This document shows, in pieces, positions 1-55,337 of a DNA stretch of 55,337 bases (positions within the stretch are counted from its first letter, which is position 1; each line of letters opens with the position of its first letter). Origin of the DNA: an uncultured Planctomycetia bacterium. Its GTDB lineage: Bacteria; Planctomycetota; Phycisphaerae; FEN-1346; JAACEH01. Under the pieces are notes generated by a model, which did not search any database, had not been told where the DNA came from, and saw nothing but the letters and a program-made list of their open reading frames with translations. Where the stretch lies: contig CAIYVX010000004.1 of assembly GCA_903929765.1 (NCBI GenBank), positions 1 to 55,337 on the forward strand, given 5' to 3'. The translations under genes and the position numbers were made by a program.

Positions 1-186
1 CCGAAGCTCCAGGAACTGAAGCTGGAGGGCCGTCGGGCGGTGGTTTATTCGCCGCTTGATCTGACCTGCGGGCTGGACGGTCACGATTGCGCGTATTGTC
101 AGGGTCCGGTGCGGAACGATGCGCTGAAGATGGCGGCGAATATCCTGCTTCTGGCGTTGCCGGCGGAGGCGGGAATGCAAAATTAA
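1..186 (+). CDS. DUF4159 family protein, C-terminal end (5' truncated)
   Basis: An open frame runs from the first base to a TAA at 184-186 and gives 61 residues. The segment with AVVYSPLDLTCGLDGH followed by DALKMAANILL resembles the conserved C-terminus of DUF4159 proteins, which are common in Planctomycetota and often sit near MoxR/DUF58 gene sets. The function is not established; an exported or membrane-associated role is usual for the family. The last three residues, MQN, and the stop codon lie in the first units of the heptad array that follows, so the array has probably replaced or extended the original C-terminus. The start lies outside the window. Confidence 0.7.
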   Translation, partial: PKLQELKLEGRRAVVYSPLDLTCGLDGHDCAYCQGPVRNDALKMAANILLLALPAEAGMQN

Positions 187-222
187 AAATTAAAAATTAA
201 AAATTAAAAATGAAAAATTAAA
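175..222. repeat. Heptad array 1 (ATTAAAA type)
   Basis: There are six or more tandem 7-mers, mainly ATTAAAA with ATGCAAA and ATGAAAA variants. The array begins inside the end of the DUF4159 gene and supplies its stop codon. Confidence 0.85.
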
Positions 223-269
223 AGATGAAAAAGAAACGGCGTGCGGTGGTGTGAGCGCGGGTTGGTATT

Positions 270-302
270 CGCACGGTCGGGCAAAGCCGACCGTGGCACA
301 GT
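270..302. repeat. Hairpin element, GTGGCAC tail
   Basis: A perfect 9-bp stem (272-280 with 287-295) has the loop GCAAAG and is followed by GCAC. The same frame with a different stem occurs at 17121-17151. It lies just downstream of the ilvE stop on the minus strand. No T run follows, so a rho-independent terminator is not supported. Confidence 0.7.
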
Positions 303-324
303 CCATTTCATACATCACATATTG

Positions 325-1188
325 CTACGCGCTGCGGATGCGTTTGTGGAAGGCGGCCATGATTTCGGTGGTCACGGGTCCGACGGCGCCGCTGCCGACG
401 GGGCGACCGTCGATGCGGGCCACGGGGATGACCTCGGCGGCGGTGCCGGTGAGGAAGCATTCGTCGGCGGCGTAGAGATCGTAGCGAGTGAGGGTGGTTT
501 CGTGGACGGGGCGACGGAGTTCGCCGCAGATGTCGATGACCTCTTCGCGGGTGATGCCGCCGAGTCCGCCGGAGGCGAGGTCGGGCGTCGAGACTTTTCC
601 CTGACGAACGAGGAAGACGTTGTCGCCGGTGGCTTCGGCGACGAAGCCGAGGTGGTTGAGCATGATGGTTTCGGCGGCGCCGGCGTCGAGGCCTTCGATC
701 TTGGCCAGGATGTTGTTGAGGTAGTTCATGCTTTTGATGCGCGGGCTGAGGGCGGCGGGGTGGTTGCGGATGGTGGCTCCGGTGATGACGTCGAGGCCCT
801 TCTGGAAGGCTTCTGGCGGATAGAGGGCGATGGTGTCGGCGATGATGATGACCTGCGGTTCCTGGCAGGTGAAGGGGTTCAGGCCGAGCGAACCGACGCC
901 GCGCGTGACGAGGAGGCGGACGTAGCCTTCCTTGAGGTCGGCGTTGGCGGCGAGGGTCTGGCGGACGGCCTGGTCCAATTCGCCGGGCGTGAGGGGAATG
1001 TGGAGGCGAATGGCGGCGGCGGAGTCGTAGAGGCGGCGGGTGTGTTTGTCGAGTCGGAAGGGTTTTCCGCCGTAGATGCGGATGCCCTCGAAGACGCCGT
1101 CGCCGTAGAGGAAGCCGTGGTCGAAGACGCTGACGCGGGCCTCGCGGGCGGGGACAAGCTTGCCGGACATATAGATAACGCGATCCAT
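325..1188 (-). CDS. ilvE: Branched-chain amino acid aminotransferase
   Basis: This 287-residue fold-type IV PLP transaminase transfers the amino group between Leu/Ile/Val and 2-oxoglutarate in the cytoplasm. Visible family marks are the N-terminal VFDHGFLYGDGVFEG segment (residues 21-35), the PLP lysine K152 in IKSMNYLNN, and E185 in VAEATGDNVF, which contacts the PLP pyridine nitrogen in the family. The length is normal for IlvE/DAAT-like enzymes. D-amino acid aminotransferase and aminodeoxychorismate lyase share the fold, but the KSMNYLNN context favours a branched-chain enzyme. It starts 4 bp after the lolD stop, so it is the last gene of the lysS-lol transcription unit. Confidence 0.88.
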   Translation of the reverse strand: MDRVIYMSGKLVPAREARVSVFDHGFLYGDGVFEGIRIYGGKPFRLDKHTRRLYDSAAAIRLHIPLTPGELDQAVRQTLAANADLKEGYVRLLVTRGVGSLGLNPFTCQEPQVIIIADTIALYPPEAFQKGLDVITGATIRNHPAALSPRIKSMNYLNNILAKIEGLDAGAAETIMLNHLGFVAEATGDNVFLVRQGKVSTPDLASGGLGGITREEVIDICGELRRPVHETTLTRYDLYAADECFLTGTAAEVIPVARIDGRPVGSGAVGPVTTEIMAAFHKRIRSA

Positions 1189-1192
1189 GTGG

Positions 1193-1954
<762 letters not shown>

Positions 1955-1970
1955 GCGGCGGCCTCCGGGG

Positions 1971-2008
1971 AATTAAAAATTAAAAATGAAAAATTAAAAA
2001 TTAAAAAA
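1971..2008. repeat. Heptad array 2 (ATTAAAA type)
   Basis: About five 7-mers (ATTAAAA, ATGAAAA) lie a few bases upstream of the lolD start codon on the minus strand. As read from lolD, they fall in the leader. Confidence 0.85.
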
Positions 2009-2050
2009 GCAAAAGCAGCGGCAAGGGCGAGGCGGGAGGTGGTTGGCCTC

Positions 2051-2252
2051 AACCCCTCACCCGGCCCTGCGGGCCACCCTCTCCCAAGGGAGAGGGGTGA
2101 AGAAACGGCAACGGCTTCCGAACCAACGGTTTTCTCTTCATGGCCCGTCTGCGCCGGACCATGCCACCCAGCGGCAAGGGAGAGGGGTGAAGAAGAAGCC
2201 ACGGCAACGGAAGAAACAGCCGGACAGGGCAGAGCCCTGTCCCTACGAACGG
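2051..2252. repeat. Cluster of three or four hairpin elements between lolC and lolD
   Basis: Together with the heptad array, this fills the 318-bp lolC-lolD gap; I see no gene in it. (i) Near 2053-2106 is a GGCCC/GGGCC hairpin followed by CTCTCCC-AA-GGGAGAG and GGTGAAGAA. (ii) Near 2138-2170 is a CATGG...CCATGCCACCC element that runs into a second copy of the AGGGAGAGGGGTGAAGAA tail near 2175-2192. (iii) 2222-2242 is a 9-bp stem GGACAGGGC/GCCCTGTCC with the tail CCTACGAACGG. The same modules recur between atp genes. Confidence 0.75.
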
Positions 2253-2272
2253 CACAAGAAACGGAAGTGGAG

Positions 2273-3718
2273 TCATTCATAGCGTAGGGCCTCCACCGGG
2301 GTCAGGCGGGCGGCGCGCCAGGCGGCGACGGAGCTGCACAGGACGGCCAGGACGACGGCGGAAACGGCGACGAGGGCGGTCTGCCAGGGGTCGACGAGGC
2401 GCGGAATGTGGTCGAGGTAATAGGCGTCGCGCGGGAAGACGTTGAAGCCGAGGACCCGCGAGAGCCAGGCCTCGATGGCGTCGATGTTGTGGATGAAGAC
2501 GAGGCCGGCCACCAGACCGGCCAGCGAGCCGAGGCCGCTGGTGGCGGCGGCATAGCCGATGAAGATGCGGGCGACGCCGCCGCTGGAGGCGCCGAGGCTT
2601 TTGAGGATGCCGATGTCGCGGGTCTTTTCCTTGACGATCATGGCCAGGATGGCCCCGATCATGAAGCCGGCGACGAGGATGATGAGGCCGAGGAGGATGA
2701 TCATGAGGGTGCGCTGAACTTCGATGACGCTGAGGATGGTGGCCTGGCGGCTTTCCCAGGTCTGGACGGACATGGTGTCGATGTTGCGGAGGGCGGGATG
2801 CTCGGCCTGGAGCTTTTGCCAGGCGTCGGAGATTGAGGCGATGGACTCCTTGGCGCGGTCGTAGTTCTTCAGGCGGACGAAAATCATCTGGGCCCGGGCC
2901 GGGCTGACGGCGCCGTCGATTTCGGTGCGGTCCATGCCGCCGAGGGCCTGGGCTTCTTCAAAGGGGATGAAGATGTTGTGACTGTCGAATTCGTAAAGCT
3001 TGCTCTTGTAATAATCGACGACGGAGAAGGCCCGCTGGTTGATTTTCGGCATGCCGGCGGTGGACTCGAAGGCTCCGGTGGACTCGACGGGCAAGGTGGT
3101 GAGGACGAGGCGGGCGCCCGGGCCGACCAGGAGGACCGAATCGTCGGGCGCGCCGATGGGCCGGACGCTGTAGTGCGGGCGATGCCAGGTGACGAGTTCG
3201 TCGCCGGGGATGCAGCCGGGTTTGACCTCGTGGCCGCGAGCCTTCAACTCGTCGGCGATCGACGGGGAAACGGCGAAACTGGGGGCGGCATCGTTGTGCT
3301 GGCGTTTGAGGTATTCGGCGAAGCGGTTGACGCGGGCGGTCTCGGCCGGGCGGATGCCGAAGATCATGCAGGGCTTGGAGAGTTTGGCCCCGGACACGCC
3401 GTTGCGATAGGCGTCGGGGCCGTCGGCGACGATGCGGACCATGCCGTAAAGCTGGACGGCGGGGGTGGCCTCGGCGATGTTGGGGTCGGCTTTGATGCGG
3501 GCGATGAAGTCGTCGTAATAGGGGAAGCCGGTGATGTCGGCCTCGACGATGATGTCGGCCAAACCGCCGCGCACCGACTGGCGGATGTCCTTGACGAAGC
3601 CGTTCATCAGGGCCAGGGTGACGACCAGGGAGCCGACGCCGAGGAAGGTGGCGATCATGGCCACTAGCGTGAGCCAGCGGCTTTTCAGGTAGCGATAGGT
3701 GAGGACGAGTCGATACAT
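2273..3718 (-). CDS. lolC: Lipoprotein-releasing ABC transporter permease (LolC/LolE family)
   Basis: This 481-residue membrane protein has one N-terminal transmembrane helix (about 17-40, followed by ALMNGFVKDI), a large periplasmic MacB-type core domain and three C-terminal FtsX-type helices (about 335-480), ending in WRAARLTPVEALRYE. That closing motif is diagnostic of the FtsX/LolC permease family. It should dimerise and work with the downstream LolD-like ATPase. Only one permease gene is present, as in LolF-type systems, so the complex may be homodimeric. The periplasmic domain is somewhat long for LolC (usual total about 400 residues). The spacer upstream holds two heptad arrays and nothing else recognisable. 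Confidence 0.85.
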   Translation of the reverse strand: MYRLVLTYRYLKSRWLTLVAMIATFLGVGSLVVTLALMNGFVKDIRQSVRGGLADIIVEADITGFPYYDDFIARIKADPNIAEATPAVQLYGMVRIVADGPDAYRNGVSGAKLSKPCMIFGIRPAETARVNRFAEYLKRQHNDAAPSFAVSPSIADELKARGHEVKPGCIPGDELVTWHRPHYSVRPIGAPDDSVLLVGPGARLVLTTLPVESTGAFESTAGMPKINQRAFSVVDYYKSKLYEFDSHNIFIPFEEAQALGGMDRTEIDGAVSPARAQMIFVRLKNYDRAKESIASISDAWQKLQAEHPALRNIDTMSVQTWESRQATILSVIEVQRTLMIILLGLIILVAGFMIGAILAMIVKEKTRDIGILKSLGASSGGVARIFIGYAAATSGLGSLAGLVAGLVFIHNIDAIEAWLSRVLGFNVFPRDAYYLDHIPRLVDPWQTALVAVSAVVLAVLCSSVAAWRAARLTPVEALRYE

Positions 3719-3720
3719 AG

Positions 3721-3846
3721 AATTAAAAATTCAAAATTAAAAATTAAAAATTAACGGCAAAAGAAAAAGAGTTCGACGGCGTCAGGATGATCGGCAGCGA
3801 CAAGAAAATTAAAAGTTCAAAATTAAAAATTAAAAATTAACGGCAA
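3721..3846. repeat. Two heptad arrays (3 and 4) flanking a short spacer
   Basis: Arrays at about 3721-3755 and 3806-3842 both end in ATTAACGGCAAAA. The variants include ATTCAAA. The matching ends suggest that the stretch in between (about 3756-3805) was duplicated together with its array. Confidence 0.8.
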
Positions 3847-3867
3847 AAAACGGCCCAATACGAATCG

Positions 3868-4278
3868 TCAGTTTCCGGTGTTTCGTCGCGTGCTGACGAT
3901 AATCGCGCCAAGGATCCGGGCGAGTTCGTTTGCTTCTTTGAGCAGGGCGACGCTTTCGTCCTCCAGGTTAGGAAATTTTTTTGAATCACGCAAGAGCCGA
4001 AGCCAATAGCCGGTCTCGCGGGCTTCTTTCAAGGCTATGGTGCATTTGCAGGCGAAGTCGGCTCGCGATTGCCCGGCCTGGGCTTCCTCCAGATTGGCCC
4101 CAACCGAAGTGGCGGCCCGGAACAACTGGCGGCTCAATTGCCAGCCGAGGCCGGGCGTAACATTGAGGTGGTCGCAAAGGTGCATGGCATCAAGGGAGAA
4201 CCTGTAGGTTCTAGGAAGAATATCGCCTTTCGCCGTCGAGGATCGCCCTGATGATGCTCTTAATTTTTCATTTTTCAT
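3868..4278 (-). CDS. Four-helix-bundle protein (rRNA-IVS / S23 family)
   Basis: This 136-residue protein carries the family pattern: TYRFSLDAM near the N-terminus, LSRQLFRAATSVGANLEEAQAGQSRADFACKCTIALKEARETGYWLRLL, then a C-terminal helix. Members form small four-helix bundles; they were first noticed in intervening sequences of 23S rRNA genes and are common in Bacteroidetes, Planctomycetota and candidate phyla. The function is unknown. The only in-frame ATG lies inside a heptad array, so the first residues MKNEKL are repeat-encoded; a non-ATG start further in is possible. It stands alone between lysS and lolC, with no rRNA nearby. Confidence 0.78.
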   Translation of the reverse strand: MKNEKLRASSGRSSTAKGDILPRTYRFSLDAMHLCDHLNVTPGLGWQLSRQLFRAATSVGANLEEAQAGQSRADFACKCTIALKEARETGYWLRLLRDSKKFPNLEDESVALLKEANELARILGAIIVSTRRNTGN

Positions 4279-4298
4279 TTTTAATTTTGCATTTTCCT
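4260..4298. repeat. Heptad array 5 (inverse orientation)
   Basis: On the plus strand this reads TTTTAAT/TTTTCAT/TTTGCAT heptads, the complement of the other arrays. It fills the lysS to four-helix-bundle junction and provides the ATG used by the downstream gene. Confidence 0.85.
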
Positions 4299-4301
4299 CG
4301 C

Positions 4302-5735
4302 TTACGGGCGCAGGAGCGGGAAGAGGATGACGTCGCGGATGCTGGGCGAGGCGGTGAGGAGCATGACGACGCGGTCGATGCCGACGCCGAGGCCGCCGGC
4401 GGGCGGCATGCCCTGTTTGAGGGCGGTCAGGAAGTCCTCATCGAGGATGCGCATGGTTTCGCCTTCGACCTCGCCCTTCAATTGCTGGCGGAAATTGGCT
4501 TCCTGGACGGCGGGGTCGTTCAGCTCGGTGTAGGCGTTGGCGATTTCCATGCCGGCGACGTAGGCCTCGAAACGCAGGGCGATGTTCGGATCGTCGGGAT
4601 GGCGGCGCGTCAGGGGGCAGAGGGCGGCCGGGTAGTCCTTGACGAAGGTCGGTTGGATTAATTTTTCTTCGACCGTGGCTTCGAAGAGATTCTGGATGAC
4701 CACGGCGATGTCCTTGTTGGCTTCGGCCTGGCCGAGGGCGCGGGCTTTGGCGCGGACGGCCGGCTCGTCGGCCATGGCGACGCCGGCGTGTTCCTGGAGC
4801 AGTTCGGCGTAGGTGGCGCGGCGCCAAGGTGGGGCGTAATTGATTTCGAGGTCGCGGAAGGGGAGGGTCATGGAGCCGCAGACTTCCAGGGCGGCGCCGG
4901 CGACGAGACGTTCGGTGATGGCCATCATGTCTTCGTAGTCGGCGTAGGCCTGGTAGAGTTCCATCATGGTGAACTCGGGGTTGTGGCGGGTGGAGATGCC
5001 CTCGTTGCGGAAATTGCGGTTGATCTCGAAGACTTTTTCCAGGCCGCCGACGAGGAGCCGCTTGAGATAAAGCTCCGGGCTGATGCGGAGGAAGAGGTCG
5101 AGGTCGAGGGCGTTGTGGTGCGTGGTGAAGGGGCGGGCGGCAGCGCCGCCGTACTGGGTCTGCATCATGGGCGTTTCGACTTCGAGGAAGCCCCACTCGT
5201 CGAGGATGCGGCGGAAATGGGCGATGATGCGGCTGCGCTTGAGGAAGGTCTGGCGGACTTCCAAGTTGGCGAAAAGATCGACGTAGCGCTGGCGGTAGCG
5301 CATTTCGACATCGGCCAGGCCGTGCCACTTTTCCGGCGGCGGGAGGAGGGATTTGCAGAGCACGTCGAGTTTTTTGACGAGGATGGTCAGTTCACCGGTC
5401 TTGGTGACGAAGAGCTTTCCGGCGACGCCGACGATGTCGCCGAGGTCGAGTTGCTTGAAGATATCGAATTGTGGGCCGAGTTCGTCACGGTTGAAACAGA
5501 CCTGAATGCGGCCGGTCTGGTCGACGACATCGGCGAAGGCGAGCTTGCCGAACTTGCGCATGGCCAGGAGGCGTCCGGCGGCGACGGCTTCGGCGCTTTC
5601 GCCCTGGGCGGCGAATTTTTCGCGGATCTGGGCGGCAGACTCGGCGTCGGCGAAACGGTGGCCGTAGGGATCGACGCCGAGGGCGACCAGGGCGTCGAGT
5701 TTCTTTTTACGCTCTAACTCAAATTGGCTGCTCAT
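4302..5735 (-). CDS. lysS: Lysyl-tRNA synthetase, class II
   Basis: This 477-residue enzyme charges tRNA-Lys in the cytoplasm. An N-terminal OB-fold anticodon-binding domain (about 55-150, GKLAFADVVDQTGRIQVCF) is followed by the class II catalytic core. Motif 2 is seen in the FRNEGISTRHNPEFTMMELYQ region, and motif 3 as GLGVGIDRVVMLL near the C-terminus, with SIRDVILFPLLRP closing the protein. The length is slightly short of the usual 490-510 residues. The start is supported by GAGGA a few bases upstream on the minus strand. It is the promoter-proximal gene of the lysS-lol-ilvE unit and is divergent from the atp operon. Confidence 0.93.
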   Translation of the reverse strand: MSSQFELERKKKLDALVALGVDPYGHRFADAESAAQIREKFAAQGESAEAVAAGRLLAMRKFGKLAFADVVDQTGRIQVCFNRDELGPQFDIFKQLDLGDIVGVAGKLFVTKTGELTILVKKLDVLCKSLLPPPEKWHGLADVEMRYRQRYVDLFANLEVRQTFLKRSRIIAHFRRILDEWGFLEVETPMMQTQYGGAAARPFTTHHNALDLDLFLRISPELYLKRLLVGGLEKVFEINRNFRNEGISTRHNPEFTMMELYQAYADYEDMMAITERLVAGAALEVCGSMTLPFRDLEINYAPPWRRATYAELLQEHAGVAMADEPAVRAKARALGQAEANKDIAVVIQNLFEATVEEKLIQPTFVKDYPAALCPLTRRHPDDPNIALRFEAYVAGMEIANAYTELNDPAVQEANFRQQLKGEVEGETMRILDEDFLTALKQGMPPAGGLGVGIDRVVMLLTASPSIRDVILFPLLRP

Positions 5736-6038
5736 GGGAGTCCTCGTAGCGGCTGCGGACTAAGGCACCGTTTTATTATGTCGGGTCTGTTGACCCGACC
5801 TACATAACGGTAAACACTGAAGGATATCCGGGGGCTGGCGGATGGTCAAGAAAATCCCCGGCAAGGAGTTCTGTTAAGCCGAAAACAAAAAAAGCTTGTT
5901 TTCTGTACTGAAATTCGTTAACACGGTGGGTCTGTGAGGCCGATAAACACGTAAGAGGCGTTGCCGGGCGGAGGATGGTGCGCCGTTGGCGACGATAAAG
6001 GCCTCTGGAAGAGCCGTACGGTCAGACGCGGACCTGCC
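5736..6038. other. Divergent lysS / atp intergenic region
   Basis: This 303-bp region separates lysS (minus) from the atp operon (plus) and should hold both promoters. I see a hairpin at 5780-5799 with the CCTACATAACGG tail, and an 8-bp stem GAAAACAA/TTGTTTTC around 5880-5902. There is a weak sigma70-like candidate, TTGTTT, 17 bases, TAACAC, near 5894-5922. No gene is convincing; the in-frame extension of the first atp ORF back to 5961 lacks family similarity. Confidence 0.5.
5778..5810. repeat. Hairpin element, CCTACATAACGG tail
   Basis: An 8-bp stem GTCGGGTC/GACCCGAC (5780-5787 with 5792-5799) has the loop TGTT and is followed by the CCTACATAACGG tail also seen at 8032-8044. Confidence 0.7.
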
Positions 6039-6263
6039 ATGCCAGGTGACGACGAGGAATTGCGGACTGGGCGCCGGTTGGCGCGAGCCATGGTTGTCAT
6101 TACGGCCCTGCCCCTGGTCGTCATGGGATTTTTCTTCCTGGGCCTCTACCTCGACAAGAAATTCGGCACGACGCCGTGGTTGATGGGAGTTTGTCTGGTG
6201 CTGGCCCTCGCCGGGGCCGGGTACCAGGCGTATCGAGTGTTCAGCAAGGTTCTGAAGGATTAG
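6039..6263 (+). CDS. atpZ: AtpZ/AtpI-type small membrane protein, first gene of the ATP synthase operon
   Basis: This is a 74-residue protein read from the ATG at 6039; an in-frame upstream ATG at 5961 adds 26 residues without family character. Two hydrophobic helices are visible: MVVITALPLVVMGFFFLGLYL, then PWLMGVCLVLALAGAGYQAYRVF. The first is followed by DKKFGTTPW, the typical AtpZ/F0F1-assembly small-subunit pattern. Such proteins are thought to assist c-ring assembly or Mg2+ handling. The stop is 4 bp before the next start. The exact start is uncertain because no strong ribosome binding site precedes either ATG. Confidence 0.65.
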   Translation: MPGDDEELRTGRRLARAMVVITALPLVVMGFFFLGLYLDKKFGTTPWLMGVCLVLALAGAGYQAYRVFSKVLKD

Positions 6264-6267
6264 GCCC

Positions 6268-6711
6268 ATGACCCAGGGTCCAGAAAACCAAGCGCTCCCA
6301 GACCTCCGGGTGCTCGAGGAGTTTCAGTCCAGCGTTCGGCGGCTGGCGCTGGGGATTTGGACATTGGCCTTGCTGGCGGCGGTGATCATTTCGCACGGCT
6401 CGTGGGCGGTGGCGATTGGCATGGCCCTGGGCGGCGGCGCTTCGATGGCGGCATTCACATTCAAAGTCTGGCTGCTGCGGCGTTTGGCGGCGGACCCCAG
6501 TTCGGCGGGGCGGATGACCTTTATCGGTTTCGGCCGGTACCTGATCTGGCTGGCCTTCCTGTCGCCGGCGATCTGGCTGGGCTGGAAGGGCGACCGGACT
6601 TATGTGGTCGCCGCCCTGGCGACGTTGCCGCTGGCGAGCGTGGCCCTGCTGATTCAGGCCTACCGGACGTCGCGGGCGGTGAAGGCGGGCGAGACGGAAA
6701 TTAAAAATTAA
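6268..6711 (+). CDS. atpI: ATP synthase protein I (AtpI-like)
   Basis: This 147-residue protein has four hydrophobic segments (about 29-48, 50-70, 85-105 and 110-130), the usual AtpI topology. It resembles the ATP synthase I family by position and pattern rather than by a strict motif. AtpI acts in assembly of the c-ring. The final residues, EIKN, and the stop are encoded by the first units of a heptad array. It sits between atpZ and atpB in the expected order. Confidence 0.7.
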   Translation: MTQGPENQALPDLRVLEEFQSSVRRLALGIWTLALLAAVIISHGSWAVAIGMALGGGASMAAFTFKVWLLRRLAADPSSAGRMTFIGFGRYLIWLAFLSPAIWLGWKGDRTYVVAALATLPLASVALLIQAYRTSRAVKAGETEIKN

Positions 6712-6737
6712 AAATGCAAAATTAAAAATTAAAAAGT
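6700..6737. repeat. Heptad array 6
   Basis: Five 7-mers (ATTAAAA, ATGCAAA) begin inside the last codons of atpI and supply its stop. Confidence 0.85.
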
Positions 6738-6765
6738 AACGGCAACAACAGAAAAAGAAACGGCG

Positions 6766-6790
6766 TCCCCCAGCAATGCTGGGGGCTTCA
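6766..6790. repeat. Hairpin element CCCCCAGC/GCTGGGGG
   Basis: An 8-bp perfect stem (6767-6774 with 6778-6785) has the loop AAT and is followed by CTTCAAAAG. A near copy lies at 11410-11437, upstream of atpA. Confidence 0.75.
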
Positions 6791-6862
6791 AAAGAAGAAG
6801 AAGTGACGGCACCGGTGCAGGATGTTCCGGTGACTCAGGGGCATGAGGCCCGTAAGAAGTAA
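6776..6862 (+). CDS. Possible 28-codon ORF before atpB
   Basis: An ATG inside the hairpin element opens a 28-residue frame (MLGASKEEEVTAP...GHEARKK) that stops 11 bp before the atpB start. The product is charged, with no hydrophobic segment. I know no family for it. It could be a leader peptide coupling translation to atpB, or an accident of repeat-derived sequence; there is no clear ribosome binding site. Confidence 0.2.
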   Translation: MLGASKEEEVTAPVQDVPVTQGHEARKK

Positions 6863-6873
6863 AGAATTGGATT

Positions 6874-7911
6874 ATGGAAGATATCGCCCCAAGCCTGCCG
6901 CACCAGCTCGTCACTGTGCCGGGTGGGATGCCGCTGACCTACCAGTACGCGACGATCTTCATGGCCATTTGCGTCGTGGCGCTGCTGACGCTGATGAGCC
7001 TGGCCTGGACGCGGCGCGTTAAGATGATACCCGGTCGCGGGCAGGCGGTGCTGGAGTTGGCGGTTTCGGCCCTGCGCGATCTGTGCTACGCCACGATGGG
7101 GCCGAAAGAGGGGCGGGCTTACCTGCCGCTGATCGGGACGATTTTCCTGTTCGTCTGGGTCTCGAATATGTTTGTGCTGATTCCGACGGCGGAGATTTTC
7201 AAGGCTCTGACCGGGCGCAGCGATCTGTACCTGCCGCTGTTCGGCCACACGTTGATTATTCCCGGGGTGCAGGAACCCTCGCGGAACGTCAATTTTCCGT
7301 GGGGGCTGGGGATCATGGTGTTTTTCGTCATGCACGTCAGCGCGGTTCTGAAGAAGGGGCCGGCGCACTATTTCAACGAATATTTTACGCCGCACTTCGG
7401 GATGATCCGCTGGCGTCTGGACAAGCCGGGGATTCGTTTTCTGGCGGCGGCGATTTTTGCCGTGGTCTGGGGCGGCATCGCCTTCTTTGTAGCGTGGGCG
7501 TTTGGCGGTTCGAACTTGGTCAAGGCGGCGGCCGGGGCGGGGATGGGGATTTTCTCGCTGATCTGGTGCCTGGTGCGGCTGTCGCACAAGCCGAAGATGG
7601 TGGGGATTCCGAACGTGTTGATCCTGCCGCTGAACGTGATCGGCAAGGGCGCGGAGATACTGTCGATGTGTTTCCGGTTGTTCGGAAATATTTTCGGCGG
7701 CGCGGTGATTATCACGCTGCTGAGCGGCATGACCCGGCAGATCGGGTTGCCTTTGATTTTGCAGGGATTTATCGGGGTGTTTACGGGAACGATTCAGGCC
7801 TTCGTCTTCACGATGCTGTCGCTGACGTACATTGCGGTGGAGATTGGCGCGGGTCAGGAAGAGGAAGCTGAGGAGCACGAAGAAGAAGTCGCGGCGGAAG
7901 GGAAAAGTTAA
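6874..7911 (+). CDS. atpB: F-type ATP synthase subunit a, with an insertion
   Basis: This 345-residue protein forms the stator half-channels for ion flow. The essential arginine is R268 in SMCFRLFGNIFGG, and the final helix has Q308 in GTIQAFVFTMLSLTYI, both as expected. Usually the segment equivalent to YFNEYFTP (167-173) is followed at once by the LPLN motif. Here about 70 extra residues (173-245) intervene, with two hydrophobic stretches at about 189-210 and 216-235. The C-terminus is very acidic (EEEAEEHEEEVAAEGKS). An in-frame ATG at 6874 lies after a weak AAGAAG site. The insertion is in frame and has normal composition, so it is not a frameshift artefact. Confidence 0.92.
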   Translation: MEDIAPSLPHQLVTVPGGMPLTYQYATIFMAICVVALLTLMSLAWTRRVKMIPGRGQAVLELAVSALRDLCYATMGPKEGRAYLPLIGTIFLFVWVSNMFVLIPTAEIFKALTGRSDLYLPLFGHTLIIPGVQEPSRNVNFPWGLGIMVFFVMHVSAVLKKGPAHYFNEYFTPHFGMIRWRLDKPGIRFLAAAIFAVVWGGIAFFVAWAFGGSNLVKAAAGAGMGIFSLIWCLVRLSHKPKMVGIPNVLILPLNVIGKGAEILSMCFRLFGNIFGGAVIITLLSGMTRQIGLPLILQGFIGVFTGTIQAFVFTMLSLTYIAVEIGAGQEEEAEEHEEEVAAEGKS

Positions 7912-7947
7912 AAATTAAAAATTCAAAATTAAAAATGAAAAATTAGA
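7909..7947. repeat. Heptad array 7
   Basis: There are five 7-mers (ATTAAAA, ATTCAAA, ATGAAAA, ATTAGAA). The array starts at the atpB stop codon TAA (7909-7911). Confidence 0.85.
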
Positions 7948-8009
7948 AGAGAAAAGAAAAAGAAAAAGTAGAAACGGCCACACCAAGCGGAAAACGGCAG
8001 TTTACTGCG

Positions 8010-8044
8010 GCGGCTGCAAACGACGCATCCGCCCTACATAACGG
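8010..8044. repeat. Weak hairpin element with CCTACATAACGG tail
   Basis: An imperfect GCGGC.../...GCATCCGC stem is followed by CCTACATAACGG, the tail of the element at 5778-5810. It lies 11 bp before the fused c-subunit gene. Confidence 0.4.
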
Positions 8045-8055
8045 CGAATAGGAAT

Positions 8056-8832
8056 ATGGCGAGTTTTTTGGAAGTTCTTCAGGATCCGACGTCGATGAAC
8101 TCGATGAAGTTCCTCGGGGCGGGTCTGGCCATGGGCCTGGCGGCCATCGGACCGGCGGCGGGTCAGGGCTATGCGGCGGGCAAGGCGGCGGTGGCGATCA
8201 GCCGCCAGCCGGTCCTGGCGGGCACGATGCTCCGGACGCTGCTGATTGGCCAAAGTATCGCCGAAACGTCGGGGATTCTGGGTCTGGTGGTGGGCATCAC
8301 GCTGCTGGTGGGAAGCAAGTCGGCGTTGCCGGACTGGTCGGTGGCGGCGGCGATGATCGGGTCGGGCCTGGCGGTGGGCCTGTCGGCCATGGGGCCGGGG
8401 CTGGGCAGCGGATTGATCGTGGGCAAGGCCCTGGAGGCCATCAGCCGCACGCCGGGAGCGACGGGCAAGATAACGATTACCATGTTGCTGGGCCAGGCCC
8501 TGGCCGAGAACGCCTGTATTCTGGGATTCGTGGTGGCCATGCTGCCGCTGCTGACCAAGAACAAAATTCTCGATACTGGCGACGAGACTTATTGGGTGAC
8601 GGTCCTGGGAGGCATGGGGCGGCACATTGGCGCGGGCCTGTCGATCGGCCTGGGGGCCTTTGGGGCGGCGGTGGGCATCGGGTACGCGGGATCGCGGGCG
8701 GTCGGCGGCGTGGGGGCCAATATCGACCACGCGAGCACGATTCAGCGGACGATGTTCGTGGGCATGGCGGTGAGCGAGTCGATGGCGATCTCGTCGTTTG
8801 TGGTGGCGATTACGCTGCTGATGACGGGGTGA
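8056..8832 (+). CDS. atpE: ATP synthase subunit c, triple-hairpin fusion
   Basis: This 258-residue protein contains three consecutive F/V-type c hairpins, about residues 18-85, 97-166 and 183-256, each with two transmembrane helices. The ion-binding glutamates are E70, E151 and E241, so none has been lost. In helix 1 of each hairpin, the position four residues after the Pro (or equivalent Ala) reads Q37, S118 and I208. The residue after each Glu is T71, N152 and S242. Hairpin 1 therefore has the Q...E-T pattern seen in Na+-binding c subunits, while hairpins 2 and 3 lack the glutamine. Normal F-type c subunits are 70-90 residues. The three units differ at many positions, so this is an old fusion, not an assembly duplication. 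A separate single-hairpin c gene follows. Confidence 0.9.
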   Translation: MASFLEVLQDPTSMNSMKFLGAGLAMGLAAIGPAAGQGYAAGKAAVAISRQPVLAGTMLRTLLIGQSIAETSGILGLVVGITLLVGSKSALPDWSVAAAMIGSGLAVGLSAMGPGLGSGLIVGKALEAISRTPGATGKITITMLLGQALAENACILGFVVAMLPLLTKNKILDTGDETYWVTVLGGMGRHIGAGLSIGLGAFGAAVGIGYAGSRAVGGVGANIDHASTIQRTMFVGMAVSESMAISSFVVAITLLMTG

Positions 8833-8835
8833 CGG

Positions 8836-8872
8836 AATTAAAAATTCAAAATTCAAAATTAAAAATGTAAAA
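8836..8872. repeat. Heptad array 8
   Basis: About five 7-mers (ATTAAAA, ATTCAAA, ATGTAAA) lie just after the stop of the fused c gene. Confidence 0.85.
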
Positions 8873-8930
8873 GTAACAACAGAAAAGTAAAAAAAGAAAA
8901 GGCAAGGAACAACAGAAGGAGAAAGAAGCG

Positions 8931-9200
8931 ATGGATCCGAAAGCGGCGGAAGCGTTGGCACACGGTTTGATGCTGGGCGGGGCGTTCCTGGGCGCGGGGT
9001 TGTGCATGGGCCTGGGGGCGGTGGGTCCGGGTCTGGGCCAGGGATTTGCGGCCGGGCGGGCCTGCGAAGGTATTTCGCGGCGGCCGGATCAGGCCGGAGC
9101 TTTGACGCGGACGATGTTGATCGGCCAGGCCGTGGCGGAGTCGTGCGGCATTTATTCGCTGGTCGTGGCGTTGTTGCTGATTTTCAGCACGGGAAAATAA
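8931..9200 (+). CDS. atpE: ATP synthase subunit c, single hairpin
   Basis: This 89-residue proteolipid has two helices joined by the polar loop ACEGISRRPDQAG. Helix 1 has VGPGLGQGFAAGRA with Q37. Helix 2 has AESCGIYSLVVALLL with E70, S71 and Y75. Gln, Glu-Ser and Tyr at these spacings match the Na+ ligand set of Ilyobacter and Acetobacterium c subunits, so Na+ coupling is plausible but not proven. A good AGGAG lies 9 bp before the ATG, stronger than the site of the fused c gene, which suggests higher expression of this form. Confidence 0.93.
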   Translation: MDPKAAEALAHGLMLGGAFLGAGLCMGLGAVGPGLGQGFAAGRACEGISRRPDQAGALTRTMLIGQAVAESCGIYSLVVALLLIFSTGK

Positions 9201-9209
9201 GAACGGCAG

Positions 9210-9238
9210 GCTTAAGACTTAAGACTTAAGGCTTAAGG
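9210..9238. repeat. Heptad array of a second type (CTTAAGA)
   Basis: Four tandem 7-mers, CTTAAGA or CTTAAGG, follow the atpE2 stop. The unit contains the palindrome CTTAAG and differs in sequence from the ATTAAAA arrays but has the same 7-bp period. Confidence 0.85.
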
Positions 9239-9251
9239 AACAACAAACGGC

Positions 9252-9282
9252 AGGACAGGGCAAGCCCTGTCCCTACTAACGG
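9252..9282. repeat. Hairpin element, CCTACTAACGG tail
   Basis: A 9-bp stem GGACAGGGC/GCCCTGTCC (9253-9261 with 9264-9272) is followed by CCTACTAACGG. Near copies occur at 2222-2252 and 13174-13201. Confidence 0.8.
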
Positions 9283-9322
9283 CAACAGCGGCGGCCTCTG
9301 GTTATTTAGCGAGGCGGTTCAT

Positions 9323-10558
9323 ATGACACCGACAAAAAAGCTGATCCTCAAGATTCTGGTGGGGGTTTATGTGGTCCTGATCGTGGCTTTCCTGGCCCAG
9401 AGCGTGCTGCGCACGCAGGCGCCGGCGGCTCGGTGCGCCCTGAGCGAAAAGCTGGTCGGGGCGACGCTGGCGGAACCGCTGGAGTTGAAGAGCCTGAAGG
9501 TTCAGGCGGTGACGGCGGAACAGGTGGAGGCTCTGGGCACGGCTCGGGTGAGCGCGCTGGGCACGGGCGATGCGGCAGTGAGTGTAAACGCGGCGCTGGT
9601 CGGCAAGACGCTCCAGGCCCCGGCGCTGCCCACGGGCACGACGATCAACGAGGCCCTGTGGAACCACGTTCTGGCTCCGGAAAAACTGTTTCGCGAGAAG
9701 GCCGGCGTGGTCGGCTTCGCCCGCATCGCCGGGACCGAGACCGGCGTGGAGTGGACGCTGAACGCCAAGCTGGTCGGAGCCGAACTGGCCGAGCCGCTGG
9801 AATTGAAGTCGCTGGATGGCAAGGTGGCAACGGCTGAGGTGATCAAGGGTCTGACGAGCAGCCACGTCAGCGAGATGGCCACGACGGGCGACCCGGAGGC
9901 GGTGGTGGGGACGAGCCTGGTGGGCCAGACTTTTCGCCGGCCGGTGCTGCCAGCGGAGACGGCCGTGACCGATGATCTCTGGAAGAACGTTCTGGCGGGC
10001 GAAAAGGAGTTCCGCGAGGCGGCCAAGGAGCCGACGACGCTTTACGTTCGCGGGTCCGGCGGTATCATGAATTTCGACCTGACGCTGGTTTTTGTGGTGA
10101 TCAACTTCCTGGGCCTCTTGGTGCTGTTGCGGCTGTTCCTGTGGGAACCGATTCTGGGAATTCTGGACAAGCGTGCGGAGACGATTCAGGGCGACCTGGA
10201 CAGCGCCGCCACGGACCGCCGCGAGGCCGAGTCGCTCAAGACGCAGTACGACCGGCAGATCGTCGGGGCCAAGCAGGAGCGTCAGCAGTTGGCGGCCGAA
10301 GGTCGCAGCGAGGGCGAGGCGGAGAAGCAGAGAATCGTGGCCGAGGCCAAGGCGGAGTCGGAGCGGGTCATGGCCCGGACGAAAGAGGAATTGACGGCGG
10401 CGGCGGCGCGGGCCCGGACGGAGCTGCAGAAGGAAGTGGGTCAACTGAGCGTGCAGGTGGCCGAACAGATTCTCCGGCGCGAGGTGCGGGCGGAGGACAA
10501 TGAAAGGCTCGTGCAGGAGTTTCTGGTGAAACTCAAGGAAAGCGGAATTAAAAATTAG
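9323..10558 (+). CDS. atpF: ATP synthase subunit b with an N-terminal anchored repeat domain
   Basis: This 411-residue protein has a C-terminal part from M249 (MNFDLTLVFVVINFLGLL, WEPILGILDKRAETI) that is a canonical b subunit: one transmembrane helix at 253-274, then a long charged coiled coil that links Fo to F1. Before it sit an extra transmembrane helix (about 8-26) and two copies of a roughly 100-residue domain (about 39-137 and 145-240). Each copy has two LVGxTLxxP-type half motifs (43, 92, 150 and 199). With b in its normal orientation, this domain would lie outside the cytoplasm between two membrane helices. Usual b subunits are 150-170 residues. An internal start at 10067 could also make a standard b, but no strong ribosome site precedes it. 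The last residues, IKN, come from a heptad array. Confidence 0.9.
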   Translation: MTPTKKLILKILVGVYVVLIVAFLAQSVLRTQAPAARCALSEKLVGATLAEPLELKSLKVQAVTAEQVEALGTARVSALGTGDAAVSVNAALVGKTLQAPALPTGTTINEALWNHVLAPEKLFREKAGVVGFARIAGTETGVEWTLNAKLVGAELAEPLELKSLDGKVATAEVIKGLTSSHVSEMATTGDPEAVVGTSLVGQTFRRPVLPAETAVTDDLWKNVLAGEKEFREAAKEPTTLYVRGSGGIMNFDLTLVFVVINFLGLLVLLRLFLWEPILGILDKRAETIQGDLDSAATDRREAESLKTQYDRQIVGAKQERQQLAAEGRSEGEAEKQRIVAEAKAESERVMARTKEELTAAAARARTELQKEVGQLSVQVAEQILRREVRAEDNERLVQEFLVKLKESGIKN

Positions 10559-10582
10559 AAATTAAAAATGAAAAATTAGAAG
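10547..10582. repeat. Heptad array 9
   Basis: Five 7-mers (ATTAAAA, ATTAGAA, ATGAAAA) begin within the last codons of atpF and supply its stop codon TAG. Confidence 0.85.
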
Positions 10583-10643
10583 CAAAAGAAGAAGCAACAA
10601 AACGGCAAAAGCAACGGCATGAGATTTGGGTGGTGGAGAGCGA

Positions 10644-10770
10644 AACCCCTCACCCGGCCCTGAAGGGCCACCCTCTCCCAGGGGAGAGGGGTGAAGAAGA
10701 AGCAACAGCAACAAAAACGGCACAGGGCCGGGACGGCCCTGCGACTCACGGGCAAGATGCCCGTGCCACG
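10644..10770. repeat. Three adjacent hairpin elements between atpF and atpH
   Basis: (i) 10648-10697 is CCGGCCCTGAAGGGCC plus CTCTCCC-AG-GGGAGAG and GGTGAAGAA, nearly the same as 2053-2106. (ii) 10724-10740 is AGGGCCG-GGA-CGGCCCT. (iii) 10747-10765 is CACGGGCA-AGA-TGCCCGTG followed by CCAC, identical to the element at 22770-22792. Confidence 0.8.
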
Positions 10771-10799
10771 GTGAAACGGTAAAACGGCAGAAGAAGAAT

Positions 10800-11339
10800 A
10801 TGAGACACACGGCTCTGGCGGATCGATACGCGAAGGCGGTGCTCCAACTGGCCCAGGAAGCCGGCCAGGTGGAGGCGGCGGGGAACGAGTTGTCGCGTCT
10901 GGCGGCGACTTGTCTGGGCGACCGGCAGGCACGGACGTTCTGGCGGAGCGCCAAGGTTCCGGCCGACGACAAGCAGCACACGTTGCAGGACGTGCTGGAG
11001 GCGATGAGCGCCCAGGCGATAATCCGCAATACGGCCAACCTGCTCTTGGAGCACGGGCGGTTTTTCATCCTGCCGGAGATTGCGGCCTGTTACCGGAGCC
11101 GCGCTTTGGAACTGACCGGGGTGCTGGAGGCCACGGTGACTTCTTCGGCGGCGCTGTCGGAGCAGGATCTGACGCAGGTGTCGCAGGGTCTGGCGGCGAG
11201 TTACGGCAAGACGATCCGGCTGCGGGCGGAGGTGTTGCCGGACCTGCTGGGCGGCATTCAGGTGCGTATCGGGAACACGGTGATTGACGGGTCGGTGCGC
11301 GGGCGGCTGAGTGCGATGGAGCGGGCATTCGAAGAATGA
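10800..11339 (+). CDS. atpH: ATP synthase subunit delta (OSCP)
   Basis: This 179-residue, normal-length delta subunit joins the b stalk to the top of F1. It starts with the typical ALADRYAKAVLQLAQEAG and ends with GGIQVRIGNTVIDGSVRGRLSAM, the conserved C-terminal signature of delta (GG...G..v.D.S....L). It is in the usual position between b and alpha. No strong ribosome site is visible (GAAGAAGAAT before the ATG). Confidence 0.93.
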   Translation: MRHTALADRYAKAVLQLAQEAGQVEAAGNELSRLAATCLGDRQARTFWRSAKVPADDKQHTLQDVLEAMSAQAIIRNTANLLLEHGRFFILPEIAACYRSRALELTGVLEATVTSSAALSEQDLTQVSQGLAASYGKTIRLRAEVLPDLLGGIQVRIGNTVIDGSVRGRLSAMERAFEE

Positions 11340-11372
11340 AAAATGAAAAATTAAAAATGCAAAATTAAAAAG
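11336..11372. repeat. Heptad array 10
   Basis: Five 7-mers (ATGAAAA, ATTAAAA, ATGCAAA) begin at the atpH stop codon. Confidence 0.85.
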
Positions 11373-11409
11373 CGAAAAAGAAGCAACGGCAAAAATAACG
11401 ACAACAGCA

Positions 11410-11437
11410 TACCCCAGCAAGGCTGGGGGCTTGAAAA
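11410..11437. repeat. Hairpin element CCCCAGC/GCTGGGG
   Basis: A 7-bp stem (11412-11418 with 11422-11428) is followed by GGCTTGAAAAG. It is a near copy of the element before atpB and lies 24 bp upstream of atpA. Confidence 0.75.
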
Positions 11438-11461
11438 GAAAAACAGAAAAAGGAACAGGTC

Positions 11462-13024
11462 ATGCAGACCAACATCAGGCCGGAAGAAGTGAGTCACGTT
11501 TTGCGGGAACAGATCCGCAACTACGAAGGGGCCCTCGACGTCGATGAGATCGGCGAAGTGGTCGAGGTGGGCGACGGCATCGCCCGCGTCTTCGGCCTGG
11601 ATAAGTGCATGTCCAACGAGTTGCTGGAACTGCCGAACGGCGTGTTCGGCATCGCCATGAGCCTCGAGGAGGACAACGTCGGCGTGGTGCTGCTGGGCGA
11701 CGACCGGCTGGTGCGCGAGGGGCACACGGTGAAACGCACGGGGCGGATCGTCGAGGTGCCGGTGGGCGACGCTATGATCGGCCGGGTGGTGAACGCTCTG
11801 GGCCAGCCGGTGGACGGGCGGGGCGAGGTGAAGACGGACCGTTTCCGGCCGGTGGAAATCGTCGCGCCGGGGATCGTCAAGCGGCAGCCGGTCTGCGAGC
11901 CGGTGCAGACGGGGATCAAGTGCATCGATGCCATGACGCCGATCGGGCGCGGGCAGCGCGAACTGATCATCGGCGACCGGCAGACCGGCAAGACGGCGAT
12001 CATCATCGATACGTTTATCAATCAGAAGACCGAGAATATGATTTGCATCTATGTGGCCATCGGTCAGAAGCGTTCGACCATCGCCCGGATCATCAAGGCC
12101 CTGGAGGAAGCGGGGGCGCTGGCCTACACGATCATCGTGGCGGCCTCGGCCTCGGAAGCGGCCCCGATGCAGTACTTGGCGCCTTACGCCGGGTGCGCCA
12201 TGGGCGAGGAGTTCATGGCCCAGGGCAAACACGTCCTGATTGCCTATGACGACCTCTCGAAGCACGCCGTGGCTTACCGGCAGATGATGCTCCTGCTGAG
12301 AAGGCCGCCGGGACGCGAGGCTTATCCGGGCGACGTGTTCTACCTGCATTCGCGGTTGCTGGAGCGGGCGGCGAAGATGTCGGCCAAGGAAGGCGGCGGG
12401 AGTCTGACGGCGCTGCCGGTGATCGAGACGCAGGCCGGGGACGTGTCGGCGTACATTCCGACAAACGTGATTTCGATTACCGACGGGCAGATTTTCGTCG
12501 AGAGCGATCTGTTCTACCAGGGCGTGCGGCCGGCCATGAACGTCGGCATCAGCGTGAGCCGCGTCGGCGGCGCCGCCCAGATCAAGGCGATGAAGAAGGT
12601 GGCCGGGCGGTTGAAGCTCGACCTGGCTCAGTACCGCGAGTATGCGGCCTTCGCCCAGTTCGGCTCGGACCTGGACAAGGCGACGCAGCAGATTCTGGCT
12701 CGCGGCGAACGGATGACGGAAATTCTGAAGCAGCCGCAATTTTCGCCCATGCCGGTGGTGGAACAGGTGGCGATCATTAAGGCGGCCAACGAGGGCTTGC
12801 TGGACGAGGTGCCGGTGGCGGATTGCCGGCGGTTCGAGGCGGAGTTCCTGTCGTGGCTGCGCACGAATCGCGGGCAACTTCTGGAGGAACTGAAAAAGAA
12901 GGGGGCCTTCGACGATGCGCTGGACAAGGCCTTCAAGGCGGCGGGCGCGGAATTCAAGGGCAGCTTCCTGCCGACGGAAGTTGTTTCGGCGGTCACGGAC
13001 GTGGAGACGGAGAAAAAGAATTAA
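11462..13024 (+). CDS. atpA: ATP synthase subunit alpha
   Basis: This 520-residue non-catalytic nucleotide-binding subunit of F1 has the N-terminal beta-barrel segment [29 protein letters not shown], the P-loop GDRQTGKT near 171-178, and the VSRVGGAAQ region (about 360-368) with the arginine finger. The C-terminal helical domain is complete. Length and motifs are those of an active alpha. AAGGA lies 8 bp upstream of the ATG. The final N is encoded at the edge of a heptad array. Confidence 0.97.
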
Positions 13025-13054
13025 AAATTAAAAATGCAAAATTAAAAATTAGAA
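13018..13054. repeat. Heptad array 11
   Basis: There are five 7-mers (ATTAAAA, ATGCAAA, ATTAGAA); the atpA stop codon lies in the first unit. Confidence 0.85.
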
Positions 13055-13107
13055 GCGAGAAGAAACGGCAACAACAACCAGGATGAGTTTGGACGAAACA
13101 GGTACAC

Positions 13108-13201
13108 CCTCATCCTACCCTCTCCCTCATGGGAGAGGAGTGAAGAAGTAGAAGAAGTAGAAGAAGCAACAGCCGGACAGGGCAAGCCCTGTCCCTACTA
13201 G
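13108..13201. repeat. Two hairpin elements between atpA and atpG
   Basis: (i) 13119-13144 is a CTCTCCC-TCAT-GGGAGAG hairpin with the GGAGTGAAGAA tail. (ii) 13175-13194 is GGACAGGGC/GCCCTGTCC with the tail CCTACTAG. A GTAGAAGAA repeat separates them. The second element ends 20 bp before atpG. Confidence 0.8.
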
Positions 13202-13221
13202 AAACAAAGGCAGCGGCAGAG

Positions 13222-14090
13222 ATGGCGAGTCTTCGGGATATTCGGCGGCGCATTCGCAGCGTGCGCAACACGCAGCAGATCACCAAGGCCATGAAAATGG
13301 TTGCGGCGTCGAAGCTGCGCAAGGCCCAGGCGCGGCTGATGGCCATCCGGCCCTACGAGCAGGCCGTGGGCCAGATGCTGCACACGGTGCTGGCGCGGCT
13401 GATGGGCGATGAGAATCCGCTGCTGGTCGGGCGCGGGGGTAAGCGAGTTTCGCTCATCCTGATTACCGGCGACAAGGGGCTGTCGGGGGCGTTCAACAAC
13501 AACGCCATTCGGCGGGCGGAAGGGTTCATCCGGGAGCGGCCGGACCAGGAAGTGGCGGTCACGGCCATCGGCAAGAAGGGGGCGCGGTATTACCTGAAGA
13601 CGCCCGGCCATCATCCTGCGGCGGTTTATACCGGGCTGTCGGAGGCAGTGACTTTCGCCCAGGCGGCGGCCATCATGTCGAAGCAGGTGGCCGGATACCT
13701 GGCCGGCGAGTGCGACGAAGTGCACGTCATCTACAGTTATTTTCAGAGCGCGATCGCCCAGCAGGTGCGGGTGGAGAGGTTGCTGCCGTTCGAGACGGCG
13801 GAGGCGGCGCGCGAGGCTCCGGCGGCGGCGCAGGAAGTTTATCTGCTGGAACCGTCGGACGAAGAAGTGGCGGCGCGGATTTTGACGGAGAGCCTGAATA
13901 TCCGGCTGTTCCGGGCGCTTCTGGAAAGCGCTTCGAGCGAGCACGGGGCGCGGATGACGAGCATGGACAACGCGACGAAGAGCGCGGACGATATTATCGG
14001 GGCGCTGACGCAACAGTTTAACCGGGCGCGGCAGTCGATGATTACGACGGAGATCGCGGAGATTGTCGGCGGGGCGGAAGCACTGAACAA

Positions 14091-14094
<4 letters not shown>
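13222..14094 (+). CDS. atpG: ATP synthase subunit gamma
   Basis: This 290-residue central-stalk subunit has the N-terminal helix RDIRRRIRSVRNTQQITKAMKMVAASKLRKAQ, the GDKGLSGAFN motif (about 90-99), and the C-terminal helix MTSMDNATKSADDIIGALTQQFNRARQSMITTEIAEIVGGAEAL. All are conserved gamma features. The length is normal. It turns inside alpha3beta3 and couples to the c-ring, so it must fit the unusual rotor encoded upstream; no compensating change is obvious in gamma. Confidence 0.96.
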
Positions 14095-15573
<1,479 letters not shown>

Positions 15574-15591
15574 TGGCGCGAGCGTTCGACG

Positions 15592-15625
15592 GACATGGCG
15601 GCAAACGACGGCCGCCAGGCCACCC
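15592..15625. repeat. Degenerate hairpin element, GGCCACCC tail
   Basis: CATGGCGGC...GGCCGCC is followed by AGGCCACCC. It resembles the CATGCCACCC elements (compare 34628-34662) with stem mismatches. It lies between atpD and atpC. Confidence 0.5.
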
Positions 15626-15648
15626 GCGCAATTGAAGGGTAGAATTAT

Positions 15649-16062
15649 ATGCCGCTAAATGTAACCATTCTCACGCCGGGCCGCTGTCTGCTCAAAGAGA
15701 CGCCGTGCCGGCAGGTCGAGTTGCCGGTGGCCGGCGGCCGGATCGGCGTGCTGGAAAATCACACGCCGCTGGTGACGCCGCTCGAGGTCGGGGAAATCCG
15801 CATTCTGCCGGCTGAGGGCGAGACGGTGCAGTACCTGGCCATTTCGTCGGGGATGGCCGAGGTGACGCCGGAGCGGGTGCTGATCACGGTCCATGCGGCG
15901 GAGTCGGCGGAGGAGATCGACGTGGCGCGGGCCCAGGCGGCGCGCGAGCGGGCGGAGAAGAGATTGCGGGAGCGGGCTAACCTGGATATTGACCGGGCCG
16001 AGCTGGCCATGGCCCGGGCGGCGAATCGGCTGCGCGTGGCCCGGCGGTCGTCCGGACTCTGA
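15649..16062 (+). CDS. atpC: ATP synthase subunit epsilon
   Basis: This 137-residue protein has the N-terminal beta-sandwich with ELPVAGGRIGVLENHTPLVTPLEVGEIRI, which contacts gamma and the c-ring, and a C-terminal helical hairpin (about 85-135, rich in Ala/Arg). It is the last gene of the operon. AAGGG lies upstream of the ATG. The C-terminal hairpin is full length, so epsilon-type inhibition of hydrolysis is possible. Confidence 0.93.
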   Translation: MPLNVTILTPGRCLLKETPCRQVELPVAGGRIGVLENHTPLVTPLEVGEIRILPAEGETVQYLAISSGMAEVTPERVLITVHAAESAEEIDVARAQAARERAEKRLRERANLDIDRAELAMARAANRLRVARRSSGL

Positions 16063-16202
16063 GTTGCAAACCTAACCCGCTAGCAGGCTGCTGACAATAG
16101 GGTATTGCAGCAGTATTCCTCACCTCACAGAAACAGACTTATCTAAGATCGCTTAGCATTTATCGATGGGGTACTCTCTCGGGGAAAGTATGCCGGCCTT
16201 CC

Positions 16203-16245
16203 TCACACCTTGCCCCCGAAAGGCCGGGGGACAAGGTGTGGCACC
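16203..16245. repeat. Hairpin element between converging atpC and nrdG-like genes
   Basis: An outer 9-bp stem CACACCTTG/CAAGGTGTG (16204-16212 with 16232-16240) plus an inner CCCCC/GGGGG is followed by GCACC. It sits between convergent genes and may stop transcription, but no T run follows on either strand. The rest of 16063-16283 holds no gene I can see. Confidence 0.6.
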
Positions 16246-16283
16246 TTGGAAGTAACCAGTCACTCGTGGAACGCTCTAATCAA

Positions 16284-17039
16284 TCACGCATTCCGCAGCC
16301 GCGAGGGGGGATTGAAGCGGCGGGCGACGGCGAGGAGCGATTCCATTTCGCCGACGGCGTAGGGTTTCATTTCGCGCAGTTCCGGTTCGAGGGCGTGCTG
16401 GGGATCGAAGCGTTGGAGGACGTAGGGGACGCCGGCGGGACCGGCGCGGTCGGAGAGGTGGCGGGCGATCCATTCCACGGCGGCGGCATCGACGAAGGCC
16501 GGGCAGCAGGTGGTGCGAAATTCTATTTCCAGTCGCGGCCCATCTTTTTTCGCGCCGGCGGCGATCAAGAGGCCGATCGATTTTTCGATGGCTTCCAGAT
16601 CGACCTCGCAGCGGGCGACTTCGACCATGCGGCCGTCGAGGGCGGTTTTGATGTCCATGCTCACGGCGTCGAGGCGGCGCTCGTCAATGAGCGGCGAGAG
16701 AATTTCCGGCCGCGTGCCGTTGGTGTCGAGCTTGACGGCCAGGCCCAGGCCGTGGAGTTCGTCGCAGAGGGCCGAGAGCTTGGGCTGCAGCGTCGGCTCT
16801 CCGCCGCAGATGACCACGCCGTCGATCCAACCCTTTTTCGATTCCAGGTAGCGACGGACTTCGGCGAAGGGGATGACCTCGGCCTGTTCGGCAGTCAGGA
16901 GCGGCCCGGCGTGGCAATAGGCGCAGCGGAGGTTGCAGGAGGGCAGGAAGAGGATGGCGGCGATGCGGCCCGGCCAGTCGATCAGGGTCGAGGGGATGAA
17001 GCCGCGAATCGGCGGCAAGCGATCAAGGGTCGTGGTCAT
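16284..17039 (-). CDS. nrdG: Anaerobic ribonucleotide reductase activating protein (NrdG2-like radical SAM)
   Basis: This 251-residue radical-SAM enzyme has the cluster motif CxxxCxxC at C35, C39 and C42 (CNLRCAYC) and a GGEPTLQ motif near 78-84. The opening GFIPSTLIDWPGRIAAILFLPSCNLRC is typical of the NrdG2/TIGR02495 group, which generates the glycyl radical on the class III reductase NrdD under anoxia. NrdD itself is not in the window. The neighbouring small thioredoxin-like gene upstream on the same strand fits redox supply to this system. Pyruvate formate-lyase activase is an alternative. Confidence 0.82.
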   Translation of the reverse strand: MTTTLDRLPPIRGFIPSTLIDWPGRIAAILFLPSCNLRCAYCHAGPLLTAEQAEVIPFAEVRRYLESKKGWIDGVVICGGEPTLQPKLSALCDELHGLGLAVKLDTNGTRPEILSPLIDERRLDAVSMDIKTALDGRMVEVARCEVDLEAIEKSIGLLIAAGAKKDGPRLEIEFRTTCCPAFVDAAAVEWIARHLSDRAGPAGVPYVLQRFDPQHALEPELREMKPYAVGEMESLLAVARRFNPPSRLRNA

Positions 17040-17120
17040 GGGCGCCGCCGTTCTTTAAGAGCAGTTAACGCTGGCCTGTGCCCCGCCGGCCTGGCTGCGG
17101 CTTCGCGTGGCGTTGTCGTT

Positions 17121-17151
17121 CGCACGGCGGGACAAGACCCGCCGTGGCACT
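17121..17151. repeat. Hairpin element, GTGGCAC tail
   Basis: A 9-bp stem CACGGCGGG/CCCGCCGTG (17123-17131 with 17138-17146) has the loop ACAAGA and the GCAC tail. It has the same frame as 270-302 with a different stem. Confidence 0.75.
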
Positions 17152-17153
17152 GG

Positions 17154-17441
17154 TTAAACCTGAATCTGCAAGCCGAGGGCCTTGGCCACTTCCTCGCTGG
17201 GGGGCACGACGCCTTCCCAGCGTCCGAGGGGCTGGCCGGCGTCGCCCATGACGATGGTCACGGGGATGACGTCGTAGACGTCGTAGAACGCGCCCTGGGC
17301 ATTGCCGTCGGGCGAGTCCATATCGACGAACTCCAGGGGCACGGTGGCCGCGACGTGCCACTTGTTCAGGTAATGGGCCAGCTTTTCCTTGGTCGATTTG
17401 CATTTGGCGCAACCGGGCTTGCCGTAGACATCGATTCTCAT
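17154..17441 (-). CDS. Small thioredoxin/glutaredoxin-like protein
   Basis: This 95-residue protein has a CxxC site at C11/C14 (GKPGCAKCKSTKEK), followed by a thioredoxin-like pattern with cis-Pro in DVIPVTIV. It resembles the short redoxins encoded next to anaerobic ribonucleotide reductase activases, and here it precedes the nrdG-like gene by about 110 bp. It is probably a cytoplasmic disulfide reductant for NrdD; the partner is inferred from position only. Confidence 0.7.
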   Translation of the reverse strand: MRIDVYGKPGCAKCKSTKEKLAHYLNKWHVAATVPLEFVDMDSPDGNAQGAFYDVYDVIPVTIVMGDAGQPLGRWEGVVPPSEEVAKALGLQIQV

Positions 17442-17492
17442 TTGTAATATCCCGCTTCAGTTATGATTGTCCGAGTTAAGGTCAGGGGCGCC

Positions 17493-18197
17493 TCACTTTG
17501 CCGGCACGGCCGGCGCACTGGTTGCTCCCGTCGTCGGGGCCGGGGCAGGTTTTTCCGCCGCCGGTTTTTCCGCACTGCCTGCTTCGCCCAGGTCGACTTT
17601 GAAGTGCGTCTGCTGAGTCAGGTTGCGGCCGTCGAGGGTGATGAAGCGGGCGAGGAGGGTCAACTCCCGATGTTTAGGCCGGCCGCTGGGCCAGGGGAGT
17701 TTCAGGGAGTAGGTGTTGATGCCCAGGCCGGAGACCCATAGCCGGCTCAATTGATCGACGGAGAATTCCCAGTGGCCGATTTTCTGTTCCTTGCCTTCGA
17801 GGGCGAGGTCGTAGAGGTCGAGTTCCAGGGCGCCGGATCGTTTGACCACGTCGCCGCGGCCGTCTTCAGGGGCGAAGACGACGCGAAGGCCTTCGTCGCC
17901 GGGGCCTTCGCCGCGATAGCCGCCGGTGAGGCGGTTGAAGTTGATGGCCACCGGCTTGAACGGATCTTCGGCCGCAGTCTGGCCGGGCCGGAGGTCGTCC
18001 ACGGGATGCTGCGGCCGCGTGGCCGCCTGGCCGCCGCCCAGTTCGGCGATGCGGCGGTCACGGTCCAGGAGTTCGATCTGGAGCTGCTTGTTCATCTGGA
18101 CCATGACCTCGAGGCGCTCCTGGAGCGTCAGAGGATCGGACGCGCAGCCCGCGAAACCAACCAGGGCGCCGACCAGGGCGAGAATTGCTGTTTTCAT
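17493..18197 (-). CDS. Predicted lipoprotein of unknown function
   Basis: This 234-residue protein has a signal peptide ending in a lipobox (LVGFAGC, Cys18). A short coiled-coil-like stretch (EVMVQMNKQLQIELLDRDRRIAELGG) follows, then a linker and a beta-rich domain (about 85-205). The tail is rich in Pro, Ala and Lys. The combination of lipobox, short coiled coil and beta domain suggests an envelope protein; I recognise no named family. The coding spans a full frame with normal composition. Confidence 0.7.
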   Translation of the reverse strand: MKTAILALVGALVGFAGCASDPLTLQERLEVMVQMNKQLQIELLDRDRRIAELGGGQAATRPQHPVDDLRPGQTAAEDPFKPVAINFNRLTGGYRGEGPGDEGLRVVFAPEDGRGDVVKRSGALELDLYDLALEGKEQKIGHWEFSVDQLSRLWVSGLGINTYSLKLPWPSGRPKHRELTLLARFITLDGRNLTQQTHFKVDLGEAGSAEKPAAEKPAPAPTTGATSAPAVPAK

Positions 18198-18255
18198 CTA
18201 CCGCCTCCCACATGAAGAACTCACCCGGCCACTTTACGCCCGCCGCCGGGCCTTG

Positions 18256-20154
18256 TCAATTGCCAAGCGGCGGTTTCCTTTGCCCTTGCTCGGAGAGAAT
18301 CTGGTCCAGTTCGGCCTTCGCTGGATAGAGTTTTGGATCCAGGGCCAAAGCTTGCCGCAACTCGGCCGCGGCTTCGGACGAATGGCCGGAGCGGTGCAAG
18401 GCGATGCCCAGTTCGGCGTGCATGAACGGGGCCAGCGGGGTGATGACCGCCACGCGCCGCCAATAAGTCACGGCCTCCGCCGGCCGGCCCTGGGCCATTT
18501 CCGCCTCGGCCAGCCCCGCCAGGGCCTGAACGCGGCCGGGATCAATGGCCAGCGCCGCCTGGAACTGTGCGATTGCTTCGTCGCGGCCCCCTGGTTCGGC
18601 GAGCAGGGCCAGGCCGAGATTACACCGCGTCTTGGGATCGCCGGGTTCCAGGGCCACGACCCGCCGCAGCGGCGCGATCGCCTCGCGGGTCTGGCCGGTC
18701 CGTCCCAGGCAGGCGCCGAGGTTGGCCAGGGCCAAGGGGTTGTCGGGATCCTGGGTCAGGACTTCGCGGAACTTATGGATGGCCCCCGGCAAATCCTTCC
18801 GGTCGGCCAGTTGCTTCCCCTCGGCATTCCAGAGATAGCTGCGGGCCATCTTGCTTTGCGGCTCGTGGGCCGCCGAGTATTGCCACAGGGCCAGCGAATT
18901 GCCCCAGACCGGCTCCTGCTGCCAGGTGAGCAAGCTCAGGGCCGCCACGACGAGCGCTGCCGCCGCGACCGCTGGATAACGCAGCTTCGCCACGCGGTCC
19001 ACCGCTTCGGCGGCCAGCAGCACCACGGCCAGCACGAGAGCGAACATCGTTGCGTAGGTGTAGCGGTCGGCCAGACCCTGCGAGCCGACCTGGACCAGGC
19101 CGCTCACCGGCCCCAGCGTCACCACAAACCAGAGCCAGCCGACCAGGAGCCAGGGCCGGCGGCGCCACTGGCTGAAGGCCAGGGCGGTGACGACCGCCAG
19201 GATGGCCGCGGCAACGGCGATGCGCCAGAGGGCCAGCCCGCCGGGAATTTCGCCCTGATGCACATATAAAGGAATCAACATTCCCGGCGCCGGCCAGAAG
19301 AGTTTGCCCAGATAGGCGGCATAGCTGATCACGGCGTTGCCCAGGCGCTCGCCCAGAGTGTACTGGGCCACGTACCCGGCGTGGGCCGTCATCGTTACGA
19401 CGCAACAACCTGCGGCCAGGGCGGCCAGGGGCAACTTTTCCGCCACCGCCCGCCAACTCAACCGCTTGAGCGGCCAGAAGTCCAGGAGCAAGAGCACCAG
19501 CGGCACGGTCACGGCCATCGGTTTGCTCGCCAGCGCCGCCGCGAGGGCCAGGAAGACCAACGCATAGCGCCATAAAGATGCTTTGGCGGCATAGCGGAGG
19601 TAGGCCAGGAGGGTGAGCAGGGTGAAAAAAGTGCAGAGCAGTTCCTTGCGCTCGGCGATCCAGGCGACGCACTCGACGCGGAGGGGATGGAGGGCGAAAA
19701 TCGCGGCGGCCACGAGGCTCGGCCAGAACCGGCCGGTCAGGCCACGGAAGAGGAGCAGCACGAGTACGGCATTGGCGGCGTGGAGGAGAACGTTGGTCAG
19801 GTGGTGGCCCCAGAGGTTGGCCGGTTCGAGGCCGCCGGGCGAGAGGCCGTAGACCTTGATGTCGAGGGCGTGGGAGAGCCAGGTCAGGGGATGCCAGTTG
19901 CCGGCAAATTGCGTCGAAGTGAAGGCCCACTGGACGGTCGCCCAGGAGAGATCGTGGACGTGATAATTCGTGCCGACATATTGCTCGTCGTCCCATTCGA
20001 GCAAATGGCCGTTGAGCGACGGGAGGTAAACGGCGATGGCCAGGACCGCGAGAATCACCCCGGCCAGCCACCAGCGGCGGCCGGCTGTGCCCGACAGCGC
20101 AGGTGAGGCCGCAGGCGGGGAAGAGCGATGGCGGTTATCTCTCTTGTGCTTCAT
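18256..20154 (-). CDS. Polytopic membrane protein with C-terminal TPR repeats (TMTC-like)
   Basis: This 632-residue protein has a cytoplasmic start, then about ten transmembrane helices (34-450). Characteristic segments are LEWDDEQYVGTN near the first helix, NWHPLTWLSHALD, and HPLRVECVAWIAERKELL. These match the TMTC/GT-C-like family (glycosyltransferase-39-like membrane proteins) that is abundant in Planctomycetota. The rest (about 455-620) holds four or so TPR units, for example LADRKDLPGAIHKFREVLTQDPDNPLALANLGACL. The likely role is transfer of sugar to proteins or lipids at the membrane, but the substrate is unknown. Confidence 0.8.
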   Translation of the reverse strand: MKHKRDNRHRSSPPAASPALSGTAGRRWWLAGVILAVLAIAVYLPSLNGHLLEWDDEQYVGTNYHVHDLSWATVQWAFTSTQFAGNWHPLTWLSHALDIKVYGLSPGGLEPANLWGHHLTNVLLHAANAVLVLLLFRGLTGRFWPSLVAAAIFALHPLRVECVAWIAERKELLCTFFTLLTLLAYLRYAAKASLWRYALVFLALAAALASKPMAVTVPLVLLLLDFWPLKRLSWRAVAEKLPLAALAAGCCVVTMTAHAGYVAQYTLGERLGNAVISYAAYLGKLFWPAPGMLIPLYVHQGEIPGGLALWRIAVAAAILAVVTALAFSQWRRRPWLLVGWLWFVVTLGPVSGLVQVGSQGLADRYTYATMFALVLAVVLLAAEAVDRVAKLRYPAVAAAALVVAALSLLTWQQEPVWGNSLALWQYSAAHEPQSKMARSYLWNAEGKQLADRKDLPGAIHKFREVLTQDPDNPLALANLGACLGRTGQTREAIAPLRRVVALEPGDPKTRCNLGLALLAEPGGRDEAIAQFQAALAIDPGRVQALAGLAEAEMAQGRPAEAVTYWRRVAVITPLAPFMHAELGIALHRSGHSSEAAAELRQALALDPKLYPAKAELDQILSEQGQRKPPLGN

Positions 20155-20189
20155 GGAGAGGTGGTCTCAGAGTAGTTATTGAATCCGGG

Positions 20190-20312
20190 TGCCATGCTTC
20201 TGCTTGCAGAAGCATGCGGGATGGCTTGGTCAGGCGCAGGCGGGTCATGAACAATTACCTTCCGAACGCCGATTCTTCATGGCCTGACTTCGTCAGACCA
20301 TGCCACCCACCG
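20190..20312. repeat. Two hairpin elements upstream of the TMTC-like gene
   Basis: (i) 20193-20216 is an 11-bp perfect stem CATGCTTCTGC/GCAGAAGCATG with the loop TT. (ii) 20278-20302 is CATGGCCTGAC/GTCAGACCATG with one mismatch, followed by CCACCCACCG. There is no coding between them. Confidence 0.75.
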
Positions 20313-20321
20313 TTTACTCAC

Positions 20322-20858
20322 TCATTTTTCGCCCAGACGCTCCTCGATTTTCTTCAGGATTGCCCGCTCGGCTTCGGGGTCCGGCCCGACGTCGGCCCAA
20401 TAGTCTTTGTCTGCCGCGCCGCCCGACTGCCGCCAGCCGTTTTCCGTGCTCATCTTGTTCTCGGTCAGGCCTTCCCGCCCGGCCAGTTGTTCCCGGGCCT
20501 GCGTGCCGCTCTCGCGCTGGAGGGCGGCGGCCACGCGGACCTCGACGCCGCCGGCGTCGTGTGTCAGAAAGCAGCGAATCGTGCGGCGATAATACTGCAC
20601 CGCGCCGCTGCTGATCAGCGAGCCGAGCTGGCGATCTTTGCCGGTCTTCGTCACGATTTTCGGTTGCGTCTCGATCCGCCCCTGCGCCGCATCGGCCCGG
20701 GCGATGATGTAATCCTGGGCCAGCACCGCCTGCGTCGCCTGAAAGGCCGCCTGGAAATTGGTGGTCGCCAGGCGCACCGATTGCCCGTGATCTTCCGGTG
20801 CTTCGCAACCGGCCAGAAAACAGGTGGCCGCTAACATCGCGATGATTATTTTTTCCAT
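20322..20858 (-). CDS. Predicted lipoprotein of unknown function
   Basis: This 178-residue protein is read from the ATG at 20858, chosen because GGAGG lies directly upstream on the minus strand; an upstream start would add 11 residues without signal character. The signal peptide MEKIIIAMLAATCFLAGC has a lipobox (LAGC). The mature part is hydrophilic and mixed alpha/beta, with acidic and Lys-rich ends. No family is recognised. It belongs to a run of small envelope genes on the same strand. Confidence 0.6.
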   Translation of the reverse strand: MEKIIIAMLAATCFLAGCEAPEDHGQSVRLATTNFQAAFQATQAVLAQDYIIARADAAQGRIETQPKIVTKTGKDRQLGSLISSGAVQYYRRTIRCFLTHDAGGVEVRVAAALQRESGTQAREQLAGREGLTENKMSTENGWRQSGGAADKDYWADVGPDPEAERAILKKIEERLGEK

Positions 20859-20953
20859 GGTTTCGCCTCCGACGACAATATAACACCGCACGGGAATGAG
20901 TCAATGCCGGTTGCCGATCACCGCTTGAGGCCATGTCGCCGGTCGGCTTGCCA

Positions 20954-21508
20954 TCATCCCGATCCCGGATAAACAATCGTCGCCACTTTTTTCACTCGCG
21001 CAGGGTTCATTACCGGCCAGTCTCTTTCACCGCCTCCCCCAAAAGAATTCTCAGGCGTTGGCGTTTGGACGAAAGCATTATCGCCAAAGTGGGTTAGGCA
21101 ACGGTCACTGCCAGCCTGGTAGTAAGCCAGCACCTTCTCTCCCGGCCATGACGAAAGAACCCACATCTCGTTAGTGTCCGACAGAAACACATCCAGCGTG
21201 ACGGCAGGCATGTCGCGACTTGGCAGGCCTCTCATCGGAAAATAGCGAGGTCTCCCCGCCTGATCCTTCGTTGAGAATCCGAGTACCGCGGTGTCAGAGG
21301 CGAAGTCCACATAGAACTGCACGGCATCTGCGCCGACCTGCACCGACCCCAGAGGCACATTCAGTGGTTCATTGGGCCAACCTCCAGATTTGGCTCCGGC
21401 TTGAATATACCGGTCAAGGTCTACAACGAAGTTGGCGGTCAATGCCAATACCGCGAGCCCGAGTAACACCAGCAATCCGATAATGACGTTCCGCTTTGAT
21501 AACTTCAT
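20954..21508 (-). CDS. Membrane-anchored protein of unknown function
   Basis: This 184-residue protein has an N-terminal anchor (about 8-30, IIGLLVLLGLAVLALTANFVV) and a soluble domain on the outer side. It contains Trp-, Asp- and Tyr-rich stretches such as VQFYVDFASDTAVLGFSTKDQ and ends KKVATIVYPGSG. Codon use is less G+C-biased than in the neighbouring genes, so it may be a more recent arrival. I do not recognise a family. Confidence 0.5.
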   Translation of the reverse strand: MKLSKRNVIIGLLVLLGLAVLALTANFVVDLDRYIQAGAKSGGWPNEPLNVPLGSVQVGADAVQFYVDFASDTAVLGFSTKDQAGRPRYFPMRGLPSRDMPAVTLDVFLSDTNEMWVLSSWPGEKVLAYYQAGSDRCLTHFGDNAFVQTPTPENSFGGGGERDWPVMNPARVKKVATIVYPGSG

Positions 21509-21531
21509 TACCGCGTCCTCTCAAGTGCGTT

Positions 21532-21556
21532 GGTGCGTGCAAGCACGCACCCTACA
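21532..21556. repeat. Hairpin element GTGCGTGC/GCACGCAC
   Basis: An 8-bp perfect stem (21533-21540 with 21543-21550) has the loop AA and is followed by CCTACAT, the CCTAC-tail class. Confidence 0.7.
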
Positions 21557-21558
21557 TT

Positions 21559-22629
21559 CTATTCCAGCCCGCCTTTCATCACGCGCTTGCCGCCGGTTTC
21601 TTCGTCGGTCCGCTCGATCACACGCTCCGCACTCGGACCGGCGCGGCGGGTACGTTCTTCGGCGGAGCCGCGATAGAGCATTTGGTTGTCGAACATGAAT
21701 TGGCGGCTGGTCCAGGCTTCGTCGGGGGCGGGATGGTCGCGGACGGCCTGGCCGAAGGCGGCGAGCTTGGCGTCCATGTTGTCGAGGAAATGGACGGCCA
21801 CGGCCTCGGCGGTCATCGGGAGCTTGGGGCTGCCGAACTCGTATTCGCCGTGATGGGCCAGGACCAGGTGCTCCAGTTGCCGCACCACGATTTCCGGGAC
21901 GGCCGTCCCGCTGCGCCGCGTGGCCTCGATTTTTTCGTTGAGCATGAGCACGCCCAGGACGACGTGGCCGACGAGTTTGCCGGAGTCAGTGTAGGAAAAT
22001 TCCCGGTCGGCGGCCAGTTCGACCGTCTTGCCGATGTCGTGCATGAAGCAACCCAGGAGCAGGAGGTCGCGGTTGAGGACGGGATAGAGCGGCGCTACGT
22101 GGCCCGCCAGCCGCAGAATTCCCAGCGTGTGTTCGAGCAGCCCGCCGATGTAGGCGTGGTGGAGGGTCACGGCGGCAGGAGAACGGCGGAAAGAGAGCAT
22201 CAATTTTTCGTCGGTCAGAAACGCGGCGGCCACGGCCTTGAGCGTGGGATCGGAGATGGTCGAGAGAATCGCCCGCAATTCTTTTTCCATCGCCGCCACA
22301 TCGTTTGTGGTCGAGGGGAGGAACTGGGCGAGGTCGACGCCCTTTTCCTCGACCGGGACGCAGCTTTCGACGACGAGTTGCGGGCGGTTCTGGTAGACCT
22401 CGACGCGGCCCTTGGCCCGGACGAATCCGCCGCGCGGCAGGGCTTCGTAATAGCGTTCCGTGGCTTCCCAGGCGATCATGCGGGCCTGGCCGGTCTTGTC
22501 CTGAAACGCGCCGCGAATGAAGAGCTTGCCGTTGGCCGCGGTGCGGAGTTCCTTCTCGACCAGGAGGAAGGTTTCGTCGAAGCGCTGGCCCTCGCGGCAA
22601 AGGGCGGCAACGTATTGCTTTTCGGCCAT
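21559..22629 (-). CDS. YhaM-like 3'-5' exoribonuclease (OB-fold plus HD domain)
   Basis: This 356-residue protein starts at 22629, where AAGGAG precedes the ATG; the longer frame to 22710 adds 27 unlikely residues. The N-terminal OB-fold domain (about 15-95, GKLFIRGAFQDKTGQARMIAWEATERYYEAL) is followed by an HD domain with LLEHTLGI (H167), HDIGK (H197, D198) and LVLAHHGEYEFGSPKLPMTAEA. This order and spacing is that of YhaM/CBF1, a metal-dependent 3'-5' exonuclease acting on RNA and single-stranded DNA. Length differs little from the usual 310-330. Confidence 0.82.
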   Translation of the reverse strand: MAEKQYVAALCREGQRFDETFLLVEKELRTAANGKLFIRGAFQDKTGQARMIAWEATERYYEALPRGGFVRAKGRVEVYQNRPQLVVESCVPVEEKGVDLAQFLPSTTNDVAAMEKELRAILSTISDPTLKAVAAAFLTDEKLMLSFRRSPAAVTLHHAYIGGLLEHTLGILRLAGHVAPLYPVLNRDLLLLGCFMHDIGKTVELAADREFSYTDSGKLVGHVVLGVLMLNEKIEATRRSGTAVPEIVVRQLEHLVLAHHGEYEFGSPKLPMTAEAVAVHFLDNMDAKLAAFGQAVRDHPAPDEAWTSRQFMFDNQMLYRGSAEERTRRAGPSAERVIERTDEETGGKRVMKGGLE

Positions 22630-22743
22630 GAAAAAAAACTCCTTGGATAGTGGTTCGTGGGCGACATGGTAGCAAACGGGCGGGCGGATGACAATCGGCG
22701 GGGGGCGCAAAAGAGTACATTATCATTTTAGGAAACAGCAAAA

Positions 22744-22795
22744 CCCAGGGGCAGGATGCCCCTGGCACTCACGGGCAAGATGCCCGTGCCACTAT
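22744..22795. repeat. Two hairpin elements, GTGCCAC tail
   Basis: (i) 22746-22764 is CAGGGGCA/TGCCCCTG followed by GCACT. (ii) 22770-22788 is CACGGGCA/TGCCCGTG followed by CCACT. The second is identical to the copy at 10747-10769. Confidence 0.8.
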
Positions 22796-22810
22796 ACAGC
22801 AGCGGCAAAA

Positions 22811-22849
22811 CAAAGGGGCGGAACCGCAAGGAGCTAACGGTTCCGCCCC
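22811..22849 (-). terminator. Rho-independent terminator of the HEAT-repeat gene
   Basis: An 11-bp stem (22815-22825 with 22839-22849, GGGGCGGAACC) is followed on the minus strand by TTTGTTTT. It lies 25 bp past the stop of the gene at 22874-23743. Confidence 0.8.
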
Positions 22850-22873
22850 GGAGCAGGATTATAGGAACAACGG

Positions 22874-23743
22874 CTACGGCTGAATGCCGTAGGAGGCTTC
22901 GATCTTCATGGCCGACTTGAGGGCGGCCTTGCGGACGCCGCCGTCGGTGTCCTCGCGGGCGGCCTGACGCAGGGCCGGCTGGGCGCCGCGAGCCTGGAGT
23001 TCGCCGAGGCTCTTGGCCGCCTCCTGGCGGACTTCCGACTTGCCGTCACGCTGGAGGGCGGTCATCAAGGCTCCGACCACTTCCGGCGAATTGAACTTCC
23101 GCAGTTCCTTGGCGGCCTTCTCGCGCTGGCCGTCGTCGCCCAGCGAGAGCATCCTGATCTGGCCGCCGGAAGGGTCAACCACCACGGTCTGAACCGGCGG
23201 CGCCGTCATCATTGGTGCGGCCTGGACCGGCGCGGCCTGAATGGGCGTCGGGGGCGGAGGCGGGGTGTTGGGATCAGAGGCCTGCGGGGCGACAATCACC
23301 GGGGCCTGGACCGAGCCTTGCTGCGGCGCGGCCTGAATGGGCGTCGGGGGCGGAGGCGGCGCGACCGGCGTCTGCGGCGACACTTGCGGCGCTACCTGTG
23401 CCGGCGGCTGTTGAACCACCGGTTGCTGGGTATACACCTGTTGCTGGGGATAGGCCTGCGGTTGAACGTAGACCGTCTGGGGCTGGGCGTAAACTACAGT
23501 CGGGGGATAGTAATACTGATAATACGCCGGCGGATAGTAGTATGGTGCATAGGCCCCGGCGGCGATACCGTAACCGAGACCGAAGCCTAGTCCGCCGCCC
23601 AATCCGTATCCGAAGCCGCGCCCGACCCCGCCCCAGTAGCTATGCCCGCCCGAGTAGCCATGGGCCTCAGCCGCCGGAACCGCCGGTCCCACGAGCATCA
23701 ACCCCACAACTACCAGAACCGTCACCGTCATAAAGCGTTTCAT
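22874..23743 (-). CDS. Secreted protein with low-complexity region and C-terminal HEAT repeats
   Basis: This 289-residue protein is read from the ATG at 23743 (GGGAGG upstream); an upstream start would add 31 residues before the signal peptide. The signal peptide MKRFMTVTVLVVVGLMLVGPAVPAAEA is followed by a Gly-rich helix-like stretch (GYGLGGGLGFGLGYG), a Tyr/Pro/Gln-rich region (YYYPPAYYQYYYPP and many PQ units), and two copies of PPPPPTPIQAAP. The C-terminal 90 residues are HEAT-type repeats (REKAAKELRKFNSPEVVGALMTAL and following). The protein is probably exported, binding partners or the cell surface. The function is unknown. Confidence 0.7.
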   Translation of the reverse strand: MKRFMTVTVLVVVGLMLVGPAVPAAEAHGYSGGHSYWGGVGRGFGYGLGGGLGFGLGYGIAAGAYAPYYYPPAYYQYYYPPTVVYAQPQTVYVQPQAYPQQQVYTQQPVVQQPPAQVAPQVSPQTPVAPPPPPTPIQAAPQQGSVQAPVIVAPQASDPNTPPPPPTPIQAAPVQAAPMMTAPPVQTVVVDPSGGQIRMLSLGDDGQREKAAKELRKFNSPEVVGALMTALQRDGKSEVRQEAAKSLGELQARGAQPALRQAAREDTDGGVRKAALKSAMKIEASYGIQP

Positions 23744-23834
23744 TGCGAACCTCCCGCGGCCAAGCCGCAAATACCCGCTACAACTCCTGCTCTTATTTTC
23801 CCTACCCTGGCGAGTTCCTCTCGCCTCATCAACC

Positions 23835-23840
23835 ATTATA
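23835..23840 (-). promoter_or_regulatory. Putative -10 box of the HEAT-repeat gene
   Basis: On the minus strand a perfect TATAAT lies about 92 bp upstream of the start at 23743. No good -35 is seen at 16-18 bp spacing; the upstream stretch is A/T-rich. Confidence 0.4.
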
Positions 23841-23908
23841 ACGCAAGGTTCGGAAAAAAATTGCTATCTTTTTGAAAAAATGTCGTTAGGCAGCCTAATA
23901 TTTTTTGT

Positions 23909-23944
23909 AAAAAGCGTAACTCATTTTGTTACAAGGAGTTACGC
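23909..23944 (-). terminator. Rho-independent terminator of the TM1367-like gene
   Basis: A perfect 9-bp inverted repeat GCGTAACTC/GAGTTACGC (23914-23922 with 23936-23944) is followed on the minus strand by TTTTT. It starts about 37 bp downstream of the stop at 23982. The symmetrical GTTAC sequences could alternatively be an operator. Confidence 0.65.
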
Positions 23945-23981
23945 AATTCAGATCGTAATGAAAATCGCCATTGAAGCCAGG

Positions 23982-24353
23982 TCAGACTTTTTCGATGACC
24001 ACTTTTTCCCCGCCCTTGATGGCGGCGAAGAGGGTGGCGTCGCCATCGATTTTTCCCAGGACGTTGACGGGGCTGGCGGCGCGCGGCTCGGAGCCGGTGG
24101 AGGCGGGCGTTTTTCCCCAGAAGACGCAGAAGGCCGTGCCGGGGGCCCAGTAGGCGATTTCGCCGACGGCCAATTCTTCGCGGGCGTCGGCGGCTTCATC
24201 GTCCTCGACCTCGATGGAAAAGTAGATTTCCTCGCCCCAAAGGCTGGCCCGGCCGGTGATCGGCAGCGCTGCAGCCACTTTTTGCGCCGTCGGCGAATCG
24301 TTCAGATCGGCTTCCAGCGAAACTTTCCCCGCTCTGATACGTATTCGCGTCAT
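23982..24353 (-). CDS. Cyclophilin-like fold protein (TM1367/DUF369-type)
   Basis: This 123-residue protein is read from the ATG at 24353 (G-rich site upstream); the longer frame adds 17 residues. Family features are ADLNDSPTAQKVAAALPI, WGEEIYFSIEV, VGEIAYWAPGTAFCVFWGKTPAS and ASPVNVLGKIDGD. The fold is a cyclophilin-like barrel; no enzyme activity is established, and the family is widespread in thermophiles and anaerobes. Cytoplasmic. It stands alone, with its own terminator. Confidence 0.8.
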   Translation of the reverse strand: MTRIRIRAGKVSLEADLNDSPTAQKVAAALPITGRASLWGEEIYFSIEVEDDEAADAREELAVGEIAYWAPGTAFCVFWGKTPASTGSEPRAASPVNVLGKIDGDATLFAAIKGGEKVVIEKV

Positions 24354-24481
24354 CCCCCCGCCCCTTTCCGTCGCCAAACCCCGGCGATTTCCCGCGTGAA
24401 CCACAACCCGATATTAATATGCTAACACCCGCGCGGTACAACCTTGTTATAATTCTCCGCAACTCGCAGGAGTAAGTTCAA

Positions 24482-25222
24482 ATGCTGGTCGGCACCGGAA
24501 CCTATCTCAACACGGCTACCGTCCTGGGAGGCGGACTGCTCGGCCTCGTCCTGGGCCGGCGGTTTCCCGAGCGGTTGCGGCGCACCACCATGCAGGCCCT
24601 GGGCCTGATCACCTTTTTCGTGGCTCTGCGGATGATGAGCGACTTGGCCGGCGGGTACATGTTGCACGTCGTCGCGGCGGTGCTGATCGGGGCGGTGGTC
24701 GGCGAACTGTTGAAGATCGAACAGGGCCTGGAATGGTGCGGCGCACGGCTGCGCGACCGGTTCTCATCAAACACCACAGCCGAGGGATCGGTACCGGGGA
24801 ATGTCGAGGGTCAACCCAACTTCGTCGAGGGTTTCGTCGTGGCCAGCATGATTTTCTGCGTCGGGCCGATGACCCTGCTGGGCACCTTCGAGGATGGCAC
24901 GCACCAGACGCCGATTCTGCTTTACACCAAGAGCGCCATGGACGGCGTGCTGTCCATTGCCCTGGCGGCGACGCTGGGTCGCGGGGTGGTCTTCAGCGCT
25001 CTTTCGGTGCTGGTGTTCCAGGGCCTGCTCACGATTGTGGCCCTGGTCGTCGCCCCGGTCATTCCCGACCTCTACATTCACGGTATCCGGGCCGCCGGGG
25101 GTCTGCTGACCTTCTCCATCGGCCTGCTGCTGCTGGACCTGGTGCGCATCCGCGTGGCCAATCTGCTGCCGGCACTGCCGCTGGTATGCCTGTTGCTTTG
25201 GATTTGGCCGAAGCCGCTGTGA
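24482..25222 (+). CDS. DUF554 family membrane protein (YqgA-like)
   Basis: This 246-residue protein has about seven hydrophobic helices. Family signatures are GTYLNTATVLGGGLLGLVLG at the start, FVVASMIFCVGPMTLLGTFEDG in the centre and LYTKSAMDGVLSIALAATLGRGV. DUF554 members are predicted transporters of unknown substrate. AGGAG lies 10 bp upstream of the ATG. It is the only plus-strand gene among minus-strand neighbours and converges on the next gene with a 5-bp gap. Confidence 0.88.
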   Translation: MLVGTGTYLNTATVLGGGLLGLVLGRRFPERLRRTTMQALGLITFFVALRMMSDLAGGYMLHVVAAVLIGAVVGELLKIEQGLEWCGARLRDRFSSNTTAEGSVPGNVEGQPNFVEGFVVASMIFCVGPMTLLGTFEDGTHQTPILLYTKSAMDGVLSIALAATLGRGVVFSALSVLVFQGLLTIVALVVAPVIPDLYIHGIRAAGGLLTFSIGLLLLDLVRIRVANLLPALPLVCLLLWIWPKPL

Positions 25223-25227
25223 AAGGG

Positions 25228-25605
25228 TCAATCCTTCGGGGCGGCGGCGACCGGAAAATCGAGTTCGATTTTCCAGGTGTCGAGGTAATTGTTCCTTAGC
25301 GCTCCGCTGAGGCTGGCGTGGTGGCGCTCCTGGTCGAAAGAATAACTGATCCGGTTCCCCAGGCGGTCGGTGAGTTCCTGCGGCTTGAGGCCGAGTTCGC
25401 CGAGATCGGCCGGGGCGTGGCCGTGGTCGTGGCTGTAATTGACGACCGCAAAACGGACGTATTCCAACTTGGTCTGAAGTTGGGCCTCGTCGGTAACGAC
25501 ATCGACGCGCGAGAGGGCGTCGGCGGTCAGGAGGACGGCCAGCACGGCCGCGATCACGATCAGCGTCGCCGTGGAGAGGTTGATTTTTCCGCCCAGCAAG
25601 GCCAT
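25228..25605 (-). CDS. Small membrane-anchored protein of unknown function
   Basis: This 125-residue protein has an N-terminal anchor (about 11-30, TATLIVIAAVLAVLLTADAL) and a soluble domain with EYVRFAVVNYSHDHGHAPADLGELGLKPQELTDRLGNRISYSF. The anchor followed by a Tyr-rich globular domain recalls pseudopilins (GspG-like), but there is no prepilin cleavage motif, so a pilin assignment is not supported. It follows the maturation protease gene with an 18-bp gap and is probably cotranscribed with it. Confidence 0.5.
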   Translation of the reverse strand: MALLGGKINLSTATLIVIAAVLAVLLTADALSRVDVVTDEAQLQTKLEYVRFAVVNYSHDHGHAPADLGELGLKPQELTDRLGNRISYSFDQERHHASLSGALRNNYLDTWKIELDFPVAAAPKD

Positions 25606-25623
25606 AGCACTGTTCTCCTTTCG

Positions 25624-26085
25624 TCAGAAGGCGCGCCGCACGGCCTCGGCGGCGCGGTCCACGGCCGCGGCGACGGCGGGGCTGAGGCGGTCGCCGGTGT
25701 CAAAGCGCTCGGGCTGAACGACCACGAAGCGGACCACGGGCGGCAATTCGCCCGCTTGCCGCGCCAGATCGATCAGGCCCATCACGCCCACGTCGTGCAG
25801 GGAAAAGGGTCGCGGCGCGGACGCCTCGGCCACATCCTTCAGGGCGAACTCCCGCACCGTGCCCGGGGCGGCGCCCAATTCGCCGGCATCGACGATAATC
25901 AGGGCGTCGGCTCCGGCGAACTCGGTCATGAGCGTCGGCCCGCCGGTGCCGCCATCGACTAACTCCACTCCTGGCGGCAAAGTCCCGCCGCGCTCCAGGG
26001 CTTCGATCACGCGGACGCCCACGCCGTCGTCGCCCTTGAGGAGGTTGCCGACGCCCAAGACTACGATTCTTTTTTGTTTAGTCAT
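25624..26085 (-). CDS. Hydrogenase-type maturation endopeptidase (HyaD/HycI family)
   Basis: This 153-residue protein is read from the ATG at 26085; the longer frame adds 21 residues. Family marks are VLGVGNLLKGDDGVGVRVIEAL at the start with metal-binding E/D positions, VDGGTGG near 50, IIVDAGELG, and SLHDVGVMGLIDLAR with the conserved His. These peptidases trim the C-terminus of the Ni-Fe hydrogenase large subunit after metal insertion. No hydrogenase gene is in the window, so the substrate is unknown. It lies downstream of comB. Confidence 0.78.
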   Translation of the reverse strand: MTKQKRIVVLGVGNLLKGDDGVGVRVIEALERGGTLPPGVELVDGGTGGPTLMTEFAGADALIIVDAGELGAAPGTVREFALKDVAEASAPRPFSLHDVGVMGLIDLARQAGELPPVVRFVVVQPERFDTGDRLSPAVAAAVDRAAEAVRRAF

Positions 26086-26122
26086 GCAAAATTCCGGACA
26101 GTTACCGGCCGAATGAAAAACG

Positions 26123-26231
26123 GCGAATATCCAATAACCAACACTCAATATCCAATCATGAAGTGAAAAGCTCCAGAAACGGAATCCGCACTTGGTGATT
26201 GGATATTGGTTATTGAGTGTTGGTTATTCGC
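26123..26231. repeat. Inverted pair of 36-bp heptad blocks (TCCAATA type)
   Basis: The left block (26123-26158) and right block (26196-26231) are inverted to each other. Each is five 7-mers of the NNCAANA pattern and shares the end units GCGAATA and TCCAATC. Left order: GCGAATA, TCCAATA, ACCAACA, CTCAATA, TCCAATC. Right, complemented: GCGAATA, ACCAACA, CTCAATA, ACCAATA, TCCAATC. The 37-bp centre has AAGTG/CACTT. It lies between comB and the maturation protease gene and has no coding. Confidence 0.85.
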
Positions 26232-26250
26232 TTTTTCCTTGTTCGCTCAC

Positions 26251-26988
26251 CTACGCCGGTTCGGGCACAATCTCCAACGGCTCCTTGTGAACCCGTGCCG
26301 CAAAGTCGATGCTGTCGACCGCGCCGCAGGTGGCAAAGGCGGCATCGAGCTGAAACTTCATGACGTTCCGCCCGCCGCGCCCGCGCCGCAGAGCTGCCTG
26401 AACGTCGCCCGTGGAGAGTCGCCAGATTTCCAACGCAATCTGCGCCGAATCGGTCAGAGAATAGTCTTCCGCGCCGGCGGTCAACCGCTCCACCACCGCG
26501 CCGGCTGCAAAAGTGTCTTCCCAACTGACGCGGCGCTCGGTGCCGGCGCCGATCAGCACGATGTCTTCCGGCCCGCTGGCCGCCACAGCCCGCGCCGTCG
26601 CGGCGGCATTCGTGAGGGCGGCCACGTAGAGCCGCGCCGCCGGTAAGGCCATCAGGATCGCGCGCGTGCCGTTGGTCGTCGTCATGACCACGGTCTTCCC
26701 GCCGACCACCTGCGTGGAAAACTCCTGCGGCGTGTTGCCGATGTCGAAACCCGGAATTTGCAGCCCGCCGCGCTCGCCGCCCAGAACCACGGAGCCGCGC
26801 GGGAGAGAATCGCGAAGAGAGAAGGCTTCGGCCACCTCCATGGTCGGCACGACCCGCGCCGCCCCGGAGGCCAGGGCCTGAATCATGCTGCTGGTGGCCC
26901 GCAGCACGTCGAAGACCACGGCCGTCTTGCCGGAGAGAAATTCGCGGGTCAGGGCTTCGACCTCGAAGACGACGTAAATCTCACGCAA
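26251..26988 (-). CDS. comB: 2-phosphosulfolactate phosphatase (ComB-like)
   Basis: This 245-residue protein starts at a TTG (26986-26988) placed 6 bp after AGGAG; the ATG frame to 27273 adds 95 residues with no family similarity that overlap the next gene. The core has AVVFDVLRATSSMIQALASGA, LGGERGGLQIPGFDIGNTPQEF and TTTNGTRAIL, all ComB hallmarks, including the metal- and substrate-binding Asp/Glu. ComB dephosphorylates 2-phosphosulfolactate to sulfolactate, a step of coenzyme M synthesis in archaea. In bacteria ComB homologues occur without the rest of that pathway; the true substrate here is uncertain. Confidence 0.82.
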   Translation of the reverse strand: MREIYVVFEVEALTREFLSGKTAVVFDVLRATSSMIQALASGAARVVPTMEVAEAFSLRDSLPRGSVVLGGERGGLQIPGFDIGNTPQEFSTQVVGGKTVVMTTTNGTRAILMALPAARLYVAALTNAAATARAVAASGPEDIVLIGAGTERRVSWEDTFAAGAVVERLTAGAEDYSLTDSAQIALEIWRLSTGDVQAALRRGRGGRNVMKFQLDAAFATCGAVDSIDFAARVHKEPLEIVPEPA

Positions 26989-27007
26989 ATCAAGCTCCTG
27001 TTTACGA

Positions 27008-27041
27008 GCATGGCCACGCAAGCGTGGACCATGCCACCCTA
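27008..27041. repeat. Hairpin element, CATGCCACCC tail
   Basis: A CATGG-CCACGC/GCGTGG-ACCATG stem around a 2-base loop is followed by CCACCCTA. It overlaps the last codon of the methyltransferase gene. Confidence 0.7.
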
Positions 27042-27734
27042 TTTCATAATCGCGCCGCGGCAGAGGGCCACCCAGGTTTTCGCCCGCTCGTCCAGCCCCG
27101 GCAAAAAGCGATAATCGTCGGCGTGGTGCCGGCCACCGCCGCAAAGTTTGCGGAGATAGTGCCGCAGGCCGCGATGGAGGATCTCGCTGTAATATTCCGC
27201 GTGGCCGAAGCTCGCTGCGACCAGCCGGGGGAAATCTTCGGCCGAGAAATGGACGTGGTGCGACGGTTCCCAATCGCCGTCGCGGAGTTCTTTGGAGCCG
27301 TTGGGAATGGAAATGATGGCCAGGCCGCCGGGGGCCAGGTGGGCGGCGAAGTTCGCCAGCACCGCCGCCGGATCGCGGACGTGTTCGAGGGTCTCGAAAC
27401 TGACGATCAGGTCGAACCGCGTGCCCGGCGCGAAGGGTTCAGCCAGGTCATGTTTCTGGAATCGCAGGTTGGCCAGGGCCAGTTCCGGCAGCATCCAATG
27501 CGCCGCCTCGGCGAGCATAGTCTCATCGAGATCGACGCCCAGGACGGACCGGGCCGACCGGGCCAGCCAGGCCGAGCCGAAGCCGGAGCCGCAGGCGGCG
27601 TCGAGGACGTTTTTCCCGGCGGCATGATTGCCAGCCAGACGGTAGCGGGCGAAGAAGCGACCGTGTTGCCGCGCCGCCGTGTCGAAATCCTTTGGACAGA
27701 TCGAGGTTCCCAGCACGTTGTTGTCCACGGTCAT
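27039..27734 (-). CDS. Class I SAM-dependent methyltransferase
   Basis: This 231-residue protein has a Rossmann methyltransferase core: motif I NVLDAACGSGFGSAWLA (about 42-58), the acidic end of strand 2 in VLGVDLDETML, FDLIVSFETLEHV (motif IV region) and LAPGGLAIISIPNG. This is the UbiE/small-molecule type, with no clear specificity. The segment HHVHFSAEDFPRLVAASF is typical of the group acting on sugars or lipids. It shares strand and close spacing with comB downstream. Confidence 0.8.
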   Translation of the reverse strand: MTVDNNVLGTSICPKDFDTAARQHGRFFARYRLAGNHAAGKNVLDAACGSGFGSAWLARSARSVLGVDLDETMLAEAAHWMLPELALANLRFQKHDLAEPFAPGTRFDLIVSFETLEHVRDPAAVLANFAAHLAPGGLAIISIPNGSKELRDGDWEPSHHVHFSAEDFPRLVAASFGHAEYYSEILHRGLRHYLRKLCGGGRHHADDYRFLPGLDERAKTWVALCRGAIMK

Positions 27735-27764
27735 TCCTTTGTCGTTGTGTTCCGAATTTCATCC

Positions 27765-27848
27765 CGGGTGGCATGGTTCACGCGAAGCGTGACCATGAAC
27801 CCCGCTCGGCCCCGTGGCCACGCAAGCGTGGGCCACGCCACCCACCGT
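27765..27848. repeat. Two hairpin elements in opposite orientation
   Basis: The first (27766-27797) has GGGTGGCATG on the 5' side and the stem ...TTCACGC/GCGTGA... The second (27813-27847) has CGTGGCCACGC/GCGTGGGCCACG followed by CCACCCACCG. Together they form a head-to-head pair that could itself fold, like a bacterial interspersed mosaic element. Confidence 0.65.
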
Positions 27849-27857
27849 TGGGTGGAA

Positions 27858-28742
27858 TCAGGTTCTCTTGAGTTCGATGATACCCATTTCCGGTCGGGAA
27901 CGGAAGCGGACGGGCGTGAGGTAGCCCAGGCCGCGGCTGACGTAGATTTGGCAATTATTGTAGGTGAAATGCCCTTCGGCCAGGTGGCGATGTTCGATGG
28001 GCAGCCGCGGCGGCCCCAGGAACGGGAATTGGACCTGCCCGCCGTGGGTGTGGCCGGAGAGCATCAGGTCGAAATTCGGAGCTTTCAGACTGTAGAGCGT
28101 GTCGGGGTTGTGGGAGAGGACGACCAGCGGTCGGCCGGGCACGGTTTGGAGAAAATCGGGGTTGAAGTCGCCCGACCAGAGGTCGCCGGTTCCGGCCAGG
28201 TGGAGCGTGGCCCCGCGGCGCTCGACGGTGGCAAATTCGTTGACCAGCACCTGGATGCCGGCGGCTTCGAGGGCCTGGCGGGCGCGGCGGCCCTGGACCA
28301 GGTGCTCGGCGTCGCGGTTGGGATAGGCTGTGCCATAATCGTGGTTGCCCAGGCAGGAGACGACGCCCAGCGGGGCCTTGAGATTTTTCAGGACCGCGGC
28401 CACGTCCTCGATTTTGGCCTTGCGACCGGTGGTGATGAAGTCGCCGAGGAGGGCGATCAGGTCGGCCCCCAGGTGGTTGGCCTTATCGACCCAGTTGTCG
28501 ATCTCTTCGAGCGAGACCGGATGGTGATGGAAGTCGGTGAGTTGGGCGATGCGCAGGCCGTCGAGGCCCGGCGGCAGGTTGGCGATGGCGATGGGCGTGC
28601 GGGAATAGTCGAGCCACCAGGGTTCGACGAAGCGGCCATAGCCGGTGGCGGCCAACCCGGCCCCGAGCGACCCATAAGCGGCCCACCGCATAAAAGAGCG
28701 GCGCGAGACGACGCGCCGTGGTTTCGGCAAACGGACAGTCAT
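27858..28742 (-). CDS. Tat-exported metallophosphoesterase
   Basis: This 294-residue protein begins with a twin-arginine signal (SRRSFMRWAAYGSLGAGLAATGYG). The calcineurin-like core has QLTDFHHHP (about 67-75), LLGDFITTG, CLGNHDYG, LSHNPD and SGHTHGGQ, the five metal-ligand motifs in order. This is the YaeI/LpxG-type group: phosphodiesterases on the outer face of the membrane, often acting on lipid or sugar phosphates. The substrate here is unknown. Confidence 0.87.
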   Translation of the reverse strand: MTVRLPKPRRVVSRRSFMRWAAYGSLGAGLAATGYGRFVEPWWLDYSRTPIAIANLPPGLDGLRIAQLTDFHHHPVSLEEIDNWVDKANHLGADLIALLGDFITTGRKAKIEDVAAVLKNLKAPLGVVSCLGNHDYGTAYPNRDAEHLVQGRRARQALEAAGIQVLVNEFATVERRGATLHLAGTGDLWSGDFNPDFLQTVPGRPLVVLSHNPDTLYSLKAPNFDLMLSGHTHGGQVQFPFLGPPRLPIEHRHLAEGHFTYNNCQIYVSRGLGYLTPVRFRSRPEMGIIELKRT

Positions 28743-28816
28743 AACTTGTTAATCATAGCCCATTTGGGGGGGAGAGTCAAATGGAGGTTGCCAGACGGCC
28801 CTTTTCCGCTATTTTA

Positions 28817-28845
28817 TTGACCTCCAATCTGTTTTCGTGTACACT
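28817..28845 (+). promoter_or_regulatory. Sigma70-type promoter of the cold-shock gene
   Basis: TTGACC (28817-28822), 17 bp, then TACACT (28840-28845). The predicted transcript has a leader of about 140 nt before the GTG at 28995, as in cspA-type genes. The rest of 28743-28994 is G+C-rich without coding. Confidence 0.7.
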
Positions 28846-28994
28846 ATTGTCAACTTGGTGCTTCGGCCTGGTTTCGGTCGGGTCGTGGGGCATCGCGGGT
28901 CGCGGGGGCGGCCCGGTTGCGGGCGTCTCGGTCGGTGTTTCCCGGCGACTCGGGCGGCAAAAATGTACCCGGGAAGAGTTAAAGGAGTGGGCTT

Positions 28995-29201
28995 GTGGCC
29001 AAGGGTAAGGTGAAGTGGTTTAACGAACAGAAGGGCTTCGGATTCATCGCCGAGGACGGCGGGCAGGACGTCTTCGTGCATTACAGCAGCATCAAGGAAC
29101 AGGGCTTCAAAACCCTGGCCGAGGGCGACGCCGTGGAATTTGAAGTCGTCGCCGGACCGAAAGGCCCCAAGGCCGAAAACGTTGTCCGTGTCCAGGCTTA
29201 A
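28995..29201 (+). CDS. cspA: Cold-shock domain protein
   Basis: This 68-residue single-domain protein starts at GTG with AAAGGAG upstream. The RNA-binding motifs KGFGFI (RNP1) and DVFVHYS (RNP2) are intact in [27 protein letters not shown]. It is a nucleic-acid chaperone that melts mRNA structure. A long leader upstream and its own terminator downstream indicate a separate transcript. Confidence 0.95.
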
Positions 29202-29219
29202 TATTGTCAAGACCAGAAT

Positions 29220-29256
29220 ATCCCCGGTCCGAGCGCGGGCCGGGGATTTCTATTTA
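29220..29256 (+). terminator. Rho-independent terminator of the cold-shock gene
   Basis: A perfect 8-bp stem ATCCCCGG/CCGGGGAT (29221-29228 with 29241-29248), with extra inner pairs, is followed by TTTCTATTT. It ends about 20 bp before typA. Confidence 0.85.
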
Positions 29257-29277
29257 CCGGAAGCCCGATAATAAAAG

Positions 29278-31143
29278 ATGATTAGACAAGAAATTCGTAA
29301 CGTCGCCATTATCGCCCACGTTGACCACGGCAAGACCACGCTGGTCGACCAGCTCCTGCGGCAGAGCGGCCAGTTCCGCGCCTCCGAGCTTCAGGGCGAC
29401 TGCATCCTCGATTCCAACCCCATCGAGCGCGAGCGCGGCATCACCATCCTGGCCAAAAACTGCGCCATCCGCTACACCGACCGCTCGGGCAAAGACTTCC
29501 ACATCAACATCATCGACACGCCCGGGCACGCCGATTTTGGCGGCGAGGTCGAGCGCGTCCTCAAGATGGCCGACGGCGTGCTGCTCCTGGTGGACGCCGT
29601 CGAGGGCACCATGCCGCAAACCCGCTATGTCCTGAGCAAGGCCCTGGCCAACGGACTGCGGCCCATCGTGGTCATCAACAAAATGGACCGCCCCGAAGCC
29701 CGCGTCCACGAGGTGCACGAGGAAGTCTTCGACCTGCTGGTTGACCTGGGGGCCGACAACCGCATTCTCGATTTCCCGGTCATCTATGCCGCGGGTCGGC
29801 AGGGCTGGGCTGTGGCCGACCTCGACCGCCTGCCCAAGGAAGGCGAGGTCGGCGACGTCCACGACCTTTTCGACGCCATCATCAAGCACATCCCGGCCCC
29901 GAAATTCAATCCCGACGCGCCGCTCCAGGTGCTGATCACCAACCTCGATTACAGCGACTACGTCGGCCGCATCGGCATCGGCCGCGTCTTTGCCGGCACC
30001 CTGCACGCCGGCCAGGACATCATGACCATCGACCGGTTCGGCGAACAGAAGCTTCAGAAGATCAACCAACTGCTGCGCTTCGAGGGTCTGGGGCGGATGG
30101 AAGTCGACCGGATCGAAGTCGGCGACATCTGCGCGGTGGTCGGGCTGGAAAAGGTGGATATCGGCGACACGCTGGCCGACCCGGAAAACCCCATCGCCCT
30201 GCCGGCCGTCCACGTCGACGAGCCGACGCTGCACATGACCTTCCGCATCAACGACGGCCCGTTCGCCGGACAGGACGGCAAATACGTCACCAGCCGCCAG
30301 ATCCGCGAACGGCTCCAGAAAGAACTCCAGTCGAACGTCGCCCTGGCGGTGGATTTTGGCGGCACGAGCGAAGAATTTGAGGTCGCCGGGCGCGGGTTGC
30401 TGCACCTGGGGATACTGCTGGAAAACATGCGGCGCGAAGGGTACGAACTGGCCGTCGGCAAGCCCAAGGCGATTTTCAAGGAAGTCAACGGCAAGCGGCA
30501 GGAACCGATTGAACTGCTGGCGGTGGATTCGCCCAACGAAACGGTCGGAGCGGTGATGCAGATGATGGGCGACCGGCGCGGCGAACTGGGGAAAATGGAA
30601 GTGCGCGGCCGGCGGACGCACATCGAGTTCATGGTTCCCGCGCGCGGCCTGATCGGCCTGCGCAGCCGAATTCTGGCTGTGACGCAGGGCGAAGCGATCA
30701 TTCACCACACCTTCGACCGGTACGACGATTATCGCGGGCCGATGCCCGGCCGGGCCAACGGCGTGATGATTGCCACCGACGGCGGCATGGTCACCGCCTA
30801 CGCCCTGAAGGAACTTTCCGATCGCGGCCAGATGTTCGTCCGCCCCGGCGACAATGTTTACGCCGGCCAGGTCGTCGGCGAGCACTGTAAGGACAACGAC
30901 ATCGAAGTCAACATCGTCCGCATGAAGAAGCTGACGAACATGCGGCAATCGATCAAGGAAGCCACCTTCACGCTCCGGGCCCCGCGCGACCTGTCACTGG
31001 AAGCGGCGCTGGAGTACATCGAGGACGACGAGCTGGTCGAACTGACCCCCCAATTCATCCGTATCCGCAAGCGCTACCTGAACGAAACCGACCGCAAACG
31101 CAATGCCCGCCGCATCGCGGACACGGCTGCCGCGTCGTCGTAG
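29278..31143 (+). CDS. typA: Ribosome-associated GTPase TypA/BipA
   Basis: This 621-residue translational GTPase has G1 AHVDHGKTT (13-21), the switch ERERGITI, G3 DTPGHADF, G4 NKMD, and the EF-G-like domains III and V plus the TypA-specific C-terminal domain (ending in [11 protein letters not shown]). It binds the 70S ribosome and assists assembly and stress responses. The length is normal. It lies directly behind the cold-shock gene, a fitting stress context, with only 20 bp between terminator and start. Confidence 0.97.
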
Positions 31144-31203
31144 TTGCACAATACGCAGGGTTCGTGCTTACAGGCGTTCTGGCCAAGAACCCCGCCCTCG
31201 CGC

Positions 31204-31233
31204 TTGCATTACCGCCCCATCGTATGCTACACT
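31204..31233 (+). promoter_or_regulatory. Sigma70-type promoter of the restriction-modification unit
   Basis: TTGCAT (31204-31209), 18 bp, TACACT (31228-31233). It sits 35 bp upstream of the ATG at 31269 and AAGGGGA. The promoter lies outside typA, which ends at 31143. Confidence 0.6.
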
Positions 31234-31268
31234 CCTCATCGTACCAGACCAACCAAGGGGAACGCCCG

Positions 31269-32648
31269 ATGAGGCTTGCGGCACCAAAGTTGTTCCCGCA
31301 AATCGAGGCAGCAGTTCCCGCTAAAAACGGCAATAACAAGTTGTCCGAGAACGACCGAGCCGCCCATGACTGGTATCGGTTTGTACTCTCCTTTCCGCCA
31401 CACCTCGTGCGAGAATACCTCGATCGTTTCGGCGTCACACCTGGTAGTCGCGTTCTTGATCCTTTTTGCGGAACCGGCACGACGTTGGTTGAGTGCAAGA
31501 AGTTGGGAATTCCCAGTGTCGGGGTGGAAGCCAATCCGGTGGCCTGCTTTGCCAGCCGGGTTAAAACCGACTGGGGCGTTGACCCCGACGGCTTGCTGGC
31601 CCATGCCCAGGCGGTGAGCGAGCGGGTTCGCAAAAAACTGGCCGCGTCCGGCGTCGGGGACGGCGACGATTTGGTTCCCGGCGCAAGGATTAGTCCCACC
31701 TTGCTGACCCTGCCCGAAGAGAGCGTCAAGTTGCTGTTGCGGAACTCCATCAGTCCGCTGCCGCTTCATAAAACACTGCTTTTGCTCGACGACCTTAGAC
31801 GCCATGCGGACGAAAGTTTCCGCCAGATTGAATTGCTCGCCCTGGCCAAAGCCCTTGTTGGCCCCGTTGGCAATCTGCATTTTGGGCCGGAAGTTGGCGT
31901 CGGAAAGATCAAGGCCGATGCTCCTGTCGTCCAATGTTGGCTCGACAACGTAGCGGCGATGGTGCGTGACTTGCGCGGCCTTGCCGCTCGAAAAGATGTG
32001 TTCGCCGATCTTCATTGTGCCGATTCCCGGCTGTTGCTGGAAGCTCTGGAACCGCAGTCAGTCGATGCGGTGATTACCTCGCCACCTTATCCGAACGAGA
32101 AAGACTATACGCGCACGACTCGGCTGGAGTCGGTGCTGCTCGGATTCATCCACAGCCGGGCTGAACTTCGCGAGTTCAAGCAGGCGCTCGTGCGGTCGAA
32201 CACGCGGAACGTATATAAGGGCGACACGGATGATGAGTGGATTGAGGGCCATCCGGAAATTGCGAGGATCGCCGCCGCCATTGAAGCACGACGAATTGAA
32301 CTGGGCAAAACGAGCGGCTTCGAGCGGCTCTACGCCAGAGTAACGAAACTCTATTTTGGCGGCATGGCCCGACATTTGGCGGATTTGCGAACGATTCTTC
32401 GTCCCGGCGCGCAGTTGGCCTACGTCGTGGGCGATCAGGCTTCCTATCTGCGGGTCATGATTCGCACCGGCCAGTTGCTGGCCCAAATCGCCGAGGGCCT
32501 GGGCTACGAGCTGGTCGGCATCGACCTGTTCCGCACCCGCTTGGCCACGGCGACCAGACAACAACTTCGCGAGGAGGTCGTCTTGCTGCGCTGGCCCGGT
32601 TCGTCAAAAAAGACGTTGTCCTGCAAGCGTTCCCCCAGGAGGTTCTGA
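31269..32648 (+). CDS. DNA methyltransferase with motif I before the TSPPY motif
   Basis: This 459-residue protein is read from the ATG at 31269 (AAGGGGA upstream); an earlier ATG at 31164 lacks a site. The SAM-binding motif DPFCGTGT is at 64-71 and the catalytic TSPPY at 270-274, followed by PNEKDYTRTTRLE. The TSPPY form indicates an amino-methyltransferase (N4-cytosine or N6-adenine). In the common beta class the catalytic motif precedes motif I, so the order is inverted here, with about 200 residues between. It is followed after 3 bp by a putative nuclease gene. The target sequence is unknown. Confidence 0.83.
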   Translation: MRLAAPKLFPQIEAAVPAKNGNNKLSENDRAAHDWYRFVLSFPPHLVREYLDRFGVTPGSRVLDPFCGTGTTLVECKKLGIPSVGVEANPVACFASRVKTDWGVDPDGLLAHAQAVSERVRKKLAASGVGDGDDLVPGARISPTLLTLPEESVKLLLRNSISPLPLHKTLLLLDDLRRHADESFRQIELLALAKALVGPVGNLHFGPEVGVGKIKADAPVVQCWLDNVAAMVRDLRGLAARKDVFADLHCADSRLLLEALEPQSVDAVITSPPYPNEKDYTRTTRLESVLLGFIHSRAELREFKQALVRSNTRNVYKGDTDDEWIEGHPEIARIAAAIEARRIELGKTSGFERLYARVTKLYFGGMARHLADLRTILRPGAQLAYVVGDQASYLRVMIRTGQLLAQIAEGLGYELVGIDLFRTRLATATRQQLREEVVLLRWPGSSKKTLSCKRSPRRF

Positions 32649-32651
32649 GCT

Positions 32652-33461
32652 ATGTCGCCCGAGAAAAACCCCAACCGCTACGACAAGATCATTGAAAAAA
32701 TCTTTCTCAAACATTACAAACGGGGCATGTTGGCGGTGCCCTTCTCACGAGAGGAAATCACTCAGACTGCCAAGGAACTCGGCATCGTGCTGCCGAAGAA
32801 CCTGGGCGACTTGATTTACACTTTCCGGTTTCGGGCCGATCTCCCCAAGTCCATCCTATCCAAAGCTCCTGAAGGAAAGAGTTGGACCATCAAGCTGGTG
32901 GGTCAGGCTCGCTATTGTTTCGCGGCCGTGCGATTGACCGTCATTGAGCCGCGCTCCGATCTGGCCGCCACCAAGATTCCGGACGCCACGCCCGGCCTGA
33001 TCGAAAAATATGCCCTGAGCGACGAGCAGGCTTTGCTGGCGAAGGTCCGCTACAACCGTTTAGTCGATATTTTCACCGGGGTGGCTTGCTACCCGTTGCA
33101 GAGCCATCTGCGTACTACGGTCAAGAACTTCGGGCAGGTCGAGACCGACGAAGTTTATATCGGCGTGGACCGCCGAGGCGCCCACTATGTTTTTCCCGTG
33201 CAGGCCAAGGGCGGCCGGGACAAACAGAGCATTGTCCAGGTCGAGCAGGACTTCGCGATGTGCGGCGAAAAGTTCCAGGCCCTGATCTGCCGGCCGATAG
33301 CGGCGCAGTTCATGCAAAGCGAAACAATTGCCCTTTTCGAGTTCGAGGAAGAGGACGGCCAGATCGTTGTCGCCAGCGAGAAACACTATCGGCTTGTTCC
33401 CCAGGAAAACGTCACTCCCGAGGATTTGGCAGCATACCGCCACCGCCCCATCGCAGATTAA
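32652..33461 (+). CDS. Putative type II restriction endonuclease, PD-(D/E)XK type
   Basis: This 269-residue protein has TDEVYIGVDRRGAHYVFPVQAKGGRDK at 165-191, which fits a PD-(D/E)XK nuclease core: acidic residues E164/D166, then Q184-A-K186 as the (D/E)XK strand, with Q replacing the acid. The family is otherwise little described. The adjacency to a TSPPY methyltransferase (3-bp gap, same strand) makes a restriction role likely. It is complete and has no obvious break. The remaining sequence shows no second known domain. Confidence 0.68.
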   Translation: MSPEKNPNRYDKIIEKIFLKHYKRGMLAVPFSREEITQTAKELGIVLPKNLGDLIYTFRFRADLPKSILSKAPEGKSWTIKLVGQARYCFAAVRLTVIEPRSDLAATKIPDATPGLIEKYALSDEQALLAKVRYNRLVDIFTGVACYPLQSHLRTTVKNFGQVETDEVYIGVDRRGAHYVFPVQAKGGRDKQSIVQVEQDFAMCGEKFQALICRPIAAQFMQSETIALFEFEEEDGQIVVASEKHYRLVPQENVTPEDLAAYRHRPIAD

Positions 33462-33476
33462 CCGAAGCGCCCGCCG

Positions 33477-34511
33477 CTACTGCCCAGCCCGCGCCGCCTC
33501 GCCCAGAATCCGCGCCGCCGAGACTACGTCGGCGTCGGAAATGTGCCGGTGCGTAACCATTCGGAAACGCGTCGGGGGAATCAGAGAAACTTTCAGGCCC
33601 TTCGCCGCCAGACGGTCCACAAACGTGTCGCACGCTACGCCGAGCGGCGCGAAATCGACGTAGACCATATTTGTTTCGACCGAGGACAGATCGACCTTGA
33701 GTCCCGGAATTTTCGCCACCAGTTCAGCCAGTCGCTTGGCCCGGGCGTGATCCTCGGCCAGCCGGTCCACCATTTTCTCCAGAGCCACGATCCCTGCGGC
33801 CGCCAGGTGGCCGGCCTGGCGCATCGCCCCGCCGATGCGCTTGCGGGCTTGCCGCGCTCGGTCGATGAACTCTTTTCGCCCGGCGACAATCGACCCGACC
33901 GGCGCGCTGAGGCCCTTGGAGAGGCAGAACTGGACCGAATCGACGTTCTCGGTGAAGACCCGCACGTCCACGCCACTGGCCACGGCGGCATTGAAAATCC
34001 TCGCCCCGTCCAGGTGGACGTGCAGGCCGTGGGCGTGGGCCCAGGCCACGAGCCGGCGGTGGAGGTCCGGCGGCGTCACACTCCCGCCGCCGCGATTGTG
34101 CGTGTTCTCCAGTTCCAGCACTGTCGTCCGGGGATGATGCACGTTCGCCGGCCGCAGGTAAGTTTCCAGAATCTCCGGCGTCAACAGCCCGCGCGGGGCC
34201 GCCACCAGGCGCGGCGTAAACCCGGCGATCGAACAGAGCGCCCCGCCCTCGTAGTAATAAACGTGCGATTCCTCGTGCAGCAGAATTTCGTTCCCGTGGC
34301 CCCCGACGGCCATCAGGGCGACGAGGTTGCCCATCGTCCCCGACGGCACGAACAGGGCGGCCTCCTGGCCGACTTTCGCGGCGGCCAGATCCTGAAGGCG
34401 ATTGACCGTCGGATCGTTCCCGGCCACGTCGTCGCCGACCTCGGCCCGGACCATCGCCTCGAGCATCTCCTCGGTGGCCAGAGTTTGCGTATCCGAAAAA
34501 AGATTGATCAT
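33477..34511 (-). CDS. ltaE: Low-specificity L-threonine aldolase
   Basis: This 344-residue fold-type I PLP enzyme splits L-threonine to glycine and acetaldehyde. Visible marks are DTQTLATEEMLEAM at the start, VPSGTMGNLVAL (55-66), HLDGARIFNAA with D168 that binds the PLP nitrogen, and K199 in QFCLSKGLSAPVGS that forms the Schiff base. Length and motif order match the family. It converges on the endonuclease gene with a 15-bp gap. Confidence 0.92.
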   Translation of the reverse strand: MINLFSDTQTLATEEMLEAMVRAEVGDDVAGNDPTVNRLQDLAAAKVGQEAALFVPSGTMGNLVALMAVGGHGNEILLHEESHVYYYEGGALCSIAGFTPRLVAAPRGLLTPEILETYLRPANVHHPRTTVLELENTHNRGGGSVTPPDLHRRLVAWAHAHGLHVHLDGARIFNAAVASGVDVRVFTENVDSVQFCLSKGLSAPVGSIVAGRKEFIDRARQARKRIGGAMRQAGHLAAAGIVALEKMVDRLAEDHARAKRLAELVAKIPGLKVDLSSVETNMVYVDFAPLGVACDTFVDRLAAKGLKVSLIPPTRFRMVTHRHISDADVVSAARILGEAARAGQ

Positions 34512-34627
34512 CGCATTTCTCCTTCGGCTCGAACCTTGTTTATTTTAGAGCACTTAACGTTTGAATGGTTGCGCCTCAGGCGCCACGGTCGGCTTGTCCG
34601 TCCGTGAGTTTGTCGTAGGTGCTGCGC

Positions 34628-34662
34628 GAACATGGCGGCAAACACCGCCGCCATGCCACCCG
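34628..34662. repeat. Hairpin element, CATGCCACCC tail
   Basis: A 9-bp stem CATGGCGGC/GCCGCCATG is followed by CCACCCGG. A second weaker stem, CCACGG/CCGTG, lies just before (about 34582-34604). Confidence 0.7.
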
Positions 34663-34710
34663 GCCCCCACACACAAACGTGAACTGCTCTAACACGCTGC
34701 GGAGCAGCAA

Positions 34711-34737
34711 AAAAAAAGGGCCAAAGGCCCTTTTTTA
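34711..34737 (-). terminator. Rho-independent terminator of the ThuA-like gene (bidirectional)
   Basis: AGGGCC-AAA-GGCCCT is flanked by A and T runs on both sides, so it can work on either strand. It ends about 22 bp downstream of the ThuA-like stop at 34759. Confidence 0.85.
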
Positions 34738-34758
34738 TCACTGGCCGAGCCGCCATGA

Positions 34759-35421
34759 TCAGGCCCGTCCGGCCGCCCAGAAAATGCCGCGGCGGAGAAT
34801 CTCCTGGAAGTTGGGGTTGGCCCACGCGACGCCGTCGTGGCCGGACTGGAAGTTGAAGACGCGGGCGTTGCGATACTGGCGGGTCCAGGCGATGTGCCGC
34901 ATGCTGTTGGGGTGGTCGGTGGTGAGCAGAAGCGTGCTGTCGGGGGCCAGGCTCGGGGTGGTGTAAGTTTCGTCCACCATGTCCCAATCGGCCAGGCCGC
35001 TGGTGATCGGATGGGCCTGGTCGGCTACATGGAGGCGGAGGGTCTGGTCGAGATGGTAGGTGAACTGCTGTCGCCCGGTCATGCCGACCATCTGGTCCCA
35101 GGGGGCAAATTGCGGGTAGGCCAGAATGGAATGATGGAGGAAGACCAGGCCTTGCTGCGTCTGGCCCAACTCCGACAGGGCCGTCAGGGGTTTGCCGCAG
35201 TACCAGGGCGCGGTGTCCACAGGACCTTCAGTGAGCATGGTGAAGAAGAGCACGACGTCGTAAGCCTGCCGGACGGCCGCGGGCGAGGCGGTAAAGTCGT
35301 CCATGTGTTGGATGGTGGGGGCCACGCCGGGCAGGCCGTGGAACAAACGGTGGAACTCCGGCACCTGGTAGTGATGGCCGCCGGTGACGACGGCTACGTT
35401 CAGAGGCGAAGCTTTGATCAT
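34759..35421 (-). CDS. ThuA-like domain protein
   Basis: This 220-residue protein has VAVVTGGHHYQVPEFHRLFHGL at the start, FFTML near 60, GLVFLHHSILAYPQFAPWDQMVG in the middle and FNFQSGHDGVAWANPNFQEILRRGIFWAAGR at the end, all ThuA features (trehalose-utilisation family, glutamine-amidotransferase-like fold). Members work in sugar metabolism, often with dehydrogenases of the Gfo/Idh/MocA family. That partner lies immediately upstream (37-bp gap), so the pair probably acts on one sugar. Confidence 0.83.
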   Translation of the reverse strand: MIKASPLNVAVVTGGHHYQVPEFHRLFHGLPGVAPTIQHMDDFTASPAAVRQAYDVVLFFTMLTEGPVDTAPWYCGKPLTALSELGQTQQGLVFLHHSILAYPQFAPWDQMVGMTGRQQFTYHLDQTLRLHVADQAHPITSGLADWDMVDETYTTPSLAPDSTLLLTTDHPNSMRHIAWTRQYRNARVFNFQSGHDGVAWANPNFQEILRRGIFWAAGRA

Positions 35422-35458
35422 GAGCGGGTTCCTCCTGGAATTTAGCGGCGCGCGGAAG

Positions 35459-36568
35459 TTAGAGCTCCCCGCGATCCGTGAGCCATTTGCGGTAAATTTC
35501 CTCGAAAAGACGGACGTCGGTCAGCGTGTCGGCGGCGCCGGAGGCGAAGGCTTCGCCGGAGCGGACGCAGCGGATGAATTCCTCGGCCTCACGTTTGTAG
35601 CTCCAGGACCAGGCCGGCTCGGGGAGGGGCTGCTGCAGGGAGCGTTGCGGCCCGGCCCGGTAGATTTCCACCTGTTCCGGGGCATTGTGCAACATCAGCG
35701 GCGCGGAGGTGGTTTTGACCCAGCCTTTCTGGAAGTAGACCTGGGTGAACATGTCCCAGCCGTGATGGGCCACGTGGCCGCTCTCGACCACGGCCCGGAC
35801 GCCGTCGAGGCCCAGGACCGTGACGCCGACTTCCCCGTCGTCGTCGAGGTCGACGTAGCGGACGCGGGCCTTGTCGCCGGCGTCCAGGAGAAAGCGCAGG
35901 AGGTTGACATTGTGGGTCCACTGCTGGAGGTATTCGAGATAGGGGCGTTGCCACTTGGCGGGCAACCAGACCGGATAGGGTTCCGGGCTGGCCGGGTAGG
36001 CTTCGGCGCTCTGGCTCATCGGGACATCGAGGGCCGCCAGCCAGTCGCCGCAGAAGCCGTGGGCCCGGGCATAGGTCACGTTTCCCAGTTCTCCGCTCGC
36101 CCGGAAAGCCCGGATGGCGTCGCGGGCCAGGACCACGCCGGCATCGTAACGCTTCATGTAGGCGACCATGAGTCGCCCGCCGCCGCGGCGTTCGGCCTCG
36201 ATAATTTCCTGAGCCTGGGGCACGGAGACCGCCATGGGCTTTTCCATGAAGACCGGTTTTCCGGCTAACAGGCAATCGCGGGCCAGTTCGCCCTGCTGCG
36301 TCCAGGACGCCGAAAGGGCCACGGCCTCGACCTCGGGATCGGCCAGGAGGGCGTGGTGGTCGGGGTATTGGCGGGGAATGCCGAAACGGCGAGCGGTGGC
36401 CTCGCGGATATCGCGGCGCAGCTCCGCGAGGGCGACCAGTTCGCAGTCAGGCAGGCTCGCGAAGTTGGGCAGATGAATCTTCTGGGCCATGAGGCCGCAG
36501 CCGATATAGCCGAGTTTCAGGCGTTTCGCGTCACGACCGGTTTCTTTCTGCTTGGTGCTCATCCACAT
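35459..36568 (-). CDS. Gfo/Idh/MocA family oxidoreductase
   Basis: This 369-residue NAD(P)-dependent dehydrogenase has the dinucleotide motif GYIGCGLMAQ (about 20-29), an EKPMAVSV catalytic-Lys segment near 110, and a C-terminal substrate-binding domain. The family oxidises sugars or inositols at a ring carbon; the exact sugar cannot be told. It is probably transcribed with the ThuA gene downstream. It has no signal peptide and is cytoplasmic. Confidence 0.88.
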   Translation of the reverse strand: MWMSTKQKETGRDAKRLKLGYIGCGLMAQKIHLPNFASLPDCELVALAELRRDIREATARRFGIPRQYPDHHALLADPEVEAVALSASWTQQGELARDCLLAGKPVFMEKPMAVSVPQAQEIIEAERRGGGRLMVAYMKRYDAGVVLARDAIRAFRASGELGNVTYARAHGFCGDWLAALDVPMSQSAEAYPASPEPYPVWLPAKWQRPYLEYLQQWTHNVNLLRFLLDAGDKARVRYVDLDDDGEVGVTVLGLDGVRAVVESGHVAHHGWDMFTQVYFQKGWVKTTSAPLMLHNAPEQVEIYRAGPQRSLQQPLPEPAWSWSYKREAEEFIRCVRSGEAFASGAADTLTDVRLFEEIYRKWLTDRGEL

Positions 36569-36777
36569 GTCCCTTTATAAATAGCAGGCCAATCCCAAGC
36601 GGTATTTTTTTGATGGAGTTCTCCGGGAGACCATCCCGCCACCGACCCGCGCCGGCAACTCTCGCTATGATAATCCGACCACAACCTGTTTTCAACGATT
36701 TAATGCTCCGGTTCAGGTCGGGGTGCGGCTATGTGCCGCGGCTGCTTGCACACAGGCCGTTTGGTGCGCCGCCAATG

Positions 36778-36809
36778 AAAAAAGGCCGGCCGCTCGCGCG
36801 ACCAGCCTT
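36778..36809 (-). terminator. Orphan rho-independent terminator, minus strand
   Basis: A 12-position stem (36782-36793 with 36798-36809, two mismatches, loop TCGC) is followed on the minus strand by TTTTTT. No convincing minus-strand gene lies upstream (36810-37460), so it may end an unrecognised RNA or be a relic of the mobile element. Confidence 0.65.
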
Positions 36810-36983
36810 CTTCTCTTTGGTGGAGGCAAGCCGAGGTGTACCCAGGCGCGTCCCTCCGGGCCGTGTTCTGGGCACTCCGGGCGAGGGTCGCGTGAGGTCA
36901 AGGCCCCTAAAGGGGACCACACTTCAGGCCCGCGAGTGGCTCTTGACCAAAGTCCTTCGCTTAGGGTGCAGAGTGACAACAGG

Positions 36984-37430
36984 GCGTCCAAGCGGCCAAA
37001 ACACCTCTGGCATGTCGATCTCACCTCCGTCCCCTACATTGACCGGGCCTGCACGGGCCGGGCCACGGCCCAGCGGGCGGAACTCCTCCGCCTCCTGGAC
37101 GACGCCGAGAAAGGACGTGTTGGAACGCTGTGGCTGTTCAAATGGGATCGGCTGGCCCGGAATCTGGGCCAAGCCACGGTCGTCATGGAGCAGATGCAGG
37201 ACTTCGGAGTCGAAGTTCGTGTCGCCAACGGGACCGACCACCCGCTGGTCCGCAACATCGACCTGGCCGTCGCCGAGGACTATTCCCGTGTCTTGGCCGA
37301 GCGCGCTCTCAAGGGCATGGTCAAGCGGGCTGAGCAGGGCCGGTGGGTGGCCCAACGGGTGATGGCCTTGAACGGACGAGTCGCCTCGTCCTCGTTCGGC
37401 ACCAGTTTCTGGAACACGGATCACACATAG
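36984..37430 (+). pseudogene. Chimeric relic: transposase integrase-core scrap joined to a serine recombinase fragment
   Basis: In one open frame, KRPKHLWHVDLTSVP resembles the start of an rve/DDE integrase core. It is directly followed by YIDRACTGRATAQRAELLRLLDDAEKGRV and LWLFKWDRLARNLGQ...VEVRVANG, the middle of a serine recombinase catalytic domain. The recombinase N-terminus with the catalytic Ser and the domain past RAEQG are missing; the tail from RWVAQRV on is unrelated. The rest of 36569-36983 holds no recognisable gene, so this region is a mobile-element graveyard between the Gfo gene and the secretion operon. Confidence 0.6.
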
Positions 37431-37467
37431 TCCGTGTACCAACCGCGGATGTAGAGCTGACATCCTG

Positions 37468-38157
37468 TCATTTTTCCGCCGGCAGTTCCAGCGGTGGCTC
37501 TTTCGGCCCCGATTGGACTGGCGGCTGCGGGGGTGCGGTGGTCGGCAGGGTCGTGAACTCCGCTTTCTCCGGCGCGCCGGGCTTGCTAATTCTGGACTGT
37601 TCCAGGCGCGCCCAGGCGACCCACTCCGGACGAGGATCCTTGAGGATCACGTCGCCCAGGAGTTGGCGGGTGCGGTCGTCCCTTTGGTTATTGCGGATGC
37701 GGAGTCGGGCCAGGTTGGCCGTGGCCTCGACCGAGTCGGGGGCCAACTGAAGGGCCTCGTTGTACCACTTGGCGGCGTCGTCGAGGCGGCCGACCTCCTC
37801 GTAGACCAGGCCGAGGTTGTTGCGCGGCTGCGGGCTGTCGGTCATCAGCTTGGCGGCGTACTGGAACTCCCAGGCGGCATAATAGAACTTCTTTTGCTTG
37901 AAGTAGACCGTGCCGAGGTTGTTGTGGGCCGGGCCGAAGAAGAGGTCGGCCGTCAGGGCGTCCTTTAGTTCCTTCTCGGCGTCGTCGAGCCGGTCGGCTT
38001 CGATCCATTTGACGGCGGCGGCGTTGTGCTGGCGGGCGGCGTCGGTGTCGCGCCGCGGATCTTTTGGTAAGGTCTGGTAGCCCCCGACCGGGGCCTGGCT
38101 CTGACAGCCGCAGACCAGCGACGCCAGGACGATTACGACGAACAGTTGCTTCAACAT
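37468..38157 (-). CDS. TPR-repeat lipoprotein at the end of the type II secretion operon
   Basis: This 229-residue protein is read from the ATG at 38157 (AAGGAG upstream); the longer frame adds 56 Arg-rich residues and overlaps gspM. The signal peptide ends in a lipobox (LVCGC). Three to four TPR units follow (about 45-160, for example NNLGTVYFKQKKFYYAAWEFQYAAKL). The C-terminus is Pro-rich. It starts 11 bp after gspM, so it is probably part of the same operon and could act like a pilotin or assembly scaffold for GspD; that role is inferred from position. Confidence 0.72.
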   Translation of the reverse strand: MLKQLFVVIVLASLVCGCQSQAPVGGYQTLPKDPRRDTDAARQHNAAAVKWIEADRLDDAEKELKDALTADLFFGPAHNNLGTVYFKQKKFYYAAWEFQYAAKLMTDSPQPRNNLGLVYEEVGRLDDAAKWYNEALQLAPDSVEATANLARLRIRNNQRDDRTRQLLGDVILKDPRPEWVAWARLEQSRISKPGAPEKAEFTTLPTTAPPQPPVQSGPKEPPLELPAEK

Positions 38158-38168
38158 AGGCGTTCTCC

Positions 38169-38702
38169 TTATTTTTCCACAGGGCCGACGTGCGGCGGGT
38201 CGTAGATCAGGTACGCGACGACGATTTCGGCATCCCAGGTCTCGACGGCGCCATCTTGCTGCTGGGCGGCGCGGAGGCGGAGCGAGCGGGTCTGGAGACC
38301 CTGATCGCCGGCGGACAGTTGACACATGAACTGCGTCAACTGTTGCAACTGGGCCTTTTTGATGACGAGGCGAATCGGCTTTTCCTTATAGACGGTGTCT
38401 TCGAGCCGCTGCGGCGGCTCGGGAGTGATGCGCAGCAAGCCGCCGGGGGGCAGGCCGGCGGCGCCGGCGGCCCGTTCGATCAGACCGCTGGTTTCGGCGG
38501 CGTGGCGTTCGCGTTCCAGGGCCAAGCTGGGCCGGCGGCTCAGCGTCTGAATTTTCTCGACCAGTAGTTGGCAGGTCTCCAGGTCGTCGCGGGCGGTCAG
38601 GGCCGCAGCCCGGTGTGAGCGCATAGCTAAGAAGCTGAGGCCGGCCGTCCAGCAGAGGATGACCGCCAGCACCGTCAAGAGCCTGGTTGTGCGTTTGGTC
38701 AT
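38169..38702 (-). CDS. gspM: Type II secretion protein M-like (GspM/PilO fold)
   Basis: This 177-residue protein has one N-terminal transmembrane helix (about 8-27), a coiled segment (LETCQLLVEKIQTLSRR) and a C-terminal ferredoxin-like domain with KPIRLVIKKAQLQQLTQFMCQL. This is the GspM/PilO arrangement of the inner-membrane platform. Its start overlaps the end of the gspL-like gene by 4 bp. Sequence similarity is weak, so the call rests on topology and position. Confidence 0.7.
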   Translation of the reverse strand: MTKRTTRLLTVLAVILCWTAGLSFLAMRSHRAAALTARDDLETCQLLVEKIQTLSRRPSLALERERHAAETSGLIERAAGAAGLPPGGLLRITPEPPQRLEDTVYKEKPIRLVIKKAQLQQLTQFMCQLSAGDQGLQTRSLRLRAAQQQDGAVETWDAEIVVAYLIYDPPHVGPVEK

Positions 38703-40102
38703 GGCCGGACCCCCGTGAGCAGCGACGGCTTTTTGGCTGCGGCGGGTTTACCGGTGATGGTGAAGGAAACGCCCCCGTGAGAGTCCTGTTCGGTGGCCGG
38801 CGGTTCGATCTCGAGGCCCGTTCGTTTCAGGGCCTGGGCGATTTTTTCGGCTTCGCCGTGAGAGCGGACCTGGCCTTCCAGCAACAGGCTGTGAGGCGAG
38901 AGGTCGATGGTCGTCAGGCGGCAGCGGACGTCGCCGGGCAGGTTGGCGGCGATGGCCCGGAGATTCTCGAGGGCGTTCTGGCGTCCGGGCGCCTCGAAGC
39001 CTTCGCCGCTGGTGGCAGCAAGCCGGGCGTACTCGCTGCGCAGGCGGCTGGCCAGGTTCGTCGGCACCTGGCCAGTGGGGTAGATGGACTGGTAAACAGC
39101 AAGTTGTTGAGCGTCAAACTGTCGGGCTTGGGCCTCGTAACGCCGACCGCGCCAGTAGCAGAGGGCCGTCATGGTCACTAGCAGGGCCAGGCCCAGGATA
39201 ACAGCCGTCTTGACCAGGGTTTGGAGTCGGGACCAGACGTTTTTCATGGACAGTTGGTCGCGCCGCAGATCGACCCAGCCGGCGCCCTGGCCGGCCAGGG
39301 CTAGAGCTGCGGCCTTTGCGGCCGCTTCGGGCACGGACGGTTCGCTTGAGGAAACCATCGTGACCCCGGCGTCCTGTTCGATCTGCCGGGCTACTGTCTC
39401 GTTGAGGTCGCCCAACACCTCGACCACGGGCCGGGCCGCTTCGACCGGCGCGGCCAGGAGGTCGGCGCTCAGGCCGCGGACGAGTTCCTCCGGTTCGCGG
39501 GCCATCGAATGCCAGGCCGTGGGCTGGCGGCCGGCCAGGCGGAAGAGATCCCAGCCGTCCGGTCCCGCCAGCAGTAGGAAGTTTCCCGGCAGCTCGGCCT
39601 GGCGCTGGTGCAGGACATGCCAGGCGGCCAGCAGCGCCGTCGGGCAGATGACCGCGATTTCAACCCCGGCCTCGGCCAGACATTCCAGCAACGGTTCGAC
39701 GCGCCGGGTCTCGACGGCGACGCCCAAGGTTTGGCCGCCCGCCGGCGGAAAGAAGTCGGCCGTCAGGCGTTCGGCCTCCAGGGGCAACTGTTCTTCCAGC
39801 CGGTAAAGCAGGGCGGTCGTCCGGTTCTTGCGCGGCAGGTCGGCTGTTGCGACCTGGGCCGAGAAGACCAGCGGCGACGGCAGGCCGAGGCAGACCTCCT
39901 GGCCCTGGTAGCCGAGTTCCTGGAGTTGGGCTAGGAACAGGGCCGGGTCCGGCAGGCCGTTTTTTTCGCCAGCGCCGCCCGTGCCGCTCGCGCCGTCGTT
40001 TCCGCCGACCGGGATATCGCGACACTGGACGCCGTCCTCGCCGGCGCGCAGCACCAGCCAGGACTCCCGGCCCGCATGGATGAAGAACGCCGCCGTCTTC
40101 AT
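38699..40102 (-). CDS. gspL: Type II secretion protein L-like (PilM-type ATPase fold plus PilN part)
   Basis: This 467-residue protein has a cytoplasmic actin-like domain (about 1-280; VCLGLPSPLVFSAQVATADLPRKNRTTALLYRLEEQLPLEAE), then one transmembrane helix (about 296-318) and a periplasmic ferredoxin-like domain. This is the GspL layout. It links GspE to GspM. It overlaps the gspC-like gene by 4 bp and gspM by 4 bp, showing translational coupling. Confidence 0.8.
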   Translation of the reverse strand: MKTAAFFIHAGRESWLVLRAGEDGVQCRDIPVGGNDGASGTGGAGEKNGLPDPALFLAQLQELGYQGQEVCLGLPSPLVFSAQVATADLPRKNRTTALLYRLEEQLPLEAERLTADFFPPAGGQTLGVAVETRRVEPLLECLAEAGVEIAVICPTALLAAWHVLHQRQAELPGNFLLLAGPDGWDLFRLAGRQPTAWHSMAREPEELVRGLSADLLAAPVEAARPVVEVLGDLNETVARQIEQDAGVTMVSSSEPSVPEAAAKAAALALAGQGAGWVDLRRDQLSMKNVWSRLQTLVKTAVILGLALLVTMTALCYWRGRRYEAQARQFDAQQLAVYQSIYPTGQVPTNLASRLRSEYARLAATSGEGFEAPGRQNALENLRAIAANLPGDVRCRLTTIDLSPHSLLLEGQVRSHGEAEKIAQALKRTGLEIEPPATEQDSHGGVSFTITGKPAAAKKPSLLTGVRP

Positions 40103-40560
40103 TCGCCGGTCGCCCCCTTCTTAGACTTGAGAACTATGGATTGGCCGTTATACTTCAAGGTCACCTCGCCGTCGGCGATGGCCGTCACTTCGGCCCCGGC
40201 CACCGCCTGGCCGACGCCGGCCCACTCGCTCTTGCCGTCCTTGGTCTTCAAGAGGGCCAAGGCCGAGTCCGGCTCGACCGCCGTGGCTTCGAGGGTCAGG
40301 GCCAATTGGGCGACCTGCTTCGCCTCGTCGTCGAGCGGCTTCAGAAGCGACCGCTGGTAGATTACGGCGTAGTCGGCGGCGGGGCGGGCCGCGGCCTTGG
40401 GCTTCGGCGGCGCCGGGGCAACCGACGGCGGTGGAACGAGATTGTGGGCGTCGAGCGGCCAGAACGCCAAGCCCACCGCAGAGCCGGCCAGGGCCACGGC
40501 CAGGATGATGATCGCCGACACGAAGAGTCGCCGCCAGCGGCGCAGGGTCATTCTCACCAT
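40099..40560 (-). CDS. gspC: Type II secretion protein C-like
   Basis: This 153-residue protein is read from the ATG at 40560 inside the last codons of gspK; an alternative ATG lies at 40551. One transmembrane helix (about 12-33) is followed by a Pro-rich linker (PPPSVAPAPPKPKAAARP) and a small periplasmic domain with VIYQRSLLKPL and ALTLEATAVEPDSALALLKTKDGKSEWAGVG, as in the homology region of GspC. No PDZ domain follows, so it is a short GspC. It connects the inner platform to the secretin. Confidence 0.68.
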   Translation of the reverse strand: MVRMTLRRWRRLFVSAIIILAVALAGSAVGLAFWPLDAHNLVPPPSVAPAPPKPKAAARPAADYAVIYQRSLLKPLDDEAKQVAQLALTLEATAVEPDSALALLKTKDGKSEWAGVGQAVAGAEVTAIADGEVTLKYNGQSIVLKSKKGATGE

Positions 40561-41450
40561 AGGAAGGTCCACTCCTCGGCGTCGTTCTCGGCGTCGCCTT
40601 CCTGAATAACATCCAGACGGAACCAGTCGCGCGTCCGACCGTGGGCCACCAGCCACAGGCTGTGACAAGACGACGTGTCGGTCAGGAACTTCCGCAGGTT
40701 TTTGGCCCGGTCGTCGGGGATGCCCATCTGCTTCAGGGCCTCGTCCACCGCACAGCCGGGCACGGTCTGGCGGTACTTCTCGAGCTTGGCGAACTCGCTC
40801 TCGTTCACCAGTTCGGCCAGGGTCTGGCGGACGACCACGGCGTCGGCCCGCCGCAGGTTGATCTGGCCGGAGCCCCAGCAGGTGATCCGCTCGACGGGGG
40901 CGTGCTCACCGGGCGCGGTCGGCAGGAGGGCCGCCGGGGGCTTCGAGCCGAAGAATTGGGCCAGGCTGGCGTAGCGCCGCGGCACAGATGAGATAACTCC
41001 GGCGGGCGGCGTGCCGGGCCGCAGTTCCACCGTGAGTACCTCGCGTTGGCCGGCCTGGAGGCTCTGGAGCCGGTCGCTCATCACGGCGTCGCCGAAACGG
41101 GCGGAGAGCAGGTTGACGTTGGCCTTGGCCTGTTCGTCGGCGACGACCAGGTCGCAGGCCAGTCCGCCGAGTGAGATCGTCAGGCTGACCGTCGCCGGCG
41201 GCGGGGCGTCGTGATCGGCTTCCCGTGCCGCCACGGCGGCGGCATCGAGCAGCCGCTCGGAGGCCGGGAGGCAGAAGGCCCGGGCGCTCAGGCCGGACCA
41301 TTTGAGTTGGAGTTCTTCCTGGGCGCTGTGGGCCAGCAGGGCTCGTTCGCACGACCGGCGGGCCGCGGCGGCCAGCACCGTTCCGGCCAGGGCCAGCACG
41401 AAGAGTACCAGGAGGAGGGCGAAGCCGCGTTGTTGTTTACAGGTTCTCAT
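40554..41450 (-). CDS. gspK: Type II secretion minor pseudopilin K
   Basis: This 298-residue protein is read from the ATG at 41450. The prepilin motif QQRGFALLLVLFVLALAG is cut after Gly; as in other GspK proteins, the +5 Glu is absent. The large globular domain contains NVNLLSARFGD and INLRRAD segments typical of GspK (T2SSK). It caps the pseudopilus tip with GspI/J. It precedes gspC with overlap. Confidence 0.82.
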   Translation of the reverse strand: MRTCKQQRGFALLLVLFVLALAGTVLAAAARRSCERALLAHSAQEELQLKWSGLSARAFCLPASERLLDAAAVAAREADHDAPPPATVSLTISLGGLACDLVVADEQAKANVNLLSARFGDAVMSDRLQSLQAGQREVLTVELRPGTPPAGVISSVPRRYASLAQFFGSKPPAALLPTAPGEHAPVERITCWGSGQINLRRADAVVVRQTLAELVNESEFAKLEKYRQTVPGCAVDEALKQMGIPDDRAKNLRKFLTDTSSCHSLWLVAHGRTRDWFRLDVIQEGDAENDAEEWTFLW

Positions 41451-41455
41451 CCAAA

Positions 41456-41977
41456 CTACTTTCTGCGAAAAGAGACGATCACCGGATCCGCTCCGTCCCA
41501 TGTGAACGTCACCGTGACGGCCTCCGGCATACTGGTCCACCGGCCTGCCGGCAGGTCGCGACCGCCCACGGCGGCGATCTCCAGCGTCTTCGGCCCGGCG
41601 GCCACGAGTTCCCGCGACGGGGCCTGGTCGGTCAACTGCTGCGTCCGCGAGAGCCAGGTCCGCGAGCCGATTTTACGCACCTCATAGACCACGGTCGAGG
41701 GCAGGTGCTCGAGTTCCATCGTCTGCGCGTCGAGCGCGGCCCGACTGTCGAGCTGGAACCCCATCGCGGTTTTCATCACCCGCCGGGCGTGGCTCAGGTC
41801 CGTGGTCAGCAACTCGGCCAGCGCGGCCTGGCGCTGGACGGAGGTTTGCCAACTCCGGTCCAGCCGGTCGCCGCGGGTGCAGGCCGTGATGACTTCCAGC
41901 ACGCCCACGGCCAGCAAGGCCGTAATGGCCAGGGCCAGCGTCACTTCAACGAGCGTCAGTCCCGCGCGGCGGCTCAT
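41456..41977 (-). CDS. gspJ: Type II secretion minor pseudopilin J
   Basis: This 173-residue protein has the prepilin motif SRRAGLTLVEVTLALAITALLAVGVLE, with cleavage after Gly and Glu at +5, followed by a globular domain ending in VTVTFTWDGADPVIVSFRRK. Position between gspI and gspK and length support GspJ. The start lies inside the end of gspI (32-bp overlap). Confidence 0.75.
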   Translation of the reverse strand: MSRRAGLTLVEVTLALAITALLAVGVLEVITACTRGDRLDRSWQTSVQRQAALAELLTTDLSHARRVMKTAMGFQLDSRAALDAQTMELEHLPSTVVYEVRKIGSRTWLSRTQQLTDQAPSRELVAAGPKTLEIAAVGGRDLPAGRWTSMPEAVTVTFTWDGADPVIVSFRRK

Positions 41978-42434
41978 CCGACCTGGCTCCCGTTTTATTC
42001 TTTCCCACCGGCTCAGTTTTTCCGGCCTTCTGCGTCGCCGGCGTGAGCAGAATCTCGACGCAGGCCGCCGGTTCCTGATTCGCCGCCTCGGAAACGAAGA
42101 CCTCGACGGCCACGACCTCGGCTCCGAGAGCCTTGGCCCTATCGTTGGTCACCAGCGACGTCCGCCAGGTCCAATCCGGGTGTCCGGGCACATAACCCGA
42201 GCCCGACCGCGGCAGGTCGGCGCGTTTCGGCCACCAGGACTCGACAAGTTGGTCGATGGCCCGGCAGGCCTCCAGCCGCCGCTCGGCCCGGCCGCGCTGG
42301 GCGGTCATCTGCGACGTGGCCACCAGCAGGGACACCAGGAGCGTGCCCAGCAAGGCCATCGCCAGGGCGGCCTCAACGAGCGTCATTCCCCGCCTCCGGC
42401 GGCGGGGCAAAAATACCGGCCAATTCCTTGCCAT
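41946..42434 (-). CDS. gspI: Type II secretion minor pseudopilin I
   Basis: This 162-residue protein has a basic leader then RRGMTLVEAALAMALLGTLLVSLL, cleaved after Gly with Glu at +5. The C-terminal tail is Lys/Arg/Pro-rich and overlaps gspJ, so its last 15 or so residues may be incidental. It starts 62 bp inside gspH, which is an unusually long overlap; a later in-frame start at the Met of GMTLVEA is not possible because it would remove the leader. Confidence 0.72.
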   Translation of the reverse strand: MARNWPVFLPRRRRRGMTLVEAALAMALLGTLLVSLLVATSQMTAQRGRAERRLEACRAIDQLVESWWPKRADLPRSGSGYVPGHPDWTWRTSLVTNDRAKALGAEVVAVEVFVSEAANQEPAACVEILLTPATQKAGKTEPVGKNKTGARSDEPPRGTDAR

Positions 42435-42897
42435 CGTCCAGTTCTTCTACCAGTCCGGTCAGTCCCGCGACCACGAGCCAGCGCTGCTGGCCGCCGGGAC
42501 CACACAGGCCCACGGCATAGCTCGGCGTCAGGCCCAGCCGGCCGCACGGCACGACCGTGCAGCCTGTGGTGGCCTCGACCTGGCCCACGCGGATCTTCTC
42601 CAGCCGATAATCGCCCGGCGGCACGAGTCGCGTGCCCCGTTCGGTCAGGCCGTCAACGTCGACCCGCCGGACCTCGTTCGCGCCCAGGTCAAAGACCAGC
42701 CGCAGCGGCCGATCCTGCTCGCGGGCCTGGGCTCTGGTCAGGCGGTCGAAACTGGCGACCTGGTGAGCCAGATCCCGCAGGCCCAGATCATGAAGCGGGC
42801 CGCGGTAGTTCATAGTCACGGCCCCAGCCGCCAGGCCCAGGATGACCAGCACGACTGTGAGCTCGACCAGAGAAAAGCCTCGCCTACCGCCGGCCAT
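42373..42897 (-). CDS. gspH: Type II secretion minor pseudopilin H
   Basis: This 174-residue protein has the prepilin motif GRRGFSLVELTVVLVILGLAAG with cleavage after Gly and Glu at +5, followed by a beta-rich domain with Arg/Asp-rich strands. It follows gspG directly. GspH is the likely type by order G-H-I-J-K. Confidence 0.78.
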   Translation of the reverse strand: MAGGRRGFSLVELTVVLVILGLAAGAVTMNYRGPLHDLGLRDLAHQVASFDRLTRAQAREQDRPLRLVFDLGANEVRRVDVDGLTERGTRLVPPGDYRLEKIRVGQVEATTGCTVVPCGRLGLTPSYAVGLCGPGGQQRWLVVAGLTGLVEELDDGKELAGIFAPPPEAGNDAR

Positions 42898-42931
42898 GAT
42901 TCGGCATTCCTTTATGTATGGTGCGGCCCGG

Positions 42932-43354
42932 CTACTTCTTCAGGTTGTCGCTACTGATGTCCGCATCGGCCCCCTCGCCACCCTCGCGGCCGTCGGCGCC
43001 GTAACAGATGACTTCGTAGGGCTTCGTCTTTCCCGGACAGTTGTACTGGTACGGTTTGCCCCAGGGGTCGGTGGGCAGACCCTGCAGCAGCGGCTCGGCA
43101 ATCTTCTCCGTCGGCTGAGTCAGCACGGCCAGGCCCTCGTCGTTGGTAGGATAGCGGCCGTAGGTGGCGTAAAAGGTCTCCAGGGCCTGGACGATGGTCG
43201 CGATCTCGTGACGGGCCGCGCTCTGTTTGGCCTGGGTCAGGTAAGCCGGGACGTAGAGCGTCACCGTGCCGGCCAGGAGGCCGATGATGACCACCACGAT
43301 CATCAGTTCGACCAGCGAAAAACCACGCCGCGATGTTCTTGTTCTAGAGTACAT
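42932..43354 (-). CDS. gspG: Type II secretion major pseudopilin G
   Basis: This 140-residue protein is read from the ATG at 43354 (start MYSRTRTSRRGFSLVELMI). Cleavage falls after Gly with Glu at +5. The C-terminal domain has the GspG-specific FYATYGRYPTNDEGLAVL and DPWGKPYQYNCPG segments, including the calcium-site region. It forms the shaft of the pseudopilus. It overlaps gspF by 11 bp. Confidence 0.92.
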   Translation of the reverse strand: MYSRTRTSRRGFSLVELMIVVVIIGLLAGTVTLYVPAYLTQAKQSAARHEIATIVQALETFYATYGRYPTNDEGLAVLTQPTEKIAEPLLQGLPTDPWGKPYQYNCPGKTKPYEVICYGADGREGGEGADADISSDNLKK

Positions 43355-44549
43355 TGGACGCCTCCATGATCGGCAGTATGATGGCGAAAGCAATCGACCC
43401 GACCAGCAGGGCCAGGATGACGATCAGCAACGGTTCCAGCACGGCCGTCAGCCGCTGGGTGGCCACATCGACTTCCTGGTCGTAGGTCTCGGCCAACTGT
43501 TCGAGCATCTCCTCCAGTTGTCCGCTGTGCTGGCCGACGGCCAGCATCTGAATCACCAGCGGCGCAAAAACGCCGCCGGCTTCCAGCGGCCCGGCCACGT
43601 CGCGGCCCGCGGCCACGGCCGTCTCGTAGTCCTCCAAGGCCCGACCGAAGACGCGATTCTTGAGCGTCCGCCGCGTGATCTGCACGGCCTCGACGAACTG
43701 GAGGCCGCTCCTGAGGAGCGCCGCCAGAACCACGGCCAGCCGCGAGGTGTTCTCCTTGCGCACCAGGTCGCCGAGAACGGGAATCCGAAGCACCAGCCGG
43801 TCGAGCGCCACGCGGGCCTGTTCCTTGCGCAAGGCCATTTTGACGCCAGCCACGGCAGCGCCGACCAGAATCAGGAGCAGCCACCACCAGTGAATCAGAA
43901 AATCGCTGGCGGCTTTGACCGCCTGGGTGATCGCCGGGAGTTTTTTCCCGGCCAGCGTCAGCGTGCCCAGGAGGTTGGGGACGACGAACGTCATCAAGAA
44001 TATCGCCACGGCCACGCCGATGACGCAGACCACGCCGGGGTACATAAGGGCGGTGATCACGCGGCTCCGCAGGCGGCGGGCCTTTTCCTTGAAGACGGCC
44101 AGCCGCTTCAGAGCCACGTCGAGCGACCCTGTGCTCTCGCCGACGCGGACGATGCTGACGCAGAGTTCGTCAAAATAGTTTCCCTGGCGGCTCATGGCCT
44201 CGGCCAGGCTCGTGCCCGCGGCCACCTGGTCGGCCAGTTGCTGAACGACGGTTTTCATCCGGCCGCGCCGCTGTTTGGTCAGGGTCTCGATGGCGTTCAA
44301 GAGCGGTATCCCTGCTCCCAGCAACGTGGCCAACTCTCGGATAAAAGCCGCGACGTCGCCCTGCGCCGCCCGGCCCCGACGGCGCTCCCAGAAGCCCGAC
44401 CCCGGCCCGCGAACCGCCTCGCGGATTTCGGTCACCGTCAGGCCCCGGTCGCGCAACTGGTCGCGGGCCTGCCGCGGCGTGTCCGCGGTGATCGTTCCGC
44501 CGAGGAGACTGGAATCGAGGTCGAGAGCTTTGTATTCAAATACGGCCAT
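43344..44549 (-). CDS. gspF: Type II secretion inner-membrane protein F
   Basis: This 401-residue protein has two GspF/PilC-type helical domains (FIRELATLLGAGIPLLNAIETL in the first; LAALLRSGLQFVEAVQITRRTL in the second) and three transmembrane helices. The family's conserved N-terminus AVFEYKALD is present. It resumes the secretion operon after the three-gene cassette. It is the platform protein that may turn the pseudopilus. Confidence 0.93.
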   Translation of the reverse strand: MAVFEYKALDLDSSLLGGTITADTPRQARDQLRDRGLTVTEIREAVRGPGSGFWERRRGRAAQGDVAAFIRELATLLGAGIPLLNAIETLTKQRRGRMKTVVQQLADQVAAGTSLAEAMSRQGNYFDELCVSIVRVGESTGSLDVALKRLAVFKEKARRLRSRVITALMYPGVVCVIGVAVAIFLMTFVVPNLLGTLTLAGKKLPAITQAVKAASDFLIHWWWLLLILVGAAVAGVKMALRKEQARVALDRLVLRIPVLGDLVRKENTSRLAVVLAALLRSGLQFVEAVQITRRTLKNRVFGRALEDYETAVAAGRDVAGPLEAGGVFAPLVIQMLAVGQHSGQLEEMLEQLAETYDQEVDVATQRLTAVLEPLLIVILALLVGSIAFAIILPIMEASNVL

Positions 44550-44632
44550 GACAAAGATTCACTCTCTCAAGTTCAAATACCGTAATGCCCCATTTGACAG
44601 AGGCGCCTATTCACCTGAACGAACAAGGGCCT

Positions 44633-45856
44633 TCAGAACATCTCGCCGCGCACACCTGTTCTCACGATGACTCTGCCCTGCAAATCAATGAAGGCAATCT
44701 CGGGGCCTTCCGCACCTTTCAGCCACACCTCGGCAATGCCGTCACAGAAATCGCCAACCCATTCGAACTGTGGCGGAATGACCAATTGACCAGCCTTGTT
44801 AACGTAGCCCCAGTGGCCGTCCTGTAGAACACGGGCCACGCCGCCGGAGAACTGGCCGGCGCGCTGAAAGTCGAACGGGATAACCACCTTGCCCGTGGTA
44901 TCGATGAAGCCCCAACGGTCGTTCCGGTCGAAGGCGACCAGATCCCGGTCGGCGGTTTCAGGTAGCTCCTCGGCGTTCATGCTGACCTGGGCTAAGCCCT
45001 CGGAGAAATCGCCGGCACTCTTATAAACTGGCGCGATGACGACAACGCCATTTGTATCTATATAGCCATCGAGCATCTTTGCGCCGGAACCGTCAAAGCT
45101 ATCAACGATCCTGGCACGTCCCTCGGCGAAGGAATCGGCGATCATGATGCGGGCCGGCAGCGCAATCTTGACGTGCCCGGCCTGGTCCACAAAGAAATGT
45201 CGGCCTGCGTCGTCGCCGAAAAGACAGAGGCCGTTGTGATATTGTGGAACGCTCTCAACCGGACGGCCCCAGGTTGGCGGCACTGCTACTGAGCCGTCGC
45301 GGCCCAGAAAACCCCAAAGTCCATGGGCCAGGAAGGCACAGCGTCCTTCGTGGAATGTGCCAAGCTTCTCGTACTTTCCCGGCGGCACAATCCAGCGTCC
45401 GGCGGTGTCAATAATACCTTCCTGGCCGTGGACCTCGACCCAGGCGAGGCCATCAGAGAATGGCGCGGCATAGTCGTATTGAAACGGTATTACCACGCGG
45501 CCGACGGCATCAATATAACCGCATGGACCATGCTCCTGTCTGGAGGCAACAGCCAGGCCTTCTGAGAACTGCATAGCGGTTGCGCCGTTGCCAAATCCTA
45601 GCACGAGATCGGAAACTGTCACATGACGACCGCTTTCCCGGTCGTAGAACAACTGGATTTGCCTATTCTCCCGACCTGAAGAGTTGCGAATAAATGTGTT
45701 AAAAACTATCAAGCGAGATAGGTCGAGCGTCTTTCCACCCTTCTCTTGCTTGGCACCATCCTTCGTCTCAAGAGTGCAGGCGCCAAGCGCGAGTGCCATC
45801 AACCCCGCGAGCAACCATGCGGTCAGACGTGGCCAACGGCGCGGCAAGATAGTCAT
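44633..45856 (-). CDS. WG-repeat lipoprotein in the secretion operon cassette
   Basis: This 407-residue protein has a signal peptide with a lipobox (ALGAC). At least six WG/KWG repeats are seen (GYIDAVGRVVIPFQYDYAAPFSDGLAWV, GFIDTTGKVVIPFDFQRAGQFSGGVARV, GYVNKAGQLVIPPQFEWVGDFCDGIAEV and others). The repeats form a beta-structure thought to mediate binding. It overlaps the Rhs-core gene by 4 bp (ATGA), so the two are translationally coupled, and it lies just before gspF. It could be a surface receptor, a secretion chaperone or an immunity-like partner of the upstream protein. Confidence 0.82.
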   Translation of the reverse strand: MTILPRRWPRLTAWLLAGLMALALGACTLETKDGAKQEKGGKTLDLSRLIVFNTFIRNSSGRENRQIQLFYDRESGRHVTVSDLVLGFGNGATAMQFSEGLAVASRQEHGPCGYIDAVGRVVIPFQYDYAAPFSDGLAWVEVHGQEGIIDTAGRWIVPPGKYEKLGTFHEGRCAFLAHGLWGFLGRDGSVAVPPTWGRPVESVPQYHNGLCLFGDDAGRHFFVDQAGHVKIALPARIMIADSFAEGRARIVDSFDGSGAKMLDGYIDTNGVVVIAPVYKSAGDFSEGLAQVSMNAEELPETADRDLVAFDRNDRWGFIDTTGKVVIPFDFQRAGQFSGGVARVLQDGHWGYVNKAGQLVIPPQFEWVGDFCDGIAEVWLKGAEGPEIAFIDLQGRVIVRTGVRGEMF

Positions 45857-46638
45857 GACGATTCTCCTACACGGTTGAGCCGCGTTCCTTTTCCTGCTTG
45901 CACCGGTGCCCCATCTCCCTTCGCGGTACCTGCCGGTTCGCTTGGGGTGTACCCTGTCCCAGCTTTAGGATACCCCTTTTTCTCGTCATCACTTTTGGGA
46001 TTGGGATCAGCATGCTTGAAGCCTGTATGTGCTGCCGTCGCCACCAGACCGTTAATATACACGGCGCTTAAGTCATCTCCGGGTATACGGTACTGATCGC
46101 ATTCAAGCTGTGACGAGTAGGCATACGACTGCCGCCCATTCAGATGGGCCTCGATAGCGGGACGTTGTTTTTCCACCTCCGGCTGCATCATTTTGATGTG
46201 CCGCTGCTCATGTCCATAGACTTGATCCAGCGATTCCGCGCCGGTGGACGAAGAATCGAGCGTTATAAAAAGTGTTATTGTGGCGGTAATGTCGCTAATG
46301 TACCATTTGCCATCTTTTTCATCACATTTGCATTCTTTTGAGGCGACTTGGACGGCCCATCGTGATTGGCCTCGTTCCCCTGCTTTCGGCATTTTTTGTT
46401 CGTACCAGCCTGGCGCAACAGCCACCGACATTGTTGCAAGCCCATCGGGGTCCACGGAGGCTATAGGATTGCTGTTTGTGTACTGATAGAGGTTACTTCC
46501 GTCCGCGTAGCCCGCCGGATCGCGTTGCGGGAATGCGCCGAGGGCGGGGTTGTACATGGCCGAGGCGTCGGCGGAGAAGAGGGAAAGAACGGCACAGCCC
46601 AACAGGACAGCTACCAAAGGCTTCGTTTTCATTTGCAT
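45853..46638 (-). CDS. Secreted protein with a short Rhs core and an HExxH domain
   Basis: This 261-residue protein has a signal peptide (about 1-27, ending ADASA). Residues 29-67 are the C-terminal core of Rhs/YD proteins (YNPALGAFPQRDPAGYAD...NPIASVDPDGL), without the YD-repeat shell. The rest (about 68-261) has HEQRH at 143-147, an HExxH zinc-metallopeptidase motif, in a context (YGHEQRHIKM) similar to DUF922-type proteases. It could therefore be a secreted protease or toxin tip. The C-terminus is Gly/Lys-rich and disordered. It starts 64 bp after the transglutaminase-like gene. Confidence 0.7.
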   Translation of the reverse strand: MQMKTKPLVAVLLGCAVLSLFSADASAMYNPALGAFPQRDPAGYADGSNLYQYTNSNPIASVDPDGLATMSVAVAPGWYEQKMPKAGERGQSRWAVQVASKECKCDEKDGKWYISDITATITLFITLDSSSTGAESLDQVYGHEQRHIKMMQPEVEKQRPAIEAHLNGRQSYAYSSQLECDQYRIPGDDLSAVYINGLVATAAHTGFKHADPNPKSDDEKKGYPKAGTGYTPSEPAGTAKGDGAPVQAGKGTRLNRVGESS

Positions 46639-46702
46639 TTCCTTTCGAGGGCTATTGTTGGTTCAAATTGGTTCGCTTGTCAAACACGTTTTTCCGTGCT
46701 GA

Positions 46703-47905
46703 TTATGGCCACGGGGACACACCTGGTTGCGGCTGTGGCCCGTTCGGAGGTGGCGGCTGCGAGAGTTGTTCCGTGATCCGCCGGTTATATTCAATGACGG
46801 CCTTTACATCTGGCCTTTGGTCTAAACGATTGTCGGGCCGAGACTGGCTATAGCGCCAGGGTTCGAGGTCGTCGTCTTGCGGCGGGCGGAACCGGACTTC
46901 CGCCTGCCGCATCCAACTCGAATAGGCCGGGTCTTGGGGAATCAGAGCATGCGCGGTGGTATAGGAGTCGAAAGCTTCCTTGGGGTGTCCGTTGTCCAAC
47001 AGGCAATGTCCGCGGGAGGCCAAAAACTCGGCCAATTCCTCTTTCGGCGTGAGGGAAACAAGCCAGCCGTTCGCTTGGACTTCGGCCTCGGTGACCTTGT
47101 GCGGCCAAGTCTTGTAATAGTTGTCGTCGAAGCTGCTGAAGCCGTGGCCGGCCCCCTCGATATTGAGCCGCTCACGCCAAGCCGGGTTGGGGTTGTCTTT
47201 GCCGTCCCACCGGACGAAGAGATGGGCTTTGGTGGTGACCAGCTTCAGGGGATAGCCGAGACGCCGCCCGACGGCGGTATAAAGGACCGGCATCGAAGCG
47301 CAGGTGCCGCCGGGCGTCTGGGCGGTGGTCTGTCCGGGGGCAGGAATCATGCCGTGAATGAAGGCGACACTTGAATCTTTGAAGTCGAAGTTGTCCTTGG
47401 CCGTCATGTTGTACTTCACACCAAGGTCTTCCTGGAGTACTTGGAGAAGCATCGAAGACCGAAGATAAACTTCGCTGTGATGATATTCGTCGGCCGCAAA
47501 CGTGGCGGACAAACGGTATAGGTTCCGCTCCGTCTCAGCCTTCACCTTGGCGGCCCATTCGTCGAGCTTTTTCATGCACTTGGCCACGTCGAGCTTCTCC
47601 GCACCCGGCAGGCCGGTGGCGCAGAGCAGATTCATTTCGGCGATGTCGACGTCCTTGAGTTCTTCCGGCTTCATGGCCAACAACTTGTTAAAAGTGAAGG
47701 CTTTCTGGACGGTTGGGGCAATGGGTTGTGGCGCTGACGCGGTTAGGAAACCGTTGCCGGGGGCGCGAGTGAAATAGCTGACCGCACCAATTGCTGCGAC
47801 CGCGGCCAAGCCCATGAAGAGCCAGAAGGCGTGGCGTTGCAGCCAGGACGCGTCGGCGTGCGTCGGCGTGTAGGGAGGCGAAGATTTGGTCTTCTTTCGG
47901 CTCAT
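46703..47905 (-). CDS. Membrane-anchored transglutaminase-like protein
   Basis: This 400-residue protein has an N-terminal anchor (about 27-46) and a transglutaminase-like domain. Cys202 in GGTCASMPVLYTAVGRRLGYPLKLV, His228 in TTKAHLFVRW and Asp234 form a plausible triad. The form is the SirB1/transglut_core2 type common in Planctomycetota. The C-terminal part has a TPR-like segment (about 275-330) and a Pro-rich tail. It is the first gene of the cassette between gspE and gspF. The reaction could be peptide cross-linking, amide hydrolysis or none. Confidence 0.75.
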   Translation of the reverse strand: MSRKKTKSSPPYTPTHADASWLQRHAFWLFMGLAAVAAIGAVSYFTRAPGNGFLTASAPQPIAPTVQKAFTFNKLLAMKPEELKDVDIAEMNLLCATGLPGAEKLDVAKCMKKLDEWAAKVKAETERNLYRLSATFAADEYHHSEVYLRSSMLLQVLQEDLGVKYNMTAKDNFDFKDSSVAFIHGMIPAPGQTTAQTPGGTCASMPVLYTAVGRRLGYPLKLVTTKAHLFVRWDGKDNPNPAWRERLNIEGAGHGFSSFDDNYYKTWPHKVTEAEVQANGWLVSLTPKEELAEFLASRGHCLLDNGHPKEAFDSYTTAHALIPQDPAYSSWMRQAEVRFRPPQDDDLEPWRYSQSRPDNRLDQRPDVKAVIEYNRRITEQLSQPPPPNGPQPQPGVSPWP

Positions 47906-48025
47906 GAAGCGTCCCCAACGGGGCCAGAAAGCTGACAGGGATTATCCGGTCCACTGTCCGTTGGCGTCAAGACAAATCCATTGCAAGTCATCATGCCTGT
48001 CGCACCTTTGCTATTTTGCTTCATT

Positions 48026-49723
48026 TCAGAACTCATCCCAACTTGACGCTCTGGCCACCTCTTCCATCGTGGTCACGCCGGCGGCGGCCTTGGCCAGGCC
48101 GTCGGCCCGCAGCGTGGTCATGTTGGCGGCCAGGCCGGCGGACTTGATGCTCGAACTCTTGGAGCGTTTGAGAATCAGTTCGCGGATCTCCTCGTCGATG
48201 GTCAGCAGCTCGAAGATGCCGAGCCGCTCGCGGTAGCCCGTGTTCAGGCACTCGGGACAGCCCTGGCCGATGAAGAGTTTTTCCGGGCGGGTTTCCTTAT
48301 CGCCCAGGTGCCAGCTTTCCAGTTCCGCCGCCGTCGGCTGGTGCGGCCGGATGCATTTGGGGCAGATGCGCCGCACCAGGCGCTGGGCCTGAACGCCCAA
48401 CAGGCAACTGGCCAGCAGGTACGGCTCGACGCCCAGATCGAGCATACGCGAAACGGCCCCGGCGGCGTCGTTGGTGTGCAAAGTGGAAAAGACCAGGTGG
48501 CCGGTCAAGGCCGACTGGATGGCCATGCGGGCGGTCTCGCCGTCGCGGATCTCGCCGACCATGATGATGTCGGGATCCTGCCGCAGGACGTGGCGCAGGC
48601 CGCTGGCGAAAGTCATCCCCTTCTTCTCGTTAACCTGGGTCTGGCTGATCCCTTCCAGGCGGTACTCGATGGGGTCTTCCAGGGTCAGGATGTTGTACTC
48701 CTGTGCGCTGATCTCCTGGAGGGCGGCGTAGAGCGTGGTGCTCTTGCCGCTGCCGGTCGGGCCGGTCACGAGGATGATGCCGTGGTCGCGGGCGATCAGG
48801 CTGCGGAAGGTCCGCAGAACGTTGTCGGGCATGCCCAGGTCGGCCAGCTTGTAGAGCCGGGCGCTCTTGTCGAGGAGGCGGATCACGGCCCGTTCGCCGA
48901 AACTGGTCGGCAGTGTGGCGATGCGCAGATCGACGACGCGGTCGCCGACCTCGGCCGTGGCCCGGCCGTCCTGGGCCAGGCGGCGCTCGGCGATGTTCAT
49001 CCCGCCCATGACCTTGATGCGGCTGATGATCTCTTCCTGGAGGGCCTTGGGCGGTTCGAGTACGTCGTAGAGGACGCCGTCGACGCGGAAACGGATGATC
49101 AGCCGGTCTTCCGTCGGCTGAACGTGAACGTCCGAGGCCCTGCGTTTGATCGCCTCCAGGAGCGTCAGGTTGACCAACTTGATTACCGGCGCCCGGGCGG
49201 CGACGTCGAGCAAGTCCTCAGTCCCGGCGGCGGCGCTGAGCAGATCGGTTCGCAGCGCTTCGCCGTCGAGTTCCTGGATGACCTGTTCGGTCTGGCCGGC
49301 CTGCTGCTGGTAGGCGGCGTTGATGGTTCGCAGGATTTCTTCGCGCGGGGCGAGGATTGGCCGCACGCGTTTGTCGAGGATCTTGCCCAGCGTCTGAAGG
49401 TGCGGCCATTGGGCCAGGTCCGCCAGGGCCACCGAGACGTCGCCGTTCTCCCCCGCCAGGCCGATCAGACCGTGACGGCGGGCGTAGGCTATTGGGACGG
49501 CCTGGAGAAAAGAGTGGCTGACCGGCAGGTGGGCCAGCTTCTCGGCGAAAGGCAGGCCCAGCGTCTCCGCCGTGGCCCGAGCCACGGTCAGGTCGGAGTG
49601 TTCCATCTGCCGGGCCTGGGCCGGCGAAGTGCATTCGGCGTCGCGGTGGGGCGAACCGGGCGCAGCCGTTTCGTCGAGCAATGCTCGCATGGCGACGGCG
49701 AACTTGTCGTTGACCTGAGGCAT
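48026..49723 (-). CDS. gspE: Type II secretion ATPase E
   Basis: This 565-residue protein has N-terminal N1E-type domains (about 1-170), Walker A GPTGSGKST, the Asp box (LTLEDPIEY), Walker B (VGEIRDGETA) and the zinc tetracysteine CPKC...CPEC near the C-terminus. It powers pseudopilus assembly. It starts 10 bp after gspD. The following 120 bp hold no gene. Confidence 0.95.
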   Translation of the reverse strand: MPQVNDKFAVAMRALLDETAAPGSPHRDAECTSPAQARQMEHSDLTVARATAETLGLPFAEKLAHLPVSHSFLQAVPIAYARRHGLIGLAGENGDVSVALADLAQWPHLQTLGKILDKRVRPILAPREEILRTINAAYQQQAGQTEQVIQELDGEALRTDLLSAAAGTEDLLDVAARAPVIKLVNLTLLEAIKRRASDVHVQPTEDRLIIRFRVDGVLYDVLEPPKALQEEIISRIKVMGGMNIAERRLAQDGRATAEVGDRVVDLRIATLPTSFGERAVIRLLDKSARLYKLADLGMPDNVLRTFRSLIARDHGIILVTGPTGSGKSTTLYAALQEISAQEYNILTLEDPIEYRLEGISQTQVNEKKGMTFASGLRHVLRQDPDIIMVGEIRDGETARMAIQSALTGHLVFSTLHTNDAAGAVSRMLDLGVEPYLLASCLLGVQAQRLVRRICPKCIRPHQPTAAELESWHLGDKETRPEKLFIGQGCPECLNTGYRERLGIFELLTIDEEIRELILKRSKSSSIKSAGLAANMTTLRADGLAKAAAGVTTMEEVARASSWDEF

Positions 49724-49733
49724 GATTCACTTC

Positions 49734-52394
49734 TTATTGCATGACCAACGGGTGACTGGTCGGGAACTGGGCCTTCTGGTCGGACTTGGCGCTGTCGATG
49801 TCCGACAGGTATTTGAGGTCCGAGAACTGGTCGTCCCGCAGGATGATCGGCTGGAGGAAGACGAACAGCGTGCTCTCGTCGCTGGTTTTGGTCTGACTGC
49901 TGAACAGCAAACCCAGCAGCGGGACGTCGCCCAGGAATGGAATCTTGGTCTTGGTGTCGCTCAAGTCCTTGCGTGTCAGGCCGCCGATGACCACGGTGTA
50001 ACCGTCCGGGACGGTGACCTCGCTGGAGATGGTGTTGGTCTGCCGTGGCGGCGGGATGCCGGCCGCCCCCTGGCCGGTGAAGCTGTTTAGGGTGAACGAG
50101 TAGTTGAGCAGCAGGTGGTCGCCCTCGGCGATGTGCGGCGTGACCGTCACGGTGGTGCCGGCGCTGGCGTAACCGGCGAAGGCCGTGGTCGCGACGGTCT
50201 GTGAGGCGTTGGTGCTGGTGAAAGGCGCTTCGGCCACACTGGAAAGGTTCCCTGTGGCGTTGTCGTTGGTCAGGATCTTGGGGGCCGAGACGACCTTCGA
50301 GTGACCGTCGGAGGCCAGAGCCTGCATGACTACGCTCACCGTACTGGGATCCAGGAGAATGCCGTTGAAACCAGAGCCCGGGGTGAGCGTGAGCGACCCC
50401 GTGCTGGGATCGACCGTGCCCAGACCGAAGGAACTGAAGGTCAGGTAGCGGCCCTGGTCGGCTTTAGATGTCTTGGTCAGTTGAACGCCCAGAGAGAAAT
50501 TGTGGCTGGTGTCCAGGGTGACCATCGTCACGGCGATCAGTACCTGGGGGCGCCGTTTATCGAGCATGGCGATCAGCCGGGCGTAGGTGGCCTGCACGGC
50601 CGGCGGGGCGACGATGATCAGGGTGTTGGTGTTGGGATCGGAAGTGATCGTGGCATCTTTGGTGGTAATCGTCGCCGCCCCTTCGCCGCCGCCGAACCCG
50701 CCGCTGTTTTGGGCAGAGGCGAACTGATTTGCGGTCGGGCCACCGGACTGCAACCCCTGCGTCGTATCCCGGTAGAAAGGCGGCGTGTTGGCCGCCTGGC
50801 CCGGGGGCGCCGGAGGCTGGTTGGGACCGGTGAACTGCGGCACCGGCAGGATCGAGGTCGGCGACGGCAGCATCGAGACGGAAGCGGGGGCGACGACGGA
50901 GGGGCCGGAGCCGCCGACCAACCCGGTCGTCAGGCCGCCCTTGGCCACGCCCTCGAGGCTGTGGATCGTCCCCAGCACCTGGGCCGCCGTGGTGTTCATC
51001 AGCTTGTAGAACCGCATGGAGCTCTGGGCCTCGGTCGGGGCGATGTCCAAGTCGCGCTTCAGTTTATCGAGGTGCTGGTGCACGTTGGCCGTGGCCGTGA
51101 CGATCAGCGTGCCTGACTCGCCGTCGATGCTCGACTTGTACCGTTCATTGGCCCCGGCGAAGCTCTTGGCCAGGGCGTCGATCCGCTGCGGGGCGACATG
51201 GCGGAACTGGTAGCTCCGCGTTTCGGCGTTGTCGGGCACGTCCAACAGGGCAATCAGCCGCAGGGCTTCGGTCGCCGCCTCGCCGACCGAGACCACGACG
51301 ATCTGGTTCTCGCGCGCTTCGGTGGTCAACGTCAACCGCTTCTGGTTCTCCCGACCCGCGACGCGGTCCTCCTCGGCCATCAGGGCGGTGACTTTCTTGG
51401 CCAGTTCGTCGGCGTCCCAGTGCTTGACTGGGACGAACTGGAGCGTGGTCTCCGGCCCGGAGGTCTCCAACAGTTCGATCATCTTGTCCATGCGGCGGAT
51501 CTTGTCGGCATAGTCGGTAACGAAAAGCAGCCCCCGGTCAGCCATGGAGAAAACGTTGCCGCCGGGTTTGGAGAGGAACGGCTGGATGACCTGTTCGGCC
51601 CGGGTCGTCGAGGTTCGCTTCAGCGCGAAGACCTGGGTGATGACCGTGGTGGCCGCCGTCCCGGCCAGGGCCTGCTGGTCTTCGGTCATCCCCTTGGTGA
51701 CCGCCAACAGTTCCTGGTTGGCGATGATCCGTTTCCAGCCCGGCTGGTCGGCGTCGACCAGGGCCAGGCCGGTCGTCTTGAGGACGCATTGCAGGAGGTC
51801 CATCAGGGAATCCTGGGGAATCTTGCTCGGCGAGATGACCGTGACTTTCCGGTGGACCAGGGAGTCGTCGTAGAGGATGTTCAGGCCCTGACGTTTGCTC
51901 ACAAAGTCGATGAGCATCTTGACCTCGAAGCTTTCGGGGAAATTCAGTTGCACCAGGTTCTTCCCGCCGGCCTCGGCCGCTGACTTCACCGCGGCGGCCG
52001 GCTCGCCGGACAACACCTGCCCGGCCAAAGACGGAGCAGGTGCCTTCTGGCCGGAAGCGACCTGGGCTGCTGTAGTAGCCGCCTGGCTGCTTACGGAAGG
52101 TAAAGTCTCTACCGGGGTGGCCGGACTTGAAGTCGATTGGCCGAGCGATTTTGCCACCGCCTTTTGCCAAGCTTCTTGTGAAGTTGCCATCGACCTGCCC
52201 GAGGCAACCTGTGCTGCTGTCGAGGAAGGAAGTCCTGCGGCGGATGCGGATGACGAAACAACGGTTCCGGACGGGTACAGCGGGGGGCGTTCCGAGTTGC
52301 TCCGAGAGGCACTCGTCGCTGTTTGGCCCGGAGCCAGAGAAGTCATCGCACCCAGCAGTGACAGCAGGCAGAAGAATGGGAGAAGATGTTTCAT
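49734..52394 (-). CDS. gspD: Type II secretion secretin D
   Basis: This 886-residue protein has a signal peptide (about 1-23), a long Ser/Ala-rich segment (about 24-140) that repeats the motif AAQVASG, N0 and N1-N3 domains (LDFVSKRQ-like start near 162), and the C-terminal secretin domain (VTMVTLDTSHNFSLGVQL; VPDGYTVVIGGLTRKDLSDTKTKIPFLGDVPLLGLLFSS). It forms the outer-membrane pore. The Ser/Ala-rich insert is not part of typical GspD. It overlaps the MauE-fusion gene by 4 bp. Confidence 0.93.
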   Translation of the reverse strand: MKHLLPFFCLLSLLGAMTSLAPGQTATSASRSNSERPPLYPSGTVVSSSASAAGLPSSTAAQVASGRSMATSQEAWQKAVAKSLGQSTSSPATPVETLPSVSSQAATTAAQVASGQKAPAPSLAGQVLSGEPAAAVKSAAEAGGKNLVQLNFPESFEVKMLIDFVSKRQGLNILYDDSLVHRKVTVISPSKIPQDSLMDLLQCVLKTTGLALVDADQPGWKRIIANQELLAVTKGMTEDQQALAGTAATTVITQVFALKRTSTTRAEQVIQPFLSKPGGNVFSMADRGLLFVTDYADKIRRMDKMIELLETSGPETTLQFVPVKHWDADELAKKVTALMAEEDRVAGRENQKRLTLTTEARENQIVVVSVGEAATEALRLIALLDVPDNAETRSYQFRHVAPQRIDALAKSFAGANERYKSSIDGESGTLIVTATANVHQHLDKLKRDLDIAPTEAQSSMRFYKLMNTTAAQVLGTIHSLEGVAKGGLTTGLVGGSGPSVVAPASVSMLPSPTSILPVPQFTGPNQPPAPPGQAANTPPFYRDTTQGLQSGGPTANQFASAQNSGGFGGGEGAATITTKDATITSDPNTNTLIIVAPPAVQATYARLIAMLDKRRPQVLIAVTMVTLDTSHNFSLGVQLTKTSKADQGRYLTFSSFGLGTVDPSTGSLTLTPGSGFNGILLDPSTVSVVMQALASDGHSKVVSAPKILTNDNATGNLSSVAEAPFTSTNASQTVATTAFAGYASAGTTVTVTPHIAEGDHLLLNYSFTLNSFTGQGAAGIPPPRQTNTISSEVTVPDGYTVVIGGLTRKDLSDTKTKIPFLGDVPLLGLLFSSQTKTSDESTLFVFLQPIILRDDQFSDLKYLSDIDSAKSDQKAQFPTSHPLVMQ

Positions 52395-55337: not shown

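What the first reader, a model, noticed from the sequence alone, without database searches (positions are those of the whole stretch)
8056..8832. Triple-hairpin fused c subunit in an F-type ATP synthase
The gene encodes three c-type hairpins in one 258-residue chain with glutamates E70, E151 and E241. The hairpins differ from each other at many positions, so this is not a cloning or assembly repeat. Fused hairpins with three or more units are known from archaeal A-type enzymes; bacterial F-type c is normally a single hairpin, or a duplicated one in Acetobacterium c1. A triple unit keeping every carboxylate in a complete bacterial F operon would fix ring stoichiometry in steps of three and deserves structural work.
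Basis: partly seen in the sequence, partly recalled or inferred. Interest (0 to 1): 0.88.

Follow-up and report, generated by a model that had tools for sequence, protein, structure and literature searches.

The report
Triple-hairpin ATP-synthase rotor subunit
This bacterial ATP synthase has a rotor protein with three fused membrane hairpins beside a normal one-hairpin rotor protein; related bacteria carry two-, three- or four-hairpin versions that have mostly lost the ion-carrying acid, a natural test of how many blank sites a rotary motor tolerates.

Summary
ORF 8056-8832 encodes 258 aa with three c-type hairpins and E70, E151, E241, inside a complete F-type operon. A sister genus has the same gene order, but its middle hairpin carries Gln instead of Glu. 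Across about 650 Planctomycetota genomes, 27 (at least five classes) carry a multi-hairpin c, each with a single c: 22 triple, 2 quadruple, 2 double, 1 cut by a contig edge. The fused hairpins have lost most carboxylates; one triple and both quadruples keep none, yet the genes are intact and under purifying selection where tested. The three hairpins look orthologous across genomes, apparently one old fusion, separate from the Acetobacterium c1 fusion. Best reading: a heteromeric c-ring of the F/V-hybrid-rotor kind, most copies being the single c, with one or a few fused units lowering the ion/ATP ratio. The window protein, with all three carboxylates, is the exception in its family. Ring incorporation and stoichiometry are inferred. 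New variant of a known kind; bacterial F-type c with three or four fused hairpins was not found described in the literature I could search.

The parts
8056..8832 (+). fused c subunit gene, 258 aa, three hairpins
   Evidence: PF00137 three times; no stop
8107..8310 (+). hairpin 1 (residues 18-85), loop RQP, Q37, E70 (codon 8263-8265), T71, S72
8347..8550 (+). hairpin 2 (residues 98-165), loop RTP, E151 (codon 8506-8508, GAG; Gln CAG in the sister genus); other ion-site positions S, N, A, L
8617..8823 (+). hairpin 3 (residues 188-256), degenerate loop (ANI), E241 (codon 8776-8778), S242; Ile at the Gln32 position
8931..9200 (+). single-hairpin c subunit gene, 89 aa, with Q at position 32 and VAESCGIY around E70 (codon 9138-9140): sodium-type site except Cys at the Thr67 position
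6874..7911 (+). subunit a (345 aa), keeps FRLFGN with the essential Arg (R268); family-specific insert of about 70 aa before that helix
9323..10558 (+). subunit b (411 aa) with an extra N-terminal membrane helix and a tandemly duplicated domain of about 90 residues before the usual b helix
10800..11339 (+). subunit delta (OSCP)
11462..13024 (+). subunit alpha (TIGR00962 above cut-off)
13222..14094 (+). subunit gamma
14173..15573 (+). subunit beta (TIGR01039 above cut-off)
15649..16062 (+). subunit epsilon (TIGR01216 above cut-off)
5961..6263 (+). AtpZ-like accessory protein (PF09527)
6268..6711 (+). probable AtpI-like protein (PF03899 only below cut-off; place in operon)

Best explanation
The operon encodes an F-type ATP synthase whose rotor ring is most likely heteromeric: mostly copies of the single-hairpin c (8931-9200), which carries the complete ion site, plus one or a few copies of the three-hairpin c (8056-8832) built into the same ring as a preassembled three-hairpin segment. 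By analogy with Acetobacterium woodii, the fused segment would set the number of ion sites relative to hairpins and so the ion/ATP ratio. In most relatives the fused hairpins have lost the carboxylate and the segment is wholly or partly a blank sector that turns without carrying an ion. In this organism all three carboxylates are present, but only hairpin 1 keeps most of the site around its Glu; the sites of hairpins 2 and 3 are degenerate, so they may carry protons, weak sodium loads, or little. Shown: gene content, gene order, hairpin count, carboxylate count, conservation, selection in close pairs. Inferred: ring membership, copy number, coupling ion, effect on ion/ATP ratio.
For: Fused c and single c lie side by side between a and b in the window, and a single c accompanies the fused one in all 27 genomes, adjacent in 24 and on another contig region in G493, G328 and G445. 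The single c always has its Glu and a sodium-type set: E or Q at 32, S or T at 66, T or C at 67, Y at 70 (site defined in PMC3692424). Helix-1 small residues needed for ring packing are kept in about 95-100% of fused hairpins at eight of the ten positions examined. Fused genes evolve under purifying selection in close pairs, including the quadruple without any carboxylate (dN/dS 0.07). Best PDB match is the c1 subunit of the A. woodii hybrid ring, 4BEM; in Clostridium aceticum and A. woodii a two-hairpin c with one lost carboxylate plus a single-hairpin c form the hybrid-rotor type (PMC7911925). The AlphaFold2 model shows six helices as three hairpins, but at low confidence (mean pLDDT 45, two sequences).
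Against: No biochemistry. In Bacillus PS3 a single E-to-Q change in a fused c10 ring abolishes ATP synthesis and proton pumping (PMC8809890), so rings with two to four blank hairpins are not expected to work by the standard model. The window protein keeps all three Glu, so the lost-carboxylate part of the explanation does not apply to it directly. Translation signals favour the single c over the fused c in the window (-8.8 against -4.2 kcal/mol) but only in 15 of 23 loci, with a permissive choice of start codon, so this is no real support.
Confidence: 0.74

Rival explanations
1. Homomeric triple ring: in this organism the fused c alone builds the ring (for example 9, 12 or 15 hairpins) and the single c is minor or used under other conditions.
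For: All three hairpins keep Glu; fused archaeal c rings exist, and triple c in Methanocaldococcus is known (PMC2359735).
Against: The single c is the more conserved partner and carries the complete site in every genome; hairpins 2 and 3 of the fused protein have degenerate sites; relatives whose fused c has no carboxylate cannot work this way; the sister genus has Gln at position 151.
Confidence: 0.1
2. The fused c is not a rotor part but an assembly, plugging or regulatory factor of the ring that is derived from c.
For: Several fused c proteins have no carboxylate (G387, G328, G445), and a single c with a full site is always present.
Against: Helix-1 packing residues are kept in the fused hairpins; the loop motif (RQP, RNP or RTP) is kept in most h1 and h2 hairpins; the gene sits between a and b like a c gene; the analogous A. 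woodii c1 is in the ring (PDB 4BEM).
Confidence: 0.13
3. Assembly or sequencing artefact: two or three genes wrongly joined.
For: The genomes examined are MAG-like draft assemblies; E151 differs from the sister's Gln by one base (GAG against CAG), so that one residue could in principle be a consensus error.
Against: 22 genomes carry open triple frames, with hairpins 1, 2 and 3 forming separate near-clades.
Confidence: 0.02

Closest known systems
Acetobacterium woodii F/V-hybrid rotor (c1 with two hairpins plus c2/c3; PDB 4BEM) and Clostridium aceticum c1/c2
   Same: F-type operon with one fused c and a single-hairpin c side by side; sodium-type site in the single c; loss of the carboxylate in fused hairpins (in the relatives, not in the window)
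   Different: Three hairpins here (four in two relatives) instead of two; window keeps every carboxylate; the A. woodii c1 halves group with A. woodii c2, not with these hairpins (100% SH-aLRT), so the fusions look independent
Archaeal A-type triple c (Methanocaldococcus jannaschii) and 13-hairpin c (Methanopyrus kandleri), PMC2359735
   Same: Three or more hairpins in one chain
   Different: A/V-type enzymes, and described there without a separate single c; the window protein is below the cut-offs of the V-type subunit K models and sits in an F-type operon with b, delta and epsilon
Fusobacterium nucleatum sodium c-ring with two carboxylates (PMC3692424)
   Same: The single c of 24 of 27 genomes has Glu at position 32 as well as the main Glu; the set Val63, Glu65, Ser66, Thr67, Tyr70 is largely present
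   Different: F. nucleatum has one single-hairpin c in a ring of 11; the window single c has Gln at 32 and Cys at 67

Membership tests
F-type ATP synthase subunit c (PF00137) | Matches the family profile above the curated cut-off | tested here: met
   134.6 bits against 24, three stretches
F-type ATP synthase | Operon with a, b, c, delta, alpha, gamma, beta, epsilon | tested here: met
F/V-hybrid rotor (A. woodii type) | A fused c gene and a single-hairpin c gene in one F-type operon | tested here: met
   8056-8832 and 8931-9200; same in relatives
F/V-hybrid rotor (A. woodii type) | Fused subunit has lost the carboxylate in at least one hairpin | tested here: not met
   Window has Glu in 3 of 3 hairpins; all other triples and both quadruples lost one or more
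F/V-hybrid rotor (A. woodii type) | Single c carries a sodium-binding motif | tested here: met
   Q...ES...Y in the window, with Cys at the Thr67 position; binding itself not tested
F/V-hybrid rotor (A. woodii type) | Fused and single c occupy the same ring | not testable with these tools
   needs purified complex
F/V-hybrid rotor (A. woodii type) | Common origin of the fusion with A. woodii c1 | tested here: not met
   A. woodii c1 halves join A. woodii c2 at 100% SH-aLRT; a forced h1 grouping has p-AU 0.052, borderline (only 69 columns)
A/V-type ATPase subunit K (fused c) | Above the curated cut-off of a subunit K model | tested here: not met
   54.9-56 bits against cut-offs of 101-211 for the best K models

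The most novel reading that the evidence does not exclude
These Planctomycetota F-type enzymes run rotor rings with a built-in blank sector: up to three or four adjacent hairpins without any carboxylate (G387, G328, G445), flanked by sodium-binding single c subunits. That would mean an F-type ring can turn past several consecutive sites that carry no ion, so torque is delivered unevenly round the ring and hairpin number is uncoupled from ion number in graded steps (two, three, four hairpins).
Probability: 0.42. Interest if true: 0.85.

Novelty: new variant of a known kind. Interest (0 to 1): 0.63.

Why it matters
The number of ion sites in the rotor ring sets how many ions are spent per ATP, and engineered rings fail when a single site is neutralised (PMC8809890). 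A bacterial lineage that has fused two, three or four hairpins and shed between none and all of their carboxylates, always next to an intact single c, is a ready-made series for asking how many blank sites a ring can tolerate, how heteromeric rings are assembled, and whether such rings fit life at low energy yield. The sister MAG's name and the A. woodii precedent suggest anaerobes, but habitat was not tested here.

Tried and rejected
Assembly repeat: rejected by diverged copies and 22 genomes with triples. Archaeal A-type subunit K: rejected by model cut-offs and operon type. Homology of the fusion with A. woodii c1: not supported. AlphaFold2 model: six helices but pLDDT 45 because only two sequences were permitted in the alignment; not used for a fold search. 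Shine-Dalgarno strength as a proxy for copy number: 15 of 23 loci, p 0.048, start choice permissive; not relied on. Pattern scan of 85,000 genomes found only the sister MAG, but it used two narrow peptide patterns and cannot count distant relatives. Viral contigs: none. Plasmid collection: only single c matches, none covering 80% of the query. Searching other phyla whole-genome by whole-genome was not possible because a search centre must be a handle within this phylum. Coupling ion from other sodium pumps: no Rnf/Nqr (PF03116), no OAD beta, one membrane pyrophosphatase; inconclusive. My first offsets for hairpin identity were out of register and are not used.

Full report
What is there. The window holds a complete F-type ATP synthase operon on the + strand: AtpZ-like 5961, AtpI-like 6268, a 6874, fused c 8056, single c 8931, b 9323, delta 10800, alpha 11462, gamma 13222, beta 14173, epsilon 15649. 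The ORF at 8056-8832 matches PF00137 three times and has Glu at 70, 151 and 241. The downstream ORF 8931-9200 is a normal single-hairpin c. The genome (3.83 Mb, 96% complete) has no other PF00137 match.

Is it real. The sister genus in the same family (G001; JAAYDY010000099.1, a Phycisphaerae MAG) has the same a, triple c, single c, b order, with the triple c 54% identical. In the class, 298 genomes were searched and only these two have a triple. In a sample of 392 genomes of the phylum, 25 further genomes in other classes have multi-hairpin c, and in one of those classes most genomes of one family have it: all but one of 16 genomes of family f58. The handles used add up to about 650 different genomes.

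Hairpin counts. After fetching the loci, hairpins were counted with a profile made from the window and sister hairpins: 22 triples, 2 quadruples (G328, G445; 338 aa), 2 doubles (G334, G350) and one gene cut by a contig edge (G325). A single c is present in all 27 genomes. Subunit a keeps the essential Arg in FRLFGN in the 14 sequences aligned.

Carboxylates. The single c always has Glu. In the fused c the counts are: triples with three Glu, the window only; two Glu in G001, G348, G367, G384, G417, G493; one Glu in 14; none in G387; both quadruples none; both doubles one (Glu then Gln). The lost Glu is replaced by Gln, Thr or Ser. In hairpin 2 every genome but the window has Gln or Thr among triples, and the window codon GAG is one step from the sister's CAG, so E151 may be a reversion rather than an ancestral state; this was not tested formally. 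The remaining positions of the ion site in hairpins 2 and 3 of the window are degenerate (S/N/A/L and I/S/M/S), while hairpin 1 keeps Q37, E70, T71 and S72.

History. In a tree of all hairpins, hairpins 1, 2 and 3 from different genomes form three near-clades (12 changes of position label against a minimum of 9 and a shuffled mean of 65.5). That points to one old triplication rather than repeated fusions, although 69 columns cannot resolve many forks. The quadruple has two hairpins in the h1 group followed by one h2-like and one h3-like, so it looks like a triple that gained an extra h1. The doubles have an h1-like and an h2-like hairpin. The two halves of Acetobacterium woodii c1 (sequence taken from the PDB alignment) join A. 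woodii c2 at 100% SH-aLRT, so that fusion looks separate. The presence in at least five classes and absence in most of their neighbours fits either old origin with many losses or transfer between lineages; I did not separate these.

Selection and packing. Close pairs give dN/dS of 0.07 for the quadruple without carboxylates, the same as for its single c partner, and 0.04-0.16 for triples. The window-sister pair is more relaxed for the fused c (0.49) than for the single c (0.30) or beta (0.10), all at substantial divergence. The small residues along helix 1 that pack the inner ring are kept in about 95-100% of fused hairpins. The loop motif is kept in most hairpins 1 and 2 and is degenerate in many hairpins 3, including the window's.

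How it most likely works. The known precedent is the A. woodii hybrid ring, in which a two-hairpin c1 with one lost carboxylate sits in one ring with single-hairpin c2/c3 (PDB 4BEM; hybrid type described in PMC7911925; ten sodium sites per ring in PMC7793690). The same logic applied here gives a ring made mostly of single c with one or a few fused segments. The fused segment lowers ions per turn in the relatives that lost carboxylates; in the window it may lower it little or not at all. The step from operon to ring is inferred. The main difficulty is that a single E-to-Q change in a fused ten-hairpin ring of Bacillus PS3 abolished synthesis and pumping (PMC8809890); either these natural rings have compensating features, or the fused protein is not in the ring.

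Coupling ion. The window single c has Q32, V, E, S, C, Y in the positions that bind sodium in Ilyobacter and Fusobacterium c-rings (PMC3692424, PMC2359735), and 24 of 27 relatives have the two-carboxylate form with Glu at 32. This suggests sodium but does not prove it. The genome lacks Rnf/Nqr and OAD beta and has a membrane pyrophosphatase whose ion was not determined.

Other features of the enzyme. The b subunits of these operons that I read have an extra N-terminal membrane helix followed by roughly 60 to 230 residues before the usual b helix, while b subunits next to ordinary single c in other Planctomycetota do not show this. In the window this extra domain is a tandem duplication (local alignment score 201 against 30 plus or minus 5 for shuffles). 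So the multi-hairpin c marks a distinct subtype of the enzyme rather than an isolated change.

Limits. The survey covers Planctomycetota only. The broad pattern scan was narrow, and no genome-by-genome search of other phyla was possible. The literature search was limited to open papers; the survey of hybrid rotors by Brandt and Mueller (2015, Biol. Chem.) is cited in PMC7911925 but could not be read here. From memory it reports hybrid rotors with two-hairpin fused c in about a dozen anaerobes and none with three hairpins; this is a recollection, not a test. Also from memory, the triple c of Methanocaldococcus has only two carboxylates.

Noticed in passing
window 9323-10072: Subunit b has an extra N-terminal membrane helix and a tandemly duplicated domain of about 90 residues between it and the usual b helix; the sister genus has one copy, and other multi-hairpin operons have differing extra domains there.
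   Followed up: partly
window about 7417-7611: Subunit a carries an insert of about 70 residues with two hydrophobic stretches just before the helix with the essential Arg; shared only with the sister genus among 14 aligned a subunits.
   Followed up: partly
L088, L083, L086, L082 subunit a genes: Subunit a of many relatives has an extra loop rich in Asp/Asn/Gly (such as DYNGNEAYDPGEPFVDSNNNGKHD) that looks like calcium-binding repeats; its side of the membrane was not tested.
   Followed up: no
window 179-206, 1990-2003, 3726-3753, 3819-3839, 6718-6731, 7911-7931, 8841-8861, 13038-13051: AT-rich repeats of AAAATTN in this GC-rich window, mostly between genes; all eight are on the + strand and none on the - strand.
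   Followed up: partly
L078 and L117 (genomes G548, G531): Some relatives carry a second F-type cluster whose single c has the MVES motif and a long b, resembling the N-ATPase type.
   Followed up: no
L145 (G000:C39:5849-8074): The window's genome has one membrane-bound pyrophosphatase; the ion it pumps was not determined.
   Followed up: no

What the first reader, a model, noticed from the sequence alone, without database searches (positions are those of the whole stretch)
44633..47905. Three-gene cassette embedded between gspE and gspF
In one long type II secretion operon, a transglutaminase-like protein, a secreted Rhs-core/HExxH protein and a WG-repeat lipoprotein stand between gspE and gspF, genes that normally lie together. 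All three have export signals or membrane anchors, and two overlap by 4 bp. Operon-embedded exported proteins are good candidates for substrates, processing factors or a toxin with a lipoprotein partner.
Basis: partly seen in the sequence, partly recalled or inferred. Interest (0 to 1): 0.72.

Follow-up and report, generated by a model that had tools for sequence, protein, structure and literature searches.

The report
Toxin-immunity cassette inside secretion operon
Three genes sitting between two secretion-machine genes of a planctomycete are an inserted, exchangeable cassette that most likely encodes an exported toxin, its protective lipoprotein, and a membrane-bound enzyme-like partner that accompanies such toxins throughout Planctomycetota and Verrucomicrobiota, a gene pairing I could not find described.

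Summary
In detail: three intact genes split gspE from gspF, 3.5 kb where 26 relatives have the two genes adjacent. They are not part of the secretion machine. The insert has lower GC3 (0.55-0.72 against 0.77-0.87) and its own promoter-like sites. In 75 of 93 non-redundant loci, the first gene (membrane-anchored transglutaminase-like plus TPR) is followed directly by a gene like the second: a signal peptide, the last ~40 residues of an Rhs/Tc cocoon including its self-cleavage motif, and an unrelated C-terminal domain. Those C-termini include Ntox44, PT-HINT, Tle1-like lipase, PLA2, SLT, M35 and DUF922 domains. A short, unrelated, often envelope-targeted gene usually follows, as an immunity gene would. 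The window's metalloprotease-like C-terminus occurs in 2 of 397 genomes, both times followed by the WG-repeat lipoprotein. Anchored TGL goes with exported Rhs and unanchored TGL with unexported Rhs (46/2/0/19), so the two share a compartment. The TGL model resembles human menin but keeps Cys and His. Best reading: a polymorphic-toxin cassette with a dedicated TGL partner that handles the Rhs tag (inferred). The type II secretion context is probably incidental, though two other cassettes touch such genes. Toxicity, immunity and TGL activity are untested.

The parts
46703..47905 (-). TGL: inner-membrane-anchored Transglut_core2 + TPR protein; C202, H228, N248, D261 invariant in 34/34 relatives; menin-like predicted fold
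45853..46638 (-). Exported Rhs-minicore protein: signal peptide + 40-aa Rhs autoprotease tail + C-terminal HEQRH (DUF922-like) domain; predicted toxin
46558..46638 (-). signal peptide, residues 1-27
   Evidence: sequence; conserved across relatives
46438..46557 (-). Rhs minicore, residues 28-67 (RDP ... PxxxxDPxGL), ungapped match to the end of the TccC3 and YenC2 cocoons
45856..46437 (-). C-terminal variable domain, residues 68-261; found in only 2 of 397 class genomes
46198..46212 (-). HEQRH zinc-metallopeptidase-type motif
44633..45856 (-). WG-repeat lipoprotein (lipobox LGAC, C27); predicted cognate immunity protein
47941..47970 (-). promoter-like TTGACG-18-GATAAT in the gspE-TGL spacer, 36 nt before the TGL start codon
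   Evidence: promoter-like sites precede 30/94 TGL genes against 9% in shuffles
46654..46683 (-). promoter-like TTGACA-18-AACAAT in the spacer before the Rhs-minicore gene
48026..49723 (-). gspE, upstream flank of the insertion
43344..44549 (-). gspF, downstream flank of the insertion

Best explanation
A laterally exchanged polymorphic-toxin cassette has inserted between gspE and gspF. Gene 2 is exported by Sec (signal peptide). The mature protein starts with the last 40 residues of an Rhs/Tc cocoon, including its self-cleavage motif, and ends in a metalloprotease-like toxin domain acting on envelope or extracellular targets. Gene 3, a WG-repeat lipoprotein, is the cognate immunity protein that protects the producer in the periplasm. 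Gene 1 (TGL), anchored in the inner membrane with a Cys-His papain/transglutaminase-type site and TPR repeats facing the periplasm, is a dedicated partner that recognises the Rhs minicore and processes, cross-links or anchors the toxin. Shown: gene structure, pairing, variability of gene 2's C-terminus and of gene 3, and matched compartments of TGL and Rhs protein. Inferred: toxicity, immunity, TGL catalysis and its action on the minicore, and how the toxin leaves the cell (a T2SS is possible; no T6SS VipA was found).
For: 75 of 93 assessable non-redundant TGL loci have an Rhs-minicore gene directly downstream, 20 with the exact 4-bp overlap. N-terminus conserved, C-terminus not; both autoprotease aspartates are in at least 112/118 minicores. 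C-terminal domains are typical of toxins: Ntox44, PT-HINT, Tle1-like, PLA2, SLT, M35, C25, protein-glutamine gamma-glutamyltransferase, DUF922. Third genes are unrelated to each other and 47/68 have an SP, TM or lipobox against 149/424 other genes; lipobox alone p=2e-4. The window C-terminus and WG lipoprotein co-occur in both genomes that hold that C-terminus. TM-TGL/SP-Rhs 46, TM/no SP 2, no TM/SP 0, neither 19, p=9e-15 (first pass 45/1/6/21). The family is patchy (43/397 class genomes), the insert has deviant codon usage, and the window TGL's nearest kin are from another family while its toxin's kin are in the same family, so modules exchange. No VipA (T6SS) in this genome.
Against: No toxicity, immunity or enzymatic data. 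The compartment match rests on few independent switches: 5 on the best tree, only 2 on supported branches, both concordant; six ambiguous rows were dropped by hand. Signal of the toxin and signal of the third gene do not correlate (p=0.55). 15 TGL loci have no recognisable Rhs partner and 3 have it upstream. The window C-terminus misses Pfam DUF922 itself; only its relatives hit, two of the three below the cutoff, and its model is poor. A close WG relative sits in a lipoprotein cluster without an Rhs toxin (L287).
Confidence: 0.66

Rival explanations
1. Secreted degradative enzymes, not toxins: TGL acts like a sortase or exosortase that processes or anchors a family of Rhs-tagged exported hydrolases on the cell surface; third genes are accessory chaperones or lipoproteins.
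For: Many C-termini are hydrolases (lipase, PLA2, peptidases, SLT); TGL is membrane-anchored with an intact Cys/His and pairs with a fixed N-terminal tag.
Against: Ntox44 and PT-HINT domains, extreme C-terminal turnover, and unrelated short third genes that follow the toxin type are hallmarks of polymorphic toxins; SP-less versions with cytosolic TGL exist.
Confidence: 0.17
2. Type II secretion substrate set: the cassette is encoded in the T2SS operon because the Rhs-minicore protein is exported by this T2SS and TGL couples it to the machine.
For: Window (gspE|gspF), L170 (gspK|gspL, TGL overlapping gspL by 8 bp) and L106 (gspD remnant overlapping TGL) all touch T2SS genes; Sec-exported folded proteins are what T2SS carries.
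Against: The other TGL loci show no adjacent T2SS gene (L223 has one 5 kb away); gspE-gspF is uninterrupted in relatives; a rough expectation from T2SS operon density is about 0.8 such loci, so 2 besides the window is not significant; SP-less versions cannot use it.
Confidence: 0.1
3. Inert orphan Rhs C-terminus trapped with unrelated neighbours, kept only as a recombination reservoir.
For: Orphan Rhs C-termini with short core homology are known; many SP-less minicores occur in TGL-lacking genomes.
Against: Signal peptide, intact frames, 4-bp couplings, a conserved TGL partner with invariant residues, and matched compartments.
Confidence: 0.07

Closest known systems
Polymorphic toxin systems (Zhang et al. 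2012, PMC3482391), Sec/T2SS-exported class with RHS
   Same: Conserved N-terminal delivery/pretoxin part, exchangeable C-terminal toxin, adjacent immunity gene, arrays of further pairs (L078, L094); Planctomycetes were already noted there as carriers; inactive transglutaminase domains fused N-terminally to RHS toxins were described
   Different: The RHS part is only the 40-residue end of the cocoon, placed directly after the signal peptide; the transglutaminase is a separate protein with Cys and His intact, plus TPR, encoded immediately upstream
Rhs/Tc toxins (TccC3, YenC2, P. protegens RhsA; PMC8765631)
   Same: Residues 28-67 align without gaps to the autoprotease tail up to the cleavage residue
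   Different: No cocoon, no PAAR/VgrG or TcA/TcB; whether 40 residues can self-cleave is unknown
VgrG2b metallopeptidase / PA0261 (PMC6899460)
   Same: A metallopeptidase toxin acting in the periplasm with a dedicated immunity protein (from the search result's title and abstract, and my own knowledge)
   Different: T6SS-delivered; no sequence relation was tested
Human menin
   Same: Predicted TGL fold matches over 230-257 residues (Z about 15, rmsd 4-5 A), same order of transglutaminase-like and TPR parts
   Different: Menin is reported as eukaryotic only and the human protein lacks the catalytic Cys (PMC10318531); sequence identity about 10%
SirB1-like Transglut_core2 proteins
   Same: PF13369 hit in 29/34 members, TPR at the C-terminus; one member weakly hits SirB1
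   Different: TM anchor and a near-constant Rhs neighbour; the family's function is unknown (PMC10318531)

Membership tests
Polymorphic toxin system | conserved N-terminal part with non-homologous C-terminal domains | tested here: met
   minicore conserved, C-termini not alignable
Polymorphic toxin system | C-terminal domains belong to known toxin families | tested here: met
   Ntox44, PT-HINT, Tle1-like, PLA2 and others in relatives; the window's own C-terminus has no Pfam hit
Polymorphic toxin system | cognate immunity gene immediately downstream | tested here: inconclusive
   position, diversity and co-occurrence fit; protection not tested
Polymorphic toxin system | toxic to non-immune cells | not testable with these tools
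   needs expression
Full Rhs/Tc toxin | YD-repeat cocoon of roughly 600 residues or more | tested here: not met
   261-aa protein holds only residues 37-76 of the 76-residue core-associated model
Full Rhs/Tc toxin | aspartyl autoprotease motif PxxxxDPxGL with upstream RDP aspartate | tested here: met
   P58-D63-L67 and D40
Type II secretion system component | conserved position in the gsp operon of relatives | tested here: not met
DUF922 (PF06037) | model match above the gathering score | tested here: not met
   no hit for the window; relatives at E 0.009, 3.6e-5 and 5e-14, only the last above the cutoff
Transglut_core2 (PF13369) | model match above the gathering score | tested here: inconclusive
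   window 19.6 bits against a cutoff of 23.5; 29/34 members match at E<=0.05, several above the cutoff
Menin (PF05053) | fold: transglutaminase-like plus TPR arrangement | tested here: met
   top 39 rows are menin at Z 13.6-15, next 8.6
Menin (PF05053) | sequence family match | tested here: not met
   no Menin hit in Pfam scans

The most novel reading that the evidence does not exclude
TGL is a dedicated tag enzyme, a catalytically competent bacterial menin-fold protein that binds the Rhs minicore in the pocket between its TPR and transglutaminase parts and cuts it at or near DPxG|L, or links it to the envelope or a carrier. This would be a TGL/Rhs-tag delivery route used across Planctomycetota and Verrucomicrobiota, in an exported version and a cytosolic version.
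Probability: 0.33. Interest if true: 0.78.

Novelty: new variant of a known kind. Interest (0 to 1): 0.62.

Why it matters
It points to an undescribed, widespread toxin-immunity cassette in groups whose antagonism is little studied, gives a first genomic context for the Transglut_core2 family (function unknown), and offers a bacterial protein with the menin fold and intact active-site residues, relevant to where menin came from. It also shows how an Rhs toxin can do without its cocoon: only the 40-residue autoprotease tail is kept.

Tried and rejected
Functional T2SS link: not rejected outright, but position is not conserved and adjacency is not above a rough chance estimate. Toxin signal against third-gene signal: no correlation (an earlier version, used a faulty landmark and is discarded). 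In-trans test: signal-peptide minicores away from a TGL locus were counted by hand in 3/34 TGL+ and 1/34 TGL- genomes, too few to tell. Structure of the Rhs protein: pLDDT 44, unusable. PADLOC: no hits. T6SS (VipA): none in this genome. Phylum-wide TGL search: few true members, the rest are short transglutaminase-domain hits. Sequence search of TGL against solved structures: only TPR proteins. Papers: no description of this pair found, in an open-access library only.

Full report
Observation. The gene order gspD-gspE-TGL-Rhs-WG-gspF-gspG is real and on one strand. The three extra genes are intact. Gene 2 and gene 3 share ATGA; gene 1 and gene 2 are 64 bp apart; the outer spacers are 120 and 83 bp. 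In 26 relatives where both genes could be seen, gspF follows gspE with none of these genes between; in the same-family genome G030 the gap is about 7 bp. The insert stands out in GC (0.54-0.59 against 0.64-0.68) and in GC3 and codon usage, and carries promoter-like sites in both spacers upstream of genes 1 and 2. Promoter-like sites precede 30 of 94 TGL genes against 9% in shuffles (mononucleotide shuffles, so indicative only).

What the genes are. Gene 1: TM helix, then a Transglut_core2-like domain and TPR. C202, H228, N248 and D261 are invariant in 34 aligned members; which residue completes the triad is inferred. The AlphaFold2 model (pLDDT 86) matches human menin over 230-257 residues at Z about 15, well above the next fold (PNGase, 8.6). 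Foldseek alone gave only weak E-values (best 0.048), and the match may simply be what Transglut_core2 plus TPR proteins look like. Gene 2: signal peptide, then residues 28-67 that align without a gap to the end of the TccC3 and YenC2 cocoons, including both aspartates of the Rhs autoprotease and PxxxxDPxGL (for RhsA: PMC8765631), then a C-terminal domain with HEQRH. Gene 3: lipobox and five WG repeats.

Comparative evidence. TGL was found in 43 of 397 genomes of the class and in named records of Planctomycetota, Verrucomicrobiota and a few other bins (bin labels may be wrong). Of 98 non-redundant TGL ORFs, 5 lie at a contig edge; 75 of the other 93 have an Rhs-minicore gene directly downstream, 3 have it upstream, 15 have none recognised. 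118 non-redundant minicore proteins were collected; the C-terminal part has a median of 213 residues and no common family. Pfam names the hits Ntox44, PT-HINT, SLT, Tle1-like lipase, PLA2, M35, C25, gamma-glutamyltransferase, DUF922 and others; 11 of 118 hold HExxH. Some loci hold arrays of several minicore genes (L078, L094). Third genes are short and mutually unrelated, enriched for export signals, some with WG, WD40 or LRR repeats.

The window's own pair. The C-terminal domain occurs in only 2 of 397 class genomes, the window's and G030, and in both the WG lipoprotein follows with an overlap. In G030 the triad is not in a T2SS operon; a paralogous T2SS lies about 17 kb away on the other strand. 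The closest third WG relative, in G140, stands next to two other lipoprotein genes without an Rhs toxin, as an orphan immunity gene might.

Partnership of TGL and Rhs protein. If the two proteins meet, they should be in the same compartment. In 67 pairs with clear starts, 46 have an anchored TGL and exported Rhs, 19 have neither signal, 2 have an anchored TGL only, and none an exported Rhs only (first automatic pass 45/1/6/21; six ambiguous rows were dropped and one corrected after inspection). The label changes 5 times on the best tree but only 2 independent pairs lie on supported branches, both concordant, so the tree-corrected test cannot reach significance. The TGL tree also shows exchange: the window TGL is nearest to TGLs from other families, whereas its toxin and lipoprotein are nearest to G030, whose TGL is distant.

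Type II secretion. L170 has a TGL, a minicore gene and a 153-aa ORF between gspK and gspL, and L106 has a gspD remnant overlapping TGL. With roughly 2-3 T2SS-like operons per genome I estimate about 0.8 such loci by chance among the sampled ones, so two is not significant; the link stays open. The genome has no VipA, so Sec, perhaps followed by a T2SS, is the likely export route.

Known and new. Zhang et al. 2012 (PMC3482391) describe Sec/T2SS-exported RHS toxins and inactive transglutaminase domains fused to them. I found no description of a separate TGL gene with intact active-site residues paired with signal-peptide Rhs minicores. Periplasmic toxins with immunity proteins are established elsewhere (VgrG2b/PA0261, PMC6899460). 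I therefore class this as a new variant of polymorphic toxin systems.

Limits. Genes were called by a simple ORF script; signals by hydrophobicity rules, not SignalP; non-redundancy by shared sequence cores, not by clustering. Family membership was defined from the window's TGL, so the pairing rate holds for this subfamily. No experiment supports toxicity, immunity or TGL chemistry.

Noticed in passing
36723-37430, + strand: ORF with serine-recombinase-like text (..LWLFKWDRLARNLGQ..) just outside the downstream end of the T2SS operon; possibly a degraded mobile-element remnant.
   Followed up: no
L170 1-10995 (JAITQV010000489.1): Second, separate case of a TGL plus Rhs-minicore cassette inside a T2SS operon, between gspK and gspL, with TGL overlapping gspL by 8 bp.
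   Followed up: partly
L106 8539-10397: Internally shortened gspD-like ORF overlapping the 5' end of a TGL gene whose partner has a PLA2-like C-terminus.
   Followed up: partly
G033, G004: Genomes without TGL that hold 35-41 Rhs minicore matches without the signal-peptide part, mostly in short ORFs: very large orphan Rhs sets.
   Followed up: no
L287 195-2688: Three consecutive lipoprotein-like genes, the last a WG protein 36-41% identical to the window's, with no Rhs toxin: possible immunity cluster.
   Followed up: partly
52391-54085, - strand: MauE-like plus DUF1573/Ig-like fusion protein overlapping gspD at the head of the T2SS operon.
   Followed up: no
G000:C79 about 45013-52205: Same genome holds long Rhs ORFs (open frame 2058 aa), i.e. 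full-length Rhs proteins besides the minicore form.
   Followed up: no
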